This document shows positions 1-28,507 of a stretch of DNA of 28,507 bases, piece by piece (position 1 is the first letter of the stretch; each line of letters begins with the position of its first letter). The translations under genes were made by a program, and so were the position numbers. Origin of the DNA: a virus; the IMG/VR virus record IMGVR_UViG_3300020182_000142, positions 1 to 28,507 of that record, one strand, 5' to 3'. A model generated the notes under the pieces. It was given only the letters and a program-made list of their open reading frames with translations. It was not told the origin of the DNA and ran no database searches.

Positions 1-561
1 GCTGTAGGTTGTAGTAACCCCATCACCTACTTCAGTTTGCACAACTAAAACAATAGTCCCATTATTTAAATAAGACTCAACTGTTACAGCACCGTTAGCA
101 TCAAATGCTAAGAGCTTCTGAGCGCGAACAGCCTTCACAGGTATGGTCATGTTACTATCAGTATCACTAGGATCCTGGCGCAATGCCCGATCAACCCGTT
201 CTGATATCTGCTGCGTCATAACCACGTTTGCGTCTAGCTGGTCATTTAAGGCAGATGCTAATAAATCACCGGCAGTCGTAAAGTCAGTAGTACGCGCCAG
301 GGGCAAATCACCAATAATCGTCAAGTAATCGGCGGCAACCAGGGCGGTACCGCTGCCAGCACCCGTAAGTGTTACTGATCCTGTACCATTGGCATTAACC
401 GAAACAGTGTAATCAGTAGTGATAGTCAACAGGGTCGCATTCTTGTATACTGCGATATCGGCTGCTGCTAGAATATTGAACGTAAACGCAAACGGCCCCA
501 GCCCAGTGTTACCTGTGAACTGAACCCTCCTGGGTATTGCATCTATAGGGATATCGGCCAT
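1..561 (-). CDS. Tail fibre protein, N-terminal part (3' end beyond window)
   Basis: This open reading frame starts at ATG 561 after a clear AGGAG (570-574) and runs off the left edge still in frame after 187 codons. The N-terminal IPRRVQFTGN, followed by a beta-rich stretch (PFAFTFN, DIAVYKN, LLTITTDYTV) and then a helical segment (DQLDANVVMTQQISERVDRAL), is the usual pattern of T7-like tail fibre N-termini, which attach the fibre to the tail tube. It is the gene after the ejection proteins, where gene 17 lies in T7-like phages. The receptor-binding part is not in this piece. A fibre-like C-terminus at the right edge of the window (28387-28507) probably belongs to the same gene. The family call rests on sequence pattern and position. 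Confidence 0.8.
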   Translation of the reverse strand, partial: MADIPIDAIPRRVQFTGNTGLGPFAFTFNILAAADIAVYKNATLLTITTDYTVSVNANGTGSVTLTGAGSGTALVAADYLTIIGDLPLARTTDFTTAGDLLASALNDQLDANVVMTQQISERVDRALRQDPSDTDSNMTIPVKAVRAQKLLAFDANGAVTVESYLNNGTIVLVVQTEVGDGVTTTYS

Positions 562-599
562 CTATAATACTCCTGGTATTAGAACGCTTTTTAGCATAT

Positions 600-3074
600 T
601 TAGCGTATTTCTTCCATTATATTCGAGAGATCAGGTGATCGCTTAGGCTGAACTTCGCCTGGCTTCCACCAATATTGTTGTCCAAATTCTTTGCGATACC
701 TTGTTTCTAGTCTTCGCATTTTTGCTCGCGCCTTTGGATCTGTTTGCAATCTAAGTTGATCAAGTATCAACCGTTCGGATGCCAGTCTTGCATACCAAAA
801 AGAGCTACCCGGTGTGTATCTAGCTGCAAAATTGATTAATTCACTGGCTATTTTTGTATCTTCGCCATAAACAGCCTCTTGCAGGTTGCCAGTTGTCAAA
901 TTAATTACATCTGAAGCAAACCCAGCAACAGGTCCGGCAATGGTGCCTTTTATATCTACGCCATACGCAGTTGTTGGGCTAAACAGAAAGTCCCCAAACA
1001 CGCCTAGGCCACCACCTGATAGCAATGCGGCGCCCCAAAAAGCCTCATCTTGCATAGGCCTTGGGTCCCGACCTTTTGATATCTCTTTTAATTGCAAACC
1101 TAAAGCGCCCATAACTGTCATGCTTATAACAAGATCAGCAGCATATCTGCCTTTTGCTTTGTATCCAGGTTGATTAATCGCTCTCATCATGTGCGTATTA
1201 ACCATTGTTACTGCAAAAGCTTTATACATTCCAAACGACCTAACAAGCTCTCCACTAACACTTCCAGGCCTTGTTTCATCAACCAAAGCGACCCGACCTC
1301 GAAGGCTCGTAGAAGGAACTGCAAAGTTGGTTTCAGTCTCAATCATCTCTAAAAGTTTGGTTGCCAAATCTGTCGCTAAACGTGGATTAATATCTGTTCT
1401 GGCTTCTATGTAATCAGGGGACAGAAATGTCGCGCCTTCATGCTCATACAGCTCTGTGCTTCTCATGTAATCCCAATGATCTGCGGCTATATTGTACCGC
1501 TCCATTGTGTTCCTTAATTCTGGGCTTAATTCGTCAAATTTTTTGTTTACGCTGTCTGCCAAAAATCCAAGAAACTCCATGCCAAAAGCCCATCGCCCTG
1601 CTTGAGTAATCGGGGATAACGCTGTAGCTCTCATGGTAAAGTCAGCAATACGGCGTGTAATTTCTGGGCCAGTAATATCTCCGGTATATCGCATTTGAGC
1701 TGAAGCAATAGAGGTCCAACCATCTGCAATTAGCCCCAGCCTAACGGCTAACCTTCCTTTCTCCTCTGCACCTAAAGGGGACAGCAAGCTTAAGTATTGC
1801 CTAATCAAAGGAATTACCGGCAAACCAGCAGCCTGTCGCGTTATACGCTGAGTATTAATATCTCCAGTAATCGCCAAAAGAGCAGCTGAACCTAGTTGCG
1901 CTGATTGCAGTATTTGGCGTAGTCCTGCAAAGGTGCGGGCAAATCTTCCATCAATAGGCCGATTAGTCTCATTTTTAGCAGCCAGGTACAAGGATTCTAA
2001 AACCTGCGCGTTTCGATCAGCAGCGTTTTCTAAGGCTTCATCTCCAGCAGCCTGTATCCTAATCTTGTCTTGCAAAAATTTAATTGTAGATTTAGGGTTT
2101 GGTCCCAAAATCTCCATCATCCCAATGTCGCGAGACATGTTTTGGATATGCCCCATCATCGAGTCAAATGGATCTGCCGAGCCAAATCTTGACTGATATT
2201 CAATCCATGATTCTGCGTTCTTAAAAACTAAAAACCTATGGTCTGTTCTAGTGTTGCCTAACGATCTGCCTTGGGCTTGCGACCCAGGAACCAGCTTATT
2301 GAATCCGTTTAGACTAATCGTTTGATATACATTATTTAAAGCAATCTCTAACTTTTCTGGATTTATTGGTCGGCCAGTGGTTTGATCAATCATTCTGCTA
2401 GGATCTAATCGTTCTACTACGAAATCTCTCCAGTCCGTAAACCCTGCTTTGCGAACAGTAAGTGTATCGTGCGCTTGGGGGAATCCCCAATTTTCCAACC
2501 TGCTGATGCTGCCTCCAGCAGAGTTAAATCTTTTTCTTAAATACTCATGCGCGGCATACCATGATTGCGCTAATTCTTTAGCACTAGCGTCACCAGTATC
2601 TTCTCCAAATGCTTCTCTGACTAAATTTTTAAGCTTAGCCTTGTTCCGAGTTGCCCCGATTAAAGTTTTCCTAAATGTCGCTAAAACATTGTCCATTTTT
2701 GACAGGGCTATTCGCTCTACAGCCCCTTGGCGTTGAACAACGCTAGAGTAAAGAGACAGCTCATCCTTATCAATTAACGCTAAGGCTGCTCTGCCATAGT
2801 TTATATTTCCTCTTAAGTCTCTATATTTATCCAGGTTCATAGAAACACGTTTCCACGCCCTGATCTGCTGTATTTTTCTGCGTTTGCGTTGAGTAACTTG
2901 AAATTGCAATGTGTCAAATGTCTCTCTTGCCGCCTTTGCTTTAGCAGCAGCAGCAGACATACGCCCAGTATATTCCTGCTCCAGTTCGTCAAACAATTGC
3001 CTGGCGTTTTCAGATTGCTCTGGAGTTAAAGACCCTTCAGCCTCGCCATTAACAATACATTCCCTAAAGCTCAT
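600..3074 (-). CDS. Large internal virion (ejection) protein, T7 gp16 position
   Basis: The product is 824 residues. I chose ATG 3074, which overlaps the upstream stop codon as ATGA and has AAAAGG nine bases before it, rather than the in-frame TTG at 3083. The N-terminal third is strongly charged and helical with long Lys/Arg/Glu stretches. The C-terminal third has a Gly/Ala-rich hydrophobic stretch (GALGLQL, AALLSGGGLGVFGDFLF) typical of podovirus ejection proteins that enter the host envelope. It is the last of four adjacent genes between tail tubular protein B and the fibre, the position of the T7 internal core proteins gp14-gp16. I see no lytic transglycosylase motif of the gp16 type. The role as an ejected core protein is inferred from position and composition. 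Confidence 0.75.
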   Translation of the reverse strand: MSFRECIVNGEAEGSLTPEQSENARQLFDELEQEYTGRMSAAAAKAKAARETFDTLQFQVTQRKRRKIQQIRAWKRVSMNLDKYRDLRGNINYGRAALALIDKDELSLYSSVVQRQGAVERIALSKMDNVLATFRKTLIGATRNKAKLKNLVREAFGEDTGDASAKELAQSWYAAHEYLRKRFNSAGGSISRLENWGFPQAHDTLTVRKAGFTDWRDFVVERLDPSRMIDQTTGRPINPEKLEIALNNVYQTISLNGFNKLVPGSQAQGRSLGNTRTDHRFLVFKNAESWIEYQSRFGSADPFDSMMGHIQNMSRDIGMMEILGPNPKSTIKFLQDKIRIQAAGDEALENAADRNAQVLESLYLAAKNETNRPIDGRFARTFAGLRQILQSAQLGSAALLAITGDINTQRITRQAAGLPVIPLIRQYLSLLSPLGAEEKGRLAVRLGLIADGWTSIASAQMRYTGDITGPEITRRIADFTMRATALSPITQAGRWAFGMEFLGFLADSVNKKFDELSPELRNTMERYNIAADHWDYMRSTELYEHEGATFLSPDYIEARTDINPRLATDLATKLLEMIETETNFAVPSTSLRGRVALVDETRPGSVSGELVRSFGMYKAFAVTMVNTHMMRAINQPGYKAKGRYAADLVISMTVMGALGLQLKEISKGRDPRPMQDEAFWGAALLSGGGLGVFGDFLFSPTTAYGVDIKGTIAGPVAGFASDVINLTTGNLQEAVYGEDTKIASELINFAARYTPGSSFWYARLASERLILDQLRLQTDPKARAKMRRLETRYRKEFGQQYWWKPGEVQPKRSPDLSNIMEEIR

Positions 3075-5536
3075 TCTACGCAACCTTTTAGTCTGTCAAG
3101 CATGGTCTGATCTTGGATAATCTCATCTTGTATTTCTTTAACAGTAGACGTTCTTGCAACCATTTCCCCTGTCTCTTCGTCTACATCGAGCCTGGTAGGA
3201 ATTACATCGTCAGCTTTAGCCTTGCTTGCCAATAACTCATCATTTATTTCGCGCACAAGAGCATTCAGGTCTACTTTCCCGTCAGTGCGAGTTGATATGT
3301 CCTCGGCTCTGGCTTCTACTAACACATCATCTGCCACCGGAGCTTGCTCTTCTGCAATCTCTCCAAACAAATCTTCCTCTAACTGATCTGCCTGTTGTTG
3401 AACTCCTGATCCTCCTGGATCGTCGAATTCTTCAACGGCATTGATGTCTTCATTCTCAAACGCTCTGCTTTTCGCTGGATCATTGAAAGCGCGTCCAACA
3501 TCGCCAGCTGATAACCCGTCGAAATAGCCTGATTCAGTTGACCGTCTGATAGTTTCAACGAATCCTCTAGTAGGGTTTGTATAGCTGCCGGTTTCCCTTG
3601 CTTCTCTGGCTGCGGCTGTGAGCGCATCGCTAATTTCGCCTGGCGTGTTTGCTGCGGTTTGGATGAGCGTGATTGCTTGCGTGTCATTATCGGCCCTCTT
3701 TTTATTAGCTTCTCTTGCTAATTGATTACCTTCTTTTTCTAATCGCTCCGCATTCCTGTTTAAAGATGCAAAAGCGTTTTTGTCTTGGCGCAATAGTTTA
3801 GCGGCGCCATCTAGCACTCTGGCCCTTTCAAGGTAAAACGAGTCTGCAATTAACTCATCACCAAATAAAGATTCCTGTGTCTGTATTTCAAAGTCGGATG
3901 CTTTAATTTGCCGTAAAATTGCCTCTGCCTGAAACTCATTGGCGGGGTTTGATTTTGCCAAAACACCAATAGCCGTTTTCTGCAAAGCCTCGTCTTCAAT
4001 TATTCTGCCGACTAATGCGCCATAGTTCGCTGGAATTACATCGTTAATAATTGCGCCAAAAGCATCGTCACTAAGAAGAATTAGCCCTCTGGCTTGGCGA
4101 ACAAGAGTAGATTTAGGTGGAAGCTCACCAACCCTTTGAGGCGCTTCTCGTAATATTTTGGCCGCGTCAATAGCCGTACCAGTACCTTCCGCTACATTTT
4201 TTACAGCAGCCATTACCCTTGCCATTGACGGAGTAATACCATCAATCTCTCTTAAATTGTGACCTAATAACTGCACATCTTGAGATGGATCTTGCGCTTT
4301 AATTCGCTTGGCAAGTCCTAGTCTCTGATGACCGTCAGCAATAAACCTCCTGCCATCTGCGTATTCATAAACGACAATTTGCCCAGAAAGAACAGGATTC
4401 CATTCAGTAACGCCTTGCAATCTTTCAGTAACACCAAATTCATCCCCGCCCGCTTTAAACTGAAACAGCTCTGCATCAACCTCAATTTCATCTGGGACAA
4501 AAACATCAATTACCCCAGCAAACTTATCGGCATCGTAAACGGTCTTTTTTGGCCTCGCTGGGATTGGCGGTTGATCTGGCATAGGAGGGGCTTCAGCATT
4601 CTCTACAGCAACAGTTGCTTGCTCCATTCTTTCTTCGTGCACAGATGCAGAAACTTCATCTGCGGGGTCATCCAATGGATTTGTTGCCATGTCCTCATCC
4701 ATTGTTCTTGCAGCATATTCAGCAGCCTCAAGCTCAGGGGTTTTCTTAAAAGCCCCGCTCTTTGTTATTGCTTGATAACCCTTTTTGGCTTGATCAACGC
4801 TAAGAGAAACAGTCTTTCCTGCAACATTAAACGCTAATGGAGCAGCGCCGCCAAACAACCCACCCAAAGCAACAGCCTGATAAAAATCTTCATAAGTGTA
4901 TTCGTACCCTAAAGACTCATACCAATCCTTAACCCCTGCTTGAGCAACAGCTTCAGTACCGGCCCCAATTAAAGATTCCCTGAGCATCATTGCTGCAAGA
5001 GATCCACCTCCGCTAAAAATTAACGATTCAAAAAGCACCGGATCTGTGCCTATGCCTCCCATAGTGCCAGCCAACCTAGCTAACAAATTAACGCCACCAG
5101 GCGATCTAGCCTCTACCTCTTGGAATTGTTCTCTATTAAACTTTGCTTGCTCCATGCCCTGCTGAAGCAGTTGTTCGTTAGTGATGTTTACAATGTCATC
5201 GCTTAATTTGTCTTTATTTTCTTGGATATACTGAAATACTGAATTGGTGTAGTGCTCATATTGGCGCACACCATGTCCCTCGCTGGCCGTGGTAAACAGT
5301 CCAGATGTTAAGTGATTTGCCGGATTGTAAAACCCAGCATCGGTTTGGTGGTTAATTTCTTCAATGATTGGTTGCCATTGGTCACGAAGAACAGTCCCTT
5401 CACTAAAAGATTGATCGTTAGATCTGGCCATCTCATAAGCCGATCTAATGTTTTCCTGCCAGTCGCCAAGCCCTTCCGTCAAAGCCTGGCTGGGGTCTAA
5501 GTCAAGAGGTTGAGGCTCGCGAAATAAAAAACTCAT
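3071..5536 (-). CDS. Internal virion protein with ParB-like domain
   Basis: The product is 821 residues and overlaps both neighbours by a few bases (5536 is shared with the upstream gene). Residues about 140-240 are Gly/Ala-rich and hydrophobic (LLARLAGTMGGIGTDPVLF, GGLFGGAAPLAF), typical of phage ejection proteins. Residues about 345-430 look like the ParB/sulfiredoxin-like fold seen in phage polyvalent proteins: a FQFK...DEFGVTERL start, then VVYEYADGRRFIADGHQRL, where DGHQR occupies the place of the ParB active box. The rest is charged and helical, with an acidic C-terminal third. T7 gp15 or gp16 equivalents do not normally carry a ParB-like module, so this virion protein may deliver a DNA- or nucleotide-acting domain into the cell. 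The ejection role is inferred from gene order. Confidence 0.7.
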   Translation of the reverse strand: MSFLFREPQPLDLDPSQALTEGLGDWQENIRSAYEMARSNDQSFSEGTVLRDQWQPIIEEINHQTDAGFYNPANHLTSGLFTTASEGHGVRQYEHYTNSVFQYIQENKDKLSDDIVNITNEQLLQQGMEQAKFNREQFQEVEARSPGGVNLLARLAGTMGGIGTDPVLFESLIFSGGGSLAAMMLRESLIGAGTEAVAQAGVKDWYESLGYEYTYEDFYQAVALGGLFGGAAPLAFNVAGKTVSLSVDQAKKGYQAITKSGAFKKTPELEAAEYAARTMDEDMATNPLDDPADEVSASVHEERMEQATVAVENAEAPPMPDQPPIPARPKKTVYDADKFAGVIDVFVPDEIEVDAELFQFKAGGDEFGVTERLQGVTEWNPVLSGQIVVYEYADGRRFIADGHQRLGLAKRIKAQDPSQDVQLLGHNLREIDGITPSMARVMAAVKNVAEGTGTAIDAAKILREAPQRVGELPPKSTLVRQARGLILLSDDAFGAIINDVIPANYGALVGRIIEDEALQKTAIGVLAKSNPANEFQAEAILRQIKASDFEIQTQESLFGDELIADSFYLERARVLDGAAKLLRQDKNAFASLNRNAERLEKEGNQLAREANKKRADNDTQAITLIQTAANTPGEISDALTAAAREARETGSYTNPTRGFVETIRRSTESGYFDGLSAGDVGRAFNDPAKSRAFENEDINAVEEFDDPGGSGVQQQADQLEEDLFGEIAEEQAPVADDVLVEARAEDISTRTDGKVDLNALVREINDELLASKAKADDVIPTRLDVDEETGEMVARTSTVKEIQDEIIQDQTMLDRLKGCVE

Positions 5537-7569
5537 TATCTAAGGCCGTAGAATGTAAGGGCATCAATTACGACAGGATTGCCGCGTTTATCTGCAATGT
5601 ACCTAAACCCTGGGCTTCCAGGCTGCCCAATGCCCATGTAATAATACCCGTGAGAATGTACATACAATTTAGCGTCGTCGTTGATCGTCCTGACTTGTTT
5701 GTCAGTCACTTCTAAGCCGGTTTGATCTAGGATATCTTCAGCCGTAATACTATCCAGCATTGACTCCACCTTGTCGGCATCAAGCTCTTTGGGCAATAAA
5801 GTAGAAACATTGCGGACTTCTTGAATGCCGCCATTGCCAGTTTTGGGATCATAACCGGCAGCAAGCTGGATAGATTCTTCCCACACGCCAGCATCGAAAG
5901 TGTCCAATCCTTGCTCAAATGCTTTTTGTGTATATATGGCGTTTGCAACCTTTCTGGTTGCGGCTCTGGCTTCTGGTTGAAAATTAAAAGCTGTTCCTGC
6001 CGCACTTTGAAACATAAAATCAGTGTTTGCCGGGGTAAACTCTACAGGCTTATTGCCCATTGCAATATTATCCATACCCTTTAAAGCGATAGTGGCAGTA
6101 TCAAACAATCCAAGACTTACCATTCCGCCAATTTGAGCTAATTCAGATTGCTTAGGCGCAATTTGTGCCAATACTTTTGGGGCATCTTGAGCAAAATTAT
6201 TAACAATGTTTGATAGGATGTTCATGCGAAGAGGCAAATTTTTGTCTGCCGTCCCTTCCAATACCCCAGAGATTTGCGTTGCTTCAGCATCCGTCAAAAA
6301 CGTCTCTTCTATCCCGTAGATGCCAGCAACTTGTCTTGCCTGGACCCGCCTCTCTGCCGCCATGTTAGGGTCGCCAATATCTAGCGGTTCAAACTCAATA
6401 TGCCCAACACGCATGGCATAGGCCAGAGGATCTTGTTTAATCTCTGTAGTCATGTTGTTTAGCAATGACCTAGCCTCAGAAGCCAATAAAACTTCTTGCT
6501 CTGTATCTAAGCCCTTTTCGCCTCTGCCTGGAATCCCTTGCTCTATTTCCAGCAATTCTTGCTCTAATTGCATTGGATTCATCAACCGCATGGGCAATAA
6601 GTTTTCTCGCAGCAATGCGAAGATGTCCATTTCTTTTGTAATTGCAGGATCGTATGGCGCTAATTGACTGGCCTTAGATTCAAGATCGGCAATTACGGCA
6701 ATGCTTGGATTGCCGCCTTTAGTTAATATTCTTAACTGGTCTTTTATATCCCCTTTTAAAGCAGTTGCCAAACTTCTGGTTCTGCTAATTTCTGAATTTA
6801 GTTGAACCTGAAGTGTCTTTTTTAACGCTCTTGTCTTTTCTGGCCCTAACTGTCTAATGTTTAATTTGTCAATGTAATCTTGTTGTTCTTCAATACTGGT
6901 CAGTCGTCCAAACTTAGCAACAGCATTTTCTTCATACATTCCTCTTTTAACAGAGCTTGTAGTTTTAGATATTTCTTCAGGCGTAAACTGATTAGTAACC
7001 ATAAAATCGTTAATTCGGGCAATCTCAATAGTAGCCTGGTCATCATCAAATGACTCAGAGTTTGCTAAATATTGAGACTCAATAACCCTTTGCTCTAATC
7101 CAGTCAGAGCATTTGCCCGCATCTCTGCTAACGCTCTTTTTTGATCGACTACAGAGTATTGCTCACCCTTAAGAGCAACAATTCTGTTTAAATCATTTAA
7201 AGCAAAGCCAGCATATTCAGGGTCTAAGCCTTCTAAAGCACCAGCAAATCCATCAAATACATCTTGTGCTTGTTGTTGAAATTGCGTAAATGGTAGTTTT
7301 GCTGCTTCTGCATCATTATAAACGCTGGTCATTTCAACATTAGCCGCAGTTACAATATTATCAATCGCCATACGCTGTTGAAGATCATTCGCCGCTTCTT
7401 CTTCCTTGGTTCGCTTGACCTCACGCTCTTGTATTTCACGATCAACAAACGCAGCCATCTTGCCAATGCTTTCAGAGAACCTGGCTTGTTCGCGCATACC
7501 AGCAAAATCAATCTGCCCAATCCCAGCAGCTTGAACTCTTCCCGCTTCATATCTTGGTAATCTTGCCAT
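5536..7569 (-). CDS. Internal virion protein (ejection protein)
   Basis: The product is 677 residues, starting at ATG 7569 nine bases after the gp14-like gene and ending against the start of the next core protein at 5536. The N-terminus (ARLPRYEAGRVQAAGIGQID, then long charged helices) is the form common to podovirus internal core proteins of the gp15 type. The first 200 residues are predicted coiled helix rich in Glu, Gln and Ala. The C-terminal 60 residues contain a compact Gly/Tyr-rich patch (HSHGYYYMGIGQPGSPGF). No enzymatic motif is visible. It most likely forms part of the internal core or the conduit extruded during DNA ejection. The assignment rests on order and composition. Confidence 0.7.
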   Translation of the reverse strand: MARLPRYEAGRVQAAGIGQIDFAGMREQARFSESIGKMAAFVDREIQEREVKRTKEEEAANDLQQRMAIDNIVTAANVEMTSVYNDAEAAKLPFTQFQQQAQDVFDGFAGALEGLDPEYAGFALNDLNRIVALKGEQYSVVDQKRALAEMRANALTGLEQRVIESQYLANSESFDDDQATIEIARINDFMVTNQFTPEEISKTTSSVKRGMYEENAVAKFGRLTSIEEQQDYIDKLNIRQLGPEKTRALKKTLQVQLNSEISRTRSLATALKGDIKDQLRILTKGGNPSIAVIADLESKASQLAPYDPAITKEMDIFALLRENLLPMRLMNPMQLEQELLEIEQGIPGRGEKGLDTEQEVLLASEARSLLNNMTTEIKQDPLAYAMRVGHIEFEPLDIGDPNMAAERRVQARQVAGIYGIEETFLTDAEATQISGVLEGTADKNLPLRMNILSNIVNNFAQDAPKVLAQIAPKQSELAQIGGMVSLGLFDTATIALKGMDNIAMGNKPVEFTPANTDFMFQSAAGTAFNFQPEARAATRKVANAIYTQKAFEQGLDTFDAGVWEESIQLAAGYDPKTGNGGIQEVRNVSTLLPKELDADKVESMLDSITAEDILDQTGLEVTDKQVRTINDDAKLYVHSHGYYYMGIGQPGSPGFRYIADKRGNPVVIDALTFYGLR

Positions 7570-7578
7570 CTTTAATCT

Positions 7579-8115
7579 CTACGTTACTGGCGCTGGTGGC
7601 GGTGTTGTTGTTGTCGTTGTCGTTTTTGGTGTTGGTATTTTGGCCGCGAGATCTAATGCCGATGGGGCTAAAGATGTAGCAGCCTTGAGCATCCCGGATC
7701 TATATGCCGCCTTACCAGCAGCTTTGTACTGTTGAGCCTGGTAATCGGCCATTCCTGTCGCAATAATTGCGTTATCTCTGGACTGGTTATAATCCCTGGA
7801 TCCTTCTCTCATAGCATAATTTTGCAGGTTTAATGCGCTGCCTGACAACGGATCAACACCACCAGCAGCAGCTCGCGCAACCGTGGATGCCAGATTTTCG
7901 TTTAACTGACGCAAAACATTAATGCCTTGCTGTTTGTATTGCAGTGCTTGAGCACGGCCCCTAAGCCTTTCTTGTGCAGCTTGAGCGTCATACTGTGCTC
8001 GTGCTACGGCGCCGCCCCTCCAAGCCGAATATGCCTGAGTCCCAGCTGCGATATAAGGCGCTGCAACTTTCAAGCCGCCAACGATTGCGGGAATGAATGC
8101 AAGTACTTGAGCCAT
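7579..8115 (-). CDS. Internal virion protein B, T7 gp14-like
   Basis: The product is 178 residues. It opens with a hydrophobic Ala/Gly-rich segment (residues 3-33, FIPAIVGGLKVAAPYIAAG) that could insert in a membrane. A helical region follows with many Ala, Gln and Arg residues (QYDAQAAQERLRGRAQALQ) and the GGVDPLSGSAL motif often found in this family. The tail is a Thr run followed by Pro (residues about 163-178). Size, composition and place directly after tail tubular protein B match T7 gp14, which is ejected and spans the outer membrane. The poly-Thr/Pro tail is an oddity of this copy. Confidence 0.72.
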   Translation of the reverse strand: MAQVLAFIPAIVGGLKVAAPYIAAGTQAYSAWRGGAVARAQYDAQAAQERLRGRAQALQYKQQGINVLRQLNENLASTVARAAAGGVDPLSGSALNLQNYAMREGSRDYNQSRDNAIIATGMADYQAQQYKAAGKAAYRSGMLKAATSLAPSALDLAAKIPTPKTTTTTTTPPPAPVT

Positions 8116-8116
8116 A

Positions 8117-10366
8117 TTAGTTACCTATACTCACTCTATATTCCAACCCAAGCAGCGTTAGCTTCAATGGGACGGACTGCGTTACTGTGATCTGAGAAGT
8201 TTGCGAAAACCCAAGCATACCCCTCACCGTTTTTGTTCCTGTAAATTCTGCAACCGGAGCGTCCAGTATACCAGCGCCAAACGCTCTAAAGGCTACCGGC
8301 TGGTTATTGACAACCATGTTCTGGCTTTTATAAACCGGAGCGTCTACCTGTACAATTCGTTTCTTCACGCCAAACACTGATCCCGAAGCCAATCTTGGCT
8401 CAACCGGCATGGTCTTGATTTCAACATCAAAGTCTATCCCAAACTCCCAGGTGCTATATGTTCGATCAAAGTTTACAGTCGGGCCTGTCTTGGTATTAGG
8501 CTCAACAACACCGTCCCCAATAACTTTAACGGGGTTATCAACATTTGGTTGATTCATTGTGCCAGAAGATGCCGATGTACCTGTCACTGCATAGTCAGTG
8601 AATACATTATAGTCAAACTTTAAGATATGCCCTTCAACATTTACTCCAATTAAGCCTGGGTCATACTTAACTAAGACATAAACATCAGAAACCACAACCG
8701 CAATACTGACAAATGTATAGTGACTTGGATTGGTTACGCCCAGCTCAATTCGGCTTGGCGCAATAACATTCTGATCTGGCAGGATCGAGTACAAAGTAAT
8801 ACTGCTATCATCTTGGTTTAGAATGTAGATCTGGTCCGCTTCATCCGTAGATACCGCTCTGCGCCTTGCCATATCAATCGGCGTTTTGAGAAGGTGCGAG
8901 CTGAGTGTGGACAGAGGAAGTGTGCCATATCCGCCCTGCTCTTGGTTGTATTGCATGGAAACAAGCGATTGACCTTGACGCTGAATGAACACGGCTGATC
9001 CGCCAATGTTTATAACGGGCAGCCCAGGCTTAGAGCCAATTTGAGTTTGCGGCTTGACCATAAAGGTCGCTGGCGTTACTGGCTGGCTGGCCTCTTGAAT
9101 AACGACAAACTCACCGCCAGAAGTAAATATCTGTAGATCAGGGCCAGCATTAAGATTGGTGATCTCGTTGAACTCGTTGACGTTGAGGGTGGCTTCAATA
9201 CCTTCGTCATCCAAGCCATCGCCTTGATCAAAGTCAAAGTATTGAGCAACCTTAGATCCCCAAAGTGTATTTGGACGAAGCGCTGTGCCACCAAAATAAA
9301 GCCTCGCCTCATAAAACGATACGGTCCTGGGCCATCCCAATGAGTCTGACCAGCTGGCCTCGTAACCCGTTTCTGCTTGCCAGGAACTGTTGAATATCGA
9401 CGGCAGGCCAGGGCCATATGCAGGATTGGTTAGTGCTGTTGTATCAAAAAACGGTATCATCACAACGGCATTAACTACCGTGTCGCTAACATACTCAACG
9501 ATCCTGGCTTGTCCGCCACTAAACGAAGATCCCTGCTTTCTACTGATAATCTCTCCGACACTAGCTGTGCCGAAACGAACAACCTTATATCCAGTCGTTG
9601 CATCTGGCGCGGTATCCCAAGTGCCATCAATCGTAATTGTTTTTGTGGAGACGTCATAAGCATGAGCGTGTTTTGATTGCCCACTACCAGTGCCGCTGGT
9701 TAGCGTTACATTCATGCCTACAGGTGTATTTAACCCTGTAAAGCTTGTTGCGGCTTTGAGTTGAATAGTGTTGGAGCTACCGCCTTGCGCTGTCCCTGTA
9801 TCAGTAGTCCCGCCCGATCCAGTAAGAGTAATATTTCCATCCACTGCCGATGGCGTAATCGTAAACGCCGGGTAATGATTGTGGGGGTTAAATGCGTAAG
9901 TTGGTATGCTGGTAAGCGGCACATCTTCAAATGTCCAGTTAACATCAGAGTTTCGTATTAACCGTTTTGGGTGCATGTCCTGGTGGACAATGATTAAAGT
10001 ATCAACGGCCTGAGTGTATTTAAGATCAGGCACCATTGCCGAAGTAATATCGGTAGCCGAGACGCTGACTTGGAATACATCGTTCTTGTAAACCTTAATA
10101 AACCCGCCTTGAACGGCAAGCAGATAAGTATCTGTCCTACTAAACTGAAACGGAATTAATTTAAATTCTTCAGCCGTTGGGTTGTCGTATATTTTGCTAA
10201 TAGTACGCAACCCAGGACGACGAGTAGCGCCACCTTGCGGGTGAATGATTACATTTTTTGCTGATTCTAAACTGTTGGAGTATTGCTCAAGGTCGGTTCT
10301 GGCCCGAAGCAAAGGGTCCATCTCGCCAACACTGAAGTTTGTTTGGAATTGCGTATAACGAGCCAT
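8117..10366 (-). CDS. Tail tubular protein B (nozzle), T7 gp12-like
   Basis: The product is 749 residues and begins at ATG 10366 after GAGGG. The N-terminus MARYTQFQTNFSVGEMDPLL, followed by KNVIIHPQGGATRRPGL, is highly characteristic of the podovirus tail tubular protein B (nozzle) family. The rest is beta-rich as expected for a beta-propeller nozzle. It lies directly after tail tubular protein A with one base between them, as in T7 (gp11-gp12). The product would form the tail tube tip onto which the fibres attach. The length is close to that of T7 gp12 (about 790). Confidence 0.92.
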   Translation of the reverse strand: MARYTQFQTNFSVGEMDPLLRARTDLEQYSNSLESAKNVIIHPQGGATRRPGLRTISKIYDNPTAEEFKLIPFQFSRTDTYLLAVQGGFIKVYKNDVFQVSVSATDITSAMVPDLKYTQAVDTLIIVHQDMHPKRLIRNSDVNWTFEDVPLTSIPTYAFNPHNHYPAFTITPSAVDGNITLTGSGGTTDTGTAQGGSSNTIQLKAATSFTGLNTPVGMNVTLTSGTGSGQSKHAHAYDVSTKTITIDGTWDTAPDATTGYKVVRFGTASVGEIISRKQGSSFSGGQARIVEYVSDTVVNAVVMIPFFDTTALTNPAYGPGLPSIFNSSWQAETGYEASWSDSLGWPRTVSFYEARLYFGGTALRPNTLWGSKVAQYFDFDQGDGLDDEGIEATLNVNEFNEITNLNAGPDLQIFTSGGEFVVIQEASQPVTPATFMVKPQTQIGSKPGLPVINIGGSAVFIQRQGQSLVSMQYNQEQGGYGTLPLSTLSSHLLKTPIDMARRRAVSTDEADQIYILNQDDSSITLYSILPDQNVIAPSRIELGVTNPSHYTFVSIAVVVSDVYVLVKYDPGLIGVNVEGHILKFDYNVFTDYAVTGTSASSGTMNQPNVDNPVKVIGDGVVEPNTKTGPTVNFDRTYSTWEFGIDFDVEIKTMPVEPRLASGSVFGVKKRIVQVDAPVYKSQNMVVNNQPVAFRAFGAGILDAPVAEFTGTKTVRGMLGFSQTSQITVTQSVPLKLTLLGLEYRVSIGN

Positions 10367-10367
10367 G

Positions 10368-10985
10368 CTACCCTCTTACATATATTAGGGAGTAATCCTC
10401 GATAACTTGCGGCGAATTGCCCCTAGAATCCACATTCATCGCTTCTCGGAATAAACCACCACGACCATTCTCGCTTGGTGTCCCGAATGAAAGTGAATTG
10501 AAATAGTCAGCCTTACTGATTTGATCGGTCACAACCAATCCCAATTCCGCAGCCAACACTGTACGCAGCAGCCGCACAAAGTACGCGGGCATTCTTTCCT
10601 CGGCTACAGAAGTTTGATAGTCAATGTAAACCGTTTCAAGATTGGTGTACAACTGGTCGCCAAAGATCTGCCAGCCATAACGGATTGGTAATTGGTTAGT
10701 TGACGAATCAGCAAAGAGTGCTCGGACACCAGACAACATATCGCCTGGCAGTTGATAGGAATAGCTAAACTCGTTATCTGGAACGACCGCCAAACGAGCT
10801 AACTTAATCTTCTGGTATGACCAGCTCCAGGGATACCTGGAAAGTAAAGAGTCGCGAAGGTTGGGATATAGACTATCACATGCTTGAACAATGTCCGTCC
10901 CATCTGCAAATGAACTGATCGGTGCAGCTCCAAGCAGGATTAATGCTTCAGAGCATATCGAAATATCAGTATCACCTAATGCCAT
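10368..10985 (-). CDS. Tail tubular protein A (gatekeeper), T7 gp11-like
   Basis: The product is 205 residues with a GAGAGG site before ATG 10985. The start (DTDISICSEALILLGAAPISSFADG), the LRDSLLSRYPWSW motif around residue 48, and later YDYQTSVAEERMPAYFVRLLR-like residues are typical of tail tubular protein A. That protein forms the ring between portal and nozzle. It lies between the small capsid-associated gene and tail tubular protein B, as gene 11 does in T7. A stable hairpin at 11007-11026 separates it from the capsid genes. Confidence 0.9.
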   Translation of the reverse strand: MALGDTDISICSEALILLGAAPISSFADGTDIVQACDSLYPNLRDSLLSRYPWSWSYQKIKLARLAVVPDNEFSYSYQLPGDMLSGVRALFADSSTNQLPIRYGWQIFGDQLYTNLETVYIDYQTSVAEERMPAYFVRLLRTVLAAELGLVVTDQISKADYFNSLSFGTPSENGRGGLFREAMNVDSRGNSPQVIEDYSLIYVRG

Positions 10986-11006
10986 ACAACGCCTCTCGCT
11001 AAATAT

Positions 11007-11026
11007 GGGGCGACCGAAGCCGCCCC
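11007..11026 (-). terminator. Stable cUUCGg hairpin between capsid and tail genes
   Basis: On the leftward transcript GGGGCGGC, loop UUCG, then GUCGCCCC forms an 8-bp stem (one G-U pair) capped by a cUUCGg tetraloop. It is followed by AUAUUUAG, a weak U tract. On the + strand the same hairpin is followed by GTTTT. Its place, just after the capsid and small capsid-associated genes and just before tail tubular protein A, is that of the partial terminator T-phi in T7. It could lower expression of tail genes relative to capsid, or act as an RNA 3'-end stabiliser. Confidence 0.6.
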
Positions 11027-11033
11027 GTTTTAC

Positions 11034-11276
11034 TTAGACTGTCAAAGCCGTAGTGATAACACCAGCAGTGTTGGTCGCAGTCAACACTTGACCGCCATCA
11101 CTGGCATAACAAAGGATAAAATCCCCAGTTGTGATCAAGGCTTCAACGCTGTCAAAATAACCAGAGGCTCTAACAGCAGCTTTGTTATCAGCAGACGATG
11201 AAAAAGAATAGACAGCAGGGGAATGGCCGCTTTTAGAAGCGCCAACCGTTGCCCAATTGGTTTGTGAAAATGCCAT
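11034..11276 (-). CDS. Small capsid-associated protein (possible decoration protein)
   Basis: The product is 80 residues with AGGAG nine bases before ATG 11276. It is rich in Ala, Ser, Thr and Val and predicted to be mostly beta (AVYSFSSSADNKAAVRASGYF, DFILCYASDGG). It sits 14 bases downstream of the capsid gene and upstream of the hairpin at 11007-11026, so it would be made at capsid-like levels. Small proteins in this place in podoviruses are often capsid decoration or head-stabilising proteins. I recognise no named family with certainty. Confidence 0.65.
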   Translation of the reverse strand: MAFSQTNWATVGASKSGHSPAVYSFSSSADNKAAVRASGYFDSVEALITTGDFILCYASDGGQVLTATNTAGVITTALTV

Positions 11277-11290
11277 GAGTCATTTCTCCT

Positions 11291-12127
11291 TTAGGATTCG
11301 GTGCAGTTAACCTGAATGATACCTTCAGAGTCGATCGCTACTGAGGCAGCACTAAACATGGAGCTAACCAAGAACGAGGTTTTCTCTGGAATATAGCTGA
11401 CTTCAGTTCTCTGAGCCATTGATTCAGCATAACCCATCGCGTCTTTGTGCCATGCGAAACAGTTTCGCAGAGCAGCCGCTTTAGGAATACCGCCTTCATC
11501 ACGGTTGCCCATAGTGATAAAGTTAAAGCCCATGAATGAGGATACTTCGCCTCGGACTAAAGCTTTCACTGTGTTGAAATCGCTAGAAGTCACTTCCTGG
11601 TCGCCCAGCAATGAATCTAACTGACTTGCGTGCATGAGCAAATATCGACCTTCGGCTGGTACGTTGTTTGCATTCATCGCGTTTGCAGTTGCCCGCAATT
11701 TTTCGATGTTCATGTTAGTGGTAGCACCACCGACACCCGTTGCAATAGTAGTCCCAGCATTACCGATCATTGCGTCAATGCAAAGCTGGTCAAGACGACG
11801 AGCAATTGACTTAGATACAACCTGAACCAGTTCTCGACGCTCATCAAAATTGATGTGTGATTGCTGGAAGATATCGCTGTATTCTGCTGCAATGTAATCC
11901 GTCATGCTCGCAGTTACCTGCGCGTAGGTGACGTTTAAAGGGGTGACATCAGTTTGCGGTACGCGAACCGTTGCTACACCTTTGCCGATTTTAGGAAACT
12001 TAACCGTGTTGCCCTGTACGTTTGTGCGAGTCCGCATCGTTCCACGAAGAACCGACTCAGCTTGATACGCTTGCTTTACTTCTGACTCGAAGAGAGTAAC
12101 AAACGCTGTAGTTACATTCTGCGCCAT
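11291..12127 (-). CDS. Major capsid protein
   Basis: The product is 278 residues with a strong GGAGG site before ATG 12127. The sequence (VTTAFVTLFESEVKQAYQ, residues 5-22; GNTVKFPKIGKG around 38; then a beta/alpha pattern with MHASQLDSLL and a C-terminal region containing CFAWHKDAMG) matches small HK97-fold capsid proteins of podoviruses. It follows the scaffold gene and precedes the tail genes, as in T7-like order. It is shorter than T7 gp10A (345 residues). The 180-base untranslated leader ahead of it holds three hairpins and possible promoter boxes, suggesting separate high expression. Confidence 0.9.
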   Translation of the reverse strand: MAQNVTTAFVTLFESEVKQAYQAESVLRGTMRTRTNVQGNTVKFPKIGKGVATVRVPQTDVTPLNVTYAQVTASMTDYIAAEYSDIFQQSHINFDERRELVQVVSKSIARRLDQLCIDAMIGNAGTTIATGVGGATTNMNIEKLRATANAMNANNVPAEGRYLLMHASQLDSLLGDQEVTSSDFNTVKALVRGEVSSFMGFNFITMGNRDEGGIPKAAALRNCFAWHKDAMGYAESMAQRTEVSYIPEKTSFLVSSMFSAASVAIDSEGIIQVNCTES

Positions 12128-12307
12128 GACAGAACCTCCAATAAAGTGAATTGATTAAACGCTACCGTTAGCCGAAATCGGGCGGTTACTTGTGGAGTCT
12201 GTCTCCACCACCAACGGAATCACCGTATAGAAGGGCCGCGAACGCGGTTAGCCATCAAAAACGAATATAACTATATTTTGTGAGAAAACGCAACCGTTAG
12301 ATTTAAT
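12128..12307 (-). promoter_or_regulatory. Structured leader of the capsid gene
   Basis: This 180-base gap precedes the capsid gene on the leftward transcript. Three perfect inverted repeats are visible: CCGCG/CGCGG around a two-base loop (12236-12247), GTGGAG/CTCCAC around five bases (12192-12208), and CCGA/TCGG around two bases (12172-12181). GGAGG lies about nine bases before the start codon at 12127. Most gaps in this operon are under 20 bases, so the length alone is unusual. It may stabilise or separately initiate the capsid message. Confidence 0.55.
12264..12293 (-). promoter_or_regulatory. Possible promoter for the capsid gene
   Basis: Reading leftward, TTGCGT (12288-12293) lies 18 bases before TATATT (12264-12269). 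The -10 box is good and the -35 box poor. It would start transcription just ahead of the structured capsid leader. The surrounding stretch is AT-rich. Evidence is consensus match only. Confidence 0.3.
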
Positions 12308-13081
12308 CTACTTTTGCGATGCCATCCACTGCTTTTCAATCTTACCGCGCCAGGCTGAATCAGTGTGCCATCTAGGATCCGCAATTGCAGATTCCAAATC
12401 ACCCCTGGTCATTTCTGGCGTGCTGGGCGCCGACTGAATCGGGATGTTCTCGTTCGTAATAGCCTGGTGATACTTCAAAAACGCATTGATTGAATCTGCG
12501 CTGTTGAGGCTATTCGACATAGCTTCTCGCTCATTGTTAGATAACGGAGCTTTAATCAACAATCTTTCAGCCATTTGGATCTTTTCTTGAGCGCGCTCAC
12601 CAAGCTTGTTCATCTCTTCCTGGTGATTGACCGTCATCTCTTCTTGGCCTTCTTGAGCTGTGCTCAACACTGCCTGGGCTAATTCTTCAAACGCTTGTTG
12701 ACTGATACCATTGTCCTTGGCCCAGTCTTTGTATATGCCCATTACATCATCTTCAGCATATAGACCGGCATTCTCTAACGAGGACAGATCGTATTCTTCA
12801 GGCGCTTTGTGCTTACCCTGCTTGAACTGTTTCTCCAGCTCGGCATAAGACTTGGCTAGTTTCTCAACATCAGGGCCGTCATCGTCCCAGAATTTTTCGG
12901 GATAATAGTCTGGCCGCTCCAGGGCTGGCTCATCTGAATCTGCTTCTTGGCCTACCGGCGCATCCGAATCATCGTGCAACGGGATCGGTGCCTCTTGGCT
13001 TGCTTCTGCTTCTTCCGAGACAGATAAATTTAATAAAGATTCTTGTGCTTCTGTGTTGTCTTCTTGTGCTGCGTTATCCAT
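12308..13081 (-). CDS. Capsid assembly scaffolding protein
   Basis: The product is 257 residues with AGGAG before ATG 13081. The N-terminal 60 residues are very acidic and low in complexity (Glu, Asp, Ala, Gln, Ser). The YYPEKFWDDDGPDVEKLAKSYAELEKQFK segment is the hallmark of podovirus scaffolding proteins, followed by a helical body and a basic C-terminal end (WRGKIEKQW). Scaffolds of this kind shape the procapsid and bind capsid through a basic C-terminus. It sits between portal and capsid genes as in T7 (gp9). Confidence 0.9.
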   Translation of the reverse strand: MDNAAQEDNTEAQESLLNLSVSEEAEASQEAPIPLHDDSDAPVGQEADSDEPALERPDYYPEKFWDDDGPDVEKLAKSYAELEKQFKQGKHKAPEEYDLSSLENAGLYAEDDVMGIYKDWAKDNGISQQAFEELAQAVLSTAQEGQEEMTVNHQEEMNKLGERAQEKIQMAERLLIKAPLSNNEREAMSNSLNSADSINAFLKYHQAITNENIPIQSAPSTPEMTRGDLESAIADPRWHTDSAWRGKIEKQWMASQK

Positions 13082-13325
13082 TTTCGCTCCTTACTATTCG
13101 CTTCTCGATCATTCTTACAATCTCCGCCATGCCAGTTCTGACATAGCCAAAACTAGAATCCTCTCCTGGATTCCAGCTCGGCTGCTCAATTGTAATCCCT
13201 CGAAGATGGCTCAATACCTTCTGGCCTTCTTCACTTTTAAAGACACGCCCGTACAGAATATCCATGTCATCTGCCTTTGGTGCCTCATAAAAAGCCTCGT
13301 TTAACCCTTCCCATCCATCGCTCAT
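13074..13325 (-). CDS. Conserved small head protein, Bbp19-like
   Basis: The product is 83 residues, overlapping the portal stop as ATGA and the scaffold start by 8 bases. The pattern YGRVFKSEEGQKVLSHLRGITIE, then a short loop with Tyr and Arg and the helix GMAEIVRMIEKRI, resembles the small protein Bbp19 of Bordetella phage BPP-1 and its relatives, found between portal and scaffold in many podoviruses. Its function is not established. The tight overlap suggests translational coupling with the head genes. Confidence 0.65.
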   Translation of the reverse strand: MSDGWEGLNEAFYEAPKADDMDILYGRVFKSEEGQKVLSHLRGITIEQPSWNPGEDSSFGYVRTGMAEIVRMIEKRIVRSENG

Positions 13326-14884
13326 TGAATCGCTTCCTCTATTGCGCCCCCATCATCTACTTGCTGCGGCTCTGCCGCTGCCTGTTGCATCATCATCATT
13401 TGTTGCATCATCATCATTTGCTCCTCTTCAGTAGTCAAAAGATTCTGGTCAATACCAAGTCGCTCCGCAATAAACTGCAATACCCTCGGTACAGAGATTA
13501 CAGCCTGGCCTTCTGGCCCCATTTGATTGGCAATCTGCATATACTGCACGACATCATTGACCTCTTGCAATTTTTGCGTTTGCGCCAGCGGAGATACAGG
13601 TACAACCTTAACCTCAACACCGTTTACCTTTAGCGGCAAGTCAATCAAGCCCTGCTGATCCATGACAAACAATGCCCTGGTAACAATAGGAACCATCGTT
13701 TCAGTAATCAATCGGCCAAAGGCAGACCCAAGATTCGATGCAAGCTCTCTGGTCCTTTCTGCAATCTCAGTTGCCGACCTGGCGCTCATGTTATCTGGCG
13801 GCAGGGTATCATCCATCATGATCTTCTTAATGTTCATGCGAAGATCGTTGACCACAATCTGACTCGTATTGAAGTCCCCAGCCCTGGGTAATGGCGCCAA
13901 TGAAGCACCTTGTGGGCCACCGTTTCTTGCAACGGCAATCACCGCACCTGGCTGGATCTTAATGTTCTGTGGGTTTAATACGCCATCGTCTGCCGCAGTG
14001 TATACGCCAGCAATCGCTAGAGATGCGTTCTTTAAAACCAGCTCTAAAGTTTTGTTCAGCGTCTTAATATCACTGATCGCAGTAACAAGCGGGCCTCGCC
14101 CATATACTTCACCGGCAACCTTCAAATACCTGGAAACAATAAATGGGCTTGATCGCATTTCACGATACACCAGCTCTTGCCTTTTGGTAGTCCACAAGAC
14201 ATGATAATGATATCGACCAGTTTCGTTATCGAAGATTACAGCATCAGTCAGATCCAGTTCTTTCTCTGGAGATCTGGTCATTGCCTCTTCAAGCTCAACG
14301 GTCATTTGAGCGTCCGGAAACTCCCGCATTATCGCCTCAGCCTTTACTCGCAGCTTGCGATAAATGTTAGATACATTGCCGTGGCTACCTTCTTCAATAG
14401 CAACAAGATACTGCGGGATAGCAGTAAATCTAATCGGCGTGGCTTCATCGCCAGGCGTAATCATCATCACACCAGTACCGACCGCCATGTCCAGCAGGAA
14501 CTCACCCATAGCCAGGTCAAAGTTAGACTGACGCAACGCGTCAAACATTCTGACATTGTAGTTATCTAGGATGGTTTGGGCTTGCGCCGCTTGCTCTTGA
14601 GGGATTCCAGTGCCAGCTTCGAGTCTGCACCACTGCTTGTATGGTGGAAATAAACCCGCCTGGAGGCGATTAGCGAATCGTTGCGTTGCATGAACCGCTG
14701 TCGAGTCAAAGACCCGCGACATTTTCGACTGTCCAGGAACTCTGCCCTCGTAATACCCATCATACAAATTGCGCTGTGGTAGCGCGTACTCGTAACAATC
14801 CTCGTAAATGGATCGCCACAAATCTTTTCGAGCCTGGGCTTTTGCCTCTCGCTCCATCAAATCGTTTACGTTTAGTCTAGGCAT
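13322..14884 (-). CDS. Portal protein (head-tail connector, T7 gp8-like)
   Basis: The product is 520 residues, close to T7 gp8 (536). The N-terminus (RKDLWRSIYEDCYEYALPQRN), the SKMSRVFDSTAVHATQRFANRL stretch around residue 55, and the PPDNMSARSATEIAERTREL motif in the clip/stem region are typical of podovirus head-tail connector proteins. The C-terminus is unusual: a run of Met and Gln (about residues 497-508) before AAAEPQQ. Twelve copies of this protein would form the DNA entry ring that binds terminase and tail tubular protein A. It overlaps both neighbours by 4-8 bases. Confidence 0.93.
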   Translation of the reverse strand: MPRLNVNDLMEREAKAQARKDLWRSIYEDCYEYALPQRNLYDGYYEGRVPGQSKMSRVFDSTAVHATQRFANRLQAGLFPPYKQWCRLEAGTGIPQEQAAQAQTILDNYNVRMFDALRQSNFDLAMGEFLLDMAVGTGVMMITPGDEATPIRFTAIPQYLVAIEEGSHGNVSNIYRKLRVKAEAIMREFPDAQMTVELEEAMTRSPEKELDLTDAVIFDNETGRYHYHVLWTTKRQELVYREMRSSPFIVSRYLKVAGEVYGRGPLVTAISDIKTLNKTLELVLKNASLAIAGVYTAADDGVLNPQNIKIQPGAVIAVARNGGPQGASLAPLPRAGDFNTSQIVVNDLRMNIKKIMMDDTLPPDNMSARSATEIAERTRELASNLGSAFGRLITETMVPIVTRALFVMDQQGLIDLPLKVNGVEVKVVPVSPLAQTQKLQEVNDVVQYMQIANQMGPEGQAVISVPRVLQFIAERLGIDQNLLTTEEEQMMMMQQMMMMQQAAAEPQQVDDGGAIEEAIQ

Positions 14885-15170
14885 CTCTTCTCGCCTTTAA
14901 TCGTTTGCTCATTGCAGCAGCTTTGCTCTTAGCATCCGCTTTAGATGATGCGCCCCATGCTCGCAATGACAATAGCAGCCTGGTGGGCTGTCCCTTTTCG
15001 TCACGTTCAGGTCCAGAGTTGCCAGCCATCCTTGCTAGAAAGCTGGCTCGTCTGGGATTATCGCCAGATTTTACTGGCGGCTTTAGATCACCCCCTTGCT
15101 TTCGTTCAAAATGCTTCCTGCCAGCTTCGTTCAATCCGCCTTTAGGGTTCTGGTAGCGCTTGGCAACCAT
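14877..15170 (-). CDS. Conserved basic phage protein (DUF6321-like)
   Basis: The product is 97 residues and highly basic. The core KGGLNEAGRKHFERK...LKPPV...PRRASFLARMAGNSGPERDEKGQPTRLLLSLRAWGASSKADA is a conserved pattern seen in many phage genomes, which I associate with DUF6321; the number is from memory. Its function is unknown. It sits directly upstream of the portal gene with an 8-base overlap. The Arg/Lys content suggests nucleic acid contact, but no catalytic motif is visible. Confidence 0.7.
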   Translation of the reverse strand: MVAKRYQNPKGGLNEAGRKHFERKQGGDLKPPVKSGDNPRRASFLARMAGNSGPERDEKGQPTRLLLSLRAWGASSKADAKSKAAAMSKRLKARRDA

Positions 15171-15171
15171 G

Positions 15172-15468
15172 TTATCGACCTATACGAACATTGGCAGTGC
15201 CGCTAGTGTATTCACCTGCTTTGAAACCAACACGGTATGCAACCGTTGGGCCTGGATCAAATCCGTATGTCTCAATGTTAGTTGTGAAAGTATCCACATC
15301 ACGCCAGGTCACGCCAAGATCCAGACTGCGCTGGGCGGTAATCGTGCCAACCCATGTTCCCTCAATCGAGAAGTTAAACGCATCGTCAGTATAAAGGCCA
15401 TCGCTGAAAGTATTAGCGGCGCTCAATGCGGCCTCGACCAGTCCAGCGTCTCTGCTCAAAATTGTCAT
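15172..15468 (-). CDS. Probable minor structural protein
   Basis: The product is 98 residues with AGGAG ahead of ATG 15468, one base upstream of the next gene. It looks like a single beta-sandwich: alternating residues with FSIEGTWVGTITAQRSLDLGVTW and VAYRVGFKAGEYTSG. Proteins of this type (WxGTITlqRS...W) occur as small virion or decoration proteins in several phages. The virion role is inferred from location within the structural block. Confidence 0.6.
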   Translation of the reverse strand: MTILSRDAGLVEAALSAANTFSDGLYTDDAFNFSIEGTWVGTITAQRSLDLGVTWRDVDTFTTNIETYGFDPGPTVAYRVGFKAGEYTSGTANVRIGR

Positions 15469-15492
15469 TTTAATCTCCTAATATTTATTAGC

Positions 15493-15548
15493 GTGCGGCG
15501 AGCCAGGACTAAGGGGAAGAGGAGCGAGAGCGCCCCAGCCCACCGCAC
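15493..15548 (-). other. Long RNA hairpin in an 81-base gap
   Basis: Positions 15493-15507 and 15534-15548 pair along 15 consecutive positions on the leftward transcript, using Watson-Crick pairs plus four G-U pairs (outer stem GTGCGG/CCGCAC). The loop is 26 bases, and no U tract follows. Downstream lies a second small AT hairpin (CTAAT/ATTAG) and then the AGGAG of the next gene. Because the G-U pairs exist only in the leftward RNA, the structure fits that strand. It could be a processing site, RNA stabiliser or attenuator. Confidence 0.55.
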
Positions 15549-15549
15549 T

Positions 15550-15777
15550 TCAACCACCAGTGCCTAGCGTAGCCTGCCTTTGCTCTATCTGGCTTTGAAC
15601 TCGACTAGGCGATAGCAGCATACGCAAGCCACCAGTGCGCCGAGATCTTTTACGCGCTGAAATTTGTTCTTGCAGAGATTGCTCGGCAGCTTCGGCTCTC
15701 GCCTCGGCCCTTTCTTGGGCGGCAATCAGTTTTGGGTCAGGCTTAGGAGCCTTTGGTGTTTTAAATAACCCGCTCAT
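15550..15777 (-). CDS. Small phage protein of unknown function
   Basis: The product is 75 residues and overlaps the upstream stop as ATGA. It has a Pro/Lys start (MSGLFKTPKAPKPDPKL), a long Ala/Glu/Arg helix (residues 17-42, likely coiled coil), and a basic stretch (ARKRSRRTGGLRMLLSPS) followed by GTGG at the end. Small proteins with the FKTPKAP start and the GLRMLLSP motif recur next to gp13-like genes in podoviruses. Function is unknown; a virion-assembly role is inferred from its neighbours. Confidence 0.7.
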   Translation of the reverse strand: MSGLFKTPKAPKPDPKLIAAQERAEARAEAAEQSLQEQISARKRSRRTGGLRMLLSPSRVQSQIEQRQATLGTGG

Positions 15778-16253
15778 TCGGTAATCCTCGTCATCAGATA
15801 ATAGTCAGCCCCTTCAGGGCCAAAGTACCGCATCACCGATTCTACCTTAAAACCAAGCCTTTTGGCGAATTTATATGCTATCTCATTTTCGCATCTAACC
15901 GTAATCTGCAATCGCAATACACCGAACTCTGCGACAATACCATCAATAATATGCCTGGCACCACGCAACACCGCTATCGCATTCTTCTCAATGCCCTCGC
16001 CTGGGATCATCCACATCTCGAAATTGGTAGACCATAAAGGTCTTACGCCGAAGATGGCAGTAGGTCTACCTTGGCAGATGAACGTCCAGGAGAACCCAGG
16101 CATTGCATTATCGATAACGTACTCGTAATAGTTCGGTATGTTTTCAACATACTCAACCTCAAACGGCTTTAGTTCGATAGAGTACACATGCTTAGGGTTG
16201 AACGGCACAAGTATCTGGTCGTTCGACATCCTAATGGTAGGCAGTTGCATCAT
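15774..16253 (-). CDS. Internal virion protein A-like GNAT-fold protein (T7 gp13-like)
   Basis: The product is 159 residues and starts at ATG 16253, overlapping the terminase stop as TGATG. The C-terminal half (LQITVRCENEIAYKFAKRLG, then FKVESVMRYFGPEGADYYLM) has the shape of the last part of an acetyltransferase-like (GNAT) fold: aligned helix after an N-A-y-kFakrlGF pattern. Proteins like this form the T7 gp13/DUF2833 group, needed for virion assembly in T7 but not kept in the particle. Acetyltransferase activity itself is not shown. Confidence 0.7.
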   Translation of the reverse strand: MMQLPTIRMSNDQILVPFNPKHVYSIELKPFEVEYVENIPNYYEYVIDNAMPGFSWTFICQGRPTAIFGVRPLWSTNFEMWMIPGEGIEKNAIAVLRGARHIIDGIVAEFGVLRLQITVRCENEIAYKFAKRLGFKVESVMRYFGPEGADYYLMTRITE

Positions 16254-17767
16254 CAGAATATGGCGAAGTCAGTATTAGCCGTATAGGTTTGACCAGAGGA
16301 TTGGTGGTTGCCTCGGCGCAATCGTCGTTGTTCGCCGCCGCCCAGCATCAGATACCCAAACGCATCCCCAACGTGCGAGTGATCGTTCTTGACCGGCGTA
16401 TCTTTGAATCGCTCTTGACCCGCGCCCAGGCTTTGCCGTTTAAAAAAGTAACCGCCGGATAAGCTTTTACGCAAGCGTAAGCATTTCTTGTCAACCATCA
16501 GTGCAGGTTTGCCAGATATCAGCCGAGTCATTGGCGATGCACCAGCCTCCCGCCGTACCTGGAACGCATTGCTATCAGTCGGCTGCGCCTTGAACCCTAT
16601 TGATCTTAGGTGGTCAAAGGCCGTCACCTCATAGATCTCGTCTCGCTTATTACCCGCCGGATCACCCCAGATTAAGATCTCATGCTTACTGTATTTCTCA
16701 GCAATCTTGCCCAATAATTCTTGACCAAAACGCTCCAGCCCCATGTCAAACGTCACCAGCTCCTCCAGTATACGCCAGGCGCCACCAGCAGTTCGTTGAC
16801 CAAAAACAGCAGCCGGAGTCAAACCAAAATCTACACCAATCTGGATCGAGTAATACGGATCAGCCTCCAGATCCGCACTCATCATTTCATCATCATACTC
16901 AGGCCATACTGGCCGTCCTTCCTGGACAAAGGTATACATACCCTGGGCGTAGCACCGGATCCAGTCGGCATTCTTCCCACCCAATAACTGCTGGTAATAA
17001 CCAGGCGGCAGGTTGTTCCGGTTCTCGGCATTAGGATTAACCATCCACCATTTACCACCAGAAAAAATAAATCCATTCGCCTCTGGGTTCTCAGGCAAAT
17101 CGTCCTTGGTAACGGGCAATACACCACCAGGCTGGCGATGAAACGTCCACGGAAAGTCACCCTTGATCGGTTCTTTCTCAGACAGCGTATGCCACCAGTG
17201 GTCATTGTCCGGCGGGTTCGTATCCATCCATATCCCGTACCAGGTCGGCCCGCCATCAGCCTTCGTTGGGTATCGGCCCACGCGGTGAGTCAGTCCATCA
17301 ACCACAGCTTTTGGCAGCTCCCGCGCCTCATTGCACCAGGCACCCGTAATCTCCAGCGATAACAGCTTTCGAACAGACTGCGGCGTATCCAGTGCCAAAA
17401 ATATTACCTCACAATCAATCCCCGCAGCGTCACCGCGAGCTGGCAGCTTCAGATGGTGCGTGATTGGCGGTTGCCAACGCATCCCGCCCCAGGTCGATTC
17501 AGGGAATAATTCTTGCCAGGTCTTGATCGTCGTGGTTCGCAGCTCCGGATAAGTGTTCCGAACGATCACAAACCGCGTATAACGTATTCCATCACGCGGC
17601 GATGGCTTCTGCCGCACCGCTCGCAACATAATCTCAGCAGCGCAACCATACGACTTACCAGAACCAACCGGCCCCATCAGCCCACGGACAAACGAATCAT
17701 CGTTTACAAAGTCCCAAACGGTCGGTGAGTTCGAAAAATCTAAATCAAGACTCGGTAGATTGCTCAT
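16253..17767 (-). CDS. terL: Terminase large subunit
   Basis: The product is 504 residues with a Walker A motif GPVGSGKS at residues 32-39 and a Walker B-like strand ending in GAWCNEAREL near residue 145. The C-terminal RNase H-like nuclease has acidic residues in IQIGVDFG, LIWGDPAGN and DHSHVGDAFGY. It would cut concatemeric DNA and drive it into the head using ATP. It overlaps the small subunit by 23 bases and is followed by the gp13-like gene. It is shorter than T7 gp19 (586) but complete. Base composition here is clearly more GC-rich than in the ejection-protein genes at 0.6-7.6 kb. Confidence 0.95.
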   Translation of the reverse strand: MSNLPSLDLDFSNSPTVWDFVNDDSFVRGLMGPVGSGKSYGCAAEIMLRAVRQKPSPRDGIRYTRFVIVRNTYPELRTTTIKTWQELFPESTWGGMRWQPPITHHLKLPARGDAAGIDCEVIFLALDTPQSVRKLLSLEITGAWCNEARELPKAVVDGLTHRVGRYPTKADGGPTWYGIWMDTNPPDNDHWWHTLSEKEPIKGDFPWTFHRQPGGVLPVTKDDLPENPEANGFIFSGGKWWMVNPNAENRNNLPPGYYQQLLGGKNADWIRCYAQGMYTFVQEGRPVWPEYDDEMMSADLEADPYYSIQIGVDFGLTPAAVFGQRTAGGAWRILEELVTFDMGLERFGQELLGKIAEKYSKHEILIWGDPAGNKRDEIYEVTAFDHLRSIGFKAQPTDSNAFQVRREAGASPMTRLISGKPALMVDKKCLRLRKSLSGGYFFKRQSLGAGQERFKDTPVKNDHSHVGDAFGYLMLGGGEQRRLRRGNHQSSGQTYTANTDFAIF

Positions 17768-18218
17768 CTAGCTCCTCGTTGTACTGCGTGTACCCAGGCG
17801 ATAATGCCTGATCCGGCCCGCGCATGTTAATCCCCACAATGGATGGACGCTCCTCGTCCTTCTCGGTATCCAACATCCCAGCAGCTTTAGCCAGGACGCG
17901 CAACACCGCAACCTTATCATGCAATTCAATCGTGATATCAGCACCCCGCACGCTGATCTTCTTGATCGCGCGCAAGGCATGCTCCGGTATATCCTCGATA
18001 GGCTTCACAGTCCCATCCAAGTTAACAATATCGGTAATATTCGTCGTACCCAAGGCAATTAATTCCTGGGCCACAGCCTCTTTGTGCTGGTGCAAGGTCT
18101 CTGATCGACCGATTCTCTTCTGGACATGGCGAACGCCACCGAATCTGCCCAGAGGCGGGCGTTGATCACTGCCACTGTCGGCGTCTTTTCCACCACTGTT
18201 GCCTGTCTTTTTTGGCAT
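17745..18218 (-). CDS. terS: Terminase small subunit
   Basis: The product is 157 residues with GAAGGG just before ATG 18218. The centre (QELIALGTTNITDIVNLDG, then EDIPEHALRAIKKISV, ITIELHDKVAVLRVLAKAAGMLD) matches the C-terminal part of the Terminase_2 family of small subunits. The N-terminal 35 residues are basic and low in complexity instead of a clear helix-turn-helix. It would recognise the packaging site and regulate TerL, which it overlaps by 23 bases. The packaging start site is often in or near this gene, but none can be pinned from sequence alone. Confidence 0.85.
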   Translation of the reverse strand: MPKKTGNSGGKDADSGSDQRPPLGRFGGVRHVQKRIGRSETLHQHKEAVAQELIALGTTNITDIVNLDGTVKPIEDIPEHALRAIKKISVRGADITIELHDKVAVLRVLAKAAGMLDTEKDEERPSIVGINMRGPDQALSPGYTQYNEELDEQSTES

Positions 18219-18342
18219 ATTCCCTTCTCAGATCCCTGATAGTCGGAATCTTTCTTGCCGTGTGGTCAATAAAACCAGGGTCACGCGGGGCACTGAAAAC
18301 CAGAACCCCACCCTTGTATCCAAAATCACCTGCGTTTTTCAT
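18166..18342 (-). CDS. Small ORF overlapping terS
   Basis: This 58-codon frame starts at ATG 18342, overlaps the end of the upstream gene by 17 bases and overlaps the first 53 bases of terS in another frame. The product has a Gly-rich start (MKNAGDFGYKGGVLVFSAP) and a Trp/Arg/Gln-rich end (QQWWKRRRQWQ). It fills what would otherwise be a gap of about 107 bases between the upstream gene and terS. No family is recognised and the ribosome-binding site is weak. Confidence 0.45.
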   Translation of the reverse strand: MKNAGDFGYKGGVLVFSAPRDPGFIDHTARKIPTIRDLRREYAKKDRQQWWKRRRQWQ

Positions 18343-18496
18343 CTAGCCATTCTCTGTACCGCAAACCGCAATAATAACAATGATTATCACGGTTTGTCGT
18401 TACATCGGTATCCTTGATACGGCATTGATGCGTCCAATACTCGGTGATCACAAAGCCTTTGGCAATGTCTCTGACAATGGTCATCAGCTTGTACAT
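18326..18496 (-). CDS. Small Cys-containing protein
   Basis: The product is 56 residues from ATG 18496, which has AGGG about seven bases upstream. A start at 18526 inside the preceding gene would add 10 residues. The C-terminal half has HQC and HCYYC (C25, H39, C40, C43), a possible small zinc site, and a basic end (LDEKRR). It lies between the SSB-like gene and terS. Function is unknown; phage HNH proteins often sit near terminase genes, but this protein lacks the His and Asn pattern of an HNH nuclease. Confidence 0.55.
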   Translation of the reverse strand: MYKLMTIVRDIAKGFVITEYWTHQCRIKDTDVTTNRDNHCYYCGLRYREWLDEKRR

Positions 18497-18509
18497 ACCA
18501 AACCAAACC

Positions 18510-18752
18510 CTAGAAAGGGATTTCATCGTCGAAACCTTGGGCTGGCGCATCGGCTGGCGCAGCAGTAAGGCCGCGAGTACCATCATCCTCAAACAATGAC
18601 AACCAGATCTCACCTTCTTGGTTCGGAATAGGCAAAGACTCCAGCTTAACCCTGACCTTACCATCTCGCTCAAAGGCAACACCATGCTTGAGCCATACAG
18701 GCTTGTCCCGTCCTGGGACTTGTTTGGCTTGACTGACGTTATATCGTTTCAT
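18510..18752 (-). CDS. Small SSB-like protein with acidic DDEIPF tail
   Basis: The product is 80 residues from ATG 18752, with AGGAG eight bases upstream; the GTG at 18761 is less likely. The body (KPVWLKHGVAFERDGKVRVKL, then ESLPIPNQEGEIWLSL) is a compact beta-rich pattern found in small phage and plasmid proteins. The last six residues, DDEIPF, copy the acidic tip by which bacterial SSB recruits replication partners. A role in ssDNA binding or in recruiting host SSB partners fits the nearby initiator and recombination genes. Family membership is inferred. The start codon lies in an inverted repeat. Confidence 0.65.
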   Translation of the reverse strand: MKRYNVSQAKQVPGRDKPVWLKHGVAFERDGKVRVKLESLPIPNQEGEIWLSLFEDDGTRGLTAAPADAPAQGFDDEIPF

Positions 18753-18759
18753 GTGAAAC
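18746..18759 (-). promoter_or_regulatory. Inverted repeat over the start codon of the SSB-like gene
   Basis: GTTTCA and TGAAAC are perfect 6-bp complements separated by two bases, and the ATG at 18752-18750 lies in the repeat. In RNA it could hide the start codon weakly (the two-base loop is strained). In DNA it could be a half-site pair for a dimeric regulator. Confidence 0.35.
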
Positions 18760-19053
18760 ACTCCTCTTAGTTAGTGGACTTGCACTATGGCATGAAAATG
18801 CGATATCGGCAACCTTTTCATGAAAAACTGGAAAATACTGTTGTGAGGGGCAGCAGCGACGACGCAGGGGGGGTGGGGGCAAGGGGTGGGTCGCGCGCGC
18901 GGGCGTGGGTGCGCGTGTGCGCGCGGGCGCAGGCGTGTGGGCGGGTGCGCGTGCGTGTGCGCGGGCGTGCGCGTGGGGGTGGCATGTCTGCCTGTTGCGC
19001 CCAGGTGGCTCACATGACCCGATCCCATGCCCTCAACATGCCCTCAGAGGCTC
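18753..19053. other. Gene-free 301-base gap with G-rich, nearly A-free tract
   Basis: No convincing gene lies here; open frames across it are low-complexity Arg/Ala/Gly or Thr/His/Pro by-products of the base bias. Positions 18867-18890 hold four G runs of at least three (7, 5, 4 and 3) with short loops, a canonical quadruplex pattern on the + strand. Positions 18891-18980 contain 52 G, 23 C, 14 T and one A, with alternating purine-pyrimidine stretches (18909-18925 and 18945-18963) favourable to Z-DNA. The leftward transcript is correspondingly C-rich. At 19026-19046 CATGCCCTCA is repeated twice with an 11-bp period. The gap separates the initiator gene from the SSB-like gene. Confidence 0.8.
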
Positions 19054-19899
19054 TCAGGTTGGATCTGAGCGCTTTTTGATGCCAGCTAATAGCGACCTAG
19101 CCATAGGGTTCGGAACGCGCCTCAGAGAAGCTTTGACGATCTCCTCGAAGTATGCCACCGACCGAGGCCAGTCCTGTCGTTTCTCACGGCACTTGGCCGC
19201 TTGCTTGCCCAGCAGGTGCCGCCATTCAGCTTCCAACAACCCGTGACTGATCCAGGTCGACATCATCGCTTGATCACGCTCACTGATTGTCCTGTGCTGT
19301 CCAAGAGTGTCAGCAGTTCGAAGAAAGTGATTACAGTAAACTTTAACCATGATCTTAAAGTCATCGTTATACCCCGTTAGTGTCTCGTTTAGTGCAACCT
19401 CTGACATTGCAGGTTGCGCAACCTCAGAAGTTGCACCTGGCGCTTCAGAAGTTGCACCTGATACGGATTCACCTGCAACCCTAGAAGTTGCACCTGCAAC
19501 CCCAGAGATTGCACCTGATTCTTCGCTTAAGGCTATCTGATGGGCGGCTGTTTGGGTGCTGTAAGCCTCTTCCTCAGTGGTCACATCGGGATCATATATG
19601 ACCTTGACGGAGCTTGTTTTCTGATCCTTGTACCGCTTCCTGGCGTGCACCCAGTAACCCAGGTCGAACAGAAGCTTCAGTTGCTTATTGACAGCCTGGC
19701 GCGATATGCCCAGGTCAGCCGCTAGCCGGTCCTGACTGACAAAGGTTACGCCGTTCCTGTCGACATACGAGCACAGCGCAGCGAGCACGTGGAGCGCCCT
19801 GGTGCGGTTTATGCGCTTATCCATCACAGCGTTAAACGGCAAGATCGAATACTTCCTAAGATCTTTTGGTTTGATGTCATCCGGTCTCACGGCAGCCAC
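19054..19899 (-). CDS. Replication initiator, lambda O-like
   Basis: The product is 281 residues, probably from GTG 19899 (GTG 19890, overlapping the upstream stop as GTGA, is the alternative; neither has a good ribosome-binding site). The N-terminal 110 residues are a winged-helix DNA-binding domain (LRKYSILPFNAVMDKRINRT, GVTFVSQDRLAADLGISRQAVNKQLKLL, GYWVHARKRYKD). Residues about 125-175 are a repetitive Gly/Ala/Ser/Val linker (GATSEVA-type units). A separate helical C-terminal domain follows (GYNDDFKIMVKVYCNHFLRTAD to the end). This three-part plan, with the repeats of the linker at DNA level resembling iterons, is that of lambda O, which binds its own gene and recruits helicase loading. 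No helicase loader or helicase is recognised nearby. Confidence 0.7.
   Translation of the reverse strand: MAAVRPDDIKPKDLRKYSILPFNAVMDKRINRTRALHVLAALCSYVDRNGVTFVSQDRLAADLGISRQAVNKQLKLLFDLGYWVHARKRYKDQKTSSVKVIYDPDVTTEEEAYSTQTAAHQIALSEESGAISGVAGATSRVAGESVSGATSEAPGATSEVAQPAMSEVALNETLTGYNDDFKIMVKVYCNHFLRTADTLGQHRTISERDQAMMSTWISHGLLEAEWRHLLGKQAAKCREKRQDWPRSVAYFEEIVKASLRRVPNPMARSLLAGIKKRSDPT
19321..19375. other. AT-rich stretch beside the iteron-like repeats (candidate unwinding element)
   Basis: The 60 bases 19321-19380 hold only 20 G or C, against more than half in the flanking parts of this gene. It lies about 25 bp beyond the last repeat in the coding direction of the initiator, the side on which lambda has its AT-rich unwinding region. 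It also encodes the start of the C-terminal domain (DDFKIMVKVYC). Confidence 0.5.
19400..19520. repeat. Iteron-like repeats inside the initiator gene (candidate origin)
   Basis: The motif AGAAGTTGCACCTG recurs with CACCTG boxes at 19434, 19455, 19470, 19491 and 19512, that is at spacings of 21, 15, 21 and 21 bp. A degenerate copy (CTCTGACATTGCAGG) starts near 19400. Spacings are multiples of three because the repeats encode the linker of the initiator. The units at 19424-19439 and 19445-19460 match over 16 bases. They resemble the O-binding iterons of lambda in size, number and location. Confidence 0.65.
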
Positions 19900-20210
19900 C
19901 GCTGCCGGAGCAGTGCATTCGCGTCCGCCCGGACCCTCAGCTTGGCGTATGACTGCGACCCGCCGACGACGACCTGGCCCAGCTTGTCTATGCCATCCAG
20001 CACGCCCCTGGTAATCATCTGTTCGACCATGTTGCGGGTGTGCCAGTTCGGCAGCCCTACAACCCGCGCCATCTCATTCAAGGTGAACAGCCCCGACTGC
20101 CCGAGGTCACTACCCAGCAGCGCCGCCTTAACTTTTTGGTATTCAGCCTCGCGCTGAATCAGTGCCGTGATCGTGTTGGCGTGCTCGGCCTTTTTCTGTT
20201 TCCCGCTCAT
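19887..20210 (-). CDS. Winged-helix DNA-binding protein
   Basis: The product is 107 residues with GAGGGG before ATG 20210. An N-terminal helix rich in charged residues is followed by LGQSGLFTLNEMARVVGLPNWHTRNMVEQMITRGVLDGIDK, which reads as a winged helix-turn-helix (recognition helix around WHTRNMVEQM), and a short basic tail. It overlaps the initiator start by a few bases, so the two are likely made together. It may be a cofactor in origin binding or a regulator; I cannot assign a family. Confidence 0.65.
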   Translation of the reverse strand: MSGKQKKAEHANTITALIQREAEYQKVKAALLGSDLGQSGLFTLNEMARVVGLPNWHTRNMVEQMITRGVLDGIDKLGQVVVGGSQSYAKLRVRADANALLRQRWLP

Positions 20211-20219
20211 TGTTTCCCC

Positions 20220-20615
20220 TCACCAATTCAATCTGATTTCGACCCTCGCCAGGTCTCCGTATCGTTTCTCGGCGCTGATCATGTGTACCTGCTGGTCGTC
20301 GAGGTACGCCGCTTCGTTCATCCCATCAAGGCAAATCTTGATCACGTTGTCGACATCGGGCCTGGTCGGCATGATATCGCCTCGAGCAGCTGCCGCCTGT
20401 TGCGCTTTCGGCCACGACTTCGGGATGCCATAAACCGCAATAATATCAACCTGGACGTTTACCTCAATCGGCTCGCTGATTACCTCCCGCGCAGCCGCCG
20501 CAATCAGCCGCTCATACTGCAATGTCGATGACGGCGTGAATACCCGACCCCTGGCAAACCTGGGCCGACCCTTCGCCTTTGGCTGACCTGGTATGACGAT
20601 CAGAGCCTCAGGCAT
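20220..20615 (-). CDS. rusA: RusA-type Holliday junction resolvase
   Basis: The product is 131 residues from ATG 20615, which overlaps the upstream stop codon; a GTG at 20639 would add eight residues. The order ALIVIPGQPKAKGRPR at the N-terminus, then RPDVDNVIKICLDGMN and YLDDQQVHMISAEK (residues about 80-110) carries the conserved Asp residues and basic residues of RusA. It would cut four-way junctions formed during phage recombination or replication, resolving branches before packaging. It fits functionally with RecT and the YqaJ nuclease on the opposite strand. Confidence 0.92.
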   Translation of the reverse strand: MPEALIVIPGQPKAKGRPRFARGRVFTPSSTLQYERLIAAAAREVISEPIEVNVQVDIIAVYGIPKSWPKAQQAAAARGDIMPTRPDVDNVIKICLDGMNEAAYLDDQQVHMISAEKRYGDLARVEIRLNW

Positions 20616-20814
20616 TACGGTTAATCCAGTCGCTGACACTGCCCTGGTTTGCGGGTTCCTGCCCTAGTCCCTGGCGCAATAAATCGACCACCACGGCGGC
20701 CTTTGATTGCTCCCTGGCGACCGATTGCGCTTCGATTTCGGCCAATAGATCACTGGGACACCGAAAAAAAAGCGGTTTTAACTCATTGTTTTTGTTAGCC
20801 TTTTGGTGTTTCAT
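20608..20814 (-). CDS. Ribbon-helix-helix regulator
   Basis: The product is 68 residues and is the first gene of the leftward unit. After a basic start (MKHQKANKNNE), LKPLFFRCPSDLLAEIEAQSVAREQSKAAVVVDLLRQGL has a short beta strand and two helices, the RHH/CopG fold. Such dimeric proteins usually control their own promoter. The overlapping divergent promoters and an 8-bp palindrome lie about 45 bases upstream, so it is a good candidate for the early switch regulator. The ribosome-binding site is weak (AAGTGA). Confidence 0.72.
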   Translation of the reverse strand: MKHQKANKNNELKPLFFRCPSDLLAEIEAQSVAREQSKAAVVVDLLRQGLGQEPANQGSVSDWINRNA

Positions 20815-20846
20815 TAAATTATTTTCACTTTTTTTGGATTTAGGGG

Positions 20847-20875
20847 TTGACTCTAAGCGATATCGGACTTAAATT
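20847..20875 (+). promoter_or_regulatory. Rightward early promoter
   Basis: TTGACT (20847-20852), a 17-bp spacer and TAAATT (20870-20875) match a host sigma70 promoter. The first rightward gene starts 40 bases downstream of the -10 box. The spacer contains the perfect palindrome CGATATCG (20858-20865), a possible operator. Confidence 0.7.
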
Positions 20876-20878
20876 CAA
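20850..20878 (-). promoter_or_regulatory. Leftward promoter overlapping the rightward one
   Basis: On the - strand TTGAAT (20873-20878), a 17-bp spacer and TAGAGT (20850-20855) form a second sigma70-like promoter on almost the same bases as the rightward promoter. It would start the ribbon-helix-helix gene about 36 bases downstream. The two promoters could not be occupied by polymerase at once. Confidence 0.55.
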
Positions 20879-20914
20879 TACCGGAATCAATTAAACACAC
20901 ACACGGAGCAGCAC

Positions 20915-21073
20915 ATGACAACAGCAAGACTTTACAACGCAGCCAAGGCCCAGCAGGTAGACGGTAAGAAAATGATCCTTGAATTATCTGACGGCCAGCG
21001 CTTCAACGTCAAAGGCACCCGCGAAGCAAACAAGCTTTGCGCCGAGTTAAACGCCAAGCCCTGGAATTTCTAG
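20915..21073 (+). CDS. Small early protein
   Basis: The product is 52 residues, the first gene of the rightward unit, with GGAG seven bases before ATG 20915. The sequence (MTTARLYNAAKAQQVDGKKM, ILELSDGQRFNVKGTREANKL, ending AKPWNF) suggests a small beta-alpha protein. The position right behind the early promoter suggests an early host-takeover protein. No family is recognised. Confidence 0.65.
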   Translation: MTTARLYNAAKAQQVDGKKMILELSDGQRFNVKGTREANKLCAELNAKPWNF

Positions 21074-21118
21074 GGCTTCACTCAACCACCAAATCAAATC
21101 AAACCAGGAGCGACACAC

Positions 21119-21406
21119 ATGGCAACAATCACCAAGAAAGCAGCAAACCGAATTAACGAACTTTTATCAGACGTCAGCCTTTACAAGACACTCGGCAACA
21201 TGAGCTCAGGAGATAGCAGCGGCGATTATTACCGCCATGCTTACAGAGAAGGTACCGCGATTCGCGCCCTGTTCGTGGAGTTCGGGATCGAGACAGGCGC
21301 TCTGAGTTACTTCACAGAGGAGTGCATCGAACGCCTGAAGATGAAGGCCGATGCAGCACTTAAGGCAAGACTCGATGCAGAACTCGAAGCAGAAATGCAA
21401 GCCTAA
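21119..21406 (+). CDS. Early protein of unknown function
   Basis: The product is 95 residues with AGGAG before ATG 21119. It is mostly helical, with an N-terminal basic helix (KKAANRINELLSDV), a middle part with Gly/Ser and Tyr (SSGDSSGDYYRHAYREG), and a Glu/Ala-rich C-terminal helix (MKADAALKARLDAELEAEMQ). No family is recognised. Its TAA stop is directly followed by the first hammerhead ribozyme. Confidence 0.7.
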   Translation: MATITKKAANRINELLSDVSLYKTLGNMSSGDSSGDYYRHAYREGTAIRALFVEFGIETGALSYFTEECIERLKMKADAALKARLDAELEAEMQA

Positions 21407-21457
21407 CCCACTGACGAGGCCCCGTGACAGGGGCCGAAACGCCGCAAGGCGTCTGGG
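21407..21457 (+). ncRNA. Type I hammerhead ribozyme 1
   Basis: All hammerhead parts are present in order. Stem I 5' strand is CCCA (21407-21410) and the core box CTGACGA (21411-21417). Stem II is GGCCCC/GGGGCC (21418-21423, 21430-21435) with loop GTGACA, followed by GAAA (21436-21439). Stem III is CGCC/GGCG with a GCAA loop (21440-21451), closed next to the core by A21439-T21452. The cleavage triplet is GTC (21451-21453) and stem I 3' strand TGGG (21454-21457). Cleavage is expected between 21453 and 21454. It lies between two genes, leaving a 33-nt leader with a good ribosome-binding site on the ArdC message. Every conserved core base is as expected. Confidence 0.93.
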
Positions 21458-21486
21458 AAGTCAAACACAAACCAGGAGCGAGACAC

Positions 21487-22350
21487 ATGAAAACAGATGT
21501 TTACCAGGAAGTAACCAACCAGGTCGTCGAGATGATGGAGACAGCCGGCGCCAATTGGATCAAGCCCTTCGAAGCGCTGGCGGGCGGTATGCCAATGAAT
21601 GCAACGACTGGCAACGAGTACCGAGGAATCAATGTGCTATTGCTGGCAATGGCTGGCGGTCAGCATTGGGCCAGCTTCAAGCAATGGCAGACGAAAGGCG
21701 CCCAGGTTCGCAAGGGCGAGAAAGGAACGCGCATTGTGTTCTTCAAGATGCTAGAACGCGAGAACGCCAAGGGCGGCACCGATAAGTTTCCGATGATCCG
21801 CTATTCAACCGTATTCAGCGCCGACCAGGTCGACGGATGGGACGCACCAGCAGCCCCAGAGCGCCCCGTCTCAGCCGTTGAGGCCATCGCAGCCGCCGAT
21901 GCCTGGGTTGAGGCTACCGGCGCCGAGGTACGATTCAACGACCACGGCCGATGCTTTTACTCACCAGGCCAGGACTTTATCAGCATGTCTCAGCCGTCAA
22001 GCTTTACCGCAACGCCTACCAGCACACAGAGCGAACTGTACTATGCGACTTTGCTTCATGAGCTGACGCACTGGACCGGCTCAGAGCACCGCCTGGCGCG
22101 CACCAAGGGCAAGCGCTTTGGCGATGATGCCTACGCAATGGAGGAATTAGTCGCCGAGCTTGGCGCCGCTATGCAATGCGTAATGCTTGGCGTCACCAAT
22201 GAACCACGCGAGGATCACGCGCACTACCTCAACGGATGGCTTACAGCCTTGAAAGGTGACAAGCGCCTAATATTCACCGCCGCAGCCGAAGCCCAGAAAG
22301 CTTGCGACTTCATCAAAAACCTACAGCAGAGCGCGGCAGCAGCCGCGTAA
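21487..22350 (+). CDS. ArdC-like antirestriction protein
   Basis: The product is 287 residues from ATG 21487 after CCAGGAG; the upstream in-frame GTG at 21424 is inside the ribozyme and rejected. The N-terminal domain (TNQVVEMMETAGANWIKPFEALAGGMPMNATTGNEYRGINVLLL, KQWQTKGAQVRKGEKGTRIVFFK) is the ssDNA-binding ArdC N domain. The C-terminal domain is a zincin-like metallopeptidase fold with HELTHW (HExxH, around residue 191) and the downstream Glu region (AMEELVAELGAAM). Plasmid ArdC protects incoming DNA from restriction. Its early position fits defence of the entering genome. It is the main gene between the two ribozymes. Confidence 0.9.
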   Translation: MKTDVYQEVTNQVVEMMETAGANWIKPFEALAGGMPMNATTGNEYRGINVLLLAMAGGQHWASFKQWQTKGAQVRKGEKGTRIVFFKMLERENAKGGTDKFPMIRYSTVFSADQVDGWDAPAAPERPVSAVEAIAAADAWVEATGAEVRFNDHGRCFYSPGQDFISMSQPSSFTATPTSTQSELYYATLLHELTHWTGSEHRLARTKGKRFGDDAYAMEELVAELGAAMQCVMLGVTNEPREDHAHYLNGWLTALKGDKRLIFTAAAEAQKACDFIKNLQQSAAAAA

Positions 22351-22382
22351 CGCAACCCTAAACCAAACCAGGAGCACTAACC

Positions 22383-22631
22383 ATGAGCGATCAATTAAAA
22401 CTTATTCTCAGCTACCGCAAGAACGAAGGAACAGAGCGCAAGCCTGTTTGGGGCGAATGGAATTGGGATTCCTATTCTCCGATCGACAGCGTCGACGGCA
22501 TTGTCACAATCACCCAGAAATACAACTGGGAGCGCGAAGTTTACCGGGACTTAGATTGGAAGCTAGAGGCCGGTTACCTGGCCCCTAATGGTAAGACCAC
22601 CCAGGCTGAGATCGTTTATCAACCCTGCTGA
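22383..22631 (+). CDS. Small early protein of unknown function
   Basis: The product is 82 residues with CAGGAG before ATG 22383. It is rich in Trp, Tyr and charged residues (KPVWGEWNWDSYSP, KYNWEREVYRDLDWKLEAGY) and looks beta-rich. No family is recognised. Its TGA stop (22629-22631) is part of the CTGATGA box of the second hammerhead ribozyme, and its last codons form one strand of ribozyme stem I. Confidence 0.7.
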   Translation: MSDQLKLILSYRKNEGTERKPVWGEWNWDSYSPIDSVDGIVTITQKYNWEREVYRDLDWKLEAGYLAPNGKTTQAEIVYQPC

Positions 22632-22678
22632 TGAGATCCAGTGGTACGGATCGAAACGCCGTGAGGCGTCCAGGAAAC
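22614..22678 (+). ncRNA. Type I hammerhead ribozyme 2
   Basis: Stem I 5' strand is CCTG (22624-22627) and the core box CTGATGA (22628-22634). Stem II is GATCC/GGATC (22635-22639, 22648-22652) with an eight-base loop, followed by GAAA (22653-22656). Stem III is CGCC/GGCG with a GTGA loop (22657-22668), closed by A22656-T22669. Cleavage triplet is GTC with cleavage between 22670 and 22671; stem I 3' strand is CAGG (22671-22674). Stem I can extend by GTTT/AAAC (22614-22617, 22675-22678) across a six-base bulge, where type I ribozymes usually have loop contacts. It leaves a 27-nt leader on the next gene. The same 51-nt design as ribozyme 1 with different stem II and stem I sequences shows covariation. 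Confidence 0.95.
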
Positions 22679-22697
22679 CAACAGAGGAGTGAGACCA

Positions 22698-22940
22698 ATG
22701 TTCGAGACAGAAACCTACCGTATCCCGCACTTTGCCATCGTGGCGCTACTGTATGACGATTACAGCGGCATTCAAGACGATGACGAGGCATTCGTCGACA
22801 ACCTGCAATCCTGGCTTGACGAAGAGCATGGCGCGGGCCAGTGGCATATTGGGGATGTATCCGAGCCTTACCATGGCCGCGCTGATTTTGAGCGCATCCT
22901 GGGAGAGATCTGCAACGTCAGCATCGAGGTGCGAATATGA
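22698..22940 (+). CDS. Conserved small phage protein
   Basis: The product is 80 residues from ATG 22698, preceded by GAGGAG; a GTG at 22689 is less likely. The sequence (YRIPHFAIVALLYDDYSGIQDDDEAFVDNLQSWLDEE, ending in a short beta segment) is acidic. Proteins with the pattern aIvaLeYgDySGLsDeDe...ld occur in many phage early regions without a known function. It is the first gene after ribozyme 2 and overlaps the next gene as ATGA. Confidence 0.65.
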   Translation: MFETETYRIPHFAIVALLYDDYSGIQDDDEAFVDNLQSWLDEEHGAGQWHIGDVSEPYHGRADFERILGEICNVSIEVRI

Positions 22941-23125
22941 ATAACTTGCAGAAGATCGCCACCGCAGCCGCGGTGATCGTCGCCGCAGTTGCGGTGTTAT
23001 GGATCGGATCGGAAGATTACGAGCACCAGGTCGCAGAGCACGCGCGATATATTCAGGATGTGTGCGCCGGATATCATCCCGACTACCTGGGCGCAAAACC
23101 AAATTGCCAGGAGGTAAACCGATAA
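22937..23125 (+). CDS. Small single-span membrane protein
   Basis: The product is 62 residues, with its ATG overlapping the previous stop. Residues 6-24 (KIATAAAVIVAAVAVLWIG) form one clear membrane span. The C-terminal part is soluble (YEHQVAEHARYIQDVCAGYHPDY) with two Cys. Small membrane proteins with an HYxxxVcxGxhPDY-like tail are common in phage early regions, function unknown. It is unlikely to be the holin because it is far from the lysis genes. Confidence 0.65.
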   Translation: MNNLQKIATAAAVIVAAVAVLWIGSEDYEHQVAEHARYIQDVCAGYHPDYLGAKPNCQEVNR

Positions 23126-23233
23126 TTTTTGGCCTGACCTTTCTAGTGTGTTAAAGCCGGCCTGAACAGGAAAGTATAACTGACACCGAGCGGATGCAAG
23201 GCCGCACCAACTTAAACCAGAGGAGCGAAAACG
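23126..23233 (+). other. 108-base gap with possible RNA structure
   Basis: No gene fits here. GGCC with inner CTTT pairs with AAAG and GGCC (about 23131-23163), giving an interrupted stem. A second hairpin GCGG/CCGC lies near 23190-23205. A TATAAC box near 23176 could be a -10 element but has no good -35. AGAGGAG before the YqaJ gene ends the gap. No hammerhead core is present, although it has the same kind of position as the two ribozyme gaps. Confidence 0.4.
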
Positions 23234-24238
23234 ATGGCGAAGCTATCACCAAATGGATACCTGAGCGGGTCAATCATGCCCGCCTACATGGGCGCCAGCC
23301 CGTACCAATCCCCGCACGAAGTGCTGGACCAATGCCGCGCAGCTCGCGCCGGCGGAGAACTGCCAGAGCTGGACAGCTTGCAGATCGACATAGGCAACGT
23401 AACGGAAAACGTGATTTTAAATCGTGGTCTTCGAATGATTGGCTTGCAGGATTATGATTGGTACAACTACCAGCTCGACGGCACAGACGCAGCCAAGAAG
23501 CACCCAGCGCTGGACTTGTGGTACAGCGACGACGGACTATTGTATTGCAACGAACCGCTGACAATCCGGACTGACCAGAGCGCGGGCATTGTTGTGATGA
23601 ACGACAGTGGCGAGGTCACGCTTACGGGGTTAGGCGTGCTCGAAGCAAAGTTTACAACGGTGTTCGAAAAGCCCGACGACCCGCCCTTATATCGAGGACC
23701 GATACAGCTGCAAGCTGGCATGATGTGCCATGATGCGCGCTGGGGTATCTTGATCACCTGCTACGGCGCCCGCAAGATTGTCATTCATGTATTCGAGCCA
23801 CACGGCGCGACCCAGGCGAGGATCACCCAGGCGTGCCACGAATTCGAAAAGCACATGAGCGAAGGCACTTACCCAGCGCCGACAACCCTGGAGCAAGTCC
23901 ACCGCGTTTACAGCAAACCAGAGGACGATACCATCGAGCTGCGCGAGGATGCCATCGCAGCCGTCGATAGTTATATCGGCGCAAAGCTGGTGCTCAAGAA
24001 ATACCAGGAGCAGCTCGAACAAAGCAGCCTGGCGCTAATGGGTATGCTTGGCAATTCAACCAAGGCTGAGCTGCGCGACGATACCGGAAGGCTAATCAAG
24101 GTCAACTGGCCGGTCAGGCATAGCAAAGCCAAACCCGCCAAGCAATGCCCCAACTGTAACCACGAACTGGAACCGGCAAAGCCAGAGAGCAGCGCCCGTC
24201 AGAAATCAATCACAATAAAAGAGGTAATCGAACAATGA
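23234..24238 (+). CDS. YqaJ-type recombination exonuclease
   Basis: The product is 334 residues with GAGGAG before ATG 23234. It starts with a YLSGSIMPAYMGASPYQSPHEVL motif typical of YqaJ/lambda-exonuclease-like nucleases. Catalytic-site candidates are E58 (GNVTENV), the EAK of GVLEAKFTT near residue 137, and QLQ near residue 157 (a PD-(D/E)XK fold). The C-terminal 100 residues form a helical extension with a possible zinc finger half (CPNCNHEL). It would resect double-stranded ends and hand 3' single strands to the RecT-like protein encoded by the next gene, which it overlaps as ATGA. It is an extended form compared with lambda exonuclease (226). Confidence 0.88.
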   Translation: MAKLSPNGYLSGSIMPAYMGASPYQSPHEVLDQCRAARAGGELPELDSLQIDIGNVTENVILNRGLRMIGLQDYDWYNYQLDGTDAAKKHPALDLWYSDDGLLYCNEPLTIRTDQSAGIVVMNDSGEVTLTGLGVLEAKFTTVFEKPDDPPLYRGPIQLQAGMMCHDARWGILITCYGARKIVIHVFEPHGATQARITQACHEFEKHMSEGTYPAPTTLEQVHRVYSKPEDDTIELREDAIAAVDSYIGAKLVLKKYQEQLEQSSLALMGMLGNSTKAELRDDTGRLIKVNWPVRHSKAKPAKQCPNCNHELEPAKPESSARQKSITIKEVIEQ

Positions 24239-25227
24239 GCAAACTACCAACACTCGCGCCACAGAACATGACCGAAGCAATGGAATTTTCCAAGATGATC
24301 AGCCAGTCCGGCATGGTGCCAGGCGCATACAAAGGCAAACCGCAGGATGTGCTAGTCGCTATCCAGTGGGGATATGAACTAGGACTGCAACCGCTGCAAG
24401 CCCTGCAAAATATCGCGGTCATCAATGGCAAGCCCAGCGTATACGGTGACGCAGCCCTGGCGCTGGTCAAGAACGACCCCCGCTGCGCTGGCGTTAAAGA
24501 ATGGATCGACGGCGAGGGCGACAACAAAGTCGCGCATTGCCTGGTCAAGCGCCGCTACTCCGAAGAGATGGAGGAGACAGAGCGAACCTTCAGCGTGGCC
24601 GATGCGAAGAAGGCCAGGTTATGGGGTAAGCAAGGACCGTGGACAAACTACGCCGAGCGAATGCTGGCAATGAGGGCGCGAGGCTTTGCACTGCGGGACG
24701 CATTCCCAGATGCACTGAAGGGAGTGATCACAGCCGAGGAGGCGCAAGACTACCCAGTCGACAAAGGCGAAGCCAGGGATATAACGCCTAGTGTTACGCA
24801 TGCGAATCCGCTGGACAGTTTGCCGCCACCACCGCCAGCCGATGACTACGCCGAATATGAATCCACAGCGATCGAGGTCGCAGCGGAAGTCATACCGGAA
24901 TCCGTACCGGAAAGCCCACCGGAGCCAACGTCTAAAAAGAAGTCCAAGCCATCTGTTTACCAGGTCATGAACCACAACGGCGAGCAGTACAAGGACGACT
25001 ACACCACAGAACAAGCCTATGCCGATGGGTTTACTGTGATGCTAGATGTGTACGAAAAAAACTTCAAGAAGAAGAAAACCGAAGCAGCCGAAGCCCTGGC
25101 AATGCTGTTTCAGATCAGGGATCACAACCTGGCGACGATGGGATTACTGGAGGCAACGACTCGCGTTCATGTCTCCGGCTATCTGAATACCAAGATCAGC
25201 AGACTTGAGAAGGAGGCGGGTAAGTGA
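24235..25227 (+). CDS. recT: RecT-type single-strand annealing protein
   Basis: The product is 330 residues. The N-terminal 170 residues (EAMEFSKMISQSGMVP, KPQDVLVAIQWGYELGLQPLQALQNIAVINGKPSVYGDAALAL, LWGKQGPWTNYAERMLAMRARGFALRDAFPD) are the core pattern of the RecT family. A Pro/Ser/Glu-rich linker follows, then a separate C-terminal helical domain (YKDDYTTEQAYADGFTVMLDVY onward). It would anneal complementary strands produced by the neighbouring exonuclease, supporting concatemer formation. The additional C-terminal domain is not typical of short RecT proteins and may bind a partner such as SSB. Confidence 0.9.
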   Translation: MSKLPTLAPQNMTEAMEFSKMISQSGMVPGAYKGKPQDVLVAIQWGYELGLQPLQALQNIAVINGKPSVYGDAALALVKNDPRCAGVKEWIDGEGDNKVAHCLVKRRYSEEMEETERTFSVADAKKARLWGKQGPWTNYAERMLAMRARGFALRDAFPDALKGVITAEEAQDYPVDKGEARDITPSVTHANPLDSLPPPPPADDYAEYESTAIEVAAEVIPESVPESPPEPTSKKKSKPSVYQVMNHNGEQYKDDYTTEQAYADGFTVMLDVYEKNFKKKKTEAAEALAMLFQIRDHNLATMGLLEATTRVHVSGYLNTKISRLEKEAGK

Positions 25228-25433
25228 GACAGCCAACTGAGAGACAGATGGAAATTTACAACTTCATCGCCGAGTATTACGCTCGGCATGAAGTACCGCC
25301 AGAGCAGAGGCAGATTTGTCAACATTTCCAGTTATTTAGGACGACAGTTTCAGATCATGTCCAAGCACTAGAGCGTAAGGGTTTGATTAAACGGAAAGGA
25401 AGGGGGTATAAAAACAACTTGACATTAGTATAA
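25224..25433 (+). CDS. LexA-type DNA-binding domain protein
   Basis: The product is 69 residues and starts at GTG 25224, overlapping the recT stop as GTGA with GGAGG upstream. The sequence (TERQMEIYNFIAEYYARHEVPPEQRQICQHFQLFRTTVSDHVQALERKGLIKRKGRG) follows the winged-helix domain of LexA from end to end. The self-cleaving peptidase domain is absent, so it is not an SOS-controlled repressor by itself. It could compete for LexA boxes or regulate phage genes. Confidence 0.8.
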   Translation: MRQPTERQMEIYNFIAEYYARHEVPPEQRQICQHFQLFRTTVSDHVQALERKGLIKRKGRGYKNNLTLV

Positions 25434-25460
25434 TGATGCAAAATCTATCGGCACTCAGCT

Positions 25461-26636
25461 ATGGCAGCACGATCTATTGAGAGGCACCTGGAGTTTTGCA
25501 CAACGGATTATCAGCGGGAAGTTATCCAGCTGCACATCCAGGGCTTAACTCAGACTGAAATTGGCAGAAGATTAGGCAGGCATTCTAAGCGAGTGCACGC
25601 GATAATATCACGCGTACACGTTAGAGCAGCGGCTTCCGGTGTGGCCCCAGATTACGGGGTCACTCGGCAAGTTGCGCCAGGGTTCACCACCAAAAGATTA
25701 AGCACCGCATACGGTGAAGACGGATCCATCAAGCTGCAATGGCACATCCAGGAACCTGAGAAGGTCAAGATCCAGGAGATGATGGACGAGTTTACCGATG
25801 CGTTTAAAGATGAACTATCCGGCATACACAAACCACTGAAAGCACCCAAGACTGTAGACCAGGATCTCATGTCAGTATACCTGATAGGCGATCACCACCT
25901 GGGACTGAGTGCCTGGTCGGAGGAGACGGGCGCCGAAGACTGGGACGTAAACAAGTCGGAAAAAATATTAGACGATGCAGTCGACAGGCTGGTATCTGTA
26001 TCCCCCAACAGTGAGACAGGATGCCTGGTCAACCTCGGCGACTTCTTTCACATCCAGGACGCGAGTTCAAGCACACCCAACTCCAAGAACCTGCTAGATT
26101 CCGATGGCAATTGGGGGCGCATTATCAGAGCGGGATCACACCTAATAAAACGAGTCGTGTTACGCATGCTTGAGAAGCATAAAAAGGTAATGGTCGTGAA
26201 TGCCAGGGGCAACCACGATCCAGACGCAAGCCTGTTTCTCAACACTGCAATTCAAATGTACTTCGAGAACGACAAGCGCGTCACAGTGCTGGATAACTTC
26301 AACAAGTTTGTATGGTTTCAGTTCGGCAAGAACCTGGTCGTCACCCACCACGGCGACAAGATCAACGCAACCAGGTTATACGAGGCCATCACCCGCAACC
26401 TTAGAAAAGAATGGGGCGATGCCGATCATGTTTACTGCTACCTGGGACACATCCACCATCGAGACGCAAAAGAGATAGGCGGTATGACCATCGAGCATTT
26501 CGGGGTGTTGCCGCCGCGAGATTCTTGGCACAATGCTAGTGGCTACGGCGCAGAAAGAACGATGACCTGCATCGTATTGCACAAGGAGTATGGAGAAGAG
26601 GCAAGACTAAAAGTAAACGCGGAGCGATTAAGATGA
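25461..26636 (+). CDS. HTH-metallophosphoesterase
   Basis: The product is 391 residues. Residues about 14-55 (TTDYQREVIQLHIQGLTQTEIGRRLGRHSKRVHAIISRV) are a sigma-like helix-turn-helix. Residues about 135-385 are a calcineurin-like phosphoesterase with all metal motifs: GDHH, GDFFH, GNHD, THHGDK and GHIHH. The family includes DNA nucleases of the SbcD/Mre11 type and small phosphatases. The fused DNA-binding domain and the recombination neighbours favour action on DNA. The start ATG 25461 has no clear ribosome-binding site, and the 27-base gap before it breaks the otherwise overlapping chain of genes. Confidence 0.85.
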   Translation: MAARSIERHLEFCTTDYQREVIQLHIQGLTQTEIGRRLGRHSKRVHAIISRVHVRAAASGVAPDYGVTRQVAPGFTTKRLSTAYGEDGSIKLQWHIQEPEKVKIQEMMDEFTDAFKDELSGIHKPLKAPKTVDQDLMSVYLIGDHHLGLSAWSEETGAEDWDVNKSEKILDDAVDRLVSVSPNSETGCLVNLGDFFHIQDASSSTPNSKNLLDSDGNWGRIIRAGSHLIKRVVLRMLEKHKKVMVVNARGNHDPDASLFLNTAIQMYFENDKRVTVLDNFNKFVWFQFGKNLVVTHHGDKINATRLYEAITRNLRKEWGDADHVYCYLGHIHHRDAKEIGGMTIEHFGVLPPRDSWHNASGYGAERTMTCIVLHKEYGEEARLKVNAERLR

Positions 26637-26896
26637 GTGCATTCGACAAGCAAATTTCAGGAAATCATTACAAGACGATGATGATTCAACCCTTAGAATA
26701 TGCGCTGGCAAACAATCTAGGGATTTGTGAGCATGCGGTGGTTAAATATATTTCGCGCTGGAAAGATAAGGGCGGCGTTGATGATCTGCGGAAAGCAATA
26801 CACTACTGCGAGATCTTGATTGAGACAGAGCTGCAACCAAAGGTCCAAGATCCAGTGGTCAAGTCAACCGGACTCTTGCATACTACGCAAGACTAA
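26633..26896 (+). CDS. DUF3310 protein
   Basis: The product is 87 residues and overlaps the upstream stop as ATGA. The pattern KQISGNHYKTMMIQPLEYALANNLGICEHAVVKYISRWKDKGGVDDLRKAIHYCEILIE is the DUF3310 domain, related to the C-terminal part of T7 gp1.7 (a nucleotide kinase). A role in nucleotide metabolism is suggested by that relation but not shown for the isolated domain. It is the last rightward gene, and its stop overlaps the stop of the opposing gene. Confidence 0.88.
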   Translation: MSAFDKQISGNHYKTMMIQPLEYALANNLGICEHAVVKYISRWKDKGGVDDLRKAIHYCEILIETELQPKVQDPVVKSTGLLHTTQD

Positions 26897-27045
26897 CCGT
26901 TTGATACCAGGTCTAAGATCTTGGCAACCGGCTCGGGAATATCTTCTTCTTCGCCATCATCAGGATCATCATATTCTTCGTGCTGAACCACGGCAATAAT
27001 AACTGTCTGCCCTGGTTCCAGATCTTGAATGGTTATGTCCGGCAT
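26893..27045 (-). CDS. Small acidic protein
   Basis: The product is 50 residues from ATG 27045, whose A is shared with the upstream stop (TAATG). It has a beta-like N-terminus (PDITIQDLEPGQTVIIAVV), then a very acidic run (EEYDDPDDGEEEDIPEP). It meets the rightward unit with a 4-base overlap of stop codons, with no clear terminator between. No family is recognised. Confidence 0.6.
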   Translation of the reverse strand: MPDITIQDLEPGQTVIIAVVQHEEYDDPDDGEEEDIPEPVAKILDLVSNG

Positions 27046-27164
27046 TAGTTCTTGCGCTTCTTTGCCATCCGCTTCATCGCTGCTTTTTTGAGCCCTGGAT
27101 CCATCTTGTCTTTCTTGGATGGCCGACCAACCTTTGATCCGTATGTACCTTTACCGTATGGCAT
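27045..27164 (-). CDS. Small basic protein (MPYGKGTYG type)
   Basis: The product is 39 residues with AGGAG before ATG 27164. MPYGKGTYGSKVGRPSKK followed by KAAMKRMAKKRKN is a pattern repeatedly seen for tiny basic phage proteins near structural or lysis genes. With 15 Lys or Arg residues it may bind nucleic acid. It lies between the endolysin and the acidic protein. Confidence 0.65.
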   Translation of the reverse strand: MPYGKGTYGSKVGRPSKKDKMDPGLKKAAMKRMAKKRKN

Positions 27165-27173
27165 GGTGTTCTC

Positions 27174-27530
27174 CTAGTTTTTATATGTCCAATGCTTGGG
27201 CGTAGTCTGCCGAATATCTACATGGATAAATCCTGACGCAGTACCAACCCCGCTGAATCCGAGCTTAAAAGCGTTACTAGCAATAATGAAACGCTCAGTC
27301 CCATTGCTAACAGCAATATCAGCAGCAATGCCTCGCGCGTGCTGTCCTGGTCCGCCAGGTTTCGCAGCCTCAATAGAATGCCTCGGGCTACGGTAGCCGC
27401 TGGTAATACGAAACGGTATGCCGCACTCATGGCGCAACGCATCCAAAGCGTGAATGAACTCATCTTCCATTTCATTTTCGCCAGTCTCCTGACAGTCAAA
27501 TTCTTCGCGGGTAAAATATCTAAACGTCAT
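27174..27530 (-). CDS. Endolysin, peptidase M15-like
   Basis: The product is 118 residues and overlaps the previous gene as ATGA. RITSGYRSPRHS, GQHARGIAADIAV (H64, D71) and GFIHVDIR (H103, D105) carry the zinc-binding His/Asp/His set of the M15 peptidase family (D-Ala-D-Ala carboxypeptidase/L-Ala-D-Glu endopeptidase fold). It has no signal sequence or wall-binding domain, as expected for a holin-released endolysin of a Gram-negative phage. It sits downstream of membrane proteins of the lysis cassette. Confidence 0.9.
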   Translation of the reverse strand: MTFRYFTREEFDCQETGENEMEDEFIHALDALRHECGIPFRITSGYRSPRHSIEAAKPGGPGQHARGIAADIAVSNGTERFIIASNAFKLGFSGVGTASGFIHVDIRQTTPKHWTYKN

Positions 27531-27679
27531 TTCTTGGCGGTCTTCGCCGATTCTTTAAATGCTTTATCGGTAGGCGCACCCTTGGCGCCAGGCTTCCGCA
27601 TACGCTCGCTTGATCCTGACTTTATCCTGGCACGCTTTGCCATGATGTTGTAATACAACCCCTTGTTAGGCTTCTTCAT
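27527..27679 (-). CDS. Small basic protein in lysis cassette
   Basis: The product is 50 residues from ATG 27679, which overlaps the holin-like stop as ATGA and has GGAG upstream; a longer frame from 27760 is unlikely. It is very basic (MKKPNKGLYYNIMAKRARIKSGSSERMRKPGAKGAPTDKAF). The KGLYYNIxAKRxRIKxGSxExMRKPG pattern is common in marine and other podoviruses. Function is unknown. Confidence 0.75.
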   Translation of the reverse strand: MKKPNKGLYYNIMAKRARIKSGSSERMRKPGAKGAPTDKAFKESAKTAKK

Positions 27680-28047
27680 TTCCGCATCTCCATTAACTTG
27701 GATACACCACGGATACCGAATGAACTGCTGATCGCAATGAACAGTAGGTATTGATACCACTCAGGCAATTTTGACAGTGCTTGGAACCCGGCGTCAACCC
27801 TATCAATCACGCTCACGTCATTAATTGCTATGGCATAACCAACCATAAAAATAGGGATCGATAGTATGATCGTCCAGAACTCATCCTTCCACGAATGAGC
27901 ACTGGCATCTGCCATCTTGGATTCCCAATCAGAGTTGTTCTGAATGACCTGGAGCTTGGCCTCATGTTTAGCCTGTTTCTCCTCAGCTTTGTTATTCAAC
28001 CATCCACCGATTAGATTAGTAATAGGCCCGATCAGTGCTTGCATCAT
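27676..28047 (-). CDS. Holin-like membrane protein (GTA holin type)
   Basis: The product is 123 residues (start ATG 28047 or 28044). The order is an amphipathic N-terminus, a charged helix (NKAEEKQAKHEAKLQV), then two membrane spans at about residues 57-75 (FWTIILSIPIFMVGYAIAI) and 97-113 (WYQYLLFIAISSSFGIRG). The WxDEfWtiilsiP pattern matches the holin family first described in gene transfer agents (three-span type). It would open the membrane to release the endolysin. It is encoded two genes upstream of the M15 peptidase. Confidence 0.8.
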   Translation of the reverse strand: MMQALIGPITNLIGGWLNNKAEEKQAKHEAKLQVIQNNSDWESKMADASAHSWKDEFWTIILSIPIFMVGYAIAINDVSVIDRVDAGFQALSKLPEWYQYLLFIAISSSFGIRGVSKLMEMRK

Positions 28048-28199
28048 TTGCGGATCAACTCGTTAATGGCCTTCCATGCTTCAATCATCTTGGCTTCTAA
28101 AACTTCTAAACGGTTCAGGATCTTGCCAATGGTTAGCACGAGTATAAATATGCCAGCAGCGATAGGCCAGCCTGAGACAATAATCTCCCATGCTTCCAT
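28044..28199 (-). CDS. Small membrane protein in lysis cassette
   Basis: The product is 51 residues from ATG 28199, overlapping the previous stop as TGATG and the holin start at its own end. Residues 4-27 form one membrane span (WEIIVSGWPIAAGIFILVLTIG). The rest is a charged helix (KILNRLEVLEAKMIEAWKAINELIRK). It could be an antiholin or second holin subunit. No family is recognised. Confidence 0.65.
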   Translation of the reverse strand: MEAWEIIVSGWPIAAGIFILVLTIGKILNRLEVLEAKMIEAWKAINELIRK

Positions 28200-28366
28200 C
28201 AGCCATCTCGGTTAACAAGTTTCTGTACCGTATCAGATTCCCAGATACGCAACGCCAGCCAAATGATTGTGAATAAACTCGCGACACTAGGAAGCCAACC
28301 AGCCAGTGTAGCGACTGTGCCGCCTACTGCTAATGAATCCATAACTGTTTTAGCTTCCTCCTGCAT
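28199..28366 (-). CDS. Small membrane protein, possible class II holin
   Basis: The product is 55 residues from ATG 28366 with AGGTGA upstream. It has one or two membrane spans (residues 13-29, AVGGTVATLAGWLPSVA; 30-42, SLFTIIWLALRIW) and short charged ends. It directly follows the fibre gene, which is where T7 has its holin (17.5). It and the two next products form a three-gene membrane set ahead of the endolysin. Confidence 0.65.
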   Translation of the reverse strand: MQEEAKTVMDSLAVGGTVATLAGWLPSVASLFTIIWLALRIWESDTVQKLVNRDG

Positions 28367-28386
28367 ACGTCACCTACGTTAATAAA

Positions 28387-28507
28387 TTATTTAGCAGCCC
28401 AGCCAGTATTACTAGCGCCTGACTCTTTGATGTATAAGGATGTATTAGCACCACCGTCATTCCGATACCAAACGGAACCTACCCCAGCGACCACTACACT
28501 CTCAGGA
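28387..28507 (-). CDS. Tail fibre C-terminal end (5' part beyond window)
   Basis: Only the last 39 codons and the TAA stop (28387-28389) are inside the window; the frame enters from the right edge. The residues VWYRNDGGANTSLYIKESG and TGWAAK are the recurrent ending of many phage tail fibres and tail proteins (…GSxYxRxDGGxxxTLYvKEsGxxxTGWxAK). With a fibre N-terminus leaving the left edge in the same direction, this is probably the other end of that gene. The two pieces do not join in frame directly (the missing length must leave two bases beyond a multiple of three). Confidence 0.7.
   Translation of the reverse strand, partial: PESVVVAGVGSVWYRNDGGANTSLYIKESGASNTGWAAK

Follow-up and report, generated by a model that had tools for sequence, protein, structure and literature searches.

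The window, that is, the whole 28,507-nt stretch of viral DNA analysed (IMG/VR record IMGVR_UViG_3300020182_000142), is a podovirus-like contig encoding a head-tail adaptor (phrog_332), a major head protein (phrog_3437) and terminase. The rightward gene order begins with a 95-aa gene, the hammerhead ribozyme HHR1, a gene for an ArdC antirestriction protein, an 82-aa gene and a second hammerhead, HHR2, which is followed by an 80-aa gene, a 62-aa gene and genes for a RecE-like exonuclease and a RecT-like annealing protein (Table 1). HHR1 and HHR2 are both on the + strand, each between consecutive phage genes; no third hammerhead core was found, by eye or with the descriptor described below, before the RecE-like gene (23126–23233). 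The INPHARED set of named phages contains no proteins related to those of the neighbouring genes, and blastn against this set, with the ribozyme DNA as query, yielded no more than chance-level matches. Elsewhere in the window, ARAGORN calls a tRNA-Pyl (19436–19517, −) inside GTTGCACCTG-like repeats of an ORF (19054–19899, −), probably spuriously, and a stretch of ~100 nt made up of GTGCG/GGGCG simple repeats (18880–18980), close to this ORF's left end, is possibly an origin or control region.

Table 1 Features at and around HHR2 (positions in the window).
Feature	Position	Strand	Basis or remark
Companion ribozyme HHR1, stem I CCCA/UGGG	21407–21457	+	Descriptor, covariance model
ArdC-type antirestriction gene between HHR1 and HHR2	21487–22350	+	Pfam ArdcN and MPTase-PolyVal, phrog_7245
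Upstream 82-aa gene, without family match	22383–22631	+	ORF; relatives in 6 viral contigs
HHR2, complete type I hammerhead ribozyme, 51 nt	22624–22674	+	Descriptor scan, covariance model
HHR2 stem I 5′ strand CCUG; encodes end of upstream ORF (..Q-P-C-stop)	22624–22627	+	Sequence
HHR2 catalytic core CUGAUGA (C3–A9)	22628–22634	+	Sequence
HHR2 stem II GATCC/GGATC with 8-nt loop AGUGGUAC	22635–22652	+	Strands 22635–22639 and 22648–22652
Loop II UGGU, 5′ half of HHR2 pseudoknot	22642–22645	+	Covariation in relatives
HHR2 core GAA (G12–A14)	22653–22655	+	Sequence; invariant in alignment A1
HHR2 stem III ACGCC-GUGA-GGCGU	22656–22669	+	Sequence; pairing in relatives
HHR2 C17, predicted cleavage 3′ of this base	22670	+	Position in hammerhead consensus
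HHR2 stem I 3′ strand CAGG; predicted 5′ end of downstream product	22671–22674	+	Sequence
Tail ACCA, 3′ half of pseudoknot with loop II	22677–22680	+	Covariation in relatives
Downstream 80-aa gene, ribosome-binding site AGAGGAG	22698–22940	+	DUF6926 match weak, below cut-off

HHR2 reads CCUG-CUGAUGA-GAUCC-AGUGGUAC-GGAUC-GAA-ACGCC-GUGA-GGCGU-C-CAGG (22624–22674), with a complete core (C3-UGANGA-9, G12-A13-A14, A15.1-U16.1, H17) and type I topology, in which stem I is open and stems II and III are capped. The sequence-only reading of this DNA had proposed a second complete hammerhead here, ahead of a small gene and built on the same 51-nt plan as HHR1 (21407–21457); the plan is evident from the sequence, and the descriptor scan, covariance model and covariation presented below bear out the ribozyme. 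As that reading also held, stems I and II differ in sequence from those of HHR1 and retain their pairing, and the cut that it placed at 22670/22671 agrees with the position of C17; the stem III sequence is the same in both ribozymes. The TGA stop codon of the 82-aa gene (22629–22631) doubles as U4-G5-A6 of the HHR2 core, and the start codon of the 80-aa gene lies 27 nt past the predicted cut.

Detection and conservation of the hammerheads

A permissive hammerhead descriptor (core and three stems of 3 bp or more), scanned over both strands of the window, matched HHR1 and HHR2 only, compared with an average of 0.027 matches in shuffled windows; with stems of at least 4/5/5 there were no matches in 300 shuffles. 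Our own covariance model, trained on 33 relatives, none of them from the window, scored HHR2 at 66.4 bits (E = 1.4e-19) and HHR1 at 69.5 bits (E = 1.3e-20), and gave no other match in the window. The Rfam model RF00163 (Hammerhead_1) scores HHR2 at 25.1 bits, short of its gathering score of 34, which is a database cut-off and not a biochemical defining feature; HHR1 is not listed. No gathering-level Rfam hammerhead is reported in 15 related loci that hold ~37 hammerheads, which makes under-annotation of this phage subclass probable.

A chance hammerhead-like sequence could be argued from this Rfam score and from the folding stability of 22610–22682, which is no better than that of shuffles (z −0.5; the two thermodynamic z-scores for HHR2, −0.5 and −1.5, are uninformative). 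This explanation is extremely improbable: the score from the out-of-sample model refutes it on computational grounds, and the descriptor results against shuffles, the relatives, the pseudoknot pairing and the stem covariation are all contrary to it. In a secondary-structure model from which the pseudoknot is excluded, the probability of the hammerhead fold is 0.62 for the ribozyme alone, 0.02 within 22600–22700 and 0.0006 within 22560–22720. The flanks are thus predicted to compete with the hammerhead fold, so that folding during transcription should be important, as should the pseudoknot. On sequence grounds, HHR2 is a genuine type I hammerhead of the known phage kind, with cleavage predicted.

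Relatives were collected with exact-pattern scans that set no pairing requirement on stems I and II. At least 119 stretches matched in viral contigs in each of two scans, and 31 in bacterial genomes; among the matches listed, 105 of the 127 loci first fetched (denoted by L numbers) contain at least one hammerhead with complementary stems I and II. In 26 gap-free relatives (alignment A3), 94.5% of cells across the three stems plus the pseudoknot are paired (74.7% after shuffling) and 111 cells are double-changed (29.5 after shuffling), with stem I 96.9% paired and double-changed at all five of its pairs. The eight-sequence subgroup that includes HHR1 and HHR2 has 97.9% of cells paired versus 87.4% after shuffling, with changes on both sides at 10 of 18 pairs, and its stem II is 100% paired, with changes on both sides at four of five pairs. 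Stem III is 100% paired in alignment A4, where two pairs are double-changed. Compensatory changes in the relatives have preserved each of the three helices that surround the core, and the proposal that structure rather than sequence is conserved is supported by both covariation and the covariance model. An extra U is present between A9 and stem II in hammerheads of L309, L311, L312 and L317, up to several per phage, and is a recurrent core-insertion variant.

The loop II-to-tail pseudoknot and placement at gene boundaries

The sequence-only reading had further suggested that stem I is extended by GTTT/AAAC pairing, which could provide a peripheral contact. GTTT (22614–22617) and AAAC (22675–22678) are pairable only across a 6-nt one-sided bulge, such pairing occurs in relatives at the rate expected by chance (8 of 84, versus 8.05 after shuffling), and L114, L128, L130 and L006 lack GTTT yet have kept the ribozyme; the extension was rejected. 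As a peripheral contact it is refuted by the relatives, in which the covarying contact is a pseudoknot between loop II and the 3′ tail; AAAC overlaps ACCA, the segment that covaries with loop II. In HHR2, loop II UGGU (22642–22645) is complementary to the tail ACCA (22677–22680), and in HHR1 the equivalent segments are UGAC (21425–21428) and GUCA (21460–21463). At least four Watson-Crick pseudoknot pairs can form in 53 of 84 ribozymes, compared with 14.6 expected when tails were dealt anew among the ribozymes (2000 deals; maximum 25). Pairs in relatives include UGAU/AUCA, UAGU/ACUA, UAGUU/AACUA, UGAUU/AAUCA, GGAUA/UAUCC, CGGAU/AUCCG, UGAAU/AUUCA, UGGGC/GCCCA, UCGC/GCGA and UUGGCUU/AAGCCAA. This covariation supports the UGGU/ACCA pseudoknot as the putative stem I–stem II tertiary contact. 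Shortening of such a pseudoknot in another hammerhead makes it 20- to >100-fold slower, and a compensatory change restores the rate (Perreault et al. 2011, PMC3088659); given this mutational effect, the loop II-to-tail pseudoknot is likely the speed element of HHR2.

Placement relative to genes follows two rules, a ribozyme at the upstream stop codon and a start codon ~19–34 nt past the cut. In 188 of 234 relatives' ribozymes (random positions: 7%) the upstream stop codon ends within −12 to +7 of C3, and the start codons of these 234 cluster 19–34 nt past the predicted cut; 204 have both a nearby ORF stop and a nearby ORF start, versus 31% of random positions. Overlap of core and stop codon as in HHR2 (+4 placement) is found in 40 of the 234. 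For the 82-aa gene, relatives in all six viral contigs have a hammerhead at the stop codon, and L127 carries this gene in an unrelated neighbourhood with a hammerhead of another loop subclass at its stop codon.

As the upstream stop codon is core U4-G5-A6, a terminating ribosome would mask the core, and HHR2 might therefore be a translation-coupled switch, cut only when the upstream gene is untranslated. The overlap here and in the 40 relatives, the 80% of ribozymes with a stop codon within −12 to +7 of C3 and the predicted ability of upstream coding sequence to compete with the ribozyme fold (secondary-structure model) are consistent with such a switch. It is nevertheless unlikely: compact phage gene spacing by itself places stop codons there, the stop codon of many relatives ends 4–6 nt before C3, in or just outside the stem I strand and in variable phase, and the tandem ribozymes of Perreault et al. 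cut during in vitro transcription without ribosomes (PMC3088659).

Evolution of the site and stem I within phages

All seven loci encoding an 80-aa protein of at least 98% identity keep HHR2, even though L128 has a different upstream gene and that of L130 and of L114 varies. The window and L128 are homologous from the 5′ edge of HHR2 stem I onward. Relatives of the 80-aa gene at 86–92% identity mostly have a GGGCC-UUCG-GGCCC hairpin in the HHR2 slot, directly upstream of the gene (L131–L137, L141–L143), a few having nothing, and in more distant relatives the slot is without hairpin or ribozyme. Since the ribozyme is missing at 51–92% identity of the 80-aa gene, it is not essential to that gene. 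A general association of hammerheads with ArdC was not seen, the descriptor giving no match in seven distant ArdC loci. At the HHR1 position before ArdC, L301 and L302 carry a terminator-like GGGGGC-gcaa-GCCCCC hairpin with a T-rich tail.

Absence of the ribozyme from many relatives of the 80-aa gene and from the seven distant ArdC loci, and homology between phages that often stops exactly at ribozyme edges, would suit a ribozyme carried along passively with gene cassettes, either decaying or evolving neutrally and without a selected role. We regard this as highly unlikely, because the core is intact in HHR1 and HHR2, compensatory change keeps the stems and pseudoknot, and the seams are no commoner there than at other gene junctions (29% vs 30%). 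Hammerheads as recombination hot spots were rejected on the same comparison, the rate at which homology ends being equal.

In 45 contigs with at least two hammerheads (including L308, L309, L311, L175 and L087), 4-nt identity of stem I is 0.845 within versus 0.562 between phages (39 of 45 contigs, p = 5e-8), while stem III has no within-phage excess (0.659 vs 0.643). The stem I excess persists for pairs differing in both stem II and stem III (26 of 28 contigs), which speaks against recent duplication as the sole cause. All 5′ strands can pair with all 3′ strands in 26 of the 45 contigs, versus 4.75 expected, and the nine ribozymes found within 4.2 kb of L308 have a single common stem I; the focal phage (CCCA/UGGG, CCUG/CAGG) is at best a weak case. 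No report of this within-phage pattern was found in the literature searched. A genome-specific common stem I, with its split strands interchangeable and the closed stem III free to differ, is proposed tentatively, at less than even odds. If true, the ends of cut mRNAs could be joined again in cis or in trans, giving circular or shuffled mRNAs, or alternatively gene cassettes could be swapped at the DNA level with every ribozyme left unbroken; the shared stem I may reflect re-ligation or cassette exchange.

Applied to HHR2, re-ligation would have the released 5′ end anneal to the stem I strand in the following ribozyme to yield circular or trans-joined mRNAs. The commonness of stem I but not of stem III in the 45 contigs, the arrangement in L308 and pairing of at least 4 bp between the 5′ end of a segment and the next ribozyme (54 of 79 cases, versus 17 expected) point in this direction. 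This role is decidedly unlikely here, given that HHR1 and HHR2 are weakly cross-compatible (G.U, U.G, C-G, C-G one way; broken the other way), that DNA-level gene exchange at junctions could also favour a common stem I, and that Perreault et al. sought circular and spliced products and found none (PMC3088659).

Probable transcript processing and comparison with known systems

We consider it probable (roughly two chances in three) that HHR2, as a type I hammerhead stabilised by its pseudoknot, cuts an early polycistronic phage transcript co-transcriptionally into separate mRNAs. The transcript of the early ArdC/recombination operon would cleave itself at 22670/22671 during synthesis, HHR2 acting as a protein-free processing site at the gene boundary. 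The upstream product would comprise ArdC and the 82-aa gene and finish in the complete, folded ribozyme, terminated by a 2′,3′-cyclic phosphate, while the downstream product, from the 80-aa gene onward, would have a 5′-OH and a 27-nt leader with the ribosome-binding site. Cleavage in the cell might also affect the stability of the mRNAs. HHR1 would be an equivalent processing site upstream of ArdC.

Processing is the best-supported reading because of the architecture, the placement, the hairpin substitution in sister phages and the published activity of tandem prophage hammerheads. Those on either side of ardA cut themselves both in vitro and in E. coli (PMC3088659), a halovirus transcript has its 5′ end at a hammerhead cut (PMC3088659), and processing of polycistronic phage RNA by prophage hammerheads was already proposed in 2011 (Perreault et al. 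2011, PMC3088659). Against processing, the flanks are predicted to favour competing folds, relatives of the 80-aa gene at 51–92% identity lack the ribozyme, the HHR2 core would be masked for a time by any ribosome that terminates there, and 4 of the 18 consensus hammerheads assayed in 2011 showed no activity in vitro (PMC3088659); what hammerheads do in prokaryotes and phages was still called an open question in 2017 (PMC6155905). The placement rules, covarying pseudoknot and substitute hairpin make the mRNA-processing idea directly testable.

In phage T7, RNase III sites in the early mRNA, which are hairpins between early genes, give rise to separate mRNAs with folded 3′ ends. They are a functional parallel with no family relation, the HHR2 cut being predicted to be made by the RNA itself, enzyme-free. 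RF00163 has the same core and open-stem I topology as HHR2, which scores below its gathering level. The HHphage ribozyme of haloviruses HF1 and HF2 (PMC3088659) is likewise a hammerhead just upstream of an early gene, where the transcript 5′ end is the predicted cut, but has a variant core and an archaeal host (PMC3088659). Phage hammerheads beside antirestriction genes are already known, having been described in 2011: prophages of Agrobacterium tumefaciens and others carry several same-strand hammerheads around small phage genes, including an antirestriction gene, with a pseudoknot joining the stem I side to stem II and suggested polycistronic RNA processing (PMC3088659). Unlike the prophage tandems that flank ardA, the ribozymes described here, known from sequence, flank an ArdC gene (metalloprotease type), are both type I and lie in a podovirus-like contig.
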